Part shown: in pieces, positions 1 through 64,000 of the stretch
Layout of the letters: every line of letters begins with the position of its first letter
How positions within the stretch are numbered: position 1 is the stretch's first letter
Origin: Flavobacterium sp. LC2016-13
GTDB lineage: Bacteria > Bacteroidota > Bacteroidia > Flavobacteriales > Flavobacteriaceae
Direction: 5' to 3'
Assembly (NCBI RefSeq): GCF_009707955.1
Contig: NZ_WMDQ01000002.1
Span: 186,001-250,000, forward strand
Length of the DNA: 64,000 nucleotides
Position numbers and translations under genes: made by a program
The notes under the pieces: model-generated
What the model saw: only the letters and a program-made list of their open reading frames with translations
Database searches by the model: none
What the model was told of the DNA's origin: nothing

Positions 1-929
1 AAAAAATTCAGGGATTGCACCATATCACCGCAATCGCAAGCAATGCACAAGCTAATTATGATTTCTATACCAAAGTATTGGGGTTAAGAATGGTAAAAAA
101 AACCGTAAATTTTGATGATCCGGGAACATATCATTTTTATTACGGAGATGAACACGGAACTCCCGGAACAATTTTAACCTTTTTTCCGTGGGAAGGAATC
201 GGAAAAGGAAAAATTGGAAACGGACAAGCAACTGAAATTGGCTACGCAGTTCCCGAAGGAAGTTTAGAATTCTGGACAGAAAGATTCAAAAAACACAATG
301 TAAGTTTTGGAGAACAATCAGAAAGATTTGGAGAAACATTTTTGCCTTTTACAGATCCGGATGGTTTGAATATCAGTTTAATTATTCCGAAAAAAGAAGA
401 CAGCAGAATTGCTTTTGAAACCGAAGAAGTAAAGAAAAATGTTGGCACAAAAGGATTTCACAGCACCACTTTATCTTTAAAATCGATTGATAAAACAGCT
501 AAAATTCTAACCGATATTTTTGGTTACGAATTAGTTTCGCAAGAAGCCAATAGATTTCGTTTTGCAACAAGTGCCGTAGAAAATGCTTCTATAATTGATT
601 TGTTGGAGAGCCCAACGGGAACCAGCGGACAAAACGCTGCAGGAACGAACCATCACGTAGCGTTTAGAGTAGCTAATGAAGAGATTCAAATGGCTTTTCA
701 CGAAAGAATTATGAGCGAAAATTTAGGAATTACACCAAAAATTGATCGCGATTATTTTTATTCGCTTTATTTTCGTGAACCGGGCGGCGTTCTTTTTGAA
801 ATTGCAACAGACAATCCCGGTTTTACAGTTGATGAACCTTTGTCAGAATTAGGAACACATTTGAAACTGCCAAAACAACACGAGCCGTTAAGAGCCAGAA
901 TTGAAGAAGTTTTACCAAAATTAATTTAA
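1..929 (+). CDS. Ring-cleaving dioxygenase, VOC/glyoxalase fold (5' partial)
   Basis: Two-domain vicinal-oxygen-chelate protein of the MhqO/ring-cleaving dioxygenase family, which is associated with hydroquinone or catechol-type compounds and is cytosolic. Metal-ligand candidates are the HH of the N-terminal LHHITAI, the HH of TNHHVAF and the Glu of GGVLFEIAT near the C-terminus. The frame is open to the left edge (the codons before LHHITAI read KIQG), so the true start lies a few codons outside the window; the TTG at 15 is internal. It is a close paralogue of the gene at 1407, with a small GNAT gene between them. The family is clear; the substrate is inferred only. Confidence 0.88.
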   Translation, partial: KIQGLHHITAIASNAQANYDFYTKVLGLRMVKKTVNFDDPGTYHFYYGDEHGTPGTILTFFPWEGIGKGKIGNGQATEIGYAVPEGSLEFWTERFKKHNVSFGEQSERFGETFLPFTDPDGLNISLIIPKKEDSRIAFETEEVKKNVGTKGFHSTTLSLKSIDKTAKILTDIFGYELVSQEANRFRFATSAVENASIIDLLESPTGTSGQNAAGTNHHVAFRVANEEIQMAFHERIMSENLGITPKIDRDYFYSLYFREPGGVLFEIATDNPGFTVDEPLSELGTHLKLPKQHEPLRARIEEVLPKLI

Positions 930-940
930 ATAAAGAAAAG

Positions 941-1231
941 ATGCCGGAAGTAAAATTAAAACTAGACGAAAAGCAACACGGAGGTTTTCAATTAATTGAA
1001 AATGAGGAGAAAATAGGCGAAATGGTACTTAGTATTTCAGGTACAACCCTGACTGTTTACCACACAGAAGTTGATGAAAAATTCAACGGAAAAGGATATG
1101 CAAAACTACTTTTAGATGCAATGGTGGCGTATGTTCGCGAACATAAATATATGGTAAAAGCACTTTGCCCGTATGTTTTTGCCCAATTTACAAGACATCC
1201 GGATGAATATGCTGATATTTGGCAGAAGTAG
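941..1231 (+). CDS. Small GNAT-family N-acetyltransferase (YidJ/COG2388-like)
   Basis: A 96-residue protein with a minimal GNAT fold: a strand-rich N-terminal half, then an acetyl-CoA-binding loop in FNGKGYAKLLLDAMV followed by a helix, and a C-terminal FTRHPDEYADIW typical of the COG2388 small acetyltransferases. It starts 11 bp after the upstream dioxygenase stop and is probably cotranscribed with it. Small members of this family lack a known substrate. Its position between two ring-cleaving dioxygenases suggests a role in the same detoxification unit, but that is inference. Confidence 0.8.
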   Translation: MPEVKLKLDEKQHGGFQLIENEEKIGEMVLSISGTTLTVYHTEVDEKFNGKGYAKLLLDAMVAYVREHKYMVKALCPYVFAQFTRHPDEYADIWQK

Positions 1232-1316
1232 TTTTCAGTCTCAGTTTTCAATAAACTTTGTCAAAATTTTAAACTTTGACAAAGCTGTTTGTCATTTTTA
1301 ACACATAAAATATAGT

Positions 1317-1386
1317 CAACGGTTTAAACCGTTGGAACGTAATGTATTATAATAATACGTAACCCACGGTTTCAACCCTTGGAGCA
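1317..1386. repeat. Dispersed intergenic palindrome repeat, copy 1
   Basis: A perfect 18-bp palindrome, CAACGGTTTAAACCGTTG (1317-1334), is followed by a second arm reading CCACGGTTTCAACCCTTGG. The same two-part arrangement recurs at 54459-54524, where both hairpins are better preserved. It is intergenic and non-coding, and lies between two genes that otherwise look like one cluster. Confidence 0.75.
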
Positions 1387-1406
1387 TATTTTTAATTAAA
1401 TAAATT

Positions 1407-2354
1407 ATGGAAAAGTTAGTTACAGGAATTCACCACGTTACCGCATTGGCAGGAAATGCTCAAAAAAACTTAGATTTCTATACCGGATTTTTGGGTTTAA
1501 GACTGATCAAGAAAACAGTCAATTTTGATGCAAATCAGATATATCATTTATATTATGGAGATGCCGAAGGAAATCCGGGAAGTGTTTTGACATTTTTTCC
1601 GTATGATGGCTTAAAAATGGGACGTCACGGAAAAGGAATGCTGAATACAACGACATTTTCTGTTCCGGCAAACTCAATTGAATTTTGGGAGAATCGGTTC
1701 AAACAATTCGGAATAAATTATAAAGATCCGCAATTGCGTTTTGAAACTGAAGTTGTAATTTATTTTGAAGATCACGACGGACTTGGTATGGAATTGATTT
1801 TTAATGATAATGATAAAAGAGTTGGGTATCATAAAGGTCCGTTTAACGAATCTAACGCTATAAGAGGTTTTCATAATGTCGAGATTTGGCACGAAGGTTA
1901 CGAACAAACCGGAGGTTTATTGACCGAATATTTAGATCATGAATTAATCGCAGAAAGCAATAATAGGTTTCGTTTTGCAGCAACGAATTCATCAGGAAAT
2001 TATATCGATATTTTGTGTGAACCAAATAGTTTGCGAGGTCTTGCAGGAAGCGGAACCGTGCATCATTTGGCTTTTAAAACAGCGGATAGGACTTCTCAGG
2101 AAATAATAAGAGAAAAAATAGTCGAAAGAGGATTAAATCCGACTGAAATATTAAACAGAAACTATTTTACTTCGATTTATTTTAAAGAGCCCGGAGGTGT
2201 TTTATTTGAAGTTGCAACTGCCGGTCCCGGATTTGCTGTAGATGAAGATATAAACCATCTTGGCGAAGAATTAAAATTGCCGGAATGGTTTGAAAAAGAA
2301 AGAGAAACGATCGAAAAAGCTTTGCCAAAACTTACCTTAAACGATCCTAAATAA
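1407..2354 (+). CDS. Ring-cleaving dioxygenase, VOC/glyoxalase fold (second copy)
   Basis: Full-length 315-residue paralogue of the gene at the left edge, with the same two-domain VOC layout. Likely metal ligands are in GIHHVTAL (residues 7-14), in VHHLAFK and in the Glu of GGVLFEVAT near the C-terminus. Family members include Bacillus MhqO, induced by hydroquinones. The esterase downstream begins only 8 bp after the stop, the same dioxygenase plus MhqD-type hydrolase pairing seen in Bacillus. The second copy may allow a different substrate range. Function is by family; the natural substrate is unknown. Confidence 0.9.
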   Translation: MEKLVTGIHHVTALAGNAQKNLDFYTGFLGLRLIKKTVNFDANQIYHLYYGDAEGNPGSVLTFFPYDGLKMGRHGKGMLNTTTFSVPANSIEFWENRFKQFGINYKDPQLRFETEVVIYFEDHDGLGMELIFNDNDKRVGYHKGPFNESNAIRGFHNVEIWHEGYEQTGGLLTEYLDHELIAESNNRFRFAATNSSGNYIDILCEPNSLRGLAGSGTVHHLAFKTADRTSQEIIREKIVERGLNPTEILNRNYFTSIYFKEPGGVLFEVATAGPGFAVDEDINHLGEELKLPEWFEKERETIEKALPKLTLNDPK

Positions 2355-2361
2355 TAGTAAT

Positions 2362-2976
2362 ATGCACGAAATTCAAATAATAAAAGCTGGGAAAAGCAAC
2401 GCAAATAAAGCACTTATTTTATTGCACGGAAGAGGAGCAAGCGCACACGATATTTTGTCTTTAACATCAAACTTAAATACAGATGATTTTGCTTTTTATG
2501 CGCCGCAGGCAACCAATAATAGTTGGTATCCGCAATCTTTTTTGGCAAAACCTGAAGCAAATGAACCTTGGCTTTCATCTGCATTAAATGTTGTAGGACA
2601 GGTTGTTGAGGAAATTGTAAAAGACGGAATTTCAAAAGAAAACATATACTTTCTTGGGTTTTCGCAAGGTGCTTGTTTATCTGCTGAATTTATTGCCAGA
2701 AATGCCACTAAATATGGCGGCGCGGTTATTTTTACCGGAGGATTAATTGGCGATCAGATTTATAACGAGCATTATTCAGGAAATTTTGAAGGAACTCCAA
2801 TTTTCATTGGCACAAGCAATCCTGATTTTCATGTTCCTGTAGAACGAGTTTATGCGACAACAAATATCCTGAAAGAATTAGGTGCCGATGTAACCGAAAA
2901 AGTCTACAATAATATGGGGCACACTATAAATCAGGATGAAATTGATTTGGTGAATAAACTTATTTTTAAATCGTAA
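2362..2976 (+). CDS. Phospholipase/carboxylesterase family alpha/beta hydrolase (MhqD-like)
   Basis: A 204-residue cytosolic hydrolase of the PF02230 family. It has the early LILLHGRGAS oxyanion region, the nucleophile elbow GFSQGA (Ser in GxSxG) and a C-terminal catalytic His in NMGHTIN. Its length suits the family. It follows the dioxygenase by 8 bp and is surely in the same operon. In Bacillus, MhqD accompanies ring-cleaving dioxygenases in the quinone response, so the pair probably opens an aromatic ring and then hydrolyses an ester or lactone-like product. That functional link is inference. Confidence 0.85.
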   Translation: MHEIQIIKAGKSNANKALILLHGRGASAHDILSLTSNLNTDDFAFYAPQATNNSWYPQSFLAKPEANEPWLSSALNVVGQVVEEIVKDGISKENIYFLGFSQGACLSAEFIARNATKYGGAVIFTGGLIGDQIYNEHYSGNFEGTPIFIGTSNPDFHVPVERVYATTNILKELGADVTEKVYNNMGHTINQDEIDLVNKLIFKS

Positions 2977-3013
2977 AGATTTTTTTTGCCACTAATTTTA
3001 TTTCAATATTAAT

Positions 3014-4585
3014 ATGGACAAAACAGAAGCAATGTTAAAATCAATGCAGGAACGTGAAAGAGAACATTTTCTTTTACTTTCCCTGAGCACTTATCTTGCT
3101 AATGTTTCTGGTTACGATGAACTTTTATCGGTTGTTAATGGTGAATTAAAAGATAATTTTCTTTTTGATTATTTTGCCATCGGAACTACAAATCAGGAAG
3201 AAATGCAATACCAATTGTTTTTTCATAATGATGTAAAAATAGCCAAACAAAATGAAGGAATAAAGTATGATGTAAACGACGGGTTTTTTAATTCTGCTTT
3301 GCAATCTGCTGATCCACTTATATTTGATTGTACTTTTTTAAGCAAAAAAACGCATTCAAACTCTTTTATTACAGATACAAATTTGTTGGGAATACGTGAA
3401 ATTATTGCGTTGCCATTGCAATATCACAAAAATAATCCTTCAGTATTATTTCTCTTTTTTAAAAAGCCACAAACACTCGACAGAAATGCGTTGCGATTGC
3501 TTAGGGGTTTAAAAATGGCATTAGCATTAACGGTTTCAAATATTCTTCTTTTAGAAAAAATAGAAAATATTGATGAAAATGCGTCTTCAATTTCATTTCA
3601 AACAGCTAAAAATCAAAATGGAAACGAAGATTCTGAAATTATCGGAAATAGTGACGCAATTCAAAAAGTAAAAACACTTATAAATCAGGTTGCTTCGTCT
3701 GACAGCGGCGTTTTGATTCTCGGCGAAAGCGGAACGGGAAAAGAAGTTGTGGCGCGCGAAATTCACCAAAATTCTTCCAGAAGAAAGCACCCAATGATAA
3801 AGGTTAATTGTGCTGCAATTCCTGTAAATCTAATTGAAAGTGAGCTTTTTGGACATGAAAAAGGAAGTTTTACAGGAGCTGTAGAAAAACGAATTGGTAA
3901 GTTTGAATTAGCACATAACGGTACTTTGTTTTTAGATGAAATTGGAGATCTTCCAACAGAAATGCAAACGAAATTACTTCGCGTATTGCAGGAAAAAGAA
4001 TTTGAAAGAATTGGAGGAAAAAAAGCGATAAAAGTAAATGTGAGAATTATTGCGGCAACAAATCGGGATTTGCAACTCGAAATGCAGGAAGGAAGATTTA
4101 GAAAAGATCTGTTTTTTCGCTTAAATATTTTTCCTATTTTGGTTCCGCCACTTCGAAATCGTAAAGAAGATATTCCGGAATTATGCTTATTTTTTTTGAA
4201 TAAATACGCCCATAATTGCAACAAGAAAAATATCGGTTTATCGGCAAATGCATTAAAATCGATACTAAATTATTCCTGGCCCGGAAATATCAGAGAATTA
4301 GAACATTGCCTGGAAAGAAGTATTCTTCTAACCAACGAATCTACCATAAATGAAGTAAGTTTTTTATCTGATAATGAAAAGATTATGGCTTCGAATAGCT
4401 TTAATGAATTTCAAATTAAGCCATTAAAAGAAATGGAAAAAGAATATATTCTTAAAGTAATAAAAATGTGCAATGGCAGAATTTCCGGTCCAAACGGAGC
4501 TGCGGTAAAATTAGAAATTCCTTCGACTACATTAATTTCTAAAATGCAAAAACTGGGTATTAAGAAGAAGCATTTTTTGGAATAA
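3014..4585 (+). CDS. Sigma-54-type enhancer-binding regulator, GAF-AAA+-Fis
   Basis: A 523-residue transcription activator. An N-terminal GAF-like sensory region (about 20-185) is followed by an AAA+ domain with Walker A GESGTGKE (237-244), the sigma-54-contact loop GSFTGA (284-289) and Walker B LFLDEIGD (305-312), then a Fis-type helix-turn-helix at the end ([16 protein letters not shown]). The loop has Ser in place of the Ala of the usual GAFTGA. The GAF domain probably senses a small aromatic or redox signal. It starts 37 bp after the esterase gene, so it may control the dioxygenase-esterase cluster. No -24/-12 promoter was confirmed nearby. Confidence 0.9.
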
Positions 4586-4781
4586 ATACTCCTGGTTTGT
4601 CAGGATGACAAGATTATTGCTAAACTCAACAGTAATTCTATGATATATCGCTAAAATAGAAAATGTTATTGTTTGTAATTGATTAAATATCAGTTTTTTA
4701 AATTAAGGTACGCTATTTGGTTTCATAAATATGAGACTTAAAATAGAATAGACAATAAAACAAAAAATTAAAACTTAAAAT

Positions 4782-5102
4782 ATGGAAAACCCAAACCAAC
4801 AACCCTCATTTGATACCGTTACCGAAGCTTTACTTTGGTTAAGCAATCAGGGATTTACAAAAGATTTTAATATTGCCGAAGATTGTATTGTATTCAATAA
4901 CGGAAAACAATCTTTATCGCCGGATGAATTTAATATCGAATATTATTTCCGTTTTGAAGGTGATACAGATCCAGGAGATGAAGATATAGTTTACGGAATA
5001 AGTTCTGTAAAAAATGATATTAAAGGTGTTTTAATGAGTGCTTTTGGCATGTATGCTGATTCAATATCAGTTGAAATGATTAAAAAGCTGGCCGTTCATT
5101 AA
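4782..5102 (+). CDS. Conserved hypothetical protein
   Basis: A 106-residue acidic soluble protein with no signal peptide or membrane segment. It begins with a helix-like stretch (TVTEALLWLSNQGFTKDFN) and contains an FRFEGDTDPGDEDIVYGI block. Similar short proteins in Bacteroidota are often labelled phosphoribosylpyrophosphate synthetase, but no PRPP-binding motif is visible here, so that label should not be carried over. It stands alone, 196 bp after the regulator and convergent with the HxlR gene. Confidence 0.7.
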   Translation: MENPNQQPSFDTVTEALLWLSNQGFTKDFNIAEDCIVFNNGKQSLSPDEFNIEYYFRFEGDTDPGDEDIVYGISSVKNDIKGVLMSAFGMYADSISVEMIKKLAVH

Positions 5103-5120
5103 TTAAATTATGTGATTTAG

Positions 5121-5486
5121 TTAAACACTAAAAATGCCATCTTTTTCTTTAAATGCCCAAGCTGCCATTGCTTCAATAACAGGGATTAAACCGCTTCCGG
5201 CTTTACTCAATCGGTACGTTACGAATGGAGGCACAACAGGTTTTGCTTCTCTGATAACAAGACCATCTGCCTCTAATTGTTTCAAATGCTGAATAAGCAT
5301 TTTCTCGGATATTGCCGGAATTGTTCTTTTTAGTTCGCTATAACGCTTATCGCCAAGCGATAAATGATAGACGATAATAGGTTTCCAATAACCGCCAATT
5401 TTTTCCATTACATACGTTACGGGACAATTATCTAAGGCATACTTCTTGTTTTCCTGAATTGTCGATGATTCTTTAATTGCTGTCAT
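5121..5486 (-). CDS. HxlR-family transcriptional regulator
   Basis: A winged-helix repressor of about 121 residues with the HxlR signature: NCPVTYVMEKIGGYWKPIIV, then LKRTIPAISEKMLIQHLKQLEADGLV (recognition helix), then a wing with PPFVTYRLSKAG. The ATG at 5486 (MTAIKESS) is preferred over an in-frame start 23 codons upstream, because the longer start would run into the operator and promoter of the divergent gene. It keeps a Cys in DNCPVTY, the position that senses electrophiles or redox state in several family members. It probably represses itself and the divergent NmrA-like gene. Confidence 0.88.
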   Translation of the reverse strand: MTAIKESSTIQENKKYALDNCPVTYVMEKIGGYWKPIIVYHLSLGDKRYSELKRTIPAISEKMLIQHLKQLEADGLVIREAKPVVPPFVTYRLSKAGSGLIPVIEAMAAWAFKEKDGIFSV

Positions 5487-5505
5487 GTTACATACTTTCG
5501 GGTGA

Positions 5506-5540
5506 GTACTTGTATAAAAGTAAGTACAAATATACCTTTG
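5506..5540 (+). promoter_or_regulatory. Promoter of the NmrA-like gene with embedded HxlR operator
   Basis: TTG (5510-5512), a 20-bp spacer and TAccTTTG (5533-5540) match the Bacteroidota promoter. The inverted repeat GTACTT-N10-AAGTAC (5506-5527) covers the -33 element and most of the spacer, so a bound regulator would block polymerase. It lies between the divergent HxlR and NmrA-like genes. Confidence 0.7.
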
Positions 5541-5566
5541 TTTCTGTAAAATCAAAACAATTAAAG

Positions 5567-6445
5567 ATGAAAATTATAATTACAGGTTCTTTAGGGAACA
5601 TCGGAAAACCATTAACAACAAAACTTGTTGCTGCAGGACACAACGTAATGGTTATCAGCAGTAATGAAGACAGAAAAACAGCAATAGAAAATTTAGGCGC
5701 AAAAGCTGCAATTGGTTCTGTTAGTGATACTGCTTTCCTGGCACAGACTTTTGCCGGAGCTGATGCTCTTTTTGCTATGACGCCGCCAAATTTAGGAGGT
5801 TCAAATGTAATTTTGAATACGGTAAATGCAGGGAAATCTTTTGCAGAAGCAATAGAAAAAGCAGGAGTAAAGCGTGTTGTAATGCTTAGCAGTATTGGTG
5901 CTCATTTAGAAAACGGAACTGGGCCAATTAAAGGACTTTATCAAATTGAAAAATTGTATGAGAAATTAGAAAATACTGCCGTTACATTTTTACGCGCAGG
6001 ATTCTTTTTCACCAATTTATACAATGATGTTCCAATGATAAAAGGAGCGGGAATAATTGGTTCTAATTATTCAGCAGATACAAAAATACCTTTTGTACAT
6101 CCTGAAGATATTGCAACCGCTGTAGCCGAAGAATTGCAAAAAGAAACTTCTGGTAAAAATATTCGTTACATCATTAGTGATGTGCGCATGCCTGCAGAAG
6201 TGGCAAAAGTTTTAGGAACCGCAATTGACAAAACAGATTTACCGTGGATTGAATTTACTGATGAGCAATCGTTGCAAGGAATGGCACAAGCAGGATTACC
6301 GGAGGAGATTGCAGGTTTATATACTGAAATGGGTTCAGGATTACGAAGCGGAAAAATTGCAGAAGATTTCTTTAAAACTAATGCTTCTGTTGATGGAAAA
6401 ATAAAACTGGAAGATTTTGCAAAAGAATTTACAGCAAAATTCTAA
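5567..6445 (+). CDS. NAD(P)-binding NmrA-like atypical SDR
   Basis: A Rossmann-fold protein of about 292 residues starting at MKIIITGSLGNIGKPL, with the dinucleotide-binding glycine motif GSLGNIG in the first turn. It belongs to the NmrA/quinone-oxidoreductase-2-like atypical SDR group, cytosolic, using NAD(P)H. The ATG at 5567 is chosen because it places the glycine motif at the N-terminus; an upstream in-frame ATG at 5477 lies beyond the promoter. It is divergent from the HxlR regulator with a shared operator. HxlR-controlled reductases of this sort usually deal with quinones or aldehydes; the substrate here is unknown. Confidence 0.87.
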   Translation: MKIIITGSLGNIGKPLTTKLVAAGHNVMVISSNEDRKTAIENLGAKAAIGSVSDTAFLAQTFAGADALFAMTPPNLGGSNVILNTVNAGKSFAEAIEKAGVKRVVMLSSIGAHLENGTGPIKGLYQIEKLYEKLENTAVTFLRAGFFFTNLYNDVPMIKGAGIIGSNYSADTKIPFVHPEDIATAVAEELQKETSGKNIRYIISDVRMPAEVAKVLGTAIDKTDLPWIEFTDEQSLQGMAQAGLPEEIAGLYTEMGSGLRSGKIAEDFFKTNASVDGKIKLEDFAKEFTAKF

Positions 6446-6460
6446 TAGTATGTTTCAAAA

Positions 6461-6494
6461 AAAAAGCCGTCAAATTAATATCTGACGGCTTTTT
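6461..6494. terminator. Bidirectional intrinsic terminator
   Basis: A perfect 12-bp stem AAAAAGCCGTCA/TGACGGCTTTTT with a 10-nt loop and A- and T-runs on both sides. It sits between the convergent NmrA-like gene and the MscS channel gene and can serve both. Confidence 0.9.
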
Positions 6495-6516
6495 GATTTT
6501 AAGAAGAATCCTTTTT

Positions 6517-8907
6517 CTATGATGAAAAAGTTAATCCTTTAGCTTTAAAATTGCTAAACATAACTTGTCTTGCACTACTAACGGTTTCTTCGGTACGGTA
6601 AATACTGCACCAGAATTTAATCAGGATTTTATATTTTCCGTCAGAAATGGCAGTATAATAAATTTGCGAAGCTTTTGTATTATTTACTAACGGAAGACTT
6701 TCTAACGATTCGTTTATAATTACATTAATATCTTCAGGATTAATATCTCCGGTAACTTCAATTGAAATTTCTACTAATTTAAAATTGTCAGTATACGTCC
6801 AGTTTGTAATGTTTTGCGATAATAAATTTCCATTCGGAATAATGATTTCTGCACCATTTGGAGCATTGATTTTAGTCGTACGAAGTCCCATCGATTTTAC
6901 ACGGCCAGATTCAGAACTAATATCAATTACATCTCCAATTTGAATAGGTTTATCAAAAATCAAAATAATACCCGAAACAAAGTTGTTTACCACATTTTGC
7001 AATCCAAGTCCAACACCCACACCTAAAGCTCCTAAAAGTATACTCAATTTATCCAAAGGCATTCCAGAAGCGGCAACGGCCAAAAGATAACCAACAATTA
7101 AGACCACCAATCGGGTAATTAACAATTTAGAATGTTGTCTTTTATTGATGTTTTCTTCGTTTTCATCATCAATTTCACCAAAAAAGTACGCTACATATTT
7201 CTGCAATAAATGCGCTGTCCAGATAATAATAAAAAACAGCACAATATTTCCTAAAGTAAAAGTTATGCTTCCTATTGTATTAGGATGGCTCAGAACTGAT
7301 CCTAATGAAGTTCGTAAAGATTCCCAAATATTTAAATTTGAAGCAATTACCACAAGCCACATATAACTGATAACAATTATAAAGGGTTTTTTAAGCGTAT
7401 CTGATAAACTTTCGTGATCAAAAAGCTTTTCGATATCACGTTTAAGGCGAGTTGTATATATCTGTAAAATAATGATTTCCAGAATTATTTTCAATAAAAC
7501 ACTAAGCGCAACAATTTGAGTAAGCGATATAAAAGCCGTTAAGCTAAGCATATTTGAAAGCGAAACGCGTCCAAAAAGATTGTAAAGTATAGATAAACCA
7601 TTTAAACCAATAAAAATAATACTGGCCCATTTAAAGAAACCTTTAATATACAATTCATCTTTAATGCTCTTGATTTGCACCAAACCATAACGAATTCCGA
7701 AAACATTAATGGCAATAAAACAACAACGTTGAAACAAGCCAACTCCAATAAATAAATCAAGGAAACAAAGCGCCAGGAATAATCCTAAAAGCAGCAGCCA
7801 GTTTCGCATTGATTTTCCGGACCATTTATTCTTGAAAAGGAGCGTAAGAGCACCAAGTAAAATAAGATGAAGCAATTCTATAAAAAATGCCGGAGCGTAC
7901 AAATTACCAACAATAGCAATGTTTAAACCAATTACAATAACCGGAATAATTACACCTCTGTTAAGATATTTAAAATTAAAAGAAGCAAGTTTTTCGGTAT
8001 GTCCATTATCCTTTAAGTAGTTTAGATTACGTCTGATATACCAACCCAGAATTCCCATTAAAAAAGCCAAAGTGATTAATCCGCCCGCACGATAACTTAA
8101 ATAATAAGCCGCGACGCTTTCTTCTATAATGACTTTTGCTTTGATATTTTGGGCAACTTGTTTTTTGGTAACAGAATCGTTGATGCTCCATAAAAAAGGA
8201 TATTCTTTTTTAAGCATACTAATTCCGGACTTTTCAAGCTTATTTTCTACAGTAATCAAAGCATTTGAAACTGCAATTTTTCGCTGAACCGTTAATCGCT
8301 TATTCGTATTTAAAATGCCCTGATTTTTAGTCATTAAACTATCAGTAGCTTTGTATCTTTTTCTAAGATTTCCAAATTCTTTTTTAAACTGTTTACGTTT
8401 TATAGTGTCTTTTATAAGACTCATTAAGGTATTATCCTTACGAAGTTCGATAAAACGGCTTTTGATTTTTTCAAGATTCTGATTGCGTAAATTAATCGCA
8501 TTGTTTTGATCGTCAAGTTCCTGCTGGATTTCTTTCAGTACAATACGATACATTTGCTGGTTACGCACGTTTGGGTTTGCGCCGCTCAAACTGTTTAAGA
8601 TTAAATCAAGTTTGCTTTGCGTTCTTTTAATTTCTCCAAATAAATGGTGACTTGCTCCATCAAAATCGGCATCGTTGTAAGCAGATTCCATAACAGCACC
8701 GGCTTTTTCAATAGCCATCAAATAATCGCTATCTGTTGTGGTTTCTTCAAATAATTTGGATTTGCTGACTGTTTTAGAACTTTTAGCTTTTATGCTATCC
8801 GTTTTTAAACTATCTGTTTTCGCAGCAGCAGTTTGCGAGTAGGAATGTGATGCAAAAAGCAACACGGTAAGTAAGGCGAATAAAATAGAATTTTTCTTTT
8901 GCGTCAT
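6517..8907 (-). CDS. Large MscS-family mechanosensitive ion channel
   Basis: A 796-residue membrane protein. It has an N-terminal signal peptide (ending near SHSYSQ), a long charged periplasmic region rich in Lys/Glu/Gln helices (about 40-265) and some ten or more hydrophobic segments. The MscS pore/beta core follows near residues 620-700 (GALGVGVGLGLQNVVNNF, then SGIILIFDKPIQIGDVI) and a C-terminal cytoplasmic domain. The architecture resembles MscK/MscM-type large channels rather than small MscS. It would release solutes on hypo-osmotic shock. It is transcribed alone, with a -7-like element (TAaaTTTG read on the minus strand, 8934-8941) upstream. Confidence 0.9.
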   Translation of the reverse strand: MTQKKNSILFALLTVLLFASHSYSQTAAAKTDSLKTDSIKAKSSKTVSKSKLFEETTTDSDYLMAIEKAGAVMESAYNDADFDGASHHLFGEIKRTQSKLDLILNSLSGANPNVRNQQMYRIVLKEIQQELDDQNNAINLRNQNLEKIKSRFIELRKDNTLMSLIKDTIKRKQFKKEFGNLRKRYKATDSLMTKNQGILNTNKRLTVQRKIAVSNALITVENKLEKSGISMLKKEYPFLWSINDSVTKKQVAQNIKAKVIIEESVAAYYLSYRAGGLITLAFLMGILGWYIRRNLNYLKDNGHTEKLASFNFKYLNRGVIIPVIVIGLNIAIVGNLYAPAFFIELLHLILLGALTLLFKNKWSGKSMRNWLLLLGLFLALCFLDLFIGVGLFQRCCFIAINVFGIRYGLVQIKSIKDELYIKGFFKWASIIFIGLNGLSILYNLFGRVSLSNMLSLTAFISLTQIVALSVLLKIILEIIILQIYTTRLKRDIEKLFDHESLSDTLKKPFIIVISYMWLVVIASNLNIWESLRTSLGSVLSHPNTIGSITFTLGNIVLFFIIIWTAHLLQKYVAYFFGEIDDENEENINKRQHSKLLITRLVVLIVGYLLAVAASGMPLDKLSILLGALGVGVGLGLQNVVNNFVSGIILIFDKPIQIGDVIDISSESGRVKSMGLRTTKINAPNGAEIIIPNGNLLSQNITNWTYTDNFKLVEISIEVTGDINPEDINVIINESLESLPLVNNTKASQIYYTAISDGKYKILIKFWCSIYRTEETVSSARQVMFSNFKAKGLTFSS

Positions 8908-8997
8908 AATTTTAAGAATGAGTTTTGGGTGCTCAAATTTAATTTTTTTTTAGATGACTTTAGATAGCATAACAGTAAGTTTATAATAATAAAAGGT

Positions 8998-9031
8998 AAA
9001 AAAGTCCAATTAAATAAAATTGAACTTTTTT
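8998..9031 (-). terminator. Intrinsic terminator after the membrane-protein operon
   Basis: Read on the minus strand: AAAAAAGTTCAATT, a short loop, AATTGGACTTTTTT. The single irregular position is a G-U pair in that orientation but a mismatch on the plus strand, which assigns it to the operon ending at 9072. Confidence 0.7.
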
Positions 9032-9071
9032 ATGAATCTTCTTAAGAAGTTCTTTTGATGTAATTGATGTT

Positions 9072-9458
9072 TCAACGATTGTTTCTAACTTGATTTCTCC
9101 AATAAAAATAAACGGTCAAAATATTTAAAGAAACCAATATCCAAAGCACCGGATTACTGAAAAAATGATGATAACTTCTCCCATTTGGAATTTCAAAAAA
9201 CGGCACTGTTATTATAATATCTAACAACAAAACTATTATAGACATAGTTATACCAATAACAAAGCCGTGAATTTTAGATCCGCTTTTATAATAAATTTTG
9301 GCACTTTCGTTAGCATAAAAAATAATCAAAAGCATCACCAATGCGGCTTGCAGCGGGAACGAACTATTTACCAACGGAACAAAACTTAAGATATAAAACG
9401 AAATGCTTACAGCAATCCAGACTAATATGCCAGGCAAAAGAATTTTTACATAATTCAT
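9072..9458 (-). CDS. Small integral membrane protein, unknown function
   Basis: A 128-residue protein with four predicted membrane helices (about 5-25, 35-50, 66-88 and 104-122) and a basic C-terminal tail (YWRNQVRNNR). I do not recognise the family. It starts 10 bp after the stop of the upstream NmrA-like reductase and shares a terminator, so the two are almost certainly cotranscribed. Multipass proteins of this size beside such reductases are often DoxX-like or DUF membrane partners, but no diagnostic motif is visible. Confidence 0.75.
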   Translation of the reverse strand: MNYVKILLPGILVWIAVSISFYILSFVPLVNSSFPLQAALVMLLIIFYANESAKIYYKSGSKIHGFVIGITMSIIVLLLDIIITVPFFEIPNGRSYHHFFSNPVLWILVSLNILTVYFYWRNQVRNNR

Positions 9459-9468
9459 AACTATAAGA

Positions 9469-10302
9469 TTAAACGGTTATCGTATTCCAGATTCCCGTTT
9501 CGGCAGTTTCCTTTGCATAAGCTGCAAAATCAGTTGGTTTTCTGCCCAGTACTTTTTCAATATCATTTGTAATATGAGAATTTCGTCCGTCTAAAACCTG
9601 TTCAAAAAGATAATTGACAAGCCAGATATGATCTTCGGGAATTTGATATTCTCGCAGCATTTGTTTGTATTCTTCTAAAGTTAATGCCTGAAACTGAATC
9701 TCTTTATGAGTTACTTTTGCAATTTCTGCAACAGCTTCAGGAAAAGTTAACAATCTTGGTCCGGTAAGTTCGTAAGTCTGATTGTTATGATCGTGCAAAA
9801 GACATTCTGTAACCACATCGGCAATATCATTGGCATCGGTAAAAGGTTCGAGTGCTTCAGCTCTTGGCAAAGCGACAAAACCGGCTAAAATGGGTTCGAG
9901 AAAAAAGCTTTCGCTAAAGTTTTGGTTAAACCAGCTCGCTCTTACAATTGTCCAGTTTTTTGCTGTATTTTTTATAATTTCTTCACAAATCTGGGCTTCT
10001 TTTTCGCCTCTTCCGGATAATAAAACCATCTTTTGCACACCAAGTTTTGTGGCAAGAACAACAAATTGCTGAATAATTTCTGCAGCGGCAGGAACAGCTA
10101 AATCCGGTTGAAAAGTAATGTAAACAGAATCGATATCTTGTAAAACAGCCGACCAGGTTTCAGGATTTTCCCAATCAAAAGGTTGAGCTGTACTTCTGGA
10201 GCCAATTCTAATTTCTACTTCGTTTATTTTTTGCAAACGTTCAACGACTCTGCTTCCTGTTTTTCCGTTAGCACCAAGTACTAAAATTTTCTGGTTATTC
10301 AT
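9469..10302 (-). CDS. NAD(P)-binding NmrA/QOR2-like oxidoreductase
   Basis: A 277-residue Rossmann protein with the nucleotide-binding motif LGANGKTGSRVVERL at residues 8-22 and the ergot-biosynthesis/NmrA-type body (RASWFNQNFSESFF, then a Phe-Pro-rich C-terminal lid). It is a cytosolic reductase of the atypical SDR group. It is first in a two-gene operon with a small membrane protein and lies 70 bp downstream of the AraC regulator on the same strand, which probably controls it. It is a second such enzyme, only distantly like the one at 5567. Confidence 0.87.
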   Translation of the reverse strand: MNNQKILVLGANGKTGSRVVERLQKINEVEIRIGSRSTAQPFDWENPETWSAVLQDIDSVYITFQPDLAVPAAAEIIQQFVVLATKLGVQKMVLLSGRGEKEAQICEEIIKNTAKNWTIVRASWFNQNFSESFFLEPILAGFVALPRAEALEPFTDANDIADVVTECLLHDHNNQTYELTGPRLLTFPEAVAEIAKVTHKEIQFQALTLEEYKQMLREYQIPEDHIWLVNYLFEQVLDGRNSHITNDIEKVLGRKPTDFAAYAKETAETGIWNTITV

Positions 10303-10372
10303 ATCAATATTTTTTAGTTAATACTGATACAAAGGTGTTTAGGAATAAATTAAATCATTTGTCGCAAAAGAA

Positions 10373-11251
10373 TTACGATTTGTTTGAAAAGCTTTTTTGT
10401 TTGATTTCAATAGGTCTTGCTCCAAATTTTTTATAAAAAGCATTCGAAAAAGAACCAAGACTTTCATAACCAACTTCCCAGGCGGCTTCCTGAACTGTTT
10501 TATCGCTGTTTTGCAACAATTCATAAGCTTTGTTAAGACGTTCTTCCTGTATATATTTAAAAACCGGAATTCCGAACAACTCTTTAAAGTTCTTTTTTAG
10601 TTTGCTGCTATTGAGTCCAACCATTTTAGAAAGCTGTGTAATCGATGGCGGCTGCGAAAAGTTATGAGACACTATTTCTTTGGCCTTAAAAAGCTTGTTT
10701 TTATCTTTTTCTGAAAAGAATTCTTTTTGCTCGCTTGCCAACAATCCAAAAAAATGAGCTAAAAGTTCATTGATCTGACTTTTTAGAAACATTAATCTCG
10801 TATTGCCGGTATAATTGGTGTTGAAAATTTTATGAACCGCAAGTTGCATATCCAGCGTCATATAAAAAGAAGGTCCTTTTACAAAATGTTCCTGAGGATT
10901 TAATAATTGAGGTAAATATTTTTCGAAAATTTCCTTTTCTGCCTGCGATAGCAAATGCATGTTTTTTAATTTAGAAAAAATACTAATCGACTGTAGTGGT
11001 TTTCCGGGTTCGATTTTGTGAGAAAATTCTACTTTCTGATTTCCAAAAAAACAAATAGCCAAACCGGTTGTATTGGTTAAATATTTTGTTTGCTGGTTAT
11101 GTTTTATTTCTAATTCGACATTGCCAGAACCATAAAAAGCAAATCCCACAGCATCACCATCTATTTCACATTTCTGAGTAAATGTTTTTGATGCATTCGA
11201 TTGTTCGATTAAAACAATAAAGTGGTTTAATTCGAGTATATCGGTTGTCAT
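10373..11251 (-). CDS. AraC-family transcriptional regulator
   Basis: A 292-residue regulator with an N-terminal cupin-like/unknown sensing region (1-170) and a C-terminal double HTH. HTH1 is PSITQLSKMVGLNSSKLKKNFKELFG; HTH2 is TVQEAAWEVGYESLGSFSNAFYKKFGARP. The layout matches the PchR/YbtA-like or tetracycline-type AraC proteins common in Bacteroidota. It lies directly upstream of the NmrA-membrane protein operon on the same strand and is the likely regulator of it. Confidence 0.9.
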   Translation of the reverse strand: MTTDILELNHFIVLIEQSNASKTFTQKCEIDGDAVGFAFYGSGNVELEIKHNQQTKYLTNTTGLAICFFGNQKVEFSHKIEPGKPLQSISIFSKLKNMHLLSQAEKEIFEKYLPQLLNPQEHFVKGPSFYMTLDMQLAVHKIFNTNYTGNTRLMFLKSQINELLAHFFGLLASEQKEFFSEKDKNKLFKAKEIVSHNFSQPPSITQLSKMVGLNSSKLKKNFKELFGIPVFKYIQEERLNKAYELLQNSDKTVQEAAWEVGYESLGSFSNAFYKKFGARPIEIKQKSFSNKS

Positions 11252-11665
11252 GCTTACTAAGTTTATGATTTAAATAAAACACAAATTAGGTAAAAAAATG
11301 ATCTTTAATTTTCAAGCATGCATCATTAAAAAAGGCTTCAAAAATGCTTAATCGAAAATTGTTGGATGAATATTTTCCGGCTCTCTAAATATTGTTTTTT
11401 AGAAGCCAAAACGCTTTTAATCATGCTAATGTATAAATTTTTTTGAAACGAAAAGTTTTTAAAAATAAAAATTTTTCATGTTTTCATGTTTCAAAATAGC
11501 GCAATTGATGTTTCATTTTATCGCATGAAACATGTTTGCAGGATATTATTGCGCACTTATTCCTAATTTAGATTCATCAAATTATAGCTTTCCGATTTGT
11601 TGTGTAGTATTTGTATTGTTTTAGCTTAAAGACCACTAAATTTTTAATACAAAAAATCCATTTTT
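11252..11665. other. Intergenic region, 414 bp, AT-rich with one stem-loop
   Basis: No ORF is supported here. The only clear structure is a 9-bp inverted repeat ATGTTTCAT (11508-11516)/ATGAAACAT (11525-11533) with an 8-nt loop. It is preceded by a related CATGTTTC sequence near 11487-11494, so two or three copies of an ATGTTTCA-type half-site are clustered. It may be an operator for one of the flanking divergent genes. Confidence 0.45.
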
Positions 11666-11905
11666 ATGTCTCTTCCAAACGAATTATACAATGCAAAATT
11701 TGCAGAATATCTCGATTCTCTTAAGATTTTATATTTAGTAGATGATAAGTTTAAGGAAATCTGTGATGAATATTGTAAGAGTAAAAATAGTGCTGAAAAA
11801 TATAAGAAAAAATTTGAAAAAGACTTTCGGCACAAATTAGAATATGAAAATTTATCCAAAGAATTAGAAGAAGAAATATTGATTTACCTGATACGAAAAG
11901 AGTGA
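11666..11905 (+). CDS. Small charged hypothetical protein
   Basis: A 79-residue, highly charged, helix-rich protein (KYKKKFEKDFRHKLEYENL, then SKELEEEILIYLIRKE) with no membrane segment; I do not recognise the family. It is preferred over an overlapping minus-strand ORF (11644-11859) because its composition is protein-like. It lies 43 bp before the lipoprotein gene and may be cotranscribed with it. The coiled, Lys/Glu-rich composition suggests a binding or regulatory protein, but nothing firmer can be said. Confidence 0.6.
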   Translation: MSLPNELYNAKFAEYLDSLKILYLVDDKFKEICDEYCKSKNSAEKYKKKFEKDFRHKLEYENLSKELEEEILIYLIRKE

Positions 11906-11948
11906 AGAATCGAGCGAAGTAAAACCTTAAAAAGAAATAAATTAAATT

Positions 11949-14318
11949 ATGAAAAAGATACTCTCAAGCATAATATTTAGTGTTGTTTTACTATTTTTCT
12001 CCTGTAAAAAGGATAATAAAGATGAAAATCTAGCCGATTTAACAAAGAAATCAATTGCTGATTCTACTGCCACAACCGATATTGGCTGGCCTCGGGAAGT
12101 AAACAACAATGGCTCAAAACTGATTTATTATCAGCCTCAAGTCGATCAATGGAGAGATTTTAAACAATTAACGGCAGATATTGCATTTTCTTTGACTCCA
12201 AAAGACGGAAAAGAAGTTTTAGGCGTTGCTTCTTTGCAGGTAGAAACTTTGGTTGATAAAGATTCTCATAATGTATTTTTTAAAAATGTAGAAGTTACTG
12301 ATATAAGATTTCCTGCTCTTGACGAGAAACAAACACCTCAGATGGAGAAATTATTTAAAGAATTAATGCCAAAAAGTGGAAATCCGATTGCTTTAGATCG
12401 TGTTATGGCTGGCTTAAGCCGAAGTCATACTCCTGCAAAAGGTGTGGCTGTTAAAAATGATCCTCCAACAATTTTTTATAGTGCAAGTCCGTCAATTTTA
12501 TTAATTGTTCAGGGCGAACCGGTTTTGGCTCCAATAGAAAAAACAAGTTTGAGTTATGTTGTGAATACCAATTGGGATTTGTTTTTTGATAAGCCTTCAA
12601 AAAAGTACTATTTATTGGCAGAAAATGTGTGGCTTACGGCTACAGATTTAAACGGAAAATGGACAAAAACTCAAAATTTACCAAAAGAAATGAACAATTT
12701 GCCATCCGGACAAAATTTTGATGATGTCAAAAAAATGGTTCCGGCTCAAGCTATTAATGTAGATTTGCAGGTTTTCTTTAGTAATAAACCGGCAGAACTT
12801 ATTTCAGTAAACGGAGCTCCTAAATTTTTAAAAATTCCAGGAACAGAATTAATGTATATCGATAATACTGATAATGACGTTTTTGCCGATGAAAAAGACG
12901 GACAATATTATGTATTGCTTTCCGGCAGATGGTTTAAGTCTAAAGAATTGACGGGACCGTGGAGTTATGCTACTACCAGTTTACCTGCAGATTTTGCAAA
13001 GATTCCTAAAAATTCACCTCGTGCGAGTGTTTTAGCTTCTGTTCCGGGAACGGAAGAAGCGAGTGATGCAGTAATGCTTGCGCAGGTGCCTACAACTGCA
13101 GTGATAAAAAAAGCTGATGCCGAAGCTAAAGCAAAGGTAAATTATGATGGAACACCGCAATTTAAACCAATTGAAGGAACCTCACTTCAGTATGCGAGCA
13201 ATACACAAGAGAAAGTAATAAAAGTTGGTGATATGTATTATTTGTGTTTTCAGGCAGTTTGGTTTATGTCGACTACACCAAACGGACCGTGGAAAGTAAC
13301 TACTTCTGTACCTAAAGAAATTTATTCTATTCCGCCGAGTTCACCTGTTTATAATGTAACTTATGTAACGCAAACAAATGTTACCGATACAACGGTAGAA
13401 AGTAGTACTACAGCAGGCTATTTTGGGGCTTTTATTGCAGGTGCAATAATTGGTTCAGTACTTACGTATGGAACTGGATTTTATTATCCACCTTATTTTT
13501 ATTACGGTCCAATGTATCCTATTTATCGTCCCTGGCCTTGTACGTATGGTGTTGGAGCTGTTTATAATCCTTGGACAGGCGGCTGGGCTGCCGGAAGAGC
13601 GGTTTATGGACCTTACGGATCAGCAGGAACTTCGGCATGGTATAATCCTGCGACAGGAAGATATGGCCGTTCTGCAAGTGTTCAGGGTTGGTATGGCGGA
13701 CGCACGGTTGCTCATTCGTACAATCCGTGGACTGGAAATTATGCAGCTACAGCACAAGGACATAACGCATACGCACAATGGGGACATTCGGCAGCGACAA
13801 ATGGTCGTGATTGGGTTCAGACAGGGCATGTAACTACAAGACAGGGAACTGCAATTGGGTATAAAACTTCGGGTGGAAATGAAGGTGTAATTACGCATCA
13901 TAGAGGCGGAGGAACTACCATTCATACTAATGATAATTTGTATGCAGGACATGACGGACACGTTTATAAAAAGGATGCTAATGGAAATTGGAGCCATTAT
14001 AATAATGGTAACGGTGGCTGGACTCAGGCGGGAACATTAGGTTCTGCACAAAATTCCGGAGAAAAAATCCAGCGTCCGGCAGATAAAATTCAAAATAATA
14101 ATCTGGATTTACAAAAATCAGACAGAGTTTTAGGTTCGCCTGATAAACCACTCGGAGAACCGGGTCGTGCCAACACAATTGACGGTCTTAATAAATCTGA
14201 TTTTGCAAGGGACAGAGGAGAAACGCAAACTAGAAATTTTCAAAACTTTCAACGAAGTGGCGGATTAGGTAGCGGCGGTGGTCTTAGAGGCGGCGGAGGC
14301 GGCTTTAGACGCCGATAA
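11949..14318 (+). CDS. Large lipoprotein with three WF/GPW repeats and Gly/Tyr-rich C-terminus
   Basis: A 789-residue lipoprotein: signal peptide with lipobox LFFSC (Cys19). Three repeats of about 60-70 residues follow (about 196-255, 296-355, 408-465), each built as GTxLxYxxNT, a YY-containing strand, a WF or VW strand, GPW or GKW, then LP...IP. A Gly-rich hydrophobic stretch (487-509) leads into a Tyr/Pro/Gly-rich tail (510-700) with PWTGGW/PWTGNY motifs, and it ends in a Gly/Arg tract. Related proteobacterial proteins are labelled carbohydrate-binding family V/XII, but no enzyme domain is seen. It is probably outer-membrane anchored. Function unknown. Confidence 0.75.
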   Translation: MKKILSSIIFSVVLLFFSCKKDNKDENLADLTKKSIADSTATTDIGWPREVNNNGSKLIYYQPQVDQWRDFKQLTADIAFSLTPKDGKEVLGVASLQVETLVDKDSHNVFFKNVEVTDIRFPALDEKQTPQMEKLFKELMPKSGNPIALDRVMAGLSRSHTPAKGVAVKNDPPTIFYSASPSILLIVQGEPVLAPIEKTSLSYVVNTNWDLFFDKPSKKYYLLAENVWLTATDLNGKWTKTQNLPKEMNNLPSGQNFDDVKKMVPAQAINVDLQVFFSNKPAELISVNGAPKFLKIPGTELMYIDNTDNDVFADEKDGQYYVLLSGRWFKSKELTGPWSYATTSLPADFAKIPKNSPRASVLASVPGTEEASDAVMLAQVPTTAVIKKADAEAKAKVNYDGTPQFKPIEGTSLQYASNTQEKVIKVGDMYYLCFQAVWFMSTTPNGPWKVTTSVPKEIYSIPPSSPVYNVTYVTQTNVTDTTVESSTTAGYFGAFIAGAIIGSVLTYGTGFYYPPYFYYGPMYPIYRPWPCTYGVGAVYNPWTGGWAAGRAVYGPYGSAGTSAWYNPATGRYGRSASVQGWYGGRTVAHSYNPWTGNYAATAQGHNAYAQWGHSAATNGRDWVQTGHVTTRQGTAIGYKTSGGNEGVITHHRGGGTTIHTNDNLYAGHDGHVYKKDANGNWSHYNNGNGGWTQAGTLGSAQNSGEKIQRPADKIQNNNLDLQKSDRVLGSPDKPLGEPGRANTIDGLNKSDFARDRGETQTRNFQNFQRSGGLGSGGGLRGGGGGFRRR

Positions 14319-14344
14319 AAATCATTTTTACTTTATTTTGTTTT

Positions 14345-14380
14345 ACAGCGTTTAGAAATTTTCTAAACGCTGTATTTTTT
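14345..14380 (+). terminator. Intrinsic terminator of the lipoprotein gene
   Basis: A perfect 13-bp stem ACAGCGTTTAGAA/TTCTAAACGCTGT with a 3-nt loop, followed by a T-run, 26 bp after the lipoprotein stop. Confidence 0.92.
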
Positions 14381-14385
14381 TATTT

Positions 14386-14426
14386 ATTCAAAAACTCCAA
14401 TTCTTCAATAATTTGCTTTTATTACG
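14386..14426 (-). pseudogene. Remnant duplicate of the 3' end of the AAA ATPase gene
   Basis: Read on the minus strand this gives KQIIEELEFLNK and a stop, against KQIIEELELLNR and a stop at the end of the intact ATPase gene (15496). A core of 35 bp matches at 34 positions (14386-14420 versus 15502-15536). Weaker similarity continues upstream and is out of frame through small deletions. The fragment lies on the far side of the Fic pair, so the pair is bracketed by two copies of this gene end. Confidence 0.75.
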
Positions 14427-14471
14427 GGTTGAATTTTATATTGATCATGTTAGACTTATTAAAGTATTTAA

Positions 14472-14479
14472 TACCTTTG
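14472..14479 (+). promoter_or_regulatory. -7 element of the Fic operon promoter
   Basis: TAccTTTG matches the Bacteroidota -7 consensus and ends only 4 bp before the ATG of the 70-residue gene at 14484, so the transcript would have almost no leader. The -33 element is weak (TTA at the expected distance). Confidence 0.5.
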
Positions 14480-14483
14480 CAAT

Positions 14484-14696
14484 ATGTTAGTTACTAGACA
14501 AGACATAATTGCATTAAGAAATTTATCAACGACAAAAGATCTTGTTGCTGTTGATACGATTCCGAGTACTTTTAAAAAAGATTTCCAGTTATTCTTCTTT
14601 GGAAAAACTTTTTTAAAAAAAGACAATGCTTTATTTGCATACCCTCACGATATTAAAAATTGGACACGTTTTATGTTTAATAAATATAACGGATAG
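14484..14696 (+). CDS. Small protein upstream of Fic, putative partner/antitoxin
   Basis: A 70-residue protein with a basic, helical N-terminal half (LVTRQDIIALRNLSTTKDLVA) and an aromatic C-terminal half (FFFGKTFLKKDNALFAYPHD, then WTRFMFNKY). I know no named family for it. It begins right after a promoter element and ends 5 bp before the fic ATG, so the two form a tight two-gene unit. This order is that of a small antitoxin ahead of a toxin. It lacks the Fic inhibitory motif, which lies in the Fic protein itself. An antitoxin role is inference. Confidence 0.6.
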   Translation: MLVTRQDIIALRNLSTTKDLVAVDTIPSTFKKDFQLFFFGKTFLKKDNALFAYPHDIKNWTRFMFNKYNG

Positions 14697-14701
14697 TATT
14701 T

Positions 14702-15487
14702 ATGCTTCCAGATTATTTAATAAACTTCAATACTGCACTTTTAAAATTTCAAGAAAAATTTCCCAGAGAAAATTGGTCAGAAGAATTTAAAGATTCTTTA
14801 ATCAATGATTATTCTTTTTATTCTGCCAGAGTTGAAGATTCTAAACTTCAATACGGTGATACTATTCGTTTTCTTAATAATGAAAGTGTACGCGGCATTA
14901 ATCTGGATTCATTGCTAGGTATTTCAGAACATCAATTAGTTTTAAAAAATCTTTTGCAAAACTTGGACAATTTTGAATTTACAGAAGAAACAATAAAGAA
15001 TGTACATGCTTCTTTAATGAGTTCTCCATTATCTTGGGAAACGGATTTTAAACTTGAGTTGGTTGGTAATTATCGTAATGTTCCCACAGTTGGATCCAGA
15101 GAGCCTTTTTTTGAAAATAAAGAGTACGCTCCTCATTACAATCTTGAAATAATTATGGCAAGTTATTTAAATCTGTTTAATTCCAGATTGAATGATATAG
15201 ATAATTTAGATTTCCAAAAACATTTACTAACAGGAATAGCTTACTTTCATAACAAATTTTTAAACGAGATTCATCCATTTGCAGATGGTAATGGCAGAGT
15301 TTGCAGAATAATGATTGGTGCTATCTTAATGTCACATAATTGTCCTCCAATTTTTCCTGAAATAAATAGTCAGGAACAACAAATTGAATACATATCAAAA
15401 ATTGTTCAATGTGAAAATGAAAAGAGCGATCTCCCTCTAATTGAGTATTTCGCAAATGGGATGACTCATTATCTAAATCGTATTTAA
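14702..15487 (+). CDS. Fic/DOC-family protein, probable AMPylating enzyme
   Basis: A 261-residue Fic protein with the complete catalytic motif HPFADGNGRVCR (191-202), so AMP-transfer chemistry should be intact. The beta-hairpin flap precedes it (GNYRNVPTVGSREPFF, 122-137). An N-terminal SARVED segment (41-46) fits the class II self-inhibitory motif SxxxE[G/N], with Asp in the last place, and Glu45 would cap the active site. No extra DNA-binding domain is present. The target protein is unknown. It is the second gene of a pair bracketed by copies of the AAA ATPase 3' end. Confidence 0.88.
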   Translation: MLPDYLINFNTALLKFQEKFPRENWSEEFKDSLINDYSFYSARVEDSKLQYGDTIRFLNNESVRGINLDSLLGISEHQLVLKNLLQNLDNFEFTEETIKNVHASLMSSPLSWETDFKLELVGNYRNVPTVGSREPFFENKEYAPHYNLEIIMASYLNLFNSRLNDIDNLDFQKHLLTGIAYFHNKFLNEIHPFADGNGRVCRIMIGAILMSHNCPPIFPEINSQEQQIEYISKIVQCENEKSDLPLIEYFANGMTHYLNRI

Positions 15488-15495
15488 TCTAGTTT

Positions 15496-16206
15496 TTACC
15501 GATTCAAAAGCTCCAATTCTTCAATAATTTGCTTTTTCATTATAGTATGAATATAATCTTTTGCCTCTGCATAAGAAATAGCATATTTACGTGGAATATT
15601 TTGTAAATGAGCCGGAAAAGTATTTAATATTTTATCATAATAAACGTCTAGTTCTTTTTCGTTTGGCATTTCAAATTTTAATCGTATTTGAAACCTTCTC
15701 AATAAAGCGATGTCAATACTGTGATAATGATTTGTGGCGCAAATAAGTAAGCTTTCATTGGGCAAATAATCAATCAATTGAATAATAGTGTTTACTAGAC
15801 GTCGCATTTCGCCAACATCTTTATCGTCGCTGTCACGGCTTTTTCCTATTTGGTCAAATTCATCTAAAAATAAAACTGCTTTTTCGCGAATTGCCTTGTC
15901 AAAAAGAGCTTTTATATTTTTGGAAGTTTCACCAATTCGGGCATTAATTAAAGTACTTAAATTGATGATTACAATATTTTTATCTAAAGCCGTTGCAATA
16001 GCTTTTGCAGTTGTTGTTTTGCCACAGCCGGAATGTCCGTGCAGTAAAATTTTATGATCTACTTTAAGATTGTACTTTTTTAATTCCTCAATATATTGAT
16101 GCTCTTTGATCGTTTGTGCTAAAGCAGATTTATTTTCATCACTAAAAAGCACATCACTCAATGCTATTTTTTCGGTATCGTTTACGGTAAGTTCGTACAG
16201 ATTCAT
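15496..16206 (-). CDS. AAA+ ATPase (single domain)
   Basis: A compact AAA+ protein of about 236 residues: Walker A HGHSGCGKTT, Walker B AVLFLDEFDQ, sensor 1 LLICATNH and arginine finger LLRRFQIR. It resembles the FtsH/SpoVK-like classical AAA group with no protease or N-domain. The ATG at 16206 (MNLYELTV) is used; an in-frame TTG at 16227 is possible. It is convergent with fic, 8 bp between stops. Such stand-alone AAA proteins in Bacteroidota are sometimes paired with a subtilisin-like protease, which is absent here. The substrate is unknown. Confidence 0.85.
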   Translation of the reverse strand: MNLYELTVNDTEKIALSDVLFSDENKSALAQTIKEHQYIEELKKYNLKVDHKILLHGHSGCGKTTTAKAIATALDKNIVIINLSTLINARIGETSKNIKALFDKAIREKAVLFLDEFDQIGKSRDSDDKDVGEMRRLVNTIIQLIDYLPNESLLICATNHYHSIDIALLRRFQIRLKFEMPNEKELDVYYDKILNTFPAHLQNIPRKYAISYAEAKDYIHTIMKKQIIEELELLNR

Positions 16207-16307
16207 CTGAGTTTTTATTTGCTGCAAAATTAGATTTTATTCCGCAATATTCTCGGTAGAAATTTGCTTTCCCAAAACCGATTTCAAAAAACAGATATTT
16301 TAATTCT

Positions 16308-16874
16308 TTATAGCAATTCAAAAAGTTTTTCTGTAGTAATTACTTCTGCAAATTCATTGTTTAAACTGGCTAAACTGGTTTGATGAATTAATTCTGAATC
16401 AAATTTTTCACCATTAATTCCAATTCTGTCAAATGTAGCCGTGGCATCTGCGATTAATAAGTTTTCATAACCGTAATTTCCTGCCATTCGGGTTGTAGTA
16501 GAAACGCAATGATTTGTAGTTAACCCAACAATAACAAGATTTGTTATTCCTTGTGTGTCAAGTCTTTCTTTTAAATCTGTTCCGATAAAAGCACTGTTTA
16601 CGTTTTTTGAAATGATTGGTTCTCCGTCAATTGGTTTTACTTCGTCTTTGATTTCAAAACCTGGATTTGAGGCATGTAATTTTGAATTTGGATGTACAGA
16701 ACTGTGAACAATATGAAAAATAGGCAATTGAAGTGTTCTCCATTTTTCAAGAATTTGAGCCATTTTTGCTTCAGCATCTTTGTTATTTCGGTTTCCGCCC
16801 CAAAAATCTTCTTCGTTAAAACCTTTTTGAACGTCAATTATAATTAAAGCCGGATTTTTTTCTCTTAGTTTCAT
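16308..16874 (-). CDS. Isochorismatase-family cysteine hydrolase
   Basis: A 188-residue hydrolase of the isochorismatase/nicotinamidase fold: catalytic Asp in ALIIIDVQKGF (about residue 14), Lys in the following region, and nucleophilic Cys in GLTTNHCVSTTTRMAG. Substrates in the family include nicotinamide and carbamoyl compounds; none can be chosen here. A TAcaTTTG element read on the minus strand (16902-16909) lies upstream. The GlxA-like regulator gene is just upstream on the same strand, a common pairing. Confidence 0.88.
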   Translation of the reverse strand: MKLREKNPALIIIDVQKGFNEEDFWGGNRNNKDAEAKMAQILEKWRTLQLPIFHIVHSSVHPNSKLHASNPGFEIKDEVKPIDGEPIISKNVNSAFIGTDLKERLDTQGITNLVIVGLTTNHCVSTTTRMAGNYGYENLLIADATATFDRIGINGEKFDSELIHQTSLASLNNEFAEVITTEKLFELL

Positions 16875-16950
16875 TTGTATCTCTTTTTGATTATTAGATT
16901 ACAAATGTAGTTTGGTACTTATTGTTGAAAAAGGACAAACAATAGTCGTT

Positions 16951-17913
16951 TTAAGCCAGTATGTTTTTAATCGTTGTTGGCAATGCATAAACATGCTGAT
17001 CCAGAACAACTCTTAATTGTTTAGAGGTTTTATAACCGCATAAATGAGCGATATGTTCTATTTTATAATCTGAATTGGCGAGCAGGCTTTTAGCCTTTTC
17101 AATTCTCAATTTAGTTCGGTATTCGGCGATTGTAATTCCCGTTTCTTTCTTAAAAATACGGGTTAGATTTCTTGGACTTATGAAAACTAAATCAGCTAAA
17201 AATTCAATATTCGAAGTCTTTTCTAAATTATAAATAATCCAATCCTGAATCGTATGAATTTTTTCGTCACGATGATTTCTGTTTTGCAAATACACGCTTT
17301 CCTGTTCGTCGCTTCCGTTTCTTCGTTTATAAACTACAAGCTCTTTGGCAATGGCAGTTGCAGCTTCTTTTCCGTGTCTTTCTTCTATTATAAACAAAGC
17401 CAAATCGATTCCGGTTACAATTCCAGCGCTGGTATATACGTTATCAGATTTGGTATATAAAGTGTTGGTTTGAACTTTTAAAAGCGGAAAATCTTTCTTC
17501 AGTTTTTCAACAAGTTTCCAATGCGTCGTACATTCTTTATGGTCTAAAAGTCCTGATTTTGCAAGCAAAAATGCTCCCGTACAAACACTGCAAATTGTTG
17601 CTTGATTTTTGTTTGCATCTTGCAGCCATTCAAAAAAAGAAGGTTCTTCAGCAAGTTTTGCTAATTGATGTGTACTAAATCCCGAAACAAAAATAATATC
17701 ATTTTTTTGAGGATTTGTTTCCGTAAATTGCGTTAAAGAAGAAAGCTCTAAACCTGAATTAGAATTCATGGAAGTTTGACTGCTCACGAATTTCAACTGA
17801 TAATTGAAAACCAGATTATTAGCTTCCTGAAATACTTCTACAACACCGCTTAAATCAAGTAATGAAACATGTTTAGGAATGTAAAAATAAACCGTTGATT
17901 TTAATTTTGTCAT
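16951..17913 (-). CDS. GlxA-family regulator: DJ-1/PfpI domain plus AraC HTH
   Basis: A 320-residue regulator. The N-terminal DJ-1/PfpI amidase-like domain (about 5-180) has the nucleophile-elbow Cys in ICSVCTGAFLLA, and the C-terminal AraC double HTH (about 225-315) includes IEFLADLVFISPRNLTRIFKKE and YKIEHIAHLCGYKTSKQL. Members of this group regulate catabolic or detoxification genes. It follows the dienelactone hydrolase by 13 bp and precedes the isochorismatase-like hydrolase, so it probably governs one or both. Confidence 0.9.
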   Translation of the reverse strand: MTKLKSTVYFYIPKHVSLLDLSGVVEVFQEANNLVFNYQLKFVSSQTSMNSNSGLELSSLTQFTETNPQKNDIIFVSGFSTHQLAKLAEEPSFFEWLQDANKNQATICSVCTGAFLLAKSGLLDHKECTTHWKLVEKLKKDFPLLKVQTNTLYTKSDNVYTSAGIVTGIDLALFIIEERHGKEAATAIAKELVVYKRRNGSDEQESVYLQNRNHRDEKIHTIQDWIIYNLEKTSNIEFLADLVFISPRNLTRIFKKETGITIAEYRTKLRIEKAKSLLANSDYKIEHIAHLCGYKTSKQLRVVLDQHVYALPTTIKNILA

Positions 17914-17926
17914 TTAAAAGAAAGTT

Positions 17927-18814
17927 CTATTTTAGTTTTTCCTTAAAAAAAGCAATAGTTCTCGTCCATGATAAAGTGGCGGAAGCTTCGTCATATCTTG
18001 GTGTTGTATTATTGTGAAAACCATGATTTACGTTTGGATAAAAGTAAGCGGTATTTTCTACTTTATTTTTGTTAAGCACTTCCTGATAAGCCGGCCAGCC
18101 TTCGTTTACACGAGTGTCTAAACCTGCATAATGCAATAACAAAGGCGTTTTTATGTGTTCGGCTTCTTCTTTGGTCGGTTGTCCGCCGTAATAAGGAACG
18201 GCTGCGGCCAAAGTAGGTATTTTAACGGCCATCATATTAGAAATCCATCCACCAAAACAAAATCCTACTACGCCAATGTGACCGTTGCAATCTTTGTGTA
18301 CTTTTAAGTATTCATAAGCGGCAATAAAATCCTCGAGCATTTCTTCTTTGGTTCGCTTTTTTTGCAATTCACGTCCGTCATCGTCATTGCCGGGATAGCC
18401 ACCTAAAGGCGATAAAGCATCGGGAGCAAGTGTTATGAAACCTTCGATTGCAGCACGTCGACCAACATCTTCAATATACGGATTAAGGCCTCGGTTTTCG
18501 TGTACAACGATTATTCCGGGTAATTTCTTTTTGGTTTCAGAAGGTTGGGAGAGAAGCCCTTTAATACTGCCGCCGCCTTTTGGAGAGTTGTAATTTATAT
18601 AACCCGTTTTTAATCTTGGATCTGTTGGAGGAACCAAAATGCTGTCGACATAATTGGGTGTCATAAAACTTAAAAGCGAAGGCAACGTAACGGCTCCTAC
18701 AGCAAATATGGAGAGTTTTTCGACAAATTGTCTTCTGTTGATTTTATTATGAGCGTAATCATCATATAAATCAAATACTTCCTGACTGATATCTTCTTTG
18801 GTTAGCTTTTCCAT
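17927..18814 (-). CDS. Dienelactone hydrolase family protein (YghX-like)
   Basis: A 295-residue alpha/beta hydrolase with an N-terminal NRRQFVEKLSIFAVGA segment that looks like a twin-arginine signal followed by a hydrophobic stretch. The DLH core comes after it: VVHENRGLNPYIEDVGRR, the nucleophile Cys in GFCFGG, and a C-terminal His in NVNHGFHN. It resembles E. coli YghX, which keeps a similar N-terminal segment. Probably exported or membrane-tethered. It begins the operon with the GlxA-like regulator. Confidence 0.87.
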   Translation of the reverse strand: MEKLTKEDISQEVFDLYDDYAHNKINRRQFVEKLSIFAVGAVTLPSLLSFMTPNYVDSILVPPTDPRLKTGYINYNSPKGGGSIKGLLSQPSETKKKLPGIIVVHENRGLNPYIEDVGRRAAIEGFITLAPDALSPLGGYPGNDDDGRELQKKRTKEEMLEDFIAAYEYLKVHKDCNGHIGVVGFCFGGWISNMMAVKIPTLAAAVPYYGGQPTKEEAEHIKTPLLLHYAGLDTRVNEGWPAYQEVLNKNKVENTAYFYPNVNHGFHNNTTPRYDEASATLSWTRTIAFFKEKLK

Positions 18815-18875
18815 AATTATTTAATTTTTGAAACTAAATTATGAAATAAAACGCATTATAATGATGATTATTTTT

Positions 18876-18941
18876 TTGCTACGAATTTCACGAATTTCCA
18901 CTAATTTTTTTAAAATTTTATTCGTGGAAATTCGTGGCAAA
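18876..18941. repeat. Intergenic inverted repeat (TTTGCCACGAATTTC type)
   Basis: Arms TTTGCTACGAATTTCACGAA (from 18876) and the reverse complement of TTTGCCACGAATTTCCACGAAT (to 18941) pair with few mismatches around an AT-rich loop. It lies downstream of the DUF3861 gene and upstream of the hydrolase and could act as a terminator for the former. It looks like a dispersed flavobacterial repeat. Confidence 0.55.
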
Positions 18942-18949
18942 CTTTCTTC

Positions 18950-19243
18950 TTATAAACTTTTTAGTTTTTTCATGAAGACAGGAAATACGTCATTCAATTC
19001 TTCAAATAAAGGATTTTTGCGATGTTTTAGTTTGATTTCGCTGAACAATTTTAAACCAAGTGCAAATTGTGTTGCTTCAGATTCACTGTCGAATATATTT
19101 TTGTCTTTTATTCTTTCAATGATATCAAATATTTCGTCGTGATTATCAAATTCAATTCCCAGTTCTTTTGCCGGATGTGTATCGCCGTTTGCATATTGCT
19201 TTAGACTCAGTGTTAAGTGATATTTGTTTGATCTTTTTTCCAT
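18950..19243 (-). CDS. DUF3861 family protein
   Basis: A 97-residue soluble protein matching the DUF3861 pattern in full: KRSNKYHLTLSLKQYANG, then FDNHDEIFDIIERIKDKNIF, then ATQFALGLKLFSEIKLKHRK and NPLFEELNDVFPVFMKKLK. The function of the family is not known to me. It is 14 bp downstream of the LytTR response regulator gene on the same strand, so it may share that transcript. Confidence 0.8.
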   Translation of the reverse strand: MEKRSNKYHLTLSLKQYANGDTHPAKELGIEFDNHDEIFDIIERIKDKNIFDSESEATQFALGLKLFSEIKLKHRKNPLFEELNDVFPVFMKKLKSL

Positions 19244-19257
19244 GGTATTTTAATTTT

Positions 19258-19989
19258 TTATTTGATCCATTTTTCAACAATAGCTTTAAAAGTCTCTTTG
19301 TATTGTTCACCAACGGTTATTTCTGCTTTATCAATAAATATGGAGTTTTTACTGATTGCACTAATTTTATCAAGAGAAACAATATAAGAACGATGTACTC
19401 TCATAAATTTTGAAGAAGGCAGTTTTTCTTCTAAAGCTTTTAGTGAAATTAGCGAAAGGACTGCTTTTTGAGAATCGTCGAGATGTACTTTTACGTAATC
19501 TTTTAAACTTTCGATATAAGAAATATCTTTAAGAGAAATTCTAACCCATTGATATTCTACTTTTAAGAAAATAAATTCATCATCTGCCGTAATAGACTGA
19601 AAGTGGTTAGAAGTATCTTCTGCTATTTGCAAAACCTTATTGGCTGCGCGCAAAAACTCTTCATAACTAAAAGGTTTTAAAAGATAATCAACAGCATTAA
19701 CTCTGTAACCTTCAATTGCATAATGATTGTAAGCCGTAGTAAAAACAATTTTAGGTATTGTTCCCGGTTGCTCCTGCAAAAGCCTGGCCAATTCCATTCC
19801 CGTTAAGTTTGGCATATTAATGTCAAGAAAAACAACATCAGGCTGTTTCTCACGAATTAAAGTCAAGGCTTCTACAGCATTATCGCAACTCGCACACAAT
19901 TCTAAAAAAGGCGTTTGTTCAATAAAAGTTTGCACCAATTTTAATGCGAGAGGTTCATCATCGACTGCTATACATTTTAATATTGTCAT
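19258..19989 (-). CDS. LytTR-type response regulator
   Basis: A 243-residue response regulator: receiver domain with acidic pair AVDDEP, phospho-acceptor Asp in DVVFLDINMPNLTG and Lys in YLLKPFSYEEF, then a LytTR DNA-binding domain (about 140-240) with RVHRSYIVSLDKISAI. Its start codon overlaps the stop of the sensor kinase gene by one base, so translation is coupled. It is divergent from the RND efflux operon, whose promoter region carries a large dyad, so it probably regulates that pump. Confidence 0.93.
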   Translation of the reverse strand: MTILKCIAVDDEPLALKLVQTFIEQTPFLELCASCDNAVEALTLIREKQPDVVFLDINMPNLTGMELARLLQEQPGTIPKIVFTTAYNHYAIEGYRVNAVDYLLKPFSYEEFLRAANKVLQIAEDTSNHFQSITADDEFIFLKVEYQWVRISLKDISYIESLKDYVKVHLDDSQKAVLSLISLKALEEKLPSSKFMRVHRSYIVSLDKISAISKNSIFIDKAEITVGEQYKETFKAIVEKWIK

Positions 19990-21032
19990 TATTCTAAAGT
20001 TATTTGCAGTTTTACATTATACATTCCATTTTTAGCAATTCCGGCTATTAACGAATGTTTATTTGGATAAATTAAATGCAGTCTGCGTTTTGTATTTGTT
20101 AACCCAATACCGCCTTCATCAGATGTTGAAGATTTTTCGAAATAAGTATTTTCTACTTCAAATTCGAGATTGCTTCCATGCTGCGTAAGCGAAATATGAA
20201 TTTCGCTTTTATCAGTGGCATGCACACCATGTTTAAAAGCATTTTCTACTAAAGGTAGTAATAACATTGGAACAATTGGGTAATCATGAAGTTTTTGTGG
20301 AATGTCTGTAGTAATCGTTAATTTGCTGTTGGCACGAAGTTTCATCAAAGCAATAAAATCCTTCATAAAGGCGGCTTCTTTTAGCAATGTTGTCGTTTCT
20401 TCAGTACTGTAAAGCAAATATCGCATCATGCGGCTCAACGTATGCAATGCATTTCTAGAATCCTCAATATCAGTATAAGTCAGCGAATAAATGCTATTTA
20501 AGGAATTGAAGAAAAAATGTGGATTAATCTGCGCTTTTAGCATCGCCAATTCGGCCATTGTTTTATCCTGTTCCAGTTTTTGCTTGTGTTGTGCAGCTTT
20601 CTGCCAATGCTGTAACATTGCCCAACTTGTACTGATTCCTAAAACCAGTAAAGTAAGCATAAGCACATAATTGTCGAAATAAGGATTTCTGTATTTTTTA
20701 AATCCTAAAACGAGACTGATTTTATTGTGAAGATCTGTTTGAGAAGTATAAAAATAGGCAATAAACTGCATGGCAATAATGGCAAGAAAAGCCCAAATTA
20801 AATAGGGCGAAGTATTGTCTTTTATTATTGTTTTTGGAACTATGATTTTGGCATTAGAATAGAAAATAATAATTAATAAAACCAATATAATCATCTGCCA
20901 AAGCCAAAAAACAGACGGAAGCACTACATTCCATGTTATTGGAATGTAAAACAGCATAATAAACCCCAATAATAACCAGCCGAAAATGTGTATTCCGGCA
21001 AATAAATAAGGTCTTGAAATGTTTATTGACAT
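19989..21032 (-). CDS. LytS/YehU-type sensor histidine kinase
   Basis: A 347-residue kinase with four membrane helices in the first 135 residues and no large periplasmic domain. It has the His_kinase block AQINPHFFFNSLNSIYSL (phospho-accepting His in PHF) and a C-terminal HATPase with LVENAFKHGV and GGIGLTNTKRRL. It forms a two-component system with the LytTR regulator that it overlaps by one base. The short membrane-only sensor suggests it reads membrane state or a lipophilic compound, which would suit control of the divergent efflux operon (inference). Confidence 0.93.
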   Translation of the reverse strand: MSINISRPYLFAGIHIFGWLLLGFIMLFYIPITWNVVLPSVFWLWQMIILVLLIIIFYSNAKIIVPKTIIKDNTSPYLIWAFLAIIAMQFIAYFYTSQTDLHNKISLVLGFKKYRNPYFDNYVLMLTLLVLGISTSWAMLQHWQKAAQHKQKLEQDKTMAELAMLKAQINPHFFFNSLNSIYSLTYTDIEDSRNALHTLSRMMRYLLYSTEETTTLLKEAAFMKDFIALMKLRANSKLTITTDIPQKLHDYPIVPMLLLPLVENAFKHGVHATDKSEIHISLTQHGSNLEFEVENTYFEKSSTSDEGGIGLTNTKRRLHLIYPNKHSLIAGIAKNGMYNVKLQITLE

Positions 21033-21088
21033 TATAATTTATATTTTTTTTGACAATATTACATTTTATTTGAATGCAATTTGGAACC

Positions 21089-21207
21089 AATCGCTAAATA
21101 GAGATTTACAGTCCATAAAAACCATTTTAGAACCGACGAGTTTTAAAATTAAACACTTGTTTAGTTTTGAAGAAAATCCATCGGTTCTAAGGTTATCTCT
21201 ATCGATT
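21089..21207. promoter_or_regulatory. Nested inverted repeats upstream of the RND efflux operon
   Basis: Three sets of arms nest around one centre: AATCG/CGATT (21089-21093/21203-21207), TAGAGAT/ATCTCTA (21099-21105/21195-21201) and TTAGAACCGA/TCGGTTCTAA (21127-21136/21181-21190). The whole dyad spans the gap between the divergent kinase gene and the efflux operon. It may be a paired operator or a folded leader. Confidence 0.6.
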
Positions 21208-21296
21208 GTGTCAGGCTCTTCGTCTATTCGATATTTTTTGCGTATCTTAATTCTTTTATTTTGATATCGTAAATATAGAAATCACACATTTATCCA

Positions 21297-22451
21297 ATGA
21301 ATAAGCAATCTTTTTTAAGCATTTTAGCAGCATCAGTTATCATCGCCTCGTGTGGTAATAAAGACGACAAATCGGCTCAGGCCGGAGGTGCACCACAAGT
21401 TAAAGAATATAAAACACTGACTTTACAGCCAGAATCAGCAACTCTAAACACTGATTATCCGGCAAGTATACAAGGACAACAAAATATAGAAATCCGTCCG
21501 CGTGTTGAAGGATATATCGAAAAGATATATGTTGATGAAGGTGCGGTCGTAAAAGCCGGACAACCTTTGTTTAAAATTAATGCTCCTGAATATGAGCAAC
21601 AAGTTCGTACGGCATCTGCCAGTATCAAAAGCGCTCAGGCAGCGGTAAGTACAGCAAAATTAGCTGTAAATAAAGTAAAACCGCTTGTTGAAAAAGAAAT
21701 CATCAGTAAATATGATCTTGAATCGGCACAATATAATTACGAATCAGCTTTAGCAACCTTAGCACAGGCAAATGCAGCTTTGGTTAATGCAAAAGTAAAT
21801 TTGGGTTATACAACCGTAACCAGTCCGGTTGATGGTGTTGTAGGTTCAATTCCGTTTCGTTTAGGAAGTTTGGTAAGTTCTAATAATGCAGAAGCTTTAA
21901 CCACAGTTTCAAGTATTGGAAACGTTTATGCGTATTTTGCCATGAACGAAAAAGTACTTTTAAACTTTACACAAAGTACAGGTACGCTGGCTCAAAAAAT
22001 CAAAGAATTTCCTCAGGTTTCCTTATTACTTTCAGACGGATCAACTTATGGAGAAAAAGGAAGAATTGAAACTGTAAACGGTTTAATTAATACAGAAACC
22101 GGTACGGTAAATATCAGAGCTCGTTTTCCAAATCCAAGAGGAGTTATCAGAAGCGGAAGCAGCACAACAGTTAGAATTCCAAACGAAGTAAAAGAAGGAT
22201 TAATTATTCCGCAAAGCGCAACATTTGAGCTTCAGGATAAAATTTTCGCAGTAACTGTTGGAAAAGACGGAAAAACAAAAAATACAAATATTACGATTTT
22301 AGACAATAAAGCCGGAAATTATTATGTAGTAACAAGTGGTTTAAAGGCCGGAGATCAAATTGTTTTAGAGGGAGTTGCGACGCTTAAAGACGGAACTGAG
22401 ATTAAACCTCAAAATCAAAATGCCGAAACTGTATACGCCGATTTAAAATAA
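21297..22451 (+). CDS. RND efflux pump periplasmic adaptor (membrane fusion lipoprotein)
   Basis: A 384-residue AcrA/MexA-type adaptor with lipobox IIASC (Cys19), a lipoyl/barrel-sandwich half (EIRPRVEGYIEKIYVDEGAVVKAG), a coiled-coil hairpin rich in Ala/Lys (about 100-165), the second lipoyl half (VTSPVDGVVGSI) and a beta-barrel. It is anchored in the inner membrane and bridges permease and outer-membrane channel. First gene of a three-gene operon; the permease starts 6 bp after its stop. Confidence 0.95.
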   Translation: MNKQSFLSILAASVIIASCGNKDDKSAQAGGAPQVKEYKTLTLQPESATLNTDYPASIQGQQNIEIRPRVEGYIEKIYVDEGAVVKAGQPLFKINAPEYEQQVRTASASIKSAQAAVSTAKLAVNKVKPLVEKEIISKYDLESAQYNYESALATLAQANAALVNAKVNLGYTTVTSPVDGVVGSIPFRLGSLVSSNNAEALTTVSSIGNVYAYFAMNEKVLLNFTQSTGTLAQKIKEFPQVSLLLSDGSTYGEKGRIETVNGLINTETGTVNIRARFPNPRGVIRSGSSTTVRIPNEVKEGLIIPQSATFELQDKIFAVTVGKDGKTKNTNITILDNKAGNYYVVTSGLKAGDQIVLEGVATLKDGTEIKPQNQNAETVYADLK

Positions 22452-22457
22452 GAAAAA

Positions 22458-25400
22458 ATGTTTAAAATATTCATACAAAGACCTGTCCTCTCGACGGTAA
22501 TATCTGTTATTATTGTCATTCTGGGTGTTTTAGGACTGGTAGCGCTTCCTATTTCTCAATATCCGGATATTGCTCCTCCAACGGTAAACGTTTCAGCGAG
22601 TTATACCGGTGCTAATGCAGATGTGGTACTAAAAAGTATCGTAATTCCGCTTGAAGAGCAAATTAATGGTGTAGAAAACATGACATACATGACTTCTACA
22701 GCAACAAACGACGGAAATGCTTCTATAAAAATCTTCTTTAAAGTAGGAACAAATCCTGATTTAGCGGCGGTAAACGTGCAAAACAGGGTTTCTAGAGCCA
22801 CCAGTTTATTGCCTGTTGAAGTTACTCAGGCCGGAGTTACCGTAACTAAAAGCCAGAGTAGTAACTTATTGATTTTCTCTTTATACAGTGATGATAAAGC
22901 GTACGATCAGACTTTCCTTCAAAATTATGCAAAAATCAACCTTGTTCCTCAAATTCAGCGTGTGGTTGGAGTAGGAGACGTAACGGTTTTTGGAGCAAAA
23001 GATTATTCGATGAGAATCTGGCTGAAACCGGATATCATGCAGCAATATAAACTGATTCCGAGTGATATTTCGGCAGCTTTGGCAGAACAAAATATTGAAG
23101 CTGCTCCGGGTAAATTTGGTGAAAACGGAAATCAGGCATTTCAATATGTAATTAAATATAAAGGACGTTTAACGAGCGCTCAGGAATTTGGAGATATCGT
23201 TATAAAATCTGTTGGAAACGGACAAATGCTTCGTTTGAAAGATGTTGCCAAAGTAGAGTTAGGATCTCTAAGTTATTCGGCAACGATTAAAACAAACGGT
23301 GTAGAATCTGCAGCAATGGCCATTAGCCAGACTCCGGGATCAAATGCGCGTGATGTAATTAATAATTCTAAAAAACTGATTGAAGAAGCGGCAAAAAACT
23401 TCCCAAAAGGAGTAAAATATACGCTTCTAGTAGATGTTAACGAGAATCTGGATGCTTCTATTGAAAAAGTAATTCATACTTTGATCGAAGCTTTTATACT
23501 GGTTTTTATCGTAGTATTTATTTTCCTTCAGGATTTTAGATCGACATTAATTCCGGCCATTGCGGTTCCGGTAGCGATTGTAGGAACGTTTTTCTTCCTG
23601 AATTTATTCGGATTTACGATTAACTTATTAACGCTTTTTGCAATGGTACTTGCGATTGGTATTGTCGTCGATGATGCCATTGTCGTCGTCGAGGCGGTGC
23701 ATGCCAAATTAGACCACGGTTATAAATCGTCTAAAAAAGCCACAATCGATGCGATGGATGAAATTTCCGGAGCGATTATTTCGATTACGCTGGTAATGGC
23801 GGCCGTATTTATTCCGGTAACATTTATTACAGGTTCAACAGGGGTTTTCTACAAACAATTTGGTATTACATTAGCGGTTGCGATTATTCTTTCGGCAATT
23901 AATGCCTTGACTTTAAGTCCGGCTTTGTGTGCTTTACTTTTAAAACCGCATGCTGACGATCATAAACATAAAAGTTTTATTCAAAGATTTTATACATCGT
24001 TTAACGTTGCATTTGATAATGTAACAGAAAGATACAAACGTTCTGTTAGTTTTCTTTCAGTCAAAAAATGGATTGTTCTTGCAGCTATTCTTATTGCTGG
24101 TGCAGCATTATTTTATATGATGAAAACGACGCCGTCAGCTTTCGTTCCTGCTGAAGATCAGGGAACTGTTTTTGCTAATATTAGTTTGCCGCCATCAGCT
24201 TCGATGGAACGTTCTGATATTATAGCGAAAAAAGTAGACAGTATTGCCAAGACAATTCCGGGTGTTAAAAACACGCTTCGTATTGTAGGGCAAAACTTTA
24301 CAGCGGGAGCGGGAAGTGCTTACAGTATGGTTATTGTAAAACTGGAAACGTGGGACAAACGTGATTTAAGTGTTAATGACGTAATTGGTCAGCTTTTTGC
24401 TAAAACAAGCGGCATTCGTGAAGCCAATATCTTCTTTATTTCTCCACCAACAATTCAGGGATTTGGACAAAGTGGTGGATTTGAATTCCAACTTCAGGAT
24501 AAAGGAGGTCATACAACGGCAGAATTCTTTAAAGTGAATACTGAGTTTTTGGAAAAATTATCAAAACGTCCTGAAATTCAATATGCAACAACACCATTTA
24601 ATCCAGGTTTTCCTCAATATATGATGGATATTAATCTGGCAAAAGCGAAAGATGCAGGCGTTTCTGTAAATACGATTTTGTCAACCATGCAAGGATATTA
24701 TGGAGGTTTATATGCTTCGAATTTTAATAAATTCGGGAAACAATACCGTGTCATGATTCAGGCTTCTCCTGAGTTTCGTACAAATACTGAAGGACTGAAT
24801 AAAATTTTCGTTAGAAACAGTTCAGGAACGATGGCTCCAATTACAGAATTTGTGAAAATGACAAGGGTTTTTGGTCCGGAATCTATTTCAAGATTTAACC
24901 TTTTTACCTCTATTTCGATTACAGGTGCACCAAATCCGGGTTTCAGTTCCGGAGATGCTATTAAAGCAATTCAGGAAGTGGCGGCAGAAAATCTTCCGGC
25001 AGGTTATGGTTATGAATTTTCAGGTTTAACACGTGAGGAATTAGCATCAGGAAGTGAAACTATTTTCATCTTCATTTTGTGTTTGGTTTTCGTTTATTTC
25101 TTGTTAAGTGCACAATACGAAAGTTATATTTTGCCTTTTGCGGTATTATTCTCGATTCCGTTTGGATTGGCGGGAGCCTATTTATTCTCGATTATATTCA
25201 AACTAAACAGTAATATTTACTTGCAGATTTCATTAATCATGCTGATTGGATTGCTTGCCAAGAATGGTATTTTGATTGTTGAATTTGCTTTGGAAAGAAG
25301 AAGAAAAGGTCTGCCAATTGTTCAGTCTGCAATTGAAGGAGCTGTAGCGCGTTTACGTCCAATTTTAATGACATCTTTTGCCTTTATTTTAGGACTTGTT

Positions 25401-25622
25401 CCTTTAATGTTTGCTTCCGGAGCAGGAGCTGTTGGTAACAAATCGATTGGTACAGGTGCAGTTGGCGGAATGTTGATTGGAACCGTTTTAGGAGTATTTG
25501 TTATTCCGGTATTGTTTATCGTTTTCCAGACTTTACAGGAAAAAGTTAGCGGTCCTGCAAAAGACGGTTATGATGAAGATGACGACGAGGAAGTACAACT
25601 ATTAGAAACTCCTAAAGAGTAA
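22458..25622 (+). CDS. RND multidrug efflux permease (HAE1 family)
   Basis: A 1054-residue AcrB/MexB-type proton antiporter with 12 membrane segments and two large periplasmic loops. It opens FIQRPVLSTVISVIIVILGV. The proton-relay pair is in TM4, GIVVDDAIVVVE, and FVPAEDQGTVF in the porter domain and LLAKNGILIVEFA in TM10 are typical. Length and order match the HAE1 family, so hydrophobic drugs, dyes or bile-like compounds are the likely substrates. The C-terminus is acidic. Confidence 0.96.
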   Translation: MFKIFIQRPVLSTVISVIIVILGVLGLVALPISQYPDIAPPTVNVSASYTGANADVVLKSIVIPLEEQINGVENMTYMTSTATNDGNASIKIFFKVGTNPDLAAVNVQNRVSRATSLLPVEVTQAGVTVTKSQSSNLLIFSLYSDDKAYDQTFLQNYAKINLVPQIQRVVGVGDVTVFGAKDYSMRIWLKPDIMQQYKLIPSDISAALAEQNIEAAPGKFGENGNQAFQYVIKYKGRLTSAQEFGDIVIKSVGNGQMLRLKDVAKVELGSLSYSATIKTNGVESAAMAISQTPGSNARDVINNSKKLIEEAAKNFPKGVKYTLLVDVNENLDASIEKVIHTLIEAFILVFIVVFIFLQDFRSTLIPAIAVPVAIVGTFFFLNLFGFTINLLTLFAMVLAIGIVVDDAIVVVEAVHAKLDHGYKSSKKATIDAMDEISGAIISITLVMAAVFIPVTFITGSTGVFYKQFGITLAVAIILSAINALTLSPALCALLLKPHADDHKHKSFIQRFYTSFNVAFDNVTERYKRSVSFLSVKKWIVLAAILIAGAALFYMMKTTPSAFVPAEDQGTVFANISLPPSASMERSDIIAKKVDSIAKTIPGVKNTLRIVGQNFTAGAGSAYSMVIVKLETWDKRDLSVNDVIGQLFAKTSGIREANIFFISPPTIQGFGQSGGFEFQLQDKGGHTTAEFFKVNTEFLEKLSKRPEIQYATTPFNPGFPQYMMDINLAKAKDAGVSVNTILSTMQGYYGGLYASNFNKFGKQYRVMIQASPEFRTNTEGLNKIFVRNSSGTMAPITEFVKMTRVFGPESISRFNLFTSISITGAPNPGFSSGDAIKAIQEVAAENLPAGYGYEFSGLTREELASGSETIFIFILCLVFVYFLLSAQYESYILPFAVLFSIPFGLAGAYLFSIIFKLNSNIYLQISLIMLIGLLAKNGILIVEFALERRRKGLPIVQSAIEGAVARLRPILMTSFAFILGLVPLMFASGAGAVGNKSIGTGAVGGMLIGTVLGVFVIPVLFIVFQTLQEKVSGPAKDGYDEDDDEEVQLLETPKE

Positions 25623-25644
25623 TAATTTAATTAAGAAAACAAAG

Positions 25645-27048
25645 ATGACTCATAGTTCAAATAAATATATTTTAATGGTAATTGCAGCCACTCTTTTGAG
25701 TGCCTGCGTTACCAAAAAATACGAAAGTCCCAAGACAGTTTCGACGGAAAAGTTGTTCCGAGACCAGGCTGCTGCGGATTCTACAACTATTGCGAATATG
25801 CCTTGGCAAAGTGTTTTTAAAGATGCTAAACTGAATGCTTTAATTCAAAAAGGTTTAGACCAGAATCTGAATCTTAAAAATGCTATCGAAAACATCGTTC
25901 AGGCGCGTGCGACTTTGCGTCAGAGCAAATTGGCATATTATCCAACGTTGAATATCGATGCCAATGTAACACGTACAAAGCAATCAGAAGCGGGATTGAA
26001 TTTTCCGGCAGGAATTAATATCAATACCTTAACAACGACTTACAAACTTGGTTTAAGTACTTCGTGGGAAGCTGATATCTGGGGAAAATTAAGCAGTACA
26101 AAAAGAGCTGCTTTAGCAACTTATCTTGCTACAGATGCTGCTAAACAAGCTGTTCAGACACAATTAATTTCAGATATTGCCAACAATTATTTCTTGTTAT
26201 TAGCTTTTGATAAACAACTTGAAATAACAAAAGAAACCTTAGAAAGCCGTATCAAAAATGTAGAAACAATTAAGTCTTTGAAAGAAGGTGCAATTGTTAC
26301 CGGAGCTGCTGTTGTGCAAAGTGAAGCCAATCGTTATGCAGCAGAAGTTTTAATTCCGGATTTAAAACAAAGTATTCGCGAAACCGAAAATGCATTGAAT
26401 ATTCTTTTAGGACAAGCTCCGGGTGAAATTGAAAGAGGCGTTTTGGGCGATCAGCAAATTCCTGAAAATATTGCGATAGGTTTACCTTCTCAATTGCTTC
26501 AAAATCGTCCTGATGTTCGTCAGGCTGAATTGAATTTCAGAGTTGCTTTTGAATCGACAAACTTGGCACGTACTTATTTTTATCCAAGTTTAACATTGAC
26601 AGCAAGCGGTGGATTTTCGAATTTACAATTGACAGACTTTTTTACAAATTCTGTTTTTTATTCTATTATTGGAGGTTTAACGCAGCCACTTTTTAATCAT
26701 GGTCTTAATAAAGCCAGATTAACAACGGCGCAATCTCAACAATTGCAGGCGTTGAATAATTTTCAACAAAGTCTTTTGGTTGCAGGACAAGAAGTTTCGA
26801 ACTCTTTGTATGCGTATCAAATGGCCGTTGAAAAACAAGATTCAAGAGCAAAACAAATTGAATCATTGACAAAAGCAGTTGATTTTACGCAACAACTTTT
26901 AGAGTATAGTTCTGCTACCAATTATACAGATGTATTAACATCTCAACAAAATCTTTTGGCGGCACAATTAAGCGGGGTAAATGATAATTTACAAAAGCTA
27001 CAGGCATTAGTTGATTTATATCGCGCTTTGGGCGGCGGTTGGAAATAA
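25645..27048 (+). CDS. Outer-membrane efflux channel lipoprotein (TolC/OprM/NodT type)
   Basis: A 467-residue outer-membrane factor with lipobox LLSAC and two repeated OEP domains, shown by paired helical stretches (LNLKNAIENIVQARATLRQS and the RPDVRQAELNFRVA block). TRTK/LGLSTSWEADIWGK strand motifs are of the NodT type. It completes the tripartite pump with the adaptor and permease, 22 bp after the permease stop. Confidence 0.95.
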   Translation: MTHSSNKYILMVIAATLLSACVTKKYESPKTVSTEKLFRDQAAADSTTIANMPWQSVFKDAKLNALIQKGLDQNLNLKNAIENIVQARATLRQSKLAYYPTLNIDANVTRTKQSEAGLNFPAGININTLTTTYKLGLSTSWEADIWGKLSSTKRAALATYLATDAAKQAVQTQLISDIANNYFLLLAFDKQLEITKETLESRIKNVETIKSLKEGAIVTGAAVVQSEANRYAAEVLIPDLKQSIRETENALNILLGQAPGEIERGVLGDQQIPENIAIGLPSQLLQNRPDVRQAELNFRVAFESTNLARTYFYPSLTLTASGGFSNLQLTDFFTNSVFYSIIGGLTQPLFNHGLNKARLTTAQSQQLQALNNFQQSLLVAGQEVSNSLYAYQMAVEKQDSRAKQIESLTKAVDFTQQLLEYSSATNYTDVLTSQQNLLAAQLSGVNDNLQKLQALVDLYRALGGGWK

Positions 27049-27081
27049 TATTTGATATCTGTATTTTTAACATCTTGTCGG

Positions 27082-27111
27082 TTGTAAAAGACTATTCGTC
27101 GATTAGTTTTG
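27082..27111 (+). promoter_or_regulatory. Promoter of the small secreted basic protein
   Basis: TTG (27082-27084), a 19-bp spacer and TAgtTTTG (27104-27111) match the Bacteroidota consensus. The gene begins at 27196, leaving a leader of about 80 nt. Confidence 0.7.
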
Positions 27112-27195
27112 TGTTTCTGTATAATGAATGCCTTAAAAGTATTTATTGGCACTACTTTCGCTTTGTTTAAATTAATTAACACTAATACCACAAAA

Positions 27196-27672
27196 ATGAA
27201 AAAATTAGGAATTGCATTAATACTTTTAATGAGTGTTTTTGCCCATGCACAAGTTTCAGTCAATGTCAATATTGGTACACCACCAAATTGGGGTCCCGCT
27301 GGATATGACGACAGCAGATATTATTATTTGCCGGATATCGATGTTTATTATGACGTAACTCAAAGCCAGTTTATTTATGACAATAACGGTAATTGGGCGC
27401 GCGTAAACAGATTGCCTTCAAGATACAGAGGATATGATCTTTATAATGGTTACAAAGTAGTTTTAAATGATTACAGAGGAAATGCTCCTTATACGTACCA
27501 CAAAAAACACATAACCAATTATCCAAAAGGATATAAAGGAAAACCTCAGAAAAACAGAGGAAACAAACCGGAGAAACAAAATAAACCGGATAAGCATAAT
27601 AATGGTAATGGTAAAAATGATAATGGTCATAAAGGAAATTCCAAAGACCATAAAGATAACGGTCACCACTAA
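27196..27672 (+). CDS. Secreted small protein with basic, Asn/Lys/His-rich tail
   Basis: A 158-residue exported protein: signal peptide MKKLGIALILLMSVFAHAQ, a Tyr/Pro-rich N-terminal domain (residues 25-100, GYDDSRYYYLPDIDVYYDV and YNGYKVVLNDYRGNAPYTYH), then a Lys/Asn/Gly/His-rich low-complexity tail. The ATG at 27196 is chosen because it starts the signal peptide; the in-frame extension to 27109 would place the promoter inside the gene. Short proteins with this Tyr-rich domain are common in Flavobacteriia, but I know no function. The tail could bind metals or polyanions. Confidence 0.78.
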   Translation: MKKLGIALILLMSVFAHAQVSVNVNIGTPPNWGPAGYDDSRYYYLPDIDVYYDVTQSQFIYDNNGNWARVNRLPSRYRGYDLYNGYKVVLNDYRGNAPYTYHKKHITNYPKGYKGKPQKNRGNKPEKQNKPDKHNNGNGKNDNGHKGNSKDHKDNGHH

Positions 27673-27690
27673 TTAAACAAACATGACTTT

Positions 27691-27720
27691 AAAACGCCTC
27701 AAGTAATTGAGGCGTTTTTT
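27691..27720 (+). terminator. Intrinsic terminator
   Basis: A 12-bp stem AAAACGCCTCAA/TTGAGGCGTTTT with a GTAA loop and a T-run, 19 bp after the small secreted protein. Confidence 0.93.
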
Positions 27721-27825
27721 TGTTTTAGAGTAAAAAAAATTAGCATAAAATACTATATTAGTACCATCAATTTAGAAACAATTACAATCAATAAAAATCT
27801 GGTAACACCAAACAGAATCAATTAA

Positions 27826-29427
27826 ATGGAAAATATCACAGTCATTATTATGTTGTTGTTCGGGGTGGCATTCCTGAGCCTTTTAAGTAAAAAATATAAT
27901 TTTCCTGTTCCAATTGTGCTTGTACTTTGTGGTGTAATTATCAGTATTATTCCCGGACTTCCCGTAATTGCACTAAATCCCGAAGTAGTTTTTATTATCT
28001 TTTTACCACCGCTTTTATATCACGCAGCCTGGTACACAAGCTGGTCTGAATTTAAACAAACTATTCGTCCCATAACGCTTGCTGCTGTGGGTTTGGTTTT
28101 TTTTACAACTTTTGCAGTAGCAGTTGCCGCACATTGGCTTATTGAAGATATTTCATGGCCATTGGCATTTTTGCTTGGGGCAATCGTTTCTCCTCCCGAT
28201 GCAGTTTCGGCAACAGCCATTACAAAAGGTTTAGGTTTGCATCCCAGACTTATTGCCGTTCTTGAAGGCGAAAGTTTGTTGAATGACGCGAGCGGACTTG
28301 TAGCTTATAAATATGCATTAACAGCTATTACAGCAGGAAATTTTGTGCTTTGGCAGGCAGGATTAAACTTCTTTATCATGTCGACACTTGGTATTGCAAT
28401 TGGTGTAGTCGTTGGTTTTGTAATGAGTATTATTCATAAAAAGTTTGTTTGCGACGATGTTATCGAAGCTACGCTTACTTTGCTAACACCTTTTGCATCT
28501 TATTTAATAGCAGAACATTTTGAATGTTCGGGTGTTTTGGCGGTCGTAACAACAGGTTTGTATCTTTCTGCAAGATCAGGCACTATTTTTACGCATGAAA
28601 GCCGCATTATGACCAATACAATCTGGAGCGTTCTTACGAATATATTAAACGGTTTAATATTTATTTTAATCGGGCTACAGTTGCGTTCTATTATTTCTGG
28701 AATTGGTCATTATTCCGGAATGTCGTTATTTATTTGGGGAGGAACAGTAAGTTTAGTCGTGATTTTAGTTCGGTTTTTATGGGTTCTTCCTGCGACTTTG
28801 CTTCCAAGGTTTATCAGTAAAAAAATAAGGCTTAATGAAGAATTTGATTATCGAAACATGCTTGTTTTTGGATGGGCAGGAATGCGTGGCGTTGTATCTA
28901 TGGCGGCTGCATTGGCGCTTCCATTAACGGTTAATGATAATGAAGAATTTCCGTTAAGAAACCTGATTATTTATCTGGTTTTTTGTGTAATACTTTCTAC
29001 GTTGGTTATTCAGGGATTAACGCTTCCGTGGGTGATTAAAAAACTAAAAATACAGCCTTATTCGATATTAGCCGAAGAATATGAAATTAGGAATGTTATT
29101 GTATCTGAAACCATTGCGCATATCGAAGATAATTTTTCGTTACTGAATGATGATTTACTTCATAATATCAAAAGTAAATATGAAGTAAAGTTTAATCGTT
29201 TGCAGCGAACAGAACTTCCGGCCAATTTCTTTGGAGGAGGAAAAGTAATGGGAGGGGAGATTTTTAATGATTTTACCAGAATACAAATTGATTTGCTTAA
29301 TGTAGAAAGAGCTAAATTAGAACTAATGCATAAAAAAGGTTCTGTAAACGAAGAGATTTTCAGAAAGATTGAAAAAGAACTCGATCTTGAAGAAACCCGT
29401 TTATGGATGGAAATGCATGAAGAGTAA
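27826..29427 (+). CDS. Na+/H+ antiporter, CPA1 family
   Basis: A 533-residue antiporter with about 12 membrane helices and a C-terminal cytoplasmic domain of about 130 residues, rich in charged helices. The ion-binding region is intact: GAIVSPPDAVSATAI and LEGESLLNDASGLVAY (the ND pair). GMRGVVSMAAALALP is the conserved Arg-containing helix. It exchanges Na+ or K+ for H+ at the inner membrane. Transcribed alone with a long bidirectional stem after it. Confidence 0.94.
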   Translation: MENITVIIMLLFGVAFLSLLSKKYNFPVPIVLVLCGVIISIIPGLPVIALNPEVVFIIFLPPLLYHAAWYTSWSEFKQTIRPITLAAVGLVFFTTFAVAVAAHWLIEDISWPLAFLLGAIVSPPDAVSATAITKGLGLHPRLIAVLEGESLLNDASGLVAYKYALTAITAGNFVLWQAGLNFFIMSTLGIAIGVVVGFVMSIIHKKFVCDDVIEATLTLLTPFASYLIAEHFECSGVLAVVTTGLYLSARSGTIFTHESRIMTNTIWSVLTNILNGLIFILIGLQLRSIISGIGHYSGMSLFIWGGTVSLVVILVRFLWVLPATLLPRFISKKIRLNEEFDYRNMLVFGWAGMRGVVSMAAALALPLTVNDNEEFPLRNLIIYLVFCVILSTLVIQGLTLPWVIKKLKIQPYSILAEEYEIRNVIVSETIAHIEDNFSLLNDDLLHNIKSKYEVKFNRLQRTELPANFFGGGKVMGGEIFNDFTRIQIDLLNVERAKLELMHKKGSVNEEIFRKIEKELDLEETRLWMEMHEE

Positions 29428-29428
29428 T

Positions 29429-29471
29429 TATTTTTTTGGATTTGATAGAGAATATCAAATCCAAAAAAATA
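29429..29471. terminator. Bidirectional intrinsic terminator
   Basis: A perfect 19-bp stem TATTTTTTTGGATTTGATA and its complement around a 5-nt loop, between the convergent antiporter and LLM oxidoreductase genes, with poly-T in each direction. Confidence 0.92.
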
Positions 29472-29483
29472 ATATTTATGCGA

Positions 29484-30509
29484 TTAACTATTTTTAATTA
29501 ACGGAATTACTTTTGTTCCGATGAATTCTATTGAACTCATTAATTGTTCATGCGTAAGTCCTGCATTATCCATTTGAAACGTAAATCTTGAGATTCCACC
29601 AAGCGCTTCACTGTGACGTAGAATTTTCTCAGCAACTTGTTCAGGGCTTCCTAAAACTAAAACGCCTTGTTTGTCGATTAAAGTATCAAATTTTTGTCTT
29701 GTTACGGGCGGCCAACCACGTTCTAAGCCTAATTTTGTCCAAAGTTCAGCATAACCAGGATAGTATTCTTCGATTGCTTTTTCATTCGTTCCTGAAACAT
29801 AACCAGGAGAATGCAAACCAACTTTAAGTTCCTCAGGTTTATATCCTGCAGCCTGACCAGCTTCGCGATACAAATCGATTAGCGGACGAAAACGATGTGT
29901 TTGCCCTCCAATTACGGCAACCATCAAAGGTAAACCAAGTGATCCTGCTCTTACAAAAGATTCGGGAGTTCCGCCAACGCCTAACCAAATAGGCAGTTTT
30001 TCCTGTAATGCTCTCGGATAAACCGGAAGGTTATTAATCGCCGGACGAAATTTTCCAGACCAGTTTACAAATTCATTATCCCTAATTTGTAATAACAAGT
30101 CTAGTTTTTCTTTAAAAAGCGCATCATAATCATTCAGATTAAAACCGAAAAGAGGATAAGCTTCAATAGAAGATCCACGGCCTACGACGATTTCAGCTCT
30201 TCCTTTCGAAATTAAATCTAAAGTGGCATATTCCTGATACACCCGCACCGGATCTGCAGCGCTTAAAACATTAACGGCACTCGCCAAACGTATGTTTTTT
30301 GTTCGTGATGCAGCAGCACTAAGTATTACTGCTGTGGCCGAATCTAAAAATTCTTTTTTATGGTGTTCTCCAATTCCAAAAACATGAAGCCCAACCTGAT
30401 CGGCAAGTTCAATTCTTTGAAGCAATTGCTCCATAGCGTCAACACTGCTTAAGGAGTTGTTGTCGCCATACATTGCCGAAGCAAAACTGTCTATTCCTAT
30501 TTCTATCAT
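29484..30509 (-). CDS. LLM-class flavin-dependent oxidoreductase
   Basis: A 341-residue luciferase-like monooxygenase fold, FMN- or F420-type by family, with N-terminal IGIDSFASAMYG, FGIGEHHKKEF, SAVNVLSAADPVRVYQEYATLD and VVGRGSSIEAYP. The barrel is complete and the length is normal. Cytosolic, needing a flavin reductase partner; none is adjacent. Substrate unknown. It stands between two terminators and is monocistronic. Confidence 0.9.
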   Translation of the reverse strand: MIEIGIDSFASAMYGDNNSLSSVDAMEQLLQRIELADQVGLHVFGIGEHHKKEFLDSATAVILSAAASRTKNIRLASAVNVLSAADPVRVYQEYATLDLISKGRAEIVVGRGSSIEAYPLFGFNLNDYDALFKEKLDLLLQIRDNEFVNWSGKFRPAINNLPVYPRALQEKLPIWLGVGGTPESFVRAGSLGLPLMVAVIGGQTHRFRPLIDLYREAGQAAGYKPEELKVGLHSPGYVSGTNEKAIEEYYPGYAELWTKLGLERGWPPVTRQKFDTLIDKQGVLVLGSPEQVAEKILRHSEALGGISRFTFQMDNAGLTHEQLMSSIEFIGTKVIPLIKNS

Positions 30510-30557
30510 TTAGTAAAGATATTAAAAAACTGTTTTTTTACTGGTTATTGGATATAA

Positions 30558-30596
30558 AAAAACGGGACAAAAAGTATTTCTACCTGTCCCGTTTTT
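30558..30596 (-). terminator. Intrinsic terminator after the secreted sugar-dehydrogenase-like gene
   Basis: A 12-bp stem AAAAACGGGACA/TGTCCCGTTTTT with T-runs both ways, 24 bp beyond the stop of the minus-strand gene ending at 30621. Confidence 0.9.
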
Positions 30597-30620
30597 AATT
30601 ATTAATTGTAATAATAAGTT

Positions 30621-33545
30621 TTATTTCTTCACAATAGAAATAGCTTTATCGCCTTCATTGTTTTTAATAAAATAGATTCCCGAAGCGACTTCAGATATAT
30701 TGATTACATTTCCTTTTCCTTCTTTAATTTTAATGCCCAAAGGAGAATAAATCTTCCATTCGATTTCTTTTGATAAATGAAATGTTCCCGAAGAAGGATT
30801 TGGATAAACGACAAACTTTTTAGAATCCTCCGTTGGAATTTCAACTCCAAGATTACAGTTATGAACCATATATTCAACCTCTTTTGTATTAGTTCCGGCA
30901 GTATTGGTAACTTTTAAAGAGACTGTTTTAGTTCCTTCAGTTCCATAAAGTACATTATGCGGACCAATTCCTGTTGCTGTTGCGGGTGTTGCGTCATTGC
31001 CAAAACTCCAAACATAAGTATCAATTGTGCCAATAGAACCGGATACAAAAGTAACTGCAGTATTAATACATCCCATTTGTGGACTCACTTCAAAGTCTGC
31101 AACCGGTGTTGTTGCATTTCCTGATAAAGAAAATTCAAGTTTATTGACATTAATATCTGCTTCGTCAAACCAAAGTGTAATAACATGTACACCTTGCGTT
31201 AAAGGAATATTTGGAATTGTTGCAGTTTGCCAGTTCTGAAATCCACCAGTATTGGGAATATTGAATCTGCCCGAAACATTTACGCCATCAACTTCAATGT
31301 GTAAAGCTTTGTTCGCATAAGGTGTTGAAACTCTTAATTTAATATCATAATTACCTGTAGTATTTACTTTTGAAGTGTATTTAAGCCATTCATTTTTTGC
31401 AACGTACGAAATATTAAATCCGCCTTCATTACAAACTTCGGTTCCTACGCCATCTCCGGCTCTGTATTGTGTATCTCCACCGCCATTTGAATCAAAAACG
31501 GCATTTGGGCCAATATCATAATTTTCAGCTTCAATAATTCCCGGAATCTGAGCAATTAATCCCTGATAAGGCGCACTTGGAAGCGTTGTTGCCGTATAAA
31601 ATGCTGTATAAGTTATTGTTCCTGTAGCAGGAGCCTGAAACGTTTGGTTAACAGCTCCGCCCTGACCCCAATGATCAAAATCATATCTTATATTGCCAAC
31701 ATATTGCGGAGTTGGAGCATTTAGTGTTTGTACTTTGGCGTTTGCAACAACTTGTTTGGTAGCAGGCGCTACAACTGGTTTTTGGTTAAATTCTAAATTG
31801 AGTAATGCTGGTGAACTCGTAACTGTAACATCAACCAAATTAGGTTTTATGTCTACAAATTTTGTAGCCGTTAAGCCGTTGCTATCGGTTACTTTTACAG
31901 TAAATCGGTACCATACATTTGGTGTTTTCTCGCCTTGGTTTGATGCTACGAAAGTGCCCAATTTCACGCCTTGCGGACTTGCACCGGGATGTGAGTGTCC
32001 GGCTCCCGGAATATCTTCGTGAAATAAATCAATACTCCATGAAAAAGCACTTGCAGGTAATTCTCCATCTTCAATATCAGTTGCAGTAGCTTCAAAATTT
32101 ACAACATCATCAGCATTCCATTTTAAGGAAGCCAAAGGAAATTTTAAAGTAACTGTTGGTGCATTACTAAACGGAGTTACGGTAAGTGTTGCCGAATTAC
32201 TTGTTGCGTTTCCTGCTGTATTGGTGACGATAACTCGATAAGCTCCTGCATTTGCTGTCGTTACGTTTGGAATTGTATAACTCGCCGCTGTAGCGCCGTT
32301 GATATTTACATTATTAAATTGCCATTGATAGCTTTGTCCTACGCCGCTTGCCGTAACATTAAAAGTTACAGGATAAGTTGCCATAATCGTTTGTGATTGC
32401 GGATGATTTACAATAGTTGGAGCAGCGGTTTCTATATAATCAAGTTTAATTAATGAACCGTTATTGCCGTAAGCACAGTAATAAATGTAACCGTCGTTTC
32501 CTAACATCATACCAAGCGCCTGTTGTTGCGGAGCTTCATAAAATTCAGTCGAAACAGGATCAGCAACATTCGGATCAAAAGATCTTATGGCATTTCTGAC
32601 ATAGTCTTTAATAATGAATTTTCCCTGAAGATTAGGATAACGAGATGTTGTCGGATTGTATAATACACCATTTGTTAACGCATTTCCAATACTTCCGGTT
32701 GCGTAAGTAAATATCGGGTTGGTAAATAAATTTGTTTCCGTTTGTTTTCCGTCGCCACCTTGTGGATGCCCCCAACCGTAGTTACGAATCGTTGGATTGC
32801 TGATTTCATTTATTTCTTCCCATGAAGTTCCAACATCCAAAACAAATAATTTATTGGCTGTGGCATTAGCAATAAGTCTCCACGGATTTCTGAATCCGTA
32901 CACCCAAATACTTTGCCTTTGTATAGAACCTGTTCCATAAAATGGGTTTCCCGGTGCAGGAAGTCCATTTTCGGTAAGACGCAATATTTTTCCTTTATAT
33001 GTATCTAAATCTTGCGCGTTTGTGTCTTGTTGACTATCTCCAACAGTTACATATAGAAAACCATTAAAGAATTTTAAGTCACCGCCATTATGAAATCCTG
33101 CACCAATAGGTTCTAATAATAAAATTTCCTGTCTGGCTAAAACCTGATTGGCATTATTGATTTGTATTCTTTCTATTCGATGTCTGATCACAGTTCCGTC
33201 ATCAATAGAATAAAATACATAAATATATCCGTTAGTTGCAAAATCAGGATGCAAGGTCAACCCAAGCAATCCTTGCTCTTTATCTGTAACAGTTGTTACC
33301 GTAAAGACAGTTGAAACAGCATTGTTTTGAAACACTTTTACAATACCGGCTCTTTCGGCAATAAATATTCTTCCGTCAGAAGATTGTTCTAATGATAAAC
33401 CTTCTTTAATTACCGCAGTAGGAGCGAGGGTTTGTGTAATGTACTGGCAATTTGCCTGCCATGAAATCAGTAAAAAGAAAGCAAATAATAAAAATTGCCT
33501 TAATTGTTTCCTCTGATTTCCTCTAAAATTTAGTTCTTTTTTCAT
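30621..33545 (-). CDS. Secreted PQQ-type sugar dehydrogenase-like protein with Ig, CBM6, PKD and T9SS domains
   Basis: A 974-residue secreted protein. The signal peptide ends near residue 34. A GSDH/PQQ-dependent sugar dehydrogenase-like six-bladed propeller (about 37-370; EQGLLGLTLHP, FHNGGDLKF, YGFRNPWRL) comes next. An Ig-like domain (about 378-456), two further beta domains, a CBM6-type carbohydrate-binding module (about 664-808, IEAENYD) and a PKD domain (about 815-890, YVWSFGND) follow. The end is a type A T9SS sorting domain (about 908-974, VVYPNPSSG). It is probably displayed on the surface and binds polysaccharide while oxidising sugars or binding them. The electron acceptor is unknown. 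Confidence 0.9.
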   Translation of the reverse strand: MKKELNFRGNQRKQLRQFLLFAFFLLISWQANCQYITQTLAPTAVIKEGLSLEQSSDGRIFIAERAGIVKVFQNNAVSTVFTVTTVTDKEQGLLGLTLHPDFATNGYIYVFYSIDDGTVIRHRIERIQINNANQVLARQEILLLEPIGAGFHNGGDLKFFNGFLYVTVGDSQQDTNAQDLDTYKGKILRLTENGLPAPGNPFYGTGSIQRQSIWVYGFRNPWRLIANATANKLFVLDVGTSWEEINEISNPTIRNYGWGHPQGGDGKQTETNLFTNPIFTYATGSIGNALTNGVLYNPTTSRYPNLQGKFIIKDYVRNAIRSFDPNVADPVSTEFYEAPQQQALGMMLGNDGYIYYCAYGNNGSLIKLDYIETAAPTIVNHPQSQTIMATYPVTFNVTASGVGQSYQWQFNNVNINGATAASYTIPNVTTANAGAYRVIVTNTAGNATSNSATLTVTPFSNAPTVTLKFPLASLKWNADDVVNFEATATDIEDGELPASAFSWSIDLFHEDIPGAGHSHPGASPQGVKLGTFVASNQGEKTPNVWYRFTVKVTDSNGLTATKFVDIKPNLVDVTVTSSPALLNLEFNQKPVVAPATKQVVANAKVQTLNAPTPQYVGNIRYDFDHWGQGGAVNQTFQAPATGTITYTAFYTATTLPSAPYQGLIAQIPGIIEAENYDIGPNAVFDSNGGGDTQYRAGDGVGTEVCNEGGFNISYVAKNEWLKYTSKVNTTGNYDIKLRVSTPYANKALHIEVDGVNVSGRFNIPNTGGFQNWQTATIPNIPLTQGVHVITLWFDEADINVNKLEFSLSGNATTPVADFEVSPQMGCINTAVTFVSGSIGTIDTYVWSFGNDATPATATGIGPHNVLYGTEGTKTVSLKVTNTAGTNTKEVEYMVHNCNLGVEIPTEDSKKFVVYPNPSSGTFHLSKEIEWKIYSPLGIKIKEGKGNVINISEVASGIYFIKNNEGDKAISIVKK

Positions 33546-33721
33546 AAGTTATTTTTAGTAGATTTTATTGTGGGTAATCAAATTTAACATTTTTTTTACT
33601 ACTAAACCTATTTTTGGTTTATTAAAATATTTCATTAACAAAAAGATATAAAAAGCTATTATGTATTTGATTATGTGTAAAATAAACTAAAAAATGTATT
33701 ATTTTTTATAAGATTTTTTTT

Positions 33722-33729
33722 TAAATTTG
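33722..33729 (+). promoter_or_regulatory. -7 element for the desaturase gene
   Basis: TAaaTTTG fits the consensus, 28 bp before the ATG at 33758. The -33 position has TTA rather than TTG, so the promoter is probably weak or activator-dependent. Confidence 0.45.
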
Positions 33730-33757
33730 ATGTAGCAATTTCTAGCCAATAACCATT

Positions 33758-34861
33758 ATGGAAAAATTGAAACGTCCGGTTTATCTCAAACCTGGTACGG
33801 ATGATTTTTTTAAAATGCTGCAACAAGAAGTGAAAGAAACCGTTTTAAAAAATTCATCATTGTATCTGGTTAATATATTTAAGTCTTTAGGACTTTTAGT
33901 GCTCTTTTTTCTGTTTTATGCCTGCGTGCTTTTATTTGGCAACAATACGGCTTTGCTCTTTCTGTTTTATATTTTATGCGGAATGAATATGATTGTGCTT
34001 TTTATAAACGCATTTCATGACGCAGCGCACGGAGCATTGTTTAAAAAGCCATTCCACAACCAATTATTTACATATTCGCTGGAACTTTTTGGTGGTAATC
34101 ACTGGCTTTGGATCCGACGGCATATTGGTCTTCATCACGCATACCCAAATGTTCCCGATTGGGATATTGACATCAAACAAAGCGACATTATCAGGATTTT
34201 CCCAACCAGTCCGTTGTTCAATTACCACAAATACCAACATATTTATATGTGGTTTATTTATCCACTTTATAGCCTGAATTGGATCTACATCAGAGATTTT
34301 AAAGATTTTTTTGGAAAGAAAGACAACTATGTAAAAAAGGTAGTTGAAAAAATTCCGAAGAAAGAAATCTACATACTTTTTGCTGCAAAAGTGCTCAATC
34401 TTTTTTATTTGTTATTTATTCCGATGTTGGTACTAAATCAGCCCTGGTATTTAGTATTAAGCGCATGGTTTGCAATGCATCTCTGCGGAAGCATGTTGGG
34501 TGTAGTAGCTCTTGTTTCTACACATGTTGATGAAGATGCACATTTTCCTGTAACAGATGATAACGGAAATCTTTCAGCAACTTGGGCATTACATCAAATG
34601 ATTGTAACTAAAGATTTTAGTACGGACAGCAAACTGGCTAATTTTTTATATGGAGGATTTACACATCACGTCGCACATCATCTTTTTCCCGGTGTTGGGC
34701 ATACTTATTATCCTCATATTACACCTATAATCAGACGTTATGCAGAAGTATACGATCTTCCTTATACTTCTTATCCCTTTTATCATGCGGTGCGGTCTCA
34801 TTTTAGAATGCTGAAAAACCATGGAGTAAAAGAGAATATTTTAATGACCGGAGAAATATAA
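33758..34861 (+). CDS. Membrane fatty acid desaturase
   Basis: A 367-residue desaturase with the three histidine boxes HDAAHG, HIGLHHAYP and HHVAHHLFP, and four membrane helices (about 45-65, 70-95, 205-225, 228-255). The front-end/linoleoyl-CoA-desaturase-like layout (HxxHH as second and third box) suggests acyl-lipid delta desaturation, probably in cold adaptation of the membrane. No cytochrome b5 domain is fused, so an external electron donor is required. It stands alone on the plus strand. Confidence 0.92.
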   Translation: MEKLKRPVYLKPGTDDFFKMLQQEVKETVLKNSSLYLVNIFKSLGLLVLFFLFYACVLLFGNNTALLFLFYILCGMNMIVLFINAFHDAAHGALFKKPFHNQLFTYSLELFGGNHWLWIRRHIGLHHAYPNVPDWDIDIKQSDIIRIFPTSPLFNYHKYQHIYMWFIYPLYSLNWIYIRDFKDFFGKKDNYVKKVVEKIPKKEIYILFAAKVLNLFYLLFIPMLVLNQPWYLVLSAWFAMHLCGSMLGVVALVSTHVDEDAHFPVTDDNGNLSATWALHQMIVTKDFSTDSKLANFLYGGFTHHVAHHLFPGVGHTYYPHITPIIRRYAEVYDLPYTSYPFYHAVRSHFRMLKNHGVKENILMTGEI

Positions 34862-34907
34862 CCTAATAAATTTTTAATAAATTAAATAACCTAATTATAA
34901 AATAAAT

Positions 34908-34938
34908 TTGGTTTTATGTAGTTAACTACGTAGTTTTG
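34908..34938 (+). promoter_or_regulatory. GNAT-MarR promoter with overlapping palindromic operators
   Basis: TTG (34908-34910), a 20-bp spacer and TAgtTTTG (34931-34938). Two perfect palindromes overlap each other and the -7 element: GTAGTTAACTAC (34918-34929) and ACTACGTAGT (34925-34934). MarR proteins bind dyads of this size, and the second gene of the operon is a MarR regulator, so this is the probable autoregulatory site. Confidence 0.72.
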
Positions 34939-34957
34939 TATTGTAAATATAAAAACT

Positions 34958-35449
34958 ATGAAACCAGTTATTATCCCGATCGAAAATCAATATGCAAATG
35001 CAGTTATAGATTTAGTTTTAAACATTCAGCAAAAAGAATTTAATATTGCCATTACTTTACAAGATCAGCCAGATTTATTAGATATAAAGAGTTTTTACTA
35101 CGCTACTGGAGGCGGATTCTGGGGCGCTTTTATAAATGATGAATTGGTTGGTACAATTGCTTTAATTAAATTTGATGATAACGCGGCAGCAATCAGAAAA
35201 ATGTTTGTGAAAAAGGAGTATCGAGGAAAAGAATTCTCGATTGCTCAAAAATTATTAGAGACTTTGATTCAATATTGTAAAGAAAATGGAATCGATGATT
35301 TATATTTGGGAACAGTATCAGTATTAGAAGCTGCTTTGCGTTTTTATGAAAGAAATCATTTTGTACGCATCGAAAAAGTATTGCTTCCGGAAGCATTTCC
35401 ATTAATGAGTGCAGACAACGTTTTCTGCCATTTAAACCTAAAAGTATAA
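34958..35449 (+). CDS. GNAT-family N-acetyltransferase
   Basis: A 163-residue acetyltransferase with GNAT motif A KMFVKKEYRGKEFSIAQKLL (RGK-type acetyl-CoA loop) and motif B ALRFYERNHFVRI. The substrate is unknown. It is first in an operon with a MarR regulator that begins 2 bp after its stop. GNAT-MarR pairs of this type are common and often deal with a toxic amine or antibiotic, but nothing here identifies it. Confidence 0.9.
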   Translation: MKPVIIPIENQYANAVIDLVLNIQQKEFNIAITLQDQPDLLDIKSFYYATGGGFWGAFINDELVGTIALIKFDDNAAAIRKMFVKKEYRGKEFSIAQKLLETLIQYCKENGIDDLYLGTVSVLEAALRFYERNHFVRIEKVLLPEAFPLMSADNVFCHLNLKV

Positions 35450-35451
35450 GA

Positions 35452-35940
35452 ATGAATATTATAGATGAATCAGGAATTTTAGCCATTTCAACACGATTAC
35501 AACGCTTGAGCGAGCAATTGCGCAAAGACGGCGCATTGCTTTATAAAGAATACGGAATTGACTTTGAGCCGAAATGGTTTCCTGTAATTTATACTTTATA
35601 TCATAAAGAGGTTTTAAGTGTTGTTGAAATTGCAAATGAAATTGGCTATACACATCCTTCGACTATCAGTTTATTAAAAGAATTAGAAAAGCAAAAACTC
35701 ATTCGGTCTAAAAAAGACAAAATCGATGAACGAAAACGGCTTTTGCAGCTTACGGCAAAAGGGCAGGAACTTATTTTAAAAATGAAGCCGGTCTGGGCTG
35801 TAATGACAAGTGTTCTAAGTGATATTGCCGACAATCAAAACAATTTACTTCAGGCGATTAATGAAGCCGAAAACAAAATTATGCATCAGAGTTTTTTACA
35901 GCGTGCTTTGCAATTGAAGAGCGAAGAAAAGAATTTGTAA
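35452..35940 (+). CDS. MarR-family transcriptional regulator
   Basis: A 162-residue winged-helix regulator: dimerisation helices at the ends, with the HTH VVEIANEIGYTHPSTISLLKELEKQKLIRS and wing DERKRLLQLTAKG. It is cotranscribed with the acetyltransferase (2-bp gap) and probably represses the operon through the palindromes at 34918-34934. The GNAT product may be the effector-modifying enzyme. Confidence 0.92.
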   Translation: MNIIDESGILAISTRLQRLSEQLRKDGALLYKEYGIDFEPKWFPVIYTLYHKEVLSVVEIANEIGYTHPSTISLLKELEKQKLIRSKKDKIDERKRLLQLTAKGQELILKMKPVWAVMTSVLSDIADNQNNLLQAINEAENKIMHQSFLQRALQLKSEEKNL

Positions 35941-36039
35941 CGATTGATTTCAGATTTTTTTGTTTTAAATATTGTAAAAATAATATTACGAAATATTATA
36001 AAGATTAGTAAAAATTTAATATCATTGCAAAAAAAAGAC

Positions 36040-36576
36040 TTGACAAACATTGATATTTATGAAACGAGTTTATCAATAGAAAATTCTATTGTTCAATATC
36101 TTTTCGAAAGCGCAGGCGATAAAAAAATCATTAAAGCAGTTCAATATTCTCGTTTTGAAACTCAAAATGGTGTGGCTATTTATAATTTAGGTTTTGGAGA
36201 TTATAATTTTGAGACGAAAGATATTTGTGATAAGGAAAACAGCAATAATGGTGACATGAGAAATGTATTTAATACTGTATTGGGTACAGTGCCTAAATTC
36301 TTTGAAGATAATCCCGGTTTTCCTATCTATGTTCAAGGTAGCGATAGTTCAGAATCATTTGAAGAAGAATGTAGAAATGCATGCTCTAAAAACTGTTACG
36401 GAACCTGTAAAAATAAAAACAGAAGAATAAGAACCTATACTTATTTTGTAGATAAATATTTTAAAGAACTTTCAAAAGAGTACATTTTTTTTGGATTTGA
36501 TGAAGAAGAAAATAACTTTGTGCAGTATGTTCCAAAAAATAAATACATTGCGGTGCTGGTTTATAAGAAAAAATAG
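36040..36576 (+). CDS. DUF6934-like protein, possible toxin-antitoxin member
   Basis: A protein of about 178 residues with a pattern I know from the DUF6934 group: KKIIKAVQYSRF, IYNLGFGDYNF, NNGDMRNVFNTVLGTVPKFF, a Cys-rich insertion (CRNACSKNCYGTCKNKN) and YIFFGFDEEENNF. No ATG is available in the first part; the frame is open from 35944. The TTG at 36040 (TNIDIYETSL) is preferred because it gives the usual domain start. A 59-residue ORF follows 45 bp downstream. Function unknown; the four Cys in 17 residues could bind zinc. Confidence 0.65.
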   Translation: MTNIDIYETSLSIENSIVQYLFESAGDKKIIKAVQYSRFETQNGVAIYNLGFGDYNFETKDICDKENSNNGDMRNVFNTVLGTVPKFFEDNPGFPIYVQGSDSSESFEEECRNACSKNCYGTCKNKNRRIRTYTYFVDKYFKELSKEYIFFGFDEEENNFVQYVPKNKYIAVLVYKKK

Positions 36577-36621
36577 ATAATTTTGTAAAACAATTGGCGT
36601 TTATATTAATAGCAATTAAAT

Positions 36622-36801
36622 ATGAGGGTTATGGAAAAAGATAAAAAAATGGAGAACACAACAAACATCATTTCAATGTCTAATGCAACTAAGAAAAAGA
36701 TTTCTAAAGTAGCAGATGAAATAAATGGTAAAAATTTGTTTACGGAGAAAATTGAACTGGCAAAAAAAACATTGCAAAATTTAAAATCCTTACCGATTTA
36801 A
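36622..36801 (+). CDS. Small basic protein downstream of the DUF6934-like gene
   Basis: A 59-residue, lysine-rich ORF starting ATG AGG GTT ATG; a start at 36631 is equally possible. The composition is helical (NATKKKISKVADEINGKNLF, then EKIELAKKTLQNLKSL). It has no detectable similarity to anything I know. It ends just before a strong terminator and is 45 bp after the DUF6934-like stop, so the two form a unit. Small genes beside DUF6934 proteins fit a two-component toxin-antitoxin-like pair, but this is inference. Confidence 0.6.
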   Translation: MRVMEKDKKMENTTNIISMSNATKKKISKVADEINGKNLFTEKIELAKKTLQNLKSLPI

Positions 36802-36823
36802 ATTTGCAACTAATTATATAACG

Positions 36824-36852
36824 AAAAGCGATCTTAATAGATCGCTTTTTTT
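36824..36852 (+). terminator. Intrinsic terminator
   Basis: A 10-bp stem AAAAGCGATC/GATCGCTTTT with a 6-nt loop and a run of T, 22 bp after the 59-residue ORF. Confidence 0.92.
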
Positions 36853-36936
36853 GTATCGGGTATTATCTTAATTTCTAAAAGAAGATTTTATAAAAATAGA
36901 CAAGTATTTGATTTTGTGTATTTTTTGATAAAAGAA

Positions 36937-36984
36937 TTGTGTAACTCAAAAGTTACTTATATATTTGTGTAACTTAAAAGTTAC
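36937..36984 (+). promoter_or_regulatory. SRPBCC-ArsR promoter with two palindromic operators
   Basis: TTG (36937-36939), a 20-bp spacer and TATATTTG (36960-36967). Two 16-bp dyads GTAAC-N6-GTTAC lie 28 bp apart centre to centre. Site 1 (36941-36956) fills the spacer; site 2 (36969-36984) covers the likely start of transcription and ends 5 bp before the ATG. They are the probable binding sites of the ArsR-type repressor encoded by the second gene. Confidence 0.8.
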
Positions 36985-36989
36985 TCATT

Positions 36990-37418
36990 ATGGAAAGAAT
37001 AATCAAACACAACTATTTTTTTGCCCATTCTCCGGAAAAAGTGTGGCATTATCTAACCAACTCCGATTTGATGGAGCTTTGGCTAATGAAAAATAATTTT
37101 CAACCCGTTGTTGGAACTGACTTTCAGTTTAGGACCAATCCGGTTGCAGATTTGAATTTTGATGGAATTTTTTATTGTACCGTTTTAGAAGTTGAACCTT
37201 TTAAAAAGCTTTCTTACAGTTGGAAAAGCGGGCCCGGTGACGGTAAAATTACATTAGATTCTGTAGTAGTTTGGAAGCTTGAAGCAACTACAGAAGGAAC
37301 AAAAGTTTACTTAGAACACAGTGGCTTTGATAAAGAAGAAAATCTTGGAATATACGATGCACTGAACAATGGCTGGCCAGGAAAATTTGTAAAAATAGAA
37401 AACTTAATAAACGCATAA
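36990..37418 (+). CDS. SRPBCC/AHSA1-domain protein
   Basis: A 142-residue START-like fold protein with the AHSA1 pattern HNYFFAHSPEKVWHYLTNSDLMELWL and a C-terminal helix (DALNNGWPGKFVKIENL). This fold binds hydrophobic ligands. It is first in a two-gene operon whose second gene is an ArsR-type repressor, an arrangement frequent in actinobacteria and Bacteroidota. The ligand is unknown. Confidence 0.9.
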   Translation: MERIIKHNYFFAHSPEKVWHYLTNSDLMELWLMKNNFQPVVGTDFQFRTNPVADLNFDGIFYCTVLEVEPFKKLSYSWKSGPGDGKITLDSVVVWKLEATTEGTKVYLEHSGFDKEENLGIYDALNNGWPGKFVKIENLINA

Positions 37419-37419
37419 A

Positions 37420-37746
37420 ATGGCAACACCAACTCTTGACATATTTCAGGTTATTGGAGACTCCAGCAGAAGAAAAATGCTGTTATTGCTTAGTGAAGAC
37501 CGACTAACAATTAACTCGCTTGCACATCATTTCGAAATGAGCCGTCCAGCGGTTTCTAAACACGTTAAGATTTTGCATAATGCCGGTTTTATTTCGATAG
37601 AAGATAGTGGGAGAGAACGTTATTGCAGCCTGAAAAAAGATGGTTTTGAAGAACTGAAAACCTGGATTTCTTATTTTGATGAATTCTGGGGTTCAAAACT
37701 GAAAAAATTAGAATCTTTGATGGATGATACTAAATTGACGAATTAA
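37420..37746 (+). CDS. ArsR-family winged-helix repressor
   Basis: A 108-residue regulator: HTH DRLTINSLAHHFEMSRPAVSKHVKILHNAGFI and wing EDSGRERYCSLKKDGFEEL. No conventional metal-site Cys pair (CxC) is in the recognition helix, so it belongs to the non-metal subgroup that pairs with SRPBCC proteins. The start ATG lies 1 bp after the upstream stop, so translation is coupled. It likely binds the GTAAC dyads upstream of the operon. Confidence 0.9.
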   Translation: MATPTLDIFQVIGDSSRRKMLLLLSEDRLTINSLAHHFEMSRPAVSKHVKILHNAGFISIEDSGRERYCSLKKDGFEELKTWISYFDEFWGSKLKKLESLMDDTKLTN

Positions 37747-37815
37747 AGATGAGCAGCTTTGATATTTTACCGCAAAGTGCGCAATGATTTTTAATTTTTG
37801 GTGCTTTGTAAAAAA

Positions 37816-37861
37816 CGCAAAGTTCACAAAGCTTCCTGAATAAAACTTTGTGAACTTTGCG
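37816..37861. repeat. Intergenic inverted repeat
   Basis: A perfect 16-bp inverted repeat CGCAAAGTTCACAAAG (37816-37831) and its complement (37846-37861), 14-bp loop, followed by a further related copy GCGAACTTTGCGG. It may be a terminator-like or dispersed flavobacterial element between the ArsR and OxyR genes. Confidence 0.65.
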
Positions 37862-37897
37862 TAATCCTTCGCGAACTTTGCGGTTAAACCTTTATAG

Positions 37898-37944
37898 TTT
37901 TATAAAATAAAATTGATATTTACTTATCTTTATAAAATAAAATT
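37898..37944 (+). promoter_or_regulatory. Direct repeat upstream of oxyR
   Basis: The 16-bp sequence TTTATAAAATAAAATT occurs at 37899-37914 and again at 37929-37944, a 30-bp period, directly before the oxyR ATG at 37951. Thirty base pairs is close to three helical turns, a spacing suited to a tetrameric LysR regulator, but it could be an AT-rich duplication. Confidence 0.4.
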
Positions 37945-37950
37945 ATAAGG

Positions 37951-38922
37951 ATGACTATTCAGCAATTAAAATATATCGTAGCTTTAGACGAAGAACGCCA
38001 TTTTGCAAGAGCGGCTGAAGTTTGTATGGTTACGCAGCCCGGACTTACGATTCAGTTAAAAAATCTTGAGGAAGAAATTGGAATCAAAATTTTTGATCGC
38101 AATAAAGTGCCGCTAACGCCAACTTTGCTTGGAACGGAGATTATCAATAAAGCAAAAAAAATTCTTCGTGAAGCTGATGAAATTCGGGATTTTGTGGTCA
38201 ATGAAAAAAACCTGTTGGAAGGGGAGTTAAAGCTTGGAATTATTTCAACTTTATCACCTTATCTTATTCCGTTGTTTATTAAGGCAATGAAAGAAGCGAC
38301 TCCAAAAGTACATTTCATTATCAGAGAAGCCAATACGGGACAATTAATGAAAGATTTAGAAACCGGCGCACTCGATGTTGTTATTATGGCAACGCCAACC
38401 GGAAATCCCAATTTAATTGAACATCCTATTTTTAAAGAACCTTTTGTGGCGTATTTGAATGAATTTCATCCAATGGCTAATGAAGAATTTTATGAAATGC
38501 AACCCGGCGATAAAACCGAATTGTTATTGCTTCATCATGAATTTTGCTATAATGCACAGCTTTTAGACATCTGTGGCTTAAAAAGTTCCGATAAAATAAA
38601 AGAACAATTTACGTACGATATCAGTTCGATTGAAACCTTAAAAAACTTAGTTCGTGCGCATTTAGGATTTGCAATAATTCCGCAGCTTTCTATTATGAAC
38701 GAGGCAAAATCGGGGCTTTTTAAACCTTTTAAAGAACCAATACCCGTAAGAGAAATAAGTTTGGTGGTTTCAGATTCGTTTTCAAAGAAATTATTGCTCG
38801 AAAAAATGAACGAAGCCATTTGGAATTGCCTTCCCGAATCGCTTAAAAAAGATTTTGCGTACCGAAAAATACGCTGGAATGATTCGCCTTATTTTGTAAA
38901 AGCTGTTAGTAAGTTTATGTAG
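37951..38922 (+). CDS. oxyR: OxyR, hydrogen peroxide-responsive LysR regulator
   Basis: A 323-residue LysR-type activator with HTH RHFARAAEVCMVTQPGLTIQLKNLE. The redox pair is Cys199 and Cys208 (CYNAQLLDIC), the same numbering and eight-residue spacing as the reactive cysteines of E. coli OxyR. The regions around it (TELLLLHHEFC, SSIETLKNLVRAHLGFAIIPQL) also match OxyR. Peroxide would form the disulphide and switch the protein to an activator of antioxidant genes. OsmC is encoded 1 kb away. A 16-bp direct repeat lies upstream. Confidence 0.93.
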   Translation: MTIQQLKYIVALDEERHFARAAEVCMVTQPGLTIQLKNLEEEIGIKIFDRNKVPLTPTLLGTEIINKAKKILREADEIRDFVVNEKNLLEGELKLGIISTLSPYLIPLFIKAMKEATPKVHFIIREANTGQLMKDLETGALDVVIMATPTGNPNLIEHPIFKEPFVAYLNEFHPMANEEFYEMQPGDKTELLLLHHEFCYNAQLLDICGLKSSDKIKEQFTYDISSIETLKNLVRAHLGFAIIPQLSIMNEAKSGLFKPFKEPIPVREISLVVSDSFSKKLLLEKMNEAIWNCLPESLKKDFAYRKIRWNDSPYFVKAVSKFM

Positions 38923-38999
38923 AAGTTTAAATTTCCAATAAAAAAATTCCAATACTTACTTAAAAGTATTGGAATTTGGAATTTAAAAATATTTGGAAT

Positions 39000-39767
39000 T
39001 TATTTCTTAGATGCAGCAATAATCACTTTCGCAACAGCTTCAGGTTGTGAAATAAAAACTACATGGCTTCCTTTTATTTCTGTAATTTTCGTGTTAGAAC
39101 GTTTGTACATCGCACGTTCAATATCAGGATTGATGCTTTTGTCTTCAGTCGCTACGATTCCGTAAGCAGGTTTAGTTCTCCAGGCTGCTTTTGTTATTGG
39201 AGTTCCAAAACCTTTAGCATAAAAAGCACCTTGTGAAGCGAACATAAAATCAGCATCTTCTTTACTTAAATCACCTGCAAAACCAGCGTGAAATTTAGCT
39301 TTGTCATAATAAGCGATTCCTTTATCATCCGGAGCCAATACACCATTTTCCGGAGCCGGAGGCGCAGTTTGTAACCATTGAATAGAGTTTTCGCCATTAT
39401 CTGGCTGTAATGCAGCGATGTAAACCAATGCAGCTACTTTTGGGTGATTTCCGGCTTCTGTAATTACAGTTCCTCCCCATGAATGTCCAACCAAAATTGT
39501 TGGTCCGTCTTGTTTGTCTAAAGCTAAGTTTGTTGCTCTCACATCATCTTCAAGAGAGCTTAACGGATTTTGAACTATCGTTACATTATAGCCTTTTTTA
39601 GTCAAAATCTGGTATAATCCTTTATATCCTGAACCGTCTGCAAAAGCACCGTGAACCAATACTACATTTTTAATTTGAGGTGTTGTTTGTGCGTTTACAT
39701 TTGCAGTTGTAAATACTAAACTTAATATGAATGCCGCGAATGCGAAATAGCGATTAAATGTTTTCAT
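39000..39767 (-). CDS. Secreted alpha/beta hydrolase
   Basis: A 255-residue esterase-like hydrolase with signal peptide (MKTFNRYFAFAAFILSLVFT to near NAQ), oxyanion VHGAFADGSG, nucleophile elbow GHSWGG and a C-terminal His in KGSHVVFISQPE. It resembles the pyrethroid/salicylate-esterase-like family. Probably periplasmic. It lies between oxyR and osmC on the opposite strand, monocistronic. Substrate unknown. Confidence 0.9.
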   Translation of the reverse strand: MKTFNRYFAFAAFILSLVFTTANVNAQTTPQIKNVVLVHGAFADGSGYKGLYQILTKKGYNVTIVQNPLSSLEDDVRATNLALDKQDGPTILVGHSWGGTVITEAGNHPKVAALVYIAALQPDNGENSIQWLQTAPPAPENGVLAPDDKGIAYYDKAKFHAGFAGDLSKEDADFMFASQGAFYAKGFGTPITKAAWRTKPAYGIVATEDKSINPDIERAMYKRSNTKITEIKGSHVVFISQPEAVAKVIIAASKK

Positions 39768-39995
39768 AATTGTAAATTTTAAATTGTTGTGTTATTTTTA
39801 AATGAAATTCCAGTTTTGAAATTCTAAATTCCAACGCAATTTTGTCATTTCGACGGAGGAGAAGTGCTTCGTACAGAATGCCGCCAATCTTTGTCGATTT
39901 TCTTGTGTGATTCTTCTCCCGAAGCTTCGGGATCAGAATGACAAGATTGCGTTGACTTTGTATTGAAAGTAGTTGGAATTTTTAATTATTGGAAA
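39768..39995. repeat. Intergenic dyad of the GTCATTTCGACG type
   Basis: A large imperfect dyad: CCAACGCAATTTTGTCATT (39831-39849) pairs with AATGACAAGATTGCGTTGA (39937-39955) at 17 of 19 positions. A perfect palindrome CCCGAAGCTTCGGG lies inside (39918-39931). Elements of this kind are dispersed in Flavobacterium genomes. Confidence 0.6.
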
Positions 39996-40412
39996 TTAAT
40001 TCAATGTTACAGTTAAAGTAATTTCAGTATTCAATAATTTAGAAATTGGACAAATTTCTTTTGCTTTTTGTGCTGCTTGCTGAAAATCTTCGGCTGAAAT
40101 ACCAGGAACTTTTCCGGTCAATTCTAATTGAATCAAAGTAATAGTTCCGTCTTCAAAAGTTACTTTGGCAACTGTGTCTAAATCTTCAGGAACGAATCCG
40201 GCTTCAGAAAGTAAAAAGCTTAATTGCATGGTAAAACAGCCAGAATGTGCCGCAGCAATTAATTCTTCAGGATTAGTTCCTACACCTTGCTCAAAACGGG
40301 TTTTAAAAGATAATTGAGCTTCGTTTAGTGTTGTGCTTTGAGTACTAATAGTACCTTTTCCTTCCATTCCTGTACCTTTCCAATTTGCGTTTGCTCTTCT
40401 TGTAAATTTCAT
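39996..40412 (-). CDS. OsmC-family peroxidase
   Basis: A 138-residue OsmC/Ohr-type thiol peroxidase with the two catalytic cysteines: the peroxidatic one in NPEELIAAAHSGCFTMQLSF and the resolving one in KAKEICPISKLLNTEI. It reduces organic hydroperoxides in the cytosol. A good promoter (CAA at 40502-40504 and CAAAttTA at 40474-40481, i.e. TTG-N20-TAaaTTTG on the minus strand) lies upstream. It is a plausible OxyR target, given the neighbour. Confidence 0.92.
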   Translation of the reverse strand: MKFTRRANANWKGTGMEGKGTISTQSTTLNEAQLSFKTRFEQGVGTNPEELIAAAHSGCFTMQLSFLLSEAGFVPEDLDTVAKVTFEDGTITLIQLELTGKVPGISAEDFQQAAQKAKEICPISKLLNTEITLTVTLN

Positions 40413-40473
40413 GATTTCTATTTTTTAAAGTTGTTTTTAAATTTCTCAAATCAGTTGTTTGATTTTGATAGGA

Positions 40474-40504
40474 CAAATTTATGGCGAAGGTGTTTATTAA
40501 TCAA
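40474..40504 (-). promoter_or_regulatory. Promoter of osmC
   Basis: Read on the minus strand: TTG (40504-40502), a 20-bp spacer, TAaaTTTG (40481-40474). The osmC start codon is 62 bp downstream. Confidence 0.68.
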
Positions 40505-40647
40505 ATTAATAATTTTTTACACTTATAAAAATAATTTATAATCATGATTTATATTTAACAAATTCCCTTATTATAGAAGTGATTAAGGATAGGTTCGATT
40601 ACATTTGTGTTGCTGAAAAAAAACAGCATTACCAAAAATAATAGTAT

Positions 40648-41379
40648 ATGAAATTCATCATCGCCTTCTTTTTTTGCATTTCTGTTCAGGCAATTTATAG
40701 TATTGGTTCATACAAAAAAGGAGATATTTTATATAATTGTAGTGGAGAAGAAGTAAAACTATATGCTGATTCAAATACTAAAAGCAAAATTGTAACGGTT
40801 TTAAACGCTGCAGAAGATTGTATTGTTATTGATGATAATATAAAGAAAACAGCCCACACAGTTATAGAAATTAAGCCCAAGAAAGATGCAGAAGATGATT
40901 TTAAAGGATTCTCTTTATCTGGTTTTTGGGTAAAAGTAAAAACTAAAGACGGAAAAACAGGTTATGTTTTCGATGCTTATTTATCTAAAACAAAACCAGG
41001 GTTTGAATTGAGTAAATCTTATTTCGATCAGGAGTTTAAACTGATGAAATCAAAAGCTAAAAAACCAGATCCTAAAAAAGACAATGCTTATTCCAGTTCT
41101 TACATTTATAAAAACGGAGCATCAATTACAGAAAACGGAAGCGATTATGATAGTCACACTACTTATTTTATTCCGAATTTAACTTTAGAAGAAGCCTATT
41201 TTCTTCTTAAAACTTCTGATCGTATTCCTTCCTCAAAAGATTCCGGTGCTTACGGAATTTCAATTCAGTTTGATGGTACTGAGTTGAGTTTTTCTTCGAT
41301 TTCTGAAAGTACGAGTATTAAGAAGGTTGATGGGAAAATGGGGAAGGGGATTGAGATTTTGTTTGAGGCTGCGGATTAG
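40648..41379 (+). CDS. Exported protein with SH3-like domain
   Basis: A 243-residue protein with a signal peptide (MKFIIAFFFCISVQAIYS) and an SH3b-like segment (about 25-115: NCSGEEVKLYADSNTKSKIVTVLN, SGFWVKVKTKDGKTGYVFDAYLSK), then an unrecognised C-terminal half. It probably functions in the periplasm, binding peptidoglycan or a partner protein. TAcaTTTG at 40600-40607 may be its -7 element. It stands alone, convergent with the mcrBC operon. Confidence 0.75.
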   Translation: MKFIIAFFFCISVQAIYSIGSYKKGDILYNCSGEEVKLYADSNTKSKIVTVLNAAEDCIVIDDNIKKTAHTVIEIKPKKDAEDDFKGFSLSGFWVKVKTKDGKTGYVFDAYLSKTKPGFELSKSYFDQEFKLMKSKAKKPDPKKDNAYSSSYIYKNGASITENGSDYDSHTTYFIPNLTLEEAYFLLKTSDRIPSSKDSGAYGISIQFDGTELSFSSISESTSIKKVDGKMGKGIEILFEAAD

Positions 41380-41388
41380 GTTTATTAC

Positions 41389-41652
41389 TTATTCTTCAAT
41401 GTAGAACTCATCATCTTCATGAAATGAAGATCCTCCAATTCTAATATATAAATCTGTAAGCTTTGAAGCAATATCATTTAAAAATTTATTATCAAGTTCT
41501 CGAAATTCTATTATTACTTTTTTAGAATTGAGTAAATCATCATAAAAAGAAGAAAGTGTTTTGGTATCATAAATACTTGTATACTTTAAGATACTTATAA
41601 ACTTGATTCTAAAATCTTTATTGTCGGCTCCTAGTAATTCAATATGATGCAT
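41389..41652 (-). CDS. Small hypothetical protein, third gene of the mcrBC operon
   Basis: An 87-residue acidic protein (DDEFYIEE at the end) with alternating strands and helices (KKVIIEFRELDNKFLNDIAS), no motif I recognise. It begins 21 bp downstream of the mcrC stop on the same strand and is probably cotranscribed. Its position suggests an accessory or unrelated passenger of the restriction system; an immunity or regulatory role is inference. Confidence 0.6.
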   Translation of the reverse strand: MHHIELLGADNKDFRIKFISILKYTSIYDTKTLSSFYDDLLNSKKVIIEFRELDNKFLNDIASKLTDLYIRIGGSSFHEDDEFYIEE

Positions 41653-41673
41653 GATTTATTTTAAGTTGTATTT

Positions 41674-42933
41674 TTATAATGTACTTTCATTTAAAAAACA
41701 ATCTATAATTTCATCTCCAATTTTATCGTTTAGAGAATCTTTATCTAATTTGAAAATAGAAACTTTCCCTAAACAACATTTATGTTGTTTGAATTTTTGC
41801 TCATTATCAATTATGTATGCATGAACATGATGGTTCTGAAATTGAACAAAAGAACTAAAGTTTGTTGTATTTGATGGATACAAAAGCATTGCTTTATCAG
41901 ATTTCCAATAATCATTATAAACATACATTTGGCGTAAGTCCTGCGTTGAAGGTTTGCTGTAAGAAATGTTTTTCCATTTAGTATCTATAATGAATTTCAT
42001 TTTATCTTTTTCGATAACAATATCTGGTCGAATTGAAATCCCATTCCAAAAATGTGTCGATTGCTGCCCATAAACAGTTACCTCTCTATCTGATTGTTTT
42101 AATCTGGCTAAAATATATTCTTCCCATAAATTATTCATATCGAATAATAAGGCTAACATGTTTTCTGAGCCACTAGAAATATTTGGAGCAAAATTTAATA
42201 TAATGAATTTTGAAATTGCCAAAGCAGTTTCATAAGGAGCTATTTTTCTGGTTTTAGGAATTTTTGTAAACGTGGCTTCAGTAACTGAAATGTTTTTTAC
42301 TTCAGGAAAATCTAGTTGTACCGTTTTACATTTGGAATATAAATAATTGCCTTTAGTGCATTTTTCTACAATATTTAAAGCTTTAGAAAGTATTTGATGA
42401 ATAAGATGATCTTTGTCATAAACTTGATGAGTAGTGTAAAAATGCTCTTTATGAACTAAATTTTTGCTAATATGCCCTGCAAATTCTAATTTACCTTTTA
42501 AAGCTTTAACATTATTAGTTTCTTTATAATATTGTTTTATTAATCCCTGATGAATTAATAATTGAACTTCATTTAAAAACCATTCAAAGTAAATATCTAA
42601 AAGATGAATATTTTGTTTGTTAACATTTGCATTATTAACATTCTGAATTTTAAGTTTTTTAGTGACACGAAGCATTTCAATTAATGCTTTTTGCCACACA
42701 TTAGTACTCTTACCATCATTATCGATTTTTGGCAAGATCTCAATTGTTAAACCGTCAACTTGAATAACACCAACAAATTGTTTAAACACTACACCATTGT
42801 GTTTTAAATCAAAATACTGATAATTATGTAGAGCATTTAATTTGGAAAGAGCAACAAAATGGCGTTGTTCGAACTTTCCTTTAATCGGAAGAAAGCTATG
42901 TTCAAAAACTTGTATTGTATTTTCTTTTAACAT
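41674..42933 (-). CDS. mcrC: McrC-like nuclease subunit of a modification-dependent restriction system
   Basis: A 419-residue McrC/LlaJI-type subunit with the PD-(D/E)xK-like nuclease core: IRPDIVI (301-307) followed by IDTKWK (316-321). N-terminal and central helical parts contact the McrB hexamer. It starts 2 bp after the mcrB stop. McrBC systems cut DNA with modified cytosines flanked by purines; what modification this one reads is unknown because the DNA-binding domain of McrB diverges. Confidence 0.9.
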   Translation of the reverse strand: MLKENTIQVFEHSFLPIKGKFEQRHFVALSKLNALHNYQYFDLKHNGVVFKQFVGVIQVDGLTIEILPKIDNDGKSTNVWQKALIEMLRVTKKLKIQNVNNANVNKQNIHLLDIYFEWFLNEVQLLIHQGLIKQYYKETNNVKALKGKLEFAGHISKNLVHKEHFYTTHQVYDKDHLIHQILSKALNIVEKCTKGNYLYSKCKTVQLDFPEVKNISVTEATFTKIPKTRKIAPYETALAISKFIILNFAPNISSGSENMLALLFDMNNLWEEYILARLKQSDREVTVYGQQSTHFWNGISIRPDIVIEKDKMKFIIDTKWKNISYSKPSTQDLRQMYVYNDYWKSDKAMLLYPSNTTNFSSFVQFQNHHVHAYIIDNEQKFKQHKCCLGKVSIFKLDKDSLNDKIGDEIIDCFLNESTL

Positions 42934-42935
42934 AC

Positions 42936-45338
42936 TTAAATTAACAAAGTTTCTATAGCAGCTTTAAAATCAATTTCATTGAAAGGAATTAATTCGTACG
43001 ATTTAATTATATCAATATCATTTCTAGTATCAAAATCTGCAAATATAGATGCATTATTATTTTTTGAAATTTCTTTTTCTCTTACAAATCCTCTTCCTAA
43101 GACCAAGCCTATTTTTCCGCAATCATTATAGAAATATTCTTGTAGTAGAGGAATAATCTCATTTTTAAAAGAATTTTCAAAATCTTCTTTTATAAAATAA
43201 GAATGGCCTAAAGTGTAGTTACGATCTAATAGTAATTCAACTCGTTGATTAATCTTTTCCATAATTAAAACTCGATCTTTAAAGTTCTTCTTTTGAACTA
43301 TCGATGAATCTGGCATCATTTCAACAAAACAAAAACGTCTTCTTAAAGCTGTATCTAATGCTTCTACACTTCTGTCTGCAGTATTCATTGTGCCTACAAT
43401 ATATAAATTTGACGGAACTCCAAATTCTCTTTTAGAGTAAGGCAATTTTATTTTAAGTTCATTAGTGGCACCAAGCCTTTTGTCTTCTTCAATTAAAGTA
43501 ATCAATTCACCAAAAATTGCAGAAACATTCCCTCTATTGATTTCATCAATAAAGATGGCATAATTACTACCTGGATCTGCTTCAGCTTTTAAACATAGTT
43601 TTTTAAATATTCCATCCTTAATTTCAAAACTTAGTTCTGTTTCGCCGTCTTCTAATTTAGGTTTTATTCCTTCTATAAAATCTTCGTAACTAAATGATTG
43701 ATGAAATGTAACAAAATCGTAGTTTTTAATAATTATTCCTTCACTTCCATTAAAATTCTGAATCGAACTTAAAATATCAAACGCTTCAGGATAATATTGG
43801 TTTAATAACTCATTGTCTATAGTCCAATTTGATTCTTTATTTTTACTAAAATATAACGGTTCCGATCTTTCTCTTGCATTCACGTTAGGGCAATCTAGAA
43901 TAGTATGTCTTTGTAATTGGCCCCAGATAGTATGTCTTACTGTTATTGATGAAGATAACTTTTCTTTGATTTTAATTACTTCATGATTATATATTTCTTT
44001 AACATTTGCAATTTTTAAATCTAATAGTGCAATACTAATTACTTGCCACCAGCTCAATTCTGAAATTAAATTTTCAAGAAATTGATCTCTTGATATAGAT
44101 GATTCTTTAAGTGTAAATTTTTCAAAAAACTCATTTTGTAATTTATATGTTTTTCCAGTTCCTGGTGGACCATATAGAATTTGGTTTAACGAACTTTCAG
44201 TGTTATTATTCATAATAGAAGATGTTGTTGAATTGTTATTTGAAGATATTGAGATAATATCTGGTTCGGATATTATTGGAGTTAAATTGTCTTGTCTTGG
44301 ATAAGAGTAATCTTTATAAACTTCAAATTTATTCGCTGGTATTTTATTAATTTTGTAAAAATTCTTTGCAAGAAAAACAATACTTGCGGACTTATTACCA
44401 TCTACATATTGATTAAAGTCATTTTGGTACCAAGCTATTTTTTTAAATTTTGAGACCCAGTTTTTTTGCTTTAATTGATCATCATTTTGTGCAAAATCAA
44501 TTATCTCAGCAACATATTGAATGTTACCGTGAACCGAATAGAATAGCTTAAAATAGCCATCGTCATTGATCTTGTTACGTAACATTTTTAATGTTTTATC
44601 TGTACCGGTTGGTGTTTTGGAATTCCATAATATGGTATAATCATCCCCATCCATATCATTTATAAGATTATCTTTCCATAAGGTATTATCAGCAGCCATT
44701 AATCCAATGACATCATCCAGCCATTCTTTTTTGATAGAATAAATAATACAAGAAAGTAAATAAGTGTAGTTTTTATTATTAACTACAGTAATTTGGTAAG
44801 AAGAAAAATATTCTTTTAAATCGGTAATGAAATTTTTAGGGTCATATTCTTTTTCAAATAATGCTTTTGAAATCATTGTTCTATGATTTTCACTTAAAAT
44901 AGTAGCATTATTTGTTGGATCAAGAAGATAATTTATTGCATTTCCAATAGAACCAACAGGAACATTCTTTGGATTAAATTTGAAGGTTATTAATTTTTCA
45001 ACCCAATGATTCATTCTTACATAAGCCATTGCTAAAGTTCTATTATCATCGTATTGATTGAAATAATCCTTGCTTTTTGCTTTGCTATCACAATATGAAA
45101 TAATTTCAAATAATAAGTTGAGTATTTCATTGATGGTTTGCCTTTTAATAGCTAGTTTTTGCAAACCTTCATAATCAGCAGCTAATTTTTCTAAATCGGA
45201 TTTGTCTTCATTATTTATGGATAGATTCATCCATTTTTGTAATGCATCTTGACCTTTTTGAAAAAAGAAATCTTGAGTATTAATTATTCTTTCAGTAAAT
45301 TGATTTGTTAAATATTGTTCTATTCTATCTTTTATCAT
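42936..45338 (-). CDS. mcrB: McrB-like AAA+ GTPase subunit
   Basis: An 800-residue motor subunit. The N-terminal half (1-380) is a specificity region with little similarity to known readers, and the C-terminal half has Walker A GPPGTGKT (390-397), Walker B IFIDEINRGN and the McrB signature MNTADRSVEALDTALRRRF (651-669). McrB forms hexamers that translocate DNA using GTP and activate McrC. The long N-terminus probably recognises modified DNA. It is transcribed divergently from the hsd operon across a 346-bp gap. Confidence 0.92.
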   Translation of the reverse strand: MIKDRIEQYLTNQFTERIINTQDFFFQKGQDALQKWMNLSINNEDKSDLEKLAADYEGLQKLAIKRQTINEILNLLFEIISYCDSKAKSKDYFNQYDDNRTLAMAYVRMNHWVEKLITFKFNPKNVPVGSIGNAINYLLDPTNNATILSENHRTMISKALFEKEYDPKNFITDLKEYFSSYQITVVNNKNYTYLLSCIIYSIKKEWLDDVIGLMAADNTLWKDNLINDMDGDDYTILWNSKTPTGTDKTLKMLRNKINDDGYFKLFYSVHGNIQYVAEIIDFAQNDDQLKQKNWVSKFKKIAWYQNDFNQYVDGNKSASIVFLAKNFYKINKIPANKFEVYKDYSYPRQDNLTPIISEPDIISISSNNNSTTSSIMNNNTESSLNQILYGPPGTGKTYKLQNEFFEKFTLKESSISRDQFLENLISELSWWQVISIALLDLKIANVKEIYNHEVIKIKEKLSSSITVRHTIWGQLQRHTILDCPNVNARERSEPLYFSKNKESNWTIDNELLNQYYPEAFDILSSIQNFNGSEGIIIKNYDFVTFHQSFSYEDFIEGIKPKLEDGETELSFEIKDGIFKKLCLKAEADPGSNYAIFIDEINRGNVSAIFGELITLIEEDKRLGATNELKIKLPYSKREFGVPSNLYIVGTMNTADRSVEALDTALRRRFCFVEMMPDSSIVQKKNFKDRVLIMEKINQRVELLLDRNYTLGHSYFIKEDFENSFKNEIIPLLQEYFYNDCGKIGLVLGRGFVREKEISKNNNASIFADFDTRNDIDIIKSYELIPFNEIDFKAAIETLLI

Positions 45339-45684
45339 TTTTAATTAATTTTCTAATATTACTTATATATCCAACAAAGTTTCCAACATTAATCTAAATC
45401 ACATATTTTCTTCCTAAGGATTAGACTAAATGTTTATTTAAAAACAAATGTCAGTATTTAGTAATTATCATCTTTACGGAAAACCATAACAAATCTTTGT
45501 TTTTTTAGGCAAGTATACTACTAAATAAAAATTAAACAGTAGGTATTAGTACTTGTTTTAATAAAAAAATAGTTCATACAAACATATTTATAGACTTTAT
45601 GGTTTTCCTCTTTACACTTCCATATATAATCGATAATTTAGCACTCAATAATATCAGATTTAATTTAAAAATAATACTTGCTTA
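45339..45684. promoter_or_regulatory. Divergent control region between mcrBC and hsd operons
   Basis: Contains nested inverted repeats: GGAAAACCATAA (45478-45489)/TTATGGTTTTCC (45597-45608), and inside them CAAGTA (45510-45515)/TACTTG (45550-45555). Flanks are AT-rich. No consensus promoter was found for hsdM; a weak -7 for the minus strand is CAAACATA (45579-45586). The paired, widely spaced arms suggest looping or two operators, perhaps for the HTH antitoxin of the hsd operon. Confidence 0.5.
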
Positions 45685-47247
45685 ATGGCAGCCGAACACA
45701 AACAAAAATTAGAACAACAACTCTGGAATATCGCTAACACCCTTCGTGGAAAAATGGATGCCGATGATTTCAGAGACTATATATTAGGTTTTATCTTCTA
45801 CAAATACTTGAGTACAAAAATGGATTTGTATGCTAACAAAAGTTTAAAACCGGATGGTCTGACTTATCAGGAAATAGAAGCGCATCCAAACGAAGCTATA
45901 TTAATGCAGGAACTAAAACCTATGGCAATTGAAGCTTTGGGTTTTTTCTTAGAACCGTCTGAATTGTTTTCGGAGTTGGCTAGAAGAGGAAACGCAGGTG
46001 GAAAAAATAATTTTATTCTGGGAGATTTAGCCAAAGTACTGACGCACATTGAGCAAAGTACTATGGGCTCTGAAAGTGAAGAAGATTTTGGAAATCTATT
46101 TTCTGATTTAGATTTAACTTCTCATAAACTTGGAAAATCAGAAGCTGACAAAAACGAATTGATTGTAAAAGTTCTTGTTCATTTGGATGAAATTGATTTT
46201 GATTTAGAAAATACCGATAGCGATGTTCTCGGTGATGCTTACGAATACTTAATTGGTAAGTTTGCCAGTGGTGCCGGTAAAAAAGCAGGAGAATTTTATA
46301 CTCCACAACAAGTGAGTAGTATTTTGGCACAATTGGTAACCGTTGGTAAAGACAAACTTAAAAGTGTTTATGATCCAACCTGTGGTTCCGGTTCTTTATT
46401 ATTGCGCGTTGCTAAAGAAGTAAAAACTGTAAATGTTTTTTACGGACAGGAAATGAATCCTACGACCTACAATTTATGTCGTATGAACATGATTATGCAC
46501 GATGTGCATTACAAACGTTTTGATATTAAAAACGAAGATACTTTAGAACGCCCGCAACATTATGATATGCGTTTTGAAGCTATTGTTGCAAATCCTCCAT
46601 TTTCTGCAAATTGGAGCGCAAGTCCTTTGTTTATGAATGACGAGCGTTTCTCTGCTTATGGAAAACTTGCTCCCAGTAGTAAAGCTGATTTTGCTTTTGT
46701 ACAACATATGGTGCACCAACTTGAGGATAACGGAACTATGGCGGTTGTCTTGCCTCACGGTGTTTTGTTTCGTGGCGGTGCAGAAGGGCATATTCGTGAA
46801 TATCTAATAAAAGAAAAAAATTATCTGGATGCCGTAATTGGTTTACCAGCCAATATCTTTTACGGAACAAGTATACCAACGTGTATTTTGGTTTTGAAGA
46901 AAAAGAGAGAAAATCTTAATGACATTTTATTTATCGATGCTAGCCAGCATTTTGAAAAAGTAAAAACTCAAAACGTGTTACGTACGGAAGATATTGATAA
47001 AATTATTAGTACTTATCAAAATCGTATGGGAGAACCAAAATATAGTCATGTTGCTCTTTTGAGTGAAGTAACAACTAACGATTATAACCTGAACATTCCT
47101 CGTTATGTAGACACTTTTGAAGAAGAAGATGCGATAGATTTAAAAGCTATAACTGCTGAATTAAGAGAATTAGCAATTCTTGGTAAAGCGACCGATGCTA
47201 CTATTGCTGAATTTTGTGCTGAATTAGGAATTGAAAGACCATTTTAA
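45685..47247 (+). CDS. hsdM: Type I restriction-modification DNA methyltransferase subunit
   Basis: A 520-residue N6-adenine methyltransferase with N-terminal helical domain (1-170), SAM motif I DPTCGSG (230-236) and catalytic NPPF (303-306). AGEFYTPQQV (about 201) is the conserved loop before the core. With HsdS it methylates the recognition site. Its stop overlaps the hsdS start by one base. It is first of six genes in the operon. Confidence 0.96.
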   Translation: MAAEHKQKLEQQLWNIANTLRGKMDADDFRDYILGFIFYKYLSTKMDLYANKSLKPDGLTYQEIEAHPNEAILMQELKPMAIEALGFFLEPSELFSELARRGNAGGKNNFILGDLAKVLTHIEQSTMGSESEEDFGNLFSDLDLTSHKLGKSEADKNELIVKVLVHLDEIDFDLENTDSDVLGDAYEYLIGKFASGAGKKAGEFYTPQQVSSILAQLVTVGKDKLKSVYDPTCGSGSLLLRVAKEVKTVNVFYGQEMNPTTYNLCRMNMIMHDVHYKRFDIKNEDTLERPQHYDMRFEAIVANPPFSANWSASPLFMNDERFSAYGKLAPSSKADFAFVQHMVHQLEDNGTMAVVLPHGVLFRGGAEGHIREYLIKEKNYLDAVIGLPANIFYGTSIPTCILVLKKKRENLNDILFIDASQHFEKVKTQNVLRTEDIDKIISTYQNRMGEPKYSHVALLSEVTTNDYNLNIPRYVDTFEEEDAIDLKAITAELRELAILGKATDATIAEFCAELGIERPF

Positions 47248-48401
47248 TGAGCACGGTAATTTTAGATATAGAAAAGAAAAAAATACTTATTCCAAAATTG
47301 AGATTTCAAGAATTTAGAGAAGAATGGAAAAATAAGTCAATGAGAGATTTAACAAAAATTAATCAGGGACTTCAAATTCCAATTTCAGAAAGATTCTATG
47401 AAAAAACAGATGATAATTATTTTTATATAACAAATGAGTTTTTAAGAAAAGATTCTTCCAAAAGTTATTTTATTAAAAACCCTTCAGAATCTGTAATTTG
47501 TTATGAAGATGATATTTTAATGACTCGTACAGGTAATACTGGTCAAGTTGTTACTGGTGTTCATGGAGCTTTTCATAACAATTTTTTTAAGATTAAATAT
47601 GATGAAACTTGTAATAAATGGTTTTTATATTTTTTCTTAACTTCTCATAAAACTCAACATGATATTCTAAAATTAGCTGGAACATCAACAATTCCAGATT
47701 TAAATCATGGTGATTTTTATAAAATAAAAATAAATATTCCAACATTTGATGAACAACAAAAAATTGCTTCTTTTTTAAGTGCAGTCGATGAAAAAACACA
47801 GCAGCTTTCTCGCAAAAAAGAATTATTAGAACAATACAAAAAAGGAGTAATGCAACAATTGTTCTCTGGTAAATTGCGATTTAAAGATGAGAATGGGGAG
47901 GATTATCCAAACTGGGAGGAGAAAAAATTGGGAGAGGTTTTTAAAATTGGAAGTGGAAAAGATTATAAGCATTTAGAAAATGGTACTATTCCTGTTTTTG
48001 GAACAGGTGGTTATATGCGATCTGTAAATAAATATCTTTATAGTGGAGAAACAGTATTTATTGGTCGAAAAGGAACAATAGATAAGCCATTTTATTTCAA
48101 TGGTGAATTTTGGACTGTTGATACATTGTTTTATACTCATAGTTTTAAAAATGCTATTCCAAAATTTATTTATTGTGTATTTCAACAAATAAATTGGAAA
48201 TTGCATAACGAAGCTTCAGGAGTGCCTAGTTTATCAAAATCAACCATTGAGAAATTAAAATTCAATTTTCCTTGTATAGAGGAACAGCAAAAAATCGCTA
48301 AATCCCTATCAAGTATTGATTCAAAAATAAAAAGTACTAATCAACAAATCGTGCAAACGCAAATGTTTAAAAAAGGTTTGTTACAACAGATGTTTGTCTA
48401 A
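47247..48401 (+). CDS. hsdS: Type I restriction-modification specificity subunit
   Basis: A 384-residue HsdS with two target-recognition domains (about 22-180 and 210-375). A conserved region, DEQQKIASFLSAVDEKTQQL then KKELLEQYKKGVMQQLF, follows the first, and IEEQQKIAKSLSSIDSKI with KKGLLQQMF follows the second. Two-fold repeats suit a bipartite target. It overlaps hsdM by one base. A 43-bp gap separates it from the toxin gene. The recognised sequence cannot be read from the protein. Confidence 0.95.
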   Translation: MSTVILDIEKKKILIPKLRFQEFREEWKNKSMRDLTKINQGLQIPISERFYEKTDDNYFYITNEFLRKDSSKSYFIKNPSESVICYEDDILMTRTGNTGQVVTGVHGAFHNNFFKIKYDETCNKWFLYFFLTSHKTQHDILKLAGTSTIPDLNHGDFYKIKINIPTFDEQQKIASFLSAVDEKTQQLSRKKELLEQYKKGVMQQLFSGKLRFKDENGEDYPNWEEKKLGEVFKIGSGKDYKHLENGTIPVFGTGGYMRSVNKYLYSGETVFIGRKGTIDKPFYFNGEFWTVDTLFYTHSFKNAIPKFIYCVFQQINWKLHNEASGVPSLSKSTIEKLKFNFPCIEEQQKIAKSLSSIDSKIKSTNQQIVQTQMFKKGLLQQMFV

Positions 48402-48444
48402 AAAGTTATAAAACAATAATAAAGTAAACCTATAAGTTGATTAA

Positions 48445-48963
48445 ATGAAAATAGTTGATATATTTGCACCAGCATTATTTTCTTTTCACTATGATGGTGA
48501 AGTTGATAATGAATATGATCGACTAATGGATAATTGGACAGATGTTAACTATCTTAGAAAATATGCAAAAAGCAATGGAATAGAAAATGTAAATCAATTT
48601 GTGAGAGAAAGGCTAAAAGATGCTGAACAAATACAAGATTTATTAGAAGAAATCATAACAAACAAACAGCCTTTAGAATTTTATTTCAGAACACTTTTCG
48701 ATACAGAATCAGGTATTAAAACACTTTCTTTACAAAAAGGAAAAATTGATAAAAATGGAATTAGAATCTATGCTATTAAAATTGATAAGGACTGTTTTGT
48801 TATTACAGGAGGAGCAATAAAAATGAGTCAGACGATGCAAGGTCATCCCGATTCTAATAACGAATTAATGAAAATTAAGGATGCAAAAAATTATTTACAA
48901 GAAAACTCAGTTATTGATGAAGATTCTTTTTACGAACTTATAAACGAACAAAATGAACAATAA
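48445..48963 (+). CDS. RelE/HigB-like putative toxin of a TAC module
   Basis: A 172-residue protein: a variable N-terminal helical part (1-80), then a HigB/RelE-like C-terminal half: GIRIYAIKIDKDCFVITGGA, IKMSQTMQGHPDSNNELMKI and DAKNYLQEN. This order of strands and basic helix is that of mRNA-interferase toxins, but it is longer than usual and classical catalytic residues cannot be assigned with certainty. The next gene, an HTH protein, starts 11 bp inside it, the usual toxin-first HigBA order. Third gene of the hsd operon, immediately after hsdS. Confidence 0.68.
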   Translation: MKIVDIFAPALFSFHYDGEVDNEYDRLMDNWTDVNYLRKYAKSNGIENVNQFVRERLKDAEQIQDLLEEIITNKQPLEFYFRTLFDTESGIKTLSLQKGKIDKNGIRIYAIKIDKDCFVITGGAIKMSQTMQGHPDSNNELMKIKDAKNYLQENSVIDEDSFYELINEQNEQ

Positions 48964-49423
48964 AGAAAAATTTTTAGCTCTGGTTTCTAAGGAAAAAACG
49001 AATACTATAGCCAAAAATAGAGACAGGATAAAAAACAGGGAAATGTTGAGAGAATCTCAAAAAATTGCTCTGAAAGTATTAGATAAGTTAGAAAAAATAA
49101 GATGGTCTCAGAAAAAATTGGCGGCTGAAATGGGAGTAAGCCCTCAACAAATTACCAAAATTGTAAAAGGACAAGAGAATCTTACCTTAGAAACTCAAAT
49201 TAAGCTGCAACGTGTTTTAGATATTCCAATTTTAGCTTCGTATTACGATGATATTGTAGAGCAAAAAAGTAATTCAGAGTTAGTTATAAAAACAACTCAG
49301 CCCTACACTGCTCCAAAAAGTAAATTTATCCAGGAAGATAAAATTTTATTGAACAAAAAAGAAATTAAAATGGATTACGATATTGTTACCAATCAGTATA
49401 ACTATTTTGAATTAATTGCATAA
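48953..49423 (+). CDS. XRE-family HTH antitoxin with extended C-terminus
   Basis: A 156-residue regulator with a Lys/Arg-rich N-terminus, an HTH around 45-98 (IRWSQKKLAAEMGVSPQQI, then LTLETQIKLQRVLDI) and an extra tail of about 58 residues ending in hydrophobic/aromatic YDIVTNQYNYFELIA. In TAC systems the antitoxin carries such a tail (chaperone addiction sequence) that is unfolded without its SecB-like chaperone. It overlaps the toxin gene by 11 bp, and its stop overlaps the chaperone start by one base. The HTH probably autoregulates the operon. Confidence 0.78.
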   Translation: MNNKEKFLALVSKEKTNTIAKNRDRIKNREMLRESQKIALKVLDKLEKIRWSQKKLAAEMGVSPQQITKIVKGQENLTLETQIKLQRVLDIPILASYYDDIVEQKSNSELVIKTTQPYTAPKSKFIQEDKILLNKKEIKMDYDIVTNQYNYFELIA

Positions 49424-49854
49424 TGGAAAACGAATCTGCAGGTTTTGCTTTAATTGCTATTAAAACAGAACAATTTGCTTTATTTGAAGAAAATTACTCA
49501 TCAAAAAAAGAAATGAATGTTACTACTTCATTAGAATTCAAAATTAATGAAGGAGAAAAAAGAATTGGTGTTTTTGCGACTTTTACATTTGATCAAACAA
49601 AAAAAACTTTTGTTAAAACACAAGTAAGCTGTCATTTTGTAATAGATCCTAATTCCTGGAAATCATTTATTAAAGAGAATGTGATTATATTTCCTAAAAG
49701 GTTTATTGGTCATTTAACAATGTTAACAATAGGAACTGCAAGAGGTGTATTACACGCTAAAACAGAAGGTACAGAATTTAATAAATTTATTCTTCCTGTT
49801 ATTAATGTCAATGAGTTAGTAGACAAAGATGCTGAATTTACAATAAGCATTTAG
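49423..49854 (+). CDS. SecB-like chaperone of a TAC module
   Basis: A 143-residue SecB-fold protein: beta-rich core (LEFKINEGEKRIGVFATFTF, then QVSCHFVIDP), helix region FPKRFIGHLTMLTIGTARG and C-terminal ILPVINVNELV. The layout (FP...TARG...LP.N...L) is that of SecB and of SecB-like TAC chaperones such as Rv1957 of M. tuberculosis, which protect an antitoxin from degradation. Bacteroidota normally lack a general SecB-export role. It starts on the last base of the antitoxin stop codon and precedes hsdR by 29 bp. The family is likely; the partner is inferred from context. Confidence 0.82.
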   Translation: MENESAGFALIAIKTEQFALFEENYSSKKEMNVTTSLEFKINEGEKRIGVFATFTFDQTKKTFVKTQVSCHFVIDPNSWKSFIKENVIIFPKRFIGHLTMLTIGTARGVLHAKTEGTEFNKFILPVINVNELVDKDAEFTISI

Positions 49855-49883
49855 AAATAATTTTTCAGCAACTATTTGTATAA

Positions 49884-52763
49884 ATGAGCCATCAATCTGA
49901 AGCAGTTTTAGAAAATAACTTAATCAAACAATTGGTTGGTTTAAAATATACATCTGTGAAAATTTCGGATGGTGATGCTTTGGTTTCTAACCTTAAAAGC
50001 CAACTCGAAGTTTTTAACGAAACTACTTTTACTGTTAAAGAATTTGATGCTATTTTAAATCATTTGTCTAAAGGCAATGTTTTTGAAAAAGCCAAAACAC
50101 TAAGAGACTATTATAATTTAATCAAAGAAGACGGAACGTCATTTTATGTTCGTTTTTTCAATACCGAAGATAATAGCCAAAATCTATTTCAGGTTACCAA
50201 CCAAATAAGTTTGGAAGGAAGTTACAAAAATCGTTTTGATGTAACGCTTTTAGTAAACGGTTTGCCTTTGGTTCAAATAGAAATCAAACGCTCCGGCATT
50301 GAAATCAAAGAAGCTTTCAATCAAATCAATCGCTACCAAATGCATTCTTTTTGGAGCAATCACGGTTTGTTTCAATACGTACAAATGTTTGTTATTAGCA
50401 ATGGTGTAAATACCAAATATTTGGCGAATAACAAATTGCAATCTGTTAAGCAAACTTTCTTTTGGGCAGATTCCAAAAATAAAAATATCACCGATATAAC
50501 GGCGTTTGCTGCTAACTTTTTAAACCGTGATCATTTAGGTAAAATGATATCTCATTATATCGTGATAAACGAGACTCACAAAGTAATGATGATATTGCGA
50601 CCTTACCAATTTTTTGCCACAGAAGCGATTATCCATCAAGTCAAAAACTCTAATGATAATGCCTATATCTGGCATACAACAGGTTCCGGTAAAACGTTGA
50701 CATCTTTTAAAGCAAGCCAAATTTTGATGGAATTGCCAGATGTTTACAAAGTCGTTTTTGTAGTGGACAGAAAAGATCTGGATTATCAAACGATGAACGA
50801 ATTCAATGCTTTCAAAAAAGACAGTGTTGATGTTACAGATAATACGCAATCTTTAATTAGGCAATTAACGGATAATACAAAATTGGTTTTAACCACCATT
50901 CAGAAATTGAACAATGCGGTTTCGGAACGATTTAAAGGTAATATTGAACCTTTACGATATAAGAAAATTGTTTTTATTTTTGATGAATGTCATCGATCTC
51001 AGTTTGGTGAAACGCATGAACGTATTACAAAATTCTTCGAGAAAAGTCAGTTAATCGGCTTTACAGGAACGCCCATATTTGCAGAAAACGCTTCTAAAAA
51101 TGATTTAGGAAAACGAACCACCAAAGATTTGTTTGGTAACTGTTTGCATAAATACGTGATTACAGATGCTATTAGGGATCAAAATGTGTTACGTTTTGGA
51201 ATCGAATATGTGGGGAAATATAAAAACAAAAGCAATACTTTTATTGATATTGAAGTTGAGGATATTGATAAACAAGAAGTTTTAGATTCTCACAAAAGAA
51301 TAGATAAAATCGTTGATTATATCATTGCTTATCACAATCAAAAAACCTTTAACAGAGATTATTCAGCACTTTTAGCAGTAAGCAGTATTAATAATGTGAT
51401 TCAGTATTATGATCTTTTTCAGCAAAAGAAACAAGCGGGAGAACACGATTTGCGTATTGCTACTATTTTTACATACGGCACAAATGAAGATTCAGACGAA
51501 GCTCAGGATTTTCTTCCTGCTGATGAAGTAGATTTTGATGTTTTGGCAGAACCAAGAACTCTTTATGAATCTAGTCATACAAGAGATAAACTTGAAAAAT
51601 ACATCGGACATTATAACGCGATGTTTGGTACGAGTTTTACAAACAAAGACAACTCTTCGTTTGAAAAATATTTTCAAAATATAAGTAAACGATTAAAAAA
51701 TCGTGAAAAGGAAAATTTCAACAATGAGCAAGATCGTTTAGATATTGTGATTGTTGTCAATATGATGCTAACTGGTTTTGATGCTAAAAAAGTGAATACA
51801 CTTTATGTAGATAAAAGTCTAAAACAACATGGCTTAATACAAGCTTATTCAAGAACAAATAGAATTCTAGGAGAACAAAAATCACAAGGAAATATTCTAT
51901 CATTCAGAAATCTTAAAAAAGCGACTGATGATGCCATTACTTTATTTTCAAATGAAGAGGCAATCGAAGTTGTTACAATGCCAGATTATGAAAAGATAGC
52001 GGAGAAATTAGATGAAGCATTAAAACTCTTACGAGAGATAACGCCAACTTACCAAAGTGTAGATAATTTAGAAAGCGAAGAAGACGAAGCAAAATTTGTA
52101 CAAGCTTTTAGAAAGTTGATGCGAGCAATGAATGTCCTACAATCCTACACTGATTTTGATTGGGAAGATTTACCAATTGATGAGCAGGAATTTGAAGACT
52201 ACAAAAGCAAGTATCTGGATTTATATGAAAAAGTAAAACAAGACAATAAAAAACAAAAAACTTCTATACTTGATGATATTGATTTTGAATTAGAATTAAT
52301 TCACAGAGATCAAATTAATGTCGCTTATATTCTGAAATTATTAGCACAATTAAAAGGAGCTAAAACTCCTAGTACGGCCGCTACTCAAAGAAAAATCATT
52401 ATAGATTTATTGGGTGGTGATATTCAATTGAGAAGTAAAAGAGAATTAATTCAGAAATTCATTGATGAAAATATGCCACAGATAAAAGACGGCGATTCTA
52501 TTGAAGATGAATTTGAAAAATTCTGGCAAGATCAAAAAGTTTTAGCATTAGGAAAACTATGCGAAGAAGAACATTTAGACAAAGCGCAATTTAAAGCTTT
52601 AATTGACGCATATATTTACAGCGGTCGTGAACCTATAAAGGATGAAGTTTTTCAATGTTTGGATAATAGACCAAGTATCCTGCAAGCGCGAGTTATTGGT
52701 GATCGAATTATTACCAAAATGAAGGAGTTTGTGGAGGTTTATGTAAAAGGAATGATGGCTTAA
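49884..52763 (+). CDS. hsdR: Type I restriction endonuclease motor subunit
   Basis: A 959-residue HsdR. The N-terminal nuclease has RFD (117-119) and EIK (133-135) in QIEIKRSG. The helicase motor has Walker A TTGSGKT (265-271), DECH (367-370), GFTGTPIFAE and the later motif VVNMMLTGFDAKKVNTL; a C-terminal helical region follows. It translocates and cuts unmodified DNA with HsdMS. Last gene of the operon, separated from hsdS by the three TAC genes, which is unusual. Confidence 0.96.
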   Translation: MSHQSEAVLENNLIKQLVGLKYTSVKISDGDALVSNLKSQLEVFNETTFTVKEFDAILNHLSKGNVFEKAKTLRDYYNLIKEDGTSFYVRFFNTEDNSQNLFQVTNQISLEGSYKNRFDVTLLVNGLPLVQIEIKRSGIEIKEAFNQINRYQMHSFWSNHGLFQYVQMFVISNGVNTKYLANNKLQSVKQTFFWADSKNKNITDITAFAANFLNRDHLGKMISHYIVINETHKVMMILRPYQFFATEAIIHQVKNSNDNAYIWHTTGSGKTLTSFKASQILMELPDVYKVVFVVDRKDLDYQTMNEFNAFKKDSVDVTDNTQSLIRQLTDNTKLVLTTIQKLNNAVSERFKGNIEPLRYKKIVFIFDECHRSQFGETHERITKFFEKSQLIGFTGTPIFAENASKNDLGKRTTKDLFGNCLHKYVITDAIRDQNVLRFGIEYVGKYKNKSNTFIDIEVEDIDKQEVLDSHKRIDKIVDYIIAYHNQKTFNRDYSALLAVSSINNVIQYYDLFQQKKQAGEHDLRIATIFTYGTNEDSDEAQDFLPADEVDFDVLAEPRTLYESSHTRDKLEKYIGHYNAMFGTSFTNKDNSSFEKYFQNISKRLKNREKENFNNEQDRLDIVIVVNMMLTGFDAKKVNTLYVDKSLKQHGLIQAYSRTNRILGEQKSQGNILSFRNLKKATDDAITLFSNEEAIEVVTMPDYEKIAEKLDEALKLLREITPTYQSVDNLESEEDEAKFVQAFRKLMRAMNVLQSYTDFDWEDLPIDEQEFEDYKSKYLDLYEKVKQDNKKQKTSILDDIDFELELIHRDQINVAYILKLLAQLKGAKTPSTAATQRKIIIDLLGGDIQLRSKRELIQKFIDENMPQIKDGDSIEDEFEKFWQDQKVLALGKLCEEEHLDKAQFKALIDAYIYSGREPIKDEVFQCLDNRPSILQARVIGDRIITKMKEFVEVYVKGMMA

Positions 52764-52806
52764 AAAAACGAGACCATTTCTTCTTAAAAAGAAACAGTCC
52801 CGTTTT
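52762..52806 (-). terminator. Terminator between hsdR and the SDR gene
   Basis: Stem AAAACGGGAC/GTCTCGTTTT on the minus strand with a T7 tract at 52768-52762. On the plus strand one pair is a mismatch. It mainly serves the SDR gene transcribed leftwards. Confidence 0.65.
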
Positions 52807-52833
52807 CAATCAACTTAAAAAAAGAGAAATAAA

Positions 52834-53646
52834 TTATCCGTGAGCGGCTACAGACACGTCAGACCATTCTTCCCACGTTTTTAGTTTTTGTTCATAAGTT
52901 TGTTTTGCGAATGGTAAAGCTACTTTTCCTAAGAATAGGCGTAGAGGAGGGTTTTCTGCTTCAACCAATTTAATGATGGCTGGTACAGTAGCGCTTGTTT
53001 TTCCGAAAGTATCAGGATCATGTCCTTCTGCAATTGCTTTTCTGATTCCATCATAAGCGTCGATGCTTTCACTATTGAATCCGTTACCCCAAATGTCTGT
53101 GAAATAACCGTTTGGCTCCACCAAAGTAACATTAATTCCGAATTGTTTTACTTCTGTAGCTAAAGTTTCAGTAAGACCTTCTACCGCAAATTTTGAAGCG
53201 TTGTAAAGTCCTAAATTTGGTAAAGTTGCGATTCCTAAAATAGAAGAAACCTGAATAATATGACCGCTTTTTTGGTTTCTCATAATTGGTAAAACCGCTT
53301 GTGTTAACCAAAGAGTTCCAAAGAAATTAGTTTCAAATTGTGCTCTCGCTTCTTTTTCGCTCGCTTCTTCAACTGCTCCGTTTAAAGCATAACCTGCATT
53401 GTTGATCAGGATATCAATTTTTCCGAAATGTTGTTGTATTTTTTCTACCACTGCAATTGATTCTTCGCGATTGTTTACGTCTAATTTTAGTGGTAAAATG
53501 GCATCGCCATATTTTGCTTTTAAATCGTTTAGTGTATCAATATTTCTGGCTGTTGCAGCTACCTGATATCCTTTTTCTAAAAATGCTTCTGTCCAGGCTT
53601 TTCCGAATCCTTTTGACGCTCCTGAAATTAAAATTGTTTTTGACAT
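52834..53646 (-). CDS. Short-chain dehydrogenase/reductase
   Basis: A 270-residue classical SDR: cofactor motif SGASKGFGKAW (8-18), NNAGYAL, catalytic Ser in QVSSILG and YNASK (Tyr/Lys pair). The C-terminal lid is long (IWGNGFNSESIDAYDG). Cytosolic, NAD(P)-dependent, substrate unknown. It lies downstream of TetR-1, and an ATGACC-N4-GGTCAT operator lies 60 bp before its start, so it is the probable target of that repressor. Confidence 0.93.
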   Translation of the reverse strand: MSKTILISGASKGFGKAWTEAFLEKGYQVAATARNIDTLNDLKAKYGDAILPLKLDVNNREESIAVVEKIQQHFGKIDILINNAGYALNGAVEEASEKEARAQFETNFFGTLWLTQAVLPIMRNQKSGHIIQVSSILGIATLPNLGLYNASKFAVEGLTETLATEVKQFGINVTLVEPNGYFTDIWGNGFNSESIDAYDGIRKAIAEGHDPDTFGKTSATVPAIIKLVEAENPPLRLFLGKVALPFAKQTYEQKLKTWEEWSDVSVAAHG

Positions 53647-53705
53647 GTTTTCTACTTTTTAATTGTTAATTGTGAATGTTGTTTAATCGTTTATTTGTTT
53701 TAAAT

Positions 53706-53721
53706 ATGACCTTTCGGTCAT
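53706..53721 (-). promoter_or_regulatory. TetR-1 operator upstream of the SDR gene
   Basis: ATGACC-TTTC-GGTCAT, same half-sites and spacing as the site in front of tetR-1 itself (54355-54370). Confidence 0.75.
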
Positions 53722-53738
53722 TTTTTTGATAAAAAAAA

Positions 53739-54326
53739 TTAGAGAGTGTTTTCCTCTATTAAATTTTTTAGGGTTTTGGTAATGATTTTCATCTTGTCGT
53801 TATTGCCGGACATTCTGGAGATTAAGTGACCGCCTTCCATCATCGCAAACATAACTACTGCAAATTCTTCGGCATTCCAGTCAGGTTTAAACTCTCCGTT
53901 GACGATTCCTTTATTGACACTTCCGGCCAACAATTGTTGATTAGCATTACAACCTCTATTTATTTTCTCTTTTACAATAGGGTTGGTGTCATCTGCTTCT
54001 GTTCCAAAATTCAATAACGGACAACCTCCTGTTAAAGGCGGATTTACAGCATTACTGAAGAAATCGATATAAGTAAATAATTCGCCTTTTGCCGTTTTGC
54101 TTTTACTGATTTCAGAAACAAGTTTGTCGCCTAATATTTTCATATTATGATCAACCGCTGCGCAAGCCAGGACATCTTTATTTTCAAAATGAACGTACAT
54201 GCTTCCTTTAGACAATTTGGTAGCTTCCATAATATCACTCATAGCCGTTGCAGCAATCCCTTTTGTATTAAAAATCGGAGCTGCTTTTTCTATGATGAAT
54301 TGTCTGGTTTCTTCTCCCTTTGTCAT
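53739..54326 (-). CDS. TetR-family repressor (TetR-1)
   Basis: A 195-residue regulator: HTH AATAMSDIMEATKLSKGSMYVHFENKD with recognition helix centred on SMYVHF, and a ligand domain ending in FKPDWNAEEFAVVMFAMM. It is related to the second TetR gene at 56739 but differs in the recognition helix. Operators with the same dyad lie in its own promoter and before the SDR gene. It likely senses an aromatic or fatty compound. Confidence 0.92.
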   Translation of the reverse strand: MTKGEETRQFIIEKAAPIFNTKGIAATAMSDIMEATKLSKGSMYVHFENKDVLACAAVDHNMKILGDKLVSEISKSKTAKGELFTYIDFFSNAVNPPLTGGCPLLNFGTEADDTNPIVKEKINRGCNANQQLLAGSVNKGIVNGEFKPDWNAEEFAVVMFAMMEGGHLISRMSGNNDKMKIITKTLKNLIEENTL

Positions 54327-54347
54327 GATAGTTTCTATTTAACACTG

Positions 54348-54378
54348 CAAATATATGACCGATTGGTCATATATGCAA
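54348..54378 (-). promoter_or_regulatory. TetR-1 promoter with operator in the spacer
   Basis: Read on the minus strand: TTG (54378-54376), a 20-bp spacer, TAtaTTTG (54355-54348). The dyad ATGACC-GATT-GGTCAT (54355-54370 on the plus strand) fills the spacer. Confidence 0.82.
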
Positions 54379-54458
54379 ATTTATTTTGATTTATTTTTGG
54401 GAGGTGTTGTTTTTAACACACAAAAGCATGGATTTATGCACTAAGAATGAAACATGGA

Positions 54459-54524
54459 CAACGGTTTAAACCGTTGGAAAGCAATAAAAGTTCACGATCG
54501 GCATCCCGTGGTTGAAACCACGGG
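54459..54524. repeat. Dispersed intergenic palindrome repeat, copy 2
   Basis: The same palindrome CAACGGTTTAAACCGTTG (54459-54476) as at 1317, followed by a hairpin CCCGTGGTT/AACCACGGG (54505-54524). The gap between TetR-1 and the exporter gene (54327-54556) holds nothing else. Confidence 0.75.
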
Positions 54525-54556
54525 CTATAATTAATTATTGTAGAACCAAATTTGGA

Positions 54557-56107
54557 TTAATGATCAGACAAAATTATATTCGTTTTGGGCTTCTTTGATT
54601 TATTCATTACCAGTAATAATAGAGGCAAAGTAACTGCGAAAAATAATCCTACCAGAAAAAAAGCATCGCGATAACTTAACAGCGAAGACTGTTTGGTTAC
54701 AATATTTTCCATGAGTTTAAGCGCTTTTGCTCTCGCTTCGTTATAAGCAAAACCTCTGTGCTGAAAATAATTGATATAAGCATTAATTCGGTCCATTGCT
54801 TTTACATTATCCAAAGTAACATTCGAAATCAATACATTTCTGTGTGCCGCAAATCGATGTGCGATGTAAGTATTGATGATCGACACACCAAAAGATCCGC
54901 CCAATTGTCGCATCATATTGTTTAAAGCCGCGCCTTGTCCAACATCTTTATCATCAAGAGATGAAACAGCTAGCATAGTAAGCGGAACCGTTAAAAGAGC
55001 CAGTCCAAGCGCTCTGAAAATAAGTGCTGTAGAAACTTCTAAGGCGCTGGTATCTAATGATATTTGAGACATTCTCCAATTAAAATAAATAAACAATAGA
55101 AATCCGGATGCTATAATAATAACCGGAGAAACGCCTTTTTGCAATAAAGTACCACATAGTTTTAAAGCTACTAAAGCAAATAATGCCCCAGGAAGCAAGA
55201 GTAAACCAGTCTGATAAGGCGAAAAACTCAAAAGGCGTTGTGCCACAACCGGACTTATATAAATAGAAATAAACATGCCGAATCCGGTAACAAAGGTTAA
55301 AATTGCCGCTATACTCAGCGATTTACTTTTAAGCACGCGAAGATTTACAACAGGTTTATCGATTTTTAATTCCCAATAAATAAAAGCAAGCAATGTTATG
55401 GTTGCAATAACAGTTAATACTACAATATATCGGGTTTCGAACCAATCTTCGACTTCGCCTCTTTCTAAAACAGTTTGCAGTGCACCAACTCCAATCGCCA
55501 ATAGAGCAATTCCTGTCCAGTCTACTTTTGTAATTTCGGGCTTTACGGGTGGTTCTTTCAATAGAAAATAACAGGAAATAGCGACCATGATTCCAATCGG
55601 AATATTAATTAAAAAGATCCAGGGCCAATCGTAGTTTTCAGTAATATATCCGCCAAGAGTTGGTCCGATCGTTGGTCCAATAAAAATTCCGGCTCCAAAT
55701 AAAGCGCCCGCAGTTGATTGTTTATCTTTTGGAAAAAGCTCAAATACAATAACCTGTGATATTGACAACAAAGCGCCACCGCCAATTCCCTGCAAGAATC
55801 TAAAAAAGACCAACATCCAGATATTAGATGCATGTCCGCACATAAAAGAACAGAAAGTAAACAAGATTATAGAACCAATATAATAATTGCGTCGCCCGAG
55901 ATTGGCACTCAAAAAACTTGTTATCGGAATAATGATAACATTGGCAATCGCATAAGCGGTAATAACCCAGGAAGTATCCTCGAGCGTTGCGCCAAGGTTT
56001 CCGCTCATGTGAGAAAGCGCTACATTGACAATAGAAATATCAATAAGTTCCATAATCGCGGCCAAAATGACCGTGATTATTAAAAGTTTGCGTTGTAAAG
56101 GATTCAT
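54557..56107 (-). CDS. DHA2-family (EmrB/QacA type) MFS exporter
   Basis: A 516-residue transporter with 14 membrane helices, MELIDISIVNVALSHMSGNLG (motif D1-like) and RFLQGIGGGALLSISQVIVF, then GPTIGPTLGGYITENYDW (motif C). It exports hydrophobic drugs using the proton gradient. No EmrA-like adaptor is adjacent, unlike typical EmrAB. A TATACC-N4-GGTATA operator lies just upstream (56118-56133), making it a target of TetR-2. Confidence 0.93.
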   Translation of the reverse strand: MNPLQRKLLIITVILAAIMELIDISIVNVALSHMSGNLGATLEDTSWVITAYAIANVIIIPITSFLSANLGRRNYYIGSIILFTFCSFMCGHASNIWMLVFFRFLQGIGGGALLSISQVIVFELFPKDKQSTAGALFGAGIFIGPTIGPTLGGYITENYDWPWIFLINIPIGIMVAISCYFLLKEPPVKPEITKVDWTGIALLAIGVGALQTVLERGEVEDWFETRYIVVLTVIATITLLAFIYWELKIDKPVVNLRVLKSKSLSIAAILTFVTGFGMFISIYISPVVAQRLLSFSPYQTGLLLLPGALFALVALKLCGTLLQKGVSPVIIIASGFLLFIYFNWRMSQISLDTSALEVSTALIFRALGLALLTVPLTMLAVSSLDDKDVGQGAALNNMMRQLGGSFGVSIINTYIAHRFAAHRNVLISNVTLDNVKAMDRINAYINYFQHRGFAYNEARAKALKLMENIVTKQSSLLSYRDAFFLVGLFFAVTLPLLLLVMNKSKKPKTNIILSDH

Positions 56108-56117
56108 AATATTTTAT

Positions 56118-56133
56118 TATACCGATTGGTATA
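56118..56133 (-). promoter_or_regulatory. TetR-2 operator before the exporter gene
   Basis: TATACC-GATT-GGTATA, 10 bp upstream of the exporter ATG. Half-sites equal those of the tetR-2 promoter. Confidence 0.75.
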
Positions 56134-56165
56134 TTTTTAATTAAAAAAATAGCGAAATTGAAATT

Positions 56166-56615
56166 TTATAACTGCTGCTTTACAACATTAGTTTTAAAGA
56201 GGTTCGAGTATGCTGTAGCAATTAATCTCGTTTGGGCTTCATTCCAAATTTCGCATTGTGCGTTTACAAATTGTCTTCCTTTTTTAATGATCGATGTTCT
56301 TGCCAAAATAATATCGCCAACTTTAGCCGGAGCAAAATAATCAACATTGAGATTTATCGTTGTATAGAAATTTTCTTCATTCAATGAAAACATCGTTGCG
56401 CCAATACAATCATCAGCAATTGCTGCAATAACACCTCCATGAAGTGATTTAACAGGATTTGACATTTCTTCTCTAACTAAATATTGAAAGGTGACACTTC
56501 CATCTTCGGCCGCTAATACTATTGGTCGCATCCAAAGCATAAAAGGCGATGGAGAAGCAGTAAACTCTCTGTCAATATGATCTTGTAATACTTGTAATCT
56601 TGTTTTTATTTCCAT
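56166..56615 (-). CDS. PaaI-family hotdog thioesterase
   Basis: A 149-residue hotdog-fold protein: VKSLHGGVIAAIADDCIGATMFS (catalytic helix with HGG and Asp) and TTINLNVDYFAPAKVGDII. Hydrolyses acyl-CoA thioesters, often aromatic-degradation intermediates or fatty acyl groups. It has its own TATACC-type operator (56695-56710) and lies 58 bp upstream of the exporter on the same strand. Confidence 0.92.
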   Translation of the reverse strand: MEIKTRLQVLQDHIDREFTASPSPFMLWMRPIVLAAEDGSVTFQYLVREEMSNPVKSLHGGVIAAIADDCIGATMFSLNEENFYTTINLNVDYFAPAKVGDIILARTSIIKKGRQFVNAQCEIWNEAQTRLIATAYSNLFKTNVVKQQL

Positions 56616-56694
56616 TTTATATTTTGTTTCAGGTTTAAAGTTTCAGGTTGATGCCGTTTTATAATTAACAATTGATAATTAAATAATACCGTTT

Positions 56695-56710
56695 GGTATA
56701 TTTTTATTTG
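56695..56710 (-). promoter_or_regulatory. TetR-2 operator before the thioesterase gene
   Basis: AATACC-GTTT-GGTATA, one base off the symmetric site, 80 bp upstream of the thioesterase start. Confidence 0.65.
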
Positions 56711-56738
56711 TAAAAAAAGCAATATAATTTACTATTGC

Positions 56739-57329
56739 TTATTCTAAGTCTTCTATAATTTTATTTACGGAAAGCATTACACTCGACAAAACTTTTAAAT
56801 CTGCGGTTAACTTGCTCATCATAACAGATCCTTCAATTAAAGCGATTATAGTTAATGCTGTTCGTTCTGTATCAATTGATTTTGCTTTAAATTCTCCGGC
56901 AAGAATTCCCTGATCGATAAAGTACATTATTTTTTCCTTCCAATAATTAAGCGTTCTTTCGGCATTCTTCTTTAATATTGGATGTGTATCATCAGATTCA
57001 GTTGCGGTATTCAAAATTGGACAGCCGCCTTTCGTAACTTTCAAATTAGCGTATTCAGAATAGAGTCGGGGATAAACCAATAATTTGTCTTTATAAGTAG
57101 TCTGTATGTCGATTTCTCTTGAAAAAGCATCCTGCAGTTTCTTTACATTAAACTTAAAAGCAGCAATTGCAACCTCATCTTTATTTTCAAAATTGCCATA
57201 AATACTTCCTTTTGTAAGTCCGGTTGCATCTGTAATATCGCTCATAGAAGTACCGCTGTAACCTTTCATATTAAAGATTGGCGCAGTTTGTTCTATAATA
57301 AATTGCTTTGTTCTTTCTGCCTTGCTCAT
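56739..57329 (-). CDS. TetR-family repressor (TetR-2)
   Basis: About 196 residues from MSKAERTKQFIIEQTAPIF; HTH GTSMSDITDATGLTKGSIYGNFENKD. The start at 57329 is used because the longer in-frame form (57365) would extend through the promoter. It is paralogous to TetR-1, but the recognition helix reads SIYGNF instead of SMYVHF. Three TATACC-type operators (its own, exporter, thioesterase) define a local regulon. Confidence 0.92.
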   Translation of the reverse strand: MSKAERTKQFIIEQTAPIFNMKGYSGTSMSDITDATGLTKGSIYGNFENKDEVAIAAFKFNVKKLQDAFSREIDIQTTYKDKLLVYPRLYSEYANLKVTKGGCPILNTATESDDTHPILKKNAERTLNYWKEKIMYFIDQGILAGEFKAKSIDTERTALTIIALIEGSVMMSKLTADLKVLSSVMLSVNKIIEDLE

Positions 57330-57351
57330 GATCGCAAATGATTTAAGACTG

Positions 57352-57382
57352 CAAATATATACCAATCGGTATAATTTAGCAA
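57352..57382 (-). promoter_or_regulatory. TetR-2 promoter with operator in the spacer
   Basis: Minus strand: TTG (57382-57380), 20-bp spacer, TAtaTTTG (57359-57352). The dyad TATACC-AATC-GGTATA (57358-57373) overlaps the spacer, with the same geometry as tetR-1. Confidence 0.82.
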
Positions 57383-57416
57383 TCTTTTTTGATTTTATTT
57401 ATTTTGATGACAGATT

Positions 57417-57761
57417 TTATAGTGATTTTTCTTTATTTCTGATATGATTTCGATGTGAGATTCCCCATTTGATCATCTCTAAAATTATAGGTCCAAAAGA
57501 TTGGCAATACGGTGTAGATTCGTAAAGTATAGGCACTTTTGCGTCGCGATCTTCAGTTCGTTTGACAAGATTATTCAATTCCATATCCTTCAATTCCTTC
57601 GAAAGCATTCTTGAAGTAATACCGGGAATACTTTGCTGAATTTCTTTAAATCTGTTATTTCCATTACAGATTGAATTGATAATAGGCAGTTTCCATTTTC
57701 CACCCAAAACATATATCGTATCCTGAAGCGCCTGAAACTCTTCTTTCTGATTTCTTGCCAT
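57417..57761 (-). CDS. HxlR-family regulator
   Basis: A winged-helix protein of about 114 residues from MARNQKEEFQALQ; HTH IQQSIPGITSRMLSKELKDMELNNLVKR and wing KVPILYESTPYCQSFGP. The ATG at 57761 is used because the longer form (57827) would cover the operator dyad. The N-terminal Cys of the canonical NCPV motif is absent; Cys residues occur at ICNGN and PYCQSF. Divergent from the SDR at 58020, with two related dyads between. Confidence 0.9.
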   Translation of the reverse strand: MARNQKEEFQALQDTIYVLGGKWKLPIINSICNGNNRFKEIQQSIPGITSRMLSKELKDMELNNLVKRTEDRDAKVPILYESTPYCQSFGPIILEMIKWGISHRNHIRNKEKSL

Positions 57762-57803
57762 TGCGAATAATTTTAGACTAAGGTATAAAAACATTTTTTT
57801 TCT

Positions 57804-57928
57804 ACCATATAAGTGATATAAGTTCATTTAATTAGAAACGCCGACAAAGCTTGCCTTCAACGCCTTTTGGCAAAAAAAATCATTAAACTAACCATCCAGC
57901 TTTATTGAACTTATATTACTTATATGGT
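57804..57928. promoter_or_regulatory. Two mirrored HxlR operators in the divergent promoter region
   Basis: ACCATATAAGTGATATAAGTTC (57804-57825) and its near-perfect inverted copy (57907-57928, 21 of 22 matching). Each copy is itself two ATATAAGT direct repeats 1 bp apart. The two sites face the HxlR gene and the SDR gene. TAacTTTG at 57987-57994 may be the SDR -7 element. Confidence 0.75.
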
Positions 57929-58019
57929 GAAAATTTAATTCGGTATACTCAATGATACTGCTGAAAAAGCAATATGTTTTGAGATTTAACTTTGTCCCGT
58001 TAATTTAAAAACATAAAAA

Positions 58020-58763
58020 ATGGACAATTTAAAAAATAAAGTTGCAGTCATTACAGGCGGAAACAGCGGTATCGGATACGCAACAGCAAAACAATTAAAA
58101 GAACAAGGCGCAACCGTTATCATTACCGGAAGAAGAAAAGAAGCGATAGATAAAGCCGCACAAGAATTAGGCGTAACAGCTATTGTTGCAGATCAGTCAA
58201 ATATTACTGATATTGAAAATCTGGCTTCAAAAGTAAAAGAAGATTTTGGTTCCGTTGATATTCTGTTTATTAATGCCGGAATTACTGGAGCAACAACAAT
58301 TGAGCAAGCAACCGAAGATTTATTTGATAGTATAATCAATATTAATTTTAAAGGCGCTTATTTTACCTTAAGCAAATTTATTCCTGTTTTGAAAGATGGC
58401 GCATCCGTTGTATTTCTTTCGTCTAATACAGCAAGTATGAGTTACGCAGGCACATCTATTTATTCGTCGAGTAAAACTGCTCTTAATGCAGTTATGAAAA
58501 TTGCTGCATTAGAATTAGCTCCAAGAAAAATCAGAGTCAATTCAGTTAGTCCGGGTCCAACAGAAACAGAAATAATGAAAAAAATAGGCTTAAATGAAGC
58601 AGAAGTTAAAACCCTGATGAATACTATTGTCGATAAAATTCCACTAAAACAAATGGGAACTTCAGAGGATGTTGCCAAAATGGTTGCCTACTTAAGCAGC
58701 GATGCCTCAAAATTCATCACCGGAGCTGATTTCCTTATGGATGGTGGGATGGTTTTAGCTTAA
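58020..58763 (+). CDS. Short-chain dehydrogenase/reductase
   Basis: A 247-residue classical SDR: cofactor motif TGGNSGIGYATA (13-24), NAGITG, SSNTASM, catalytic YSSSK and SPGPTETE. Length and motifs are those of FabG-type reductases. It is controlled in all likelihood by the divergent HxlR protein, through the paired dyads upstream. Substrate unknown; such HxlR-SDR pairs often respond to aldehydes or quinones. Confidence 0.93.
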   Translation: MDNLKNKVAVITGGNSGIGYATAKQLKEQGATVIITGRRKEAIDKAAQELGVTAIVADQSNITDIENLASKVKEDFGSVDILFINAGITGATTIEQATEDLFDSIININFKGAYFTLSKFIPVLKDGASVVFLSSNTASMSYAGTSIYSSSKTALNAVMKIAALELAPRKIRVNSVSPGPTETEIMKKIGLNEAEVKTLMNTIVDKIPLKQMGTSEDVAKMVAYLSSDASKFITGADFLMDGGMVLA

Positions 58764-59089
58764 TATTTTTTTAAAGTTACTAAGGTTCTAAGGAGCTAAG
58801 GGACTGAGTTTTTTTCTTTATTGTGATTCTGTCCCGAGGTTTCGTGAGAAGGCTTTTGAAGATTGAAATCAATTTTCATTAGGAGCTATTTCCTGCTGTC
58901 CTTCCAAATCTTTTGTATCCGCCGCCGCGGATACAAAAGGATTTTCCCTCCCATCAGGGCTATGAAACTCATTTTCAAAAGAAAAAACAAAGATCAAACC
59001 TAAGAACCTTAGGACCTTTAAAAAAAAACTTTTACACCTTAAGAAAACCTTAGAAACTTAGTACCTTAGCAACTCAGAACCTTCAAAAA
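58764..59089. repeat. Intergenic region of dispersed repeats, 326 bp
   Basis: No gene. Two edges carry related inverted sequence (AAGGTTCTAAGGAGCTAAGG near 58779 and CCTTAGCAACTCAGAACCTT near 59063). Inside is a perfect 13-bp hairpin CTTTTGTATCCGC/GCGGATACAAAAG (58910-58939) in an AGGAGCTATTTCC...CATCAGGGCT frame, a pattern found as a dispersed element in flavobacterial genomes. Confidence 0.6.
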
Positions 59090-59662
59090 ATGACTTCCAA
59101 AGAAATACTACAACAACACATCTCCAAAACGGCTTCATTGACCGAAGAAGAATTCGATTATTTCTTTTCTCATTTTAAAACACAGACTTTCAAAAAAGGG
59201 CAAACTATTATTAGTGAAGGAGATAAAGTTGATTGCGAGTATTTTGTAATCTCAGGTTGTTTAAAGGCTTTTTTTATCAATGATGAAGTTAAAATGTACA
59301 TATTGCAGTTTGCAATGCCAACATGGTGGACATCTGATTACACGGCTTTATACAATAATACGCCTGCAACAATAAATGTTGATTGTATTTCTGATGTCGA
59401 ATTGCTTTGTCTTTCTAATGCTGATCGCGAAAAACTTTGCAATGAATTTCATCAGGTAGAACATTTTTTCCGTTGGAGAACCAACAAAGGATATATTGCC
59501 TCTCAAAAAAGGCTTTTATCTTTTATGAATAATAATGTCAAAACACGCTACGAAGAACTTTTAGCGCTGTATCCTCAACTTTATAATTTAGTTCCAAAAC
59601 ACTTAATTGCTGCTTATTTAGGCGTTTCAAGAGAAACCTTAAGCAGGCTTTATAATTCGTAA
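59090..59662 (+). CDS. Crp/Fnr-family transcriptional regulator
   Basis: A 190-residue regulator with a cyclic-nucleotide-binding-like beta barrel (30-125: KKGQTIISEGDKVDCEYFVISG) and a C-terminal HTH (PKHLIAAYLGVSRETLSRLYNS). No Fnr-type Cys cluster, so it is not an oxygen sensor of the Fe-S type. A CRP-like site at 60185-60200 lies in front of the operon downstream, which it may control. Confidence 0.9.
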   Translation: MTSKEILQQHISKTASLTEEEFDYFFSHFKTQTFKKGQTIISEGDKVDCEYFVISGCLKAFFINDEVKMYILQFAMPTWWTSDYTALYNNTPATINVDCISDVELLCLSNADREKLCNEFHQVEHFFRWRTNKGYIASQKRLLSFMNNNVKTRYEELLALYPQLYNLVPKHLIAAYLGVSRETLSRLYNS

Positions 59663-60265
59663 TTTTTTTGCCACAGATAAAAAAGATTTTTGTTTCACGC
59701 AGATTTAAAAAGGATTTAAGCAAATACACGCAGATAATCGTTTAGCTTTATAAATTAAATCTGCTCTATCTACAAAATCTGCGAGAACATACTTTTACTT
59801 CGTGCCACAAATTTCACAGATTAAAAAGATTCTTGTTTCACGCAGATTTAAAAAAGATTTAAGCAAATACACGCAGATAATCGTTTAGCTTTATAAATTA
59901 AATCTGCTCTATCTGCAAAATCTGCGAGAATATACTTTTATTCATGCCACAGATGAAAAAGGATTAAACGATTTTTTTTCACGCAGATCTGGCAGATCTG
60001 GCAGATTTTTATTTAATTCCTGTTTTTTATGTAGTTTGTAATCCCTCGTTCCTTGGGATGACAAACTAAACGTGAATAAAAAATAATCATAGTATAAAAA
60101 TAATCAGCGTCAATCTGCTAAATCCTTTTAAAATCTGCGTGAAACAAAACTCCAGCATTTCATTAATTCAAGCGTAAATCAGAATGTGATCTACATCACG
60201 TAACCAATCTCCATACTCGCCGTTCCTTTGCCTTGTACTTTTAAACACAATTAAATACAATAAAA
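59663..60265. repeat. Tandem and inverted repeat region, 603 bp
   Basis: Three successive units start GCCACA at about 59670, 59804 and 59946, each with TTTCACGCAGAT; the first two are nearly identical over about 110 bp. The sequence near 60100-60147 is the inverse (complement of TGTTTCACGCAGATTTTAAAAGGATTTAGCA), so the block is flanked by inverted arms. No ORF of substance is inside. It has a CRP-like dyad (60185-60200) at its right end. Confidence 0.7.
60185..60200 (+). promoter_or_regulatory. CRP-like operator before the YceI operon
   Basis: TGTGATCTACATCACG, with the perfect inner dyad GTGAT-N4-ATCAC, matches the CRP consensus (TGTGA-N6-TCACA) at nine of ten positions. It lies 66 bp upstream of the yceI-family start. 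The Crp/Fnr gene is 0.5 kb away. Confidence 0.65.
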
Positions 60266-60820
60266 ATGGAAACAACAAATTTTAAAATCGTAAGCACAAA
60301 TAGCAAAATCGATTGGACTGGTAGAAAAGTTACTGGAGCACATAATGGTACAATTGGTATCAAAGAAGGTAATTTCATCTTTAATGATGGAAAAGTAAAT
60401 GGTGGTAACATTATCATTGACACAACTGCAATCGAAATACTGGACGTAACTGATCCGGCAACAAACGCACAATTTGCCGGTCATTTGGCTTCGGATGATT
60501 TTTTCTCAAGCGAAAAATTCCCTACTGCAACATTTGATATTCTTTCAGTAAAAGAAGTTTCAAACCAGAGTTATTATCTTGAAGGTAATCTTACTATAAA
60601 AAATATTACACATCTTGTTGGTTTTGAAGCTCAGGTAGCGAATGATGGAAATACTATTTCTCTTTCAGGAAAACTGGTAATTGACCGTACTAAATACGAT
60701 ATCAAATTCCGTTCAGGTAATTTCTTCGTGAATTTAGGAGACACTTTAATCTACAACGACTTTGATTTAGACTTTAAAATCACTGCCGAAGCTACATTTT
60801 CAGGACAATCTAAAAACTAA
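60266..60820 (+). CDS. YceI-family lipocalin-like protein
   Basis: A 184-residue YceI-fold protein (beta barrel binding isoprenoid-type lipids): SKIDWTGRKVTGAHNGTIGI, then GHLASDDFFSSEKFPTATFD and NLTIKNITHLVGFE. No clear signal peptide, so cytosolic unless an upstream start exists. First gene of a five-gene operon. Function in the family remains loosely defined (lipid or polyisoprenoid binding, stress). Confidence 0.9.
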   Translation: METTNFKIVSTNSKIDWTGRKVTGAHNGTIGIKEGNFIFNDGKVNGGNIIIDTTAIEILDVTDPATNAQFAGHLASDDFFSSEKFPTATFDILSVKEVSNQSYYLEGNLTIKNITHLVGFEAQVANDGNTISLSGKLVIDRTKYDIKFRSGNFFVNLGDTLIYNDFDLDFKITAEATFSGQSKN

Positions 60821-60824
60821 GACC

Positions 60825-61043
60825 ATGCCTTACGTAAAAATCGAATTGACCCGCGAAGGAGTTACTCGCGAGCAAAAACAGGAACTAATAAGCGGTATTA
60901 CAAATTTAATTACCGACGTATTAAACAAAGATCCACATTTAACTCACGTAGTAATTCAGGAAATAGAGTTAGACGATTGGGGCTATGCAGGAGAACAAGT
61001 ATCAGTTTTAAGAGAAAAAGGCATTACAGCCGATAAAAAATAA
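60825..61043 (+). CDS. 4-oxalocrotonate tautomerase-family protein
   Basis: A 72-residue tautomerase with the catalytic Pro2 exposed after Met removal (MPYVKIELTREGVTREQKQEL), and the family length is met. Acts as a hexamer or trimer on keto-enol substrates. Cotranscribed with yceI (4-bp gap). Position in an operon with SDR and nitronate monooxygenase suggests handling of electrophiles. Confidence 0.9.
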   Translation: MPYVKIELTREGVTREQKQELISGITNLITDVLNKDPHLTHVVIQEIELDDWGYAGEQVSVLREKGITADKK

Positions 61044-61048
61044 ATATC

Positions 61049-61783
61049 ATGAAAAAACAAACCATAATCGTTACCGGAGCAGCTTCAGGTATCGGAAAAG
61101 GAATCGCTAAATACTTTTTAGACAGAGGCGATAATGTAGTTATCAATTCAGTAACACCAGCTTCATTAGAAAGCACTTTTAATGAATTTGGAGCAGGAGA
61201 AAACCTTGCCATGTTTGCCGGAGATGTAAGCAATAAAAAAACAGGAGAACAATTGGTGAAAATTGCCTTAGAAAAATTCGGTTCTGTAGATGTATTGGTT
61301 AACAATGCCGGAATCTTTGACAGCAAACCATTCTTAGAAGTTGACGAAGCTTATTTGGATAAATTTTTGACAACAAACCTAAAAGGAACTTATTTTACTA
61401 CACAAGCCGTTGTTCCGCAAATGCTGAAACAAAAAGACGGCGTTGTAATTAATATCGGAACTCCACTTGTAAACCATGGTTTAGGCGGATGGCCAGCTAC
61501 TGCACCAATCGCGAGCAAAGGCGCAATTCACGCTATAACAGTACAATTGGCAGCAGAATTCGGAAAACAAAATATCAGATTTAATACCGTTGCACCAGGC
61601 GTAATTCGTACACCAATGCACGGAGACAAAGCAGATTTAAGCGCAGGTTTACATTTGTTAAACAGAGTAGGAGAAATCGACGATGTTGCAGAAATGGTTT
61701 ATACTGTTGCAAAAAGTACTTTTATCACCGGCGCAATCATCAATGTTGACGGAGGTAAAGCAGCCGGACATAATTTAAACTAA
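61049..61783 (+). CDS. Short-chain dehydrogenase/reductase
   Basis: A 244-residue SDR: TGAASGIGKGIAKYF (9-23), NNAGIFDS and APGVIRTPM. The usual YxxxK is not evident: the segment in that place is APIASKGAIHAI, with Lys in SKG and Ala/Ile where Tyr is expected. If the alignment is right the catalytic Tyr is missing or displaced. It begins 5 bp after the tautomerase. Confidence 0.86.
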   Translation: MKKQTIIVTGAASGIGKGIAKYFLDRGDNVVINSVTPASLESTFNEFGAGENLAMFAGDVSNKKTGEQLVKIALEKFGSVDVLVNNAGIFDSKPFLEVDEAYLDKFLTTNLKGTYFTTQAVVPQMLKQKDGVVINIGTPLVNHGLGGWPATAPIASKGAIHAITVQLAAEFGKQNIRFNTVAPGVIRTPMHGDKADLSAGLHLLNRVGEIDDVAEMVYTVAKSTFITGAIINVDGGKAAGHNLN

Positions 61784-61784
61784 G

Positions 61785-62234
61785 GTGAAAACTATTTTAT
61801 TAACTGCTATTATGCTCTGGAGTTTTCAGGGCATAAAAGCACAATATAAAGGTAAAATGGAAAATCAAGCAGAAATAGCAGCAATTACAGATGTCGTTGA
61901 AAATTATTATTTCAAAGGTATTTATGAAGGAGATGTAATACGTCTAGGAAGTATTTTTGAGTCAGGAACATTTGTTTACGGAGATATAAATGAACAGCCT
62001 TATTTTAAAACGGCAGAACTTTATTTAGATGGCGTAAAAAACAGACAAAGTCCAAAAGATTCAGGAAAACCTTTTAAAGGCGAAATTTTGGAAATAAAAG
62101 TCGTAAATTCAATTGCCATAGCAGAAGTTAATGTAAAGATGTACGATTTTAATTATCGTGATTTTTTATCTTTCCATAAGATTAACGGAAAATGGCTTAT
62201 CGTCAATAAAATGTTGACTGATGTAAGTGAATAA
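61785..62234 (+). CDS. NTF2-like/lumazine-binding-like exported protein
   Basis: A 149-residue protein starting with GTG, 1 bp after the SDR stop; a signal peptide (KTILLTAIMLWSFQGIKAQ) is followed by an NTF2-like fold (QAEIAAITDVVENYYFKGIYEGD, then FLSFHKINGKWLIVNKML). Members of the PF12893 group bind small molecules or act as scaffolds. Export puts it apart from its operon neighbours, which are cytosolic. Confidence 0.82.
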   Translation: MKTILLTAIMLWSFQGIKAQYKGKMENQAEIAAITDVVENYYFKGIYEGDVIRLGSIFESGTFVYGDINEQPYFKTAELYLDGVKNRQSPKDSGKPFKGEILEIKVVNSIAIAEVNVKMYDFNYRDFLSFHKINGKWLIVNKMLTDVSE

Positions 62235-62252
62235 ACTTTAAAAGGAGAAATA

Positions 62253-63338
62253 ATGTGGTACAATACAAAAGCTACAGAATTATTGGGTATTCAATATCCA
62301 ATTCTGCAAGGACCATTTGGAGGTAATTTATCAACGGTAGAACTAACGGCTACAGTATCAAACGCTGGCGGACTTGGCGGTTACGGAGCGTACACAATGT
62401 CTCCTCAGGAAATTTTTGATGTAGACAAGCAAATAAAAGCAGCAACAGATAAACCTTATAACATCAACCTTTGGGTTTCAGATCATGATATTCCTGAATC
62501 TGGGTTAACCGATGAAAAATACAATCAGGCGAAGGCATTATATAAACCTTATTTTGATGAAGTTGGACTTCCGTTACCGGAAAAGCCAATTCCATTTCAA
62601 TCAAGATTTGAAAATCAACTGGAAGTAATTTTAGACATACGTCCCAAAGTATTCAGTTTTATGTTTGGAGTTCCTTCTGCCGATATTTTAGAACAATGTC
62701 GCAAATTAGGAATTGTCACCGTTGGCGCAGCAACTACTTTAGATGAAGCCATTTTTCTGGAAGCGGCAGGAGTTGATATGATTATCGCATCTGGTTTTGA
62801 AGCCGGCGGACACAGACCTTCATTTTTGGCTTCGGCAGAATCATCTGTAACAGGAAGTTTTGTATTACTGCAATTGATTCGCGAAAAAGTAAAAATCCCC
62901 GTTATTGCCGCTGGAGGAATTGCTAACGGAAAAGGCGTTGCAGCAGCATTAGCGCTGGGAGCAGATGCAGCTCAAATTGGAACCGCATTTCTGGCAACCG
63001 ATGAATCAAATGCATTGCCTATTCACAGAGAAATGTTATTTTCTGATGCTGCAAAGTATACAACACTATCTCGTGCTTACACAGGAAGACTCGGACGTGG
63101 AATTACAAGCAGAATTGCCAAAGAGGTTTTAGGAAAGGAAGAAAGCATTTTACCATTTCCGTTGCAAACCACACTTATGGCACCATTGCGAAAAGCAGCT
63201 CTTGATCAACAAAAATGGGATATGATTTTATTTTGGGGCGGACAAATAGCTCCAATTTTAAAACACACAAAAGCAAAAGAGTTAATGCATTCTTTAATAG
63301 AAGAAACATCAACGTATTTCGGCGATCTGAAAGCTTAA
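62253..63338 (+). CDS. Nitronate monooxygenase-like FMN protein
   Basis: A 361-residue TIM-barrel flavoprotein: YPILQGPFGG, the FMN region IIASGFEAGGHR (catalytic His) and IAAGGIANGKGVAAALALGADAAQIGTAFLA. Oxidises nitronates, toxic products of nitroalkanes, or acts as a quinone reductase of the same fold. Last gene of the operon, followed by a terminator. Confidence 0.92.
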   Translation: MWYNTKATELLGIQYPILQGPFGGNLSTVELTATVSNAGGLGGYGAYTMSPQEIFDVDKQIKAATDKPYNINLWVSDHDIPESGLTDEKYNQAKALYKPYFDEVGLPLPEKPIPFQSRFENQLEVILDIRPKVFSFMFGVPSADILEQCRKLGIVTVGAATTLDEAIFLEAAGVDMIIASGFEAGGHRPSFLASAESSVTGSFVLLQLIREKVKIPVIAAGGIANGKGVAAALALGADAAQIGTAFLATDESNALPIHREMLFSDAAKYTTLSRAYTGRLGRGITSRIAKEVLGKEESILPFPLQTTLMAPLRKAALDQQKWDMILFWGGQIAPILKHTKAKELMHSLIEETSTYFGDLKA

Positions 63339-63364
63339 TTTAAGTTGTTAAACACAGATTGTTT

Positions 63365-63394
63365 AAAAAGAACCTCATAGCAGGTTCTTTTTTT
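63365..63394 (+). terminator. Intrinsic terminator of the YceI operon
   Basis: An 11-bp stem AAAAAGAACCT/AGGTTCTTTTT with a 6-nt loop and a T-run, 26 bp after the last gene. Confidence 0.92.
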
Positions 63395-63665
63395 GTTTTA
63401 TAAATAACGTGAGATATTTAATCACAAAATAATAAAAAAGACACGTTAAGTTCTGATTATCAGATATTCAATGTTGTTAATGTTTAAATTTACATGATTA
63501 TAATTCGATTCTTAGAAGTATCACCTACAGGTAGTTAACCTACTAATTCCTTTCTCTTCCATCAATTTGACTGTATGAAATTTGTATGTTCCTCAGCATA
63601 TAAAATTTTCAGGTTTATGTATGTCCGTTTCAGGATACACTTCGTCCGTTTAGGCTATTTCGTGA

Positions 63666-63696
63666 TTGTAACAGCGCTGTTGCCATTATACTTTTG
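63666..63696 (+). promoter_or_regulatory. Promoter of the epoxide-hydrolase-like gene with embedded palindrome
   Basis: TTG (63666-63668), a 20-bp spacer and TActTTTG (63689-63696). The 12-bp palindrome AACAGCGCTGTT (63670-63681) lies within the spacer, right after the -33 element. The regulator is not in the window. The preceding stretch from 63395 holds nothing else recognised. Confidence 0.7.
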
Positions 63697-63742
63697 ACGA
63701 AGAAATTAACTGATAAACATATAATTTAAAAAATCAAAAACA

Positions 63743-64000
63743 ATGGAAACAATTAAAAACAAACGCAGTTTTCTGAATGCAATTGCAGCAGGAACTTTTA
63801 TGTTGATCGCAGCGACAGGCTTCGCACAACAAAAACAAACTAAAGCCGATTCAGATGCAATTCGTCCGTATCATATTAGCATTTCTCAGGAAGCGATAAC
63901 AGAATTACGCAATCGTGTAAACGCTACAAGATGGCCGGATAAAGAAACCGTTACAGATCAATCACAAGGCGTTAAACTGCAACAAATTCAAAATCTTGTA
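63743..64000 (+). CDS. Exported epoxide-hydrolase-like alpha/beta hydrolase (3' partial)
   Basis: The first 86 codons are present and the gene runs off the window. A signal peptide METIKNKRSFLNAIAAGTFM is followed by ATGFAQ, then the epoxide hydrolase N-terminal domain (IRPYHISISQEAITELRNRV, NATRWPD). The catalytic part is outside. Periplasmic or secreted; probably a detoxification enzyme. Confidence 0.8.
   Translation, partial: METIKNKRSFLNAIAAGTFMLIAATGFAQQKQTKADSDAIRPYHISISQEAITELRNRVNATRWPDKETVTDQSQGVKLQQIQNLV

What the first reader, a model, noticed from the sequence alone, without database searches (positions are those of the whole stretch)
14386..15545. Fic pair bracketed by a duplicated end of the neighbouring AAA ATPase gene
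A decayed copy of the last codons of the ATPase (34 of 35 bp) lies before the Fic promoter, 1.1 kb from the intact end and in the same orientation. This looks like a scar of insertion: the pair arrived together with, or caused, a duplication of the gene end, so that the ATPase stayed intact. It marks a possible integration site for accessory genes at the 3' end of the gene, as seen with tRNA-like attachment sites.
Basis: seen in the sequence. Interest (0 to 1): 0.65.

Follow-up and report, generated by a model that had tools for sequence, protein, structure and literature searches.

The report
Fic pair inserted at gene end
A small toxin-like gene pair was inserted into the last codons of an ATPase gene in a Flavobacterium, duplicating about 35 bases so that the gene kept a complete end; it is a clear insertion scar of a kind already described for other compact gene pairs, and there is no sign of a dedicated integration site.

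Summary
In detail: a 35-base direct repeat (34/35; 44 bases at 91%) of the AAA-ATPase 3' end flanks a 1.08-kb insert holding a 70-aa ORF and a Fic gene. Three of 80 fetched ATPase loci keep the same convergent neighbour (DUF3300-like gene). All three lack Fic and have one ATPase end. Removing the insert plus one copy in silico gives a complete ATPase beside the native terminator. So the pair was inserted about 35 bp inside the gene, and the duplication restored the gene end. No recombinase was recognised nearby, the insert has no inverted ends, 21 other Fic-pair loci (19 distinct) show no flanking repeat, and no other ATPase locus of the 80 holds the pair. Gene-end duplications without Fic occur at this ATPase in G042 (tandem) and at another gene in G187 and G057. 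Best reading: illegitimate insertion with long target duplication, reported for restriction-modification genes, here with a Fic pair as cargo. A tandem duplication before the insertion remains the main rival. Real, but of modest interest.

The parts
14386..14420 (-). Left copy: old (native) last codons of the ATPase, at the ancestral junction next to the DUF3300-like gene's terminator
   Evidence: 34/35 identical to 15502-15536; in relatives G344 and G390 the ATPase end lies at this position, at the terminator palindrome
15502..15536 (-). Right copy: last codons of the present ATPase
14421..15501 (+). Insert (1081 bp, G+C 28.9% versus 33.5% for the window)
   Evidence: absent from 3 of 3 synteny-matched relatives; composition (41 of 315 windows are as low, so not diagnostic)
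14448..14483 (+). Leader with promoter-like TACCTTTG (14472-14479) before the ATG; conserved DNA of the pair starts here
   Evidence: DNA match to G030 begins at 14448; upstream sequences; the Bacteroidota -7 motif TAnnTTTG is recalled
14484..14696 (+). 70-aa ORF, partner of Fic, no Pfam, NCBIfam, PADLOC or PHROGs match at E <= 0.001
   Evidence: beside Fic in 22 of 23 loci; alignment A1 of 15; AlphaFold2 mean pLDDT 93.2
14702..15487 (+). Fic protein with HPFADGNGR motif
   Evidence: Pfam PF02661 E 3.9e-10; motif invariant in 12 aligned proteins, own included
15496..16206 (-). AAA ATPase gene carrying the insertion near its 3' end (the ORF from a TTG start reaches 16227)
   Evidence: PF00004 E 3.8e-31; IetA models in PADLOC, best E 1.8e-58; below the NCBIfam cutoff for IteA, 174.8 against 510 bits
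11949..14318 (+). DUF3300-like gene (name recalled; no Pfam or NCBIfam match), left neighbour that fixes the synteny
14344..14381 (.). Terminator palindrome and T run, shared by the two convergent genes before the insertion
   Evidence: read; same arrangement in L010 and L022

Best explanation
A two-gene Fic module (70-aa partner plus Fic), patchily present in Flavobacteriaceae and so presumably moved horizontally, was inserted into the 3' end of an AAA ATPase gene about 35 bp before its stop. The join duplicated about 35-44 bp of target, so the copy beside the ATPase still ends the reading frame while the other stayed with the old terminator as a dead remnant. The route was most likely a one-off illegitimate event (repair of a staggered break, template switching, or one-sided homology with donor DNA), i.e. 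insertion with long target duplication, not site-specific integration. Selection could explain why the duplication coincides with the gene end: insertions that truncate the gene would tend to be lost. Shown: insertion relative to syntenic relatives, duplication, which copy sits at the old junction, complete ATPase end. Inferred: the enzymatic route, the selection, horizontal movement (no tree was built), and that the pair acts like a toxin-antitoxin unit.
For: Repeat 34/35. 3 of 3 synteny-matched relatives among 80 fetched loci are empty with one gene end. In-silico removal gives an ATPase of the same length ending LEFLNK* followed by the native terminator. The Fic pair is patchy: 8 of 398 genus genomes, own and two broken ones included, 3 of 397 in the family draw, own included, 15 loci in the GTDB contig scan, two of them partial matches. 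The marker neighbours of this locus are absent from the other 22 loci within the stretches held. Conserved DNA spans just leader plus two genes (14448-15474 against G030). A similar gene-end scar without Fic exists at another gene in G187 (43 columns, 88%). Copies of gene 3' ends downstream: 5 raw hits of 727, against 0 of 727 and 0 of 695 for mid-gene segments.
Against: The nearest ATPase proteins are at most 88% identical, so the order of events is inferred. A prior tandem duplication, as in G042, with later Fic insertion would look alike. The weak similarity right of copy 1 (P 0.007-0.009) could mean a longer, older duplication. Of the 5 raw 3'-end hits one is read as a paralogue (L121) and two as tandem duplications (L110, L098), so only the own locus and L078 are insertion-like; the 5'-end control also gave 3 raw hits of 695. 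The pair's other loci show no duplication, so nothing ties the duplication to the pair.
Confidence: 0.66

Rival explanations
1. Two steps: the ATPase end was first tandem-duplicated by slippage, then the Fic pair entered the spacer without making any duplication.
For: G042 has such a tandem duplication of the same gene end (77 bp at 95%, unit 176 bp) and G216 a decayed one; the 21 other Fic-pair loci (19 distinct) have no flanking repeats; weak extra similarity right of copy 1.
Against: None of the 3 synteny-matched relatives has a second copy; left of the 35 nt the flanks match only at chance level, unlike G042 and L098, where intergenic DNA is repeated too.
Confidence: 0.2
2. Site-specific integration: the 35 bp are attL/attR of a mini-element whose integrase acts in trans or was lost.
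For: A direct repeat of a gene 3' end that restores the frame has the geometry of attachment sites.
Against: No recombinase recognised among the ORFs of window 8-22 kb; no inverted ends (638 of 1000 shuffles as good); the pair elsewhere lacks repeats; no other ATPase locus of 80 carries the pair; Fic relatives on plasmids (21 records) and phages (3 records) are all below 60% identity, and none was found in viral contigs.
Confidence: 0.08
3. Remnant of a decayed second ATPase gene in tandem.
For: An orphan decayed ATPase end exists in G052, so the gene does decay in the genus.
Against: Only 35-44 bp remain at 97-91% and similarity fades within about 30 nt on the gene-body side, whereas a decaying paralogue would fade over its whole length; the empty relatives have one gene.
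Confidence: 0.05

Closest known systems
Insertion with long (and variable) target duplication of restriction-modification genes (Nobusato et al. 2000; Furuta et al. 2010; known here only through passages of PMC1643837, PMC3031569, PMC3874152 and PMC4978471)
   Same: A compact gene unit inserted without a recognised mobile element, flanked by a long direct repeat; empty site in related genomes
   Different: Cargo is a Fic pair, not restriction-modification; duplication 35-44 bp where PMC3874152 says in the order of 100 bp; Flavobacterium rather than Helicobacter; a single instance
Integrative elements at gene 3' ends (tRNA or other gene-end attachment sites; recalled)
   Same: Direct repeat of the gene end restores the gene
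   Different: No recombinase seen, no reuse of the site, a single gene pair
Fic toxin-antitoxin modules (FicTA; papers seen only in the listing, class definitions recalled)
   Same: Small ORF directly upstream of a Fic gene with the HPFx[D/E]GN[G/K]R motif
   Different: The partner matches no family in four libraries; Fic itself carries an N-terminal S-[AS]-R-[VI]-E-D stretch resembling a built-in inhibitory motif (motif recalled)

Membership tests
Insertion with long target duplication | Cargo absent and a single target copy in related genomes | tested here: met
   3 of 3 synteny-matched relatives
Insertion with long target duplication | Long direct repeat of the target flanks the insert | tested here: met
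   35 nt at 97%, 44 nt at 91%; shorter than the order of 100 bp quoted in PMC3874152
Insertion with long target duplication | Seen repeatedly for the same kind of cargo | tested here: not met
   21 other Fic-pair loci (19 distinct) without flanking repeat; loss by decay in old insertions not excluded, so only the pattern, not a habit of the pair, is claimed
Site-specific integrative element | Integrase gene in or near the element | tested here: not met
   The insert holds only the two ORFs; the ORFs of window 8-22 kb were judged by reading, with Pfam run on six of them
Site-specific integrative element | Same site used in other genomes | tested here: not met
   0 of 80 ATPase loci carry the pair (three hold under 1.2 kb downstream); gene-end copies at E <= 1e-5 in 2 of 81 loci, own and the tandem duplication of G042
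Fic toxin-antitoxin module | Catalytic Fic motif HPFx[D/E]GN[G/K]R | tested here: met
   HPFADGNGR, invariant in 12 aligned proteins
Fic toxin-antitoxin module | Partner neutralises the toxin | not testable with these tools
   Needs expression assays; two genus genomes keep the small ORF beside a broken Fic, which is only suggestive

The most novel reading that the evidence does not exclude
Small toxin-antitoxin-like pairs in Flavobacterium can enter gene 3' ends by a general long-target-duplication process, as restriction-modification genes do, and the flanking repeat makes them precisely excisable with the host gene left complete.
Probability: 0.15. Interest if true: 0.45.

Novelty: new member of a known kind. 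Interest (0 to 1): 0.24.

Why it matters
It is a polarised example, with empty sites in relatives, of how a two-gene Fic module can enter a chromosome without a recognisable mobile element, extending to a Fic pair a pattern reported for restriction-modification genes. It shows how a gene can survive an insertion within its coding end. It also points to a well-conserved 70-aa Fic partner in Flavobacteriaceae and neighbouring groups that matches no family in the four libraries searched.

Tried and rejected
Rejected: attachment site (no recombinase recognised, no inverted ends, no reuse). Rejected: decayed tandem gene (short, nearly perfect, fading quickly). A possible decayed copy in L021 (G004) looked suggestive by eye, but neither the profile search at E <= 1 nor own-end BLAST at E <= 0.05 reported it, so it is not counted. 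Searches with the flanks of two other Fic loci (L042, L041; 111 genomes each) gave separate or multi-copy matches, and I saw no clean empty site for them. Fic in plasmids, phages and viral contigs: only matches below 60% identity, or none. Solved structures: Fic's best match is 3cuc, E 1.3e-7, then FICD entries; the partner's profile has one match at E 0.31. Fold search of the partner model: no Foldseek match at E <= 0.001; the best VIA-align row is a DNA-binding domain, 8csh_A, Z 5.0, rmsd 2.0 over 48 residues, too weak to name a fold. Literature: no held paper has 'target duplication', 'toxin-antitoxin' and 'Fic' together, and none has 'rep elements', 'flavobacterium', 'insertion' and 'direct repeats' together. 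PMC2853133 (Furuta 2010) is not held; the Nobusato 2000 paper was not looked up.

Rows dropped: of 126 ATPase matches outside the own genome I fetched 80 (from 79 genomes) and left out 46, those at about 52% identity or less. In one search, L034 and L040 were left out because they are the same records as L041 and L054, and L055 because it is a 32-residue match; L037 is the same record as L050, and L136 has the coordinates of L052, hence 19 distinct of 21. Fic alignment A2 leaves out L049 (stop codon) and L053-L055. The names MocR, MarR, DUF3300 and REP-like are recalled; no call gave them.

Full report
The window lies in a Flavobacterium genome: G030, listed as same genus, is identical over 3301 bases to the F. 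taihuense locus L041.

Observation. Two direct copies of the last codons of the AAA ATPase flank the small ORF and fic: 14386-14420 and 15502-15536, 34 of 35 identical, or 44 nt at 91%. No further copy exists in the genome at E <= 0.001. In the 64-kb window there are 10 direct-repeat families of 30 nt or more within 6 kb; two reach 90% identity, this one and a non-coding tandem repeat at 59672-59940. Beyond the 35 nt the left side matches at about chance level. The right side, with a 2-nt gap, is weakly above chance for 20-26 nt (P 0.007-0.009) and then fades.

Relatives. The ATPase is found at E <= 1e-60 in 126 of 398 genus genomes, own included. I fetched 80 of the 126 other matches. In 3 of 80 the DUF3300-like gene and its upstream neighbour lie convergent to the ATPase as here: G280, G344, G390. 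All three have one ATPase end and no Fic. In G344 and G390 the ATPase frame ends at or inside the shared terminator palindrome. In G280 about 260 bp with a palindromic repeat separate the two stop codons. The left copy therefore sits at the ancestral junction. A fourth relative, G243, with the closest DUF3300-like protein (86%), has no ATPase at this place and is uninformative. Joining the window's left flank through copy 1 to the base after copy 2 gives an ATPase of 234 residues counted from LYELTVND, as long as the present one, ending LEFLNK* rather than LELLNR*, with the terminator next to it.

Cargo. Fic (PF02661) with HPFADGNGR and the 70-aa ORF travel together: the small ORF was found beside Fic in 22 of 23 loci (not in L055, a 32-residue match) and in L136 and L137. 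Some of these loci are the same record fetched twice. Within the stretches held, only the own locus has the ATPase, DUF3300-like or isochorismatase neighbours. Conserved DNA begins in the leader (14448) and ends at the fic end (15474) in the match to G030. The pair is patchy: 8 of 398 genus genomes and 3 of 397 in the family draw, own included in each; named hosts include Winogradskyella, Kordia and Maribacter. No tree was built, so horizontal movement is inferred. In G056 most of fic is gone and in G270 it is interrupted, while the small ORF persists. The partner matches no family library at E <= 0.001. Its model is confident (mean pLDDT 93.2), with only weak resemblance to DNA-binding proteins.

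Is the duplication a property of the pair or of the site? Not visibly of the pair: among the 20 loci the own one scores 32 and the 19 others 8-13, like the shuffled controls (8-14); two more score 10. Old insertions may have lost their repeats by decay. Not clearly of the site: at E <= 1e-5 an ATPase-end copy occurs in 2 of 81 loci, own and G042. G042 is a 176-bp tandem duplication with a repeat palindrome and no cargo. G216 has a decayed copy (profile E 0.0045). First downstream neighbours form 28 clusters in 79 loci, upstream ones 22 in 81.

Controls. For mechanically called genes of at least 150 aa in the same loci, copies of the 3' end downstream: 5 of 727; of the 5' end upstream: 3 of 695; of mid-gene segments: 0 of 727 and 0 of 695. 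Of the five 3'-end hits, L121 reads as two paralogous genes in tandem, L098 (G057) and L110 (G042) as tandem duplications, and L078 (G187) and the own locus as insertion-like. In L078 no long ORF lies between the copies, only palindromic repeats, where six relatives have a 201-aa ORF on the other strand and no second copy. So such scars form without Fic, at low frequency. Of the three 5'-end hits I judge two to be repeat elements by their sequence; the third (L067) was not followed up. The small counts do not establish that 3' ends are preferred over 5' ends.

Mechanism. No inverted ends, no recombinase recognised among the ORFs of window 8-22 kb, and only distant or no Fic relatives in plasmid, phage and viral sets speak against an attachment site. 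The pattern fits insertion with long target duplication, described for restriction-modification genes (passages of PMC1643837, PMC3031569, PMC3874152 and PMC4978471). Which repair route made it is inference. A prior tandem duplication, as seen independently in G042, remains the main rival.

Noticed in passing
L110 (G042), downstream of the ATPase: The last 77 bp of the ATPase plus an intergenic palindrome are tandemly duplicated (unit 176 bp, gene part 95%) without any cargo.
   Followed up: yes
L078 (G187), about 585-624 bp after the stop of the gene at 205-1617: A decayed copy (43 columns, 88%) of that gene's end lies at the far side of a stretch of palindromic repeats, where relatives have a 201-aa ORF and no copy; same scar type at another gene.
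   Followed up: partly
L054/L040 (G056) and L039 (G270): Fic is mostly deleted or interrupted while the 70-aa partner ORF is kept, as expected if the partner is an antitoxin.
   Followed up: no
L159 (G243), after 3860: Beside the closest DUF3300-like gene, the ATPase and isochorismatase are absent; the sequence runs from the terminator into what reads as a shortened hydrolase gene.
   Followed up: partly
L157 (G052), about 1500-1687: Decayed fragment of the ATPase 3' end; this genome has no ATPase match at E <= 1e-60.
   Followed up: no
window 59672-59940: Non-coding 126-nt repeat, two copies at 96%, 143 bp apart, REP-like.
   Followed up: no
window 15496-16206: The ATPase resembles IetA models (PADLOC best E 1.8e-58) but is far below the NCBIfam cutoff for the defence ATPase; no defence role shown.
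   Followed up: no
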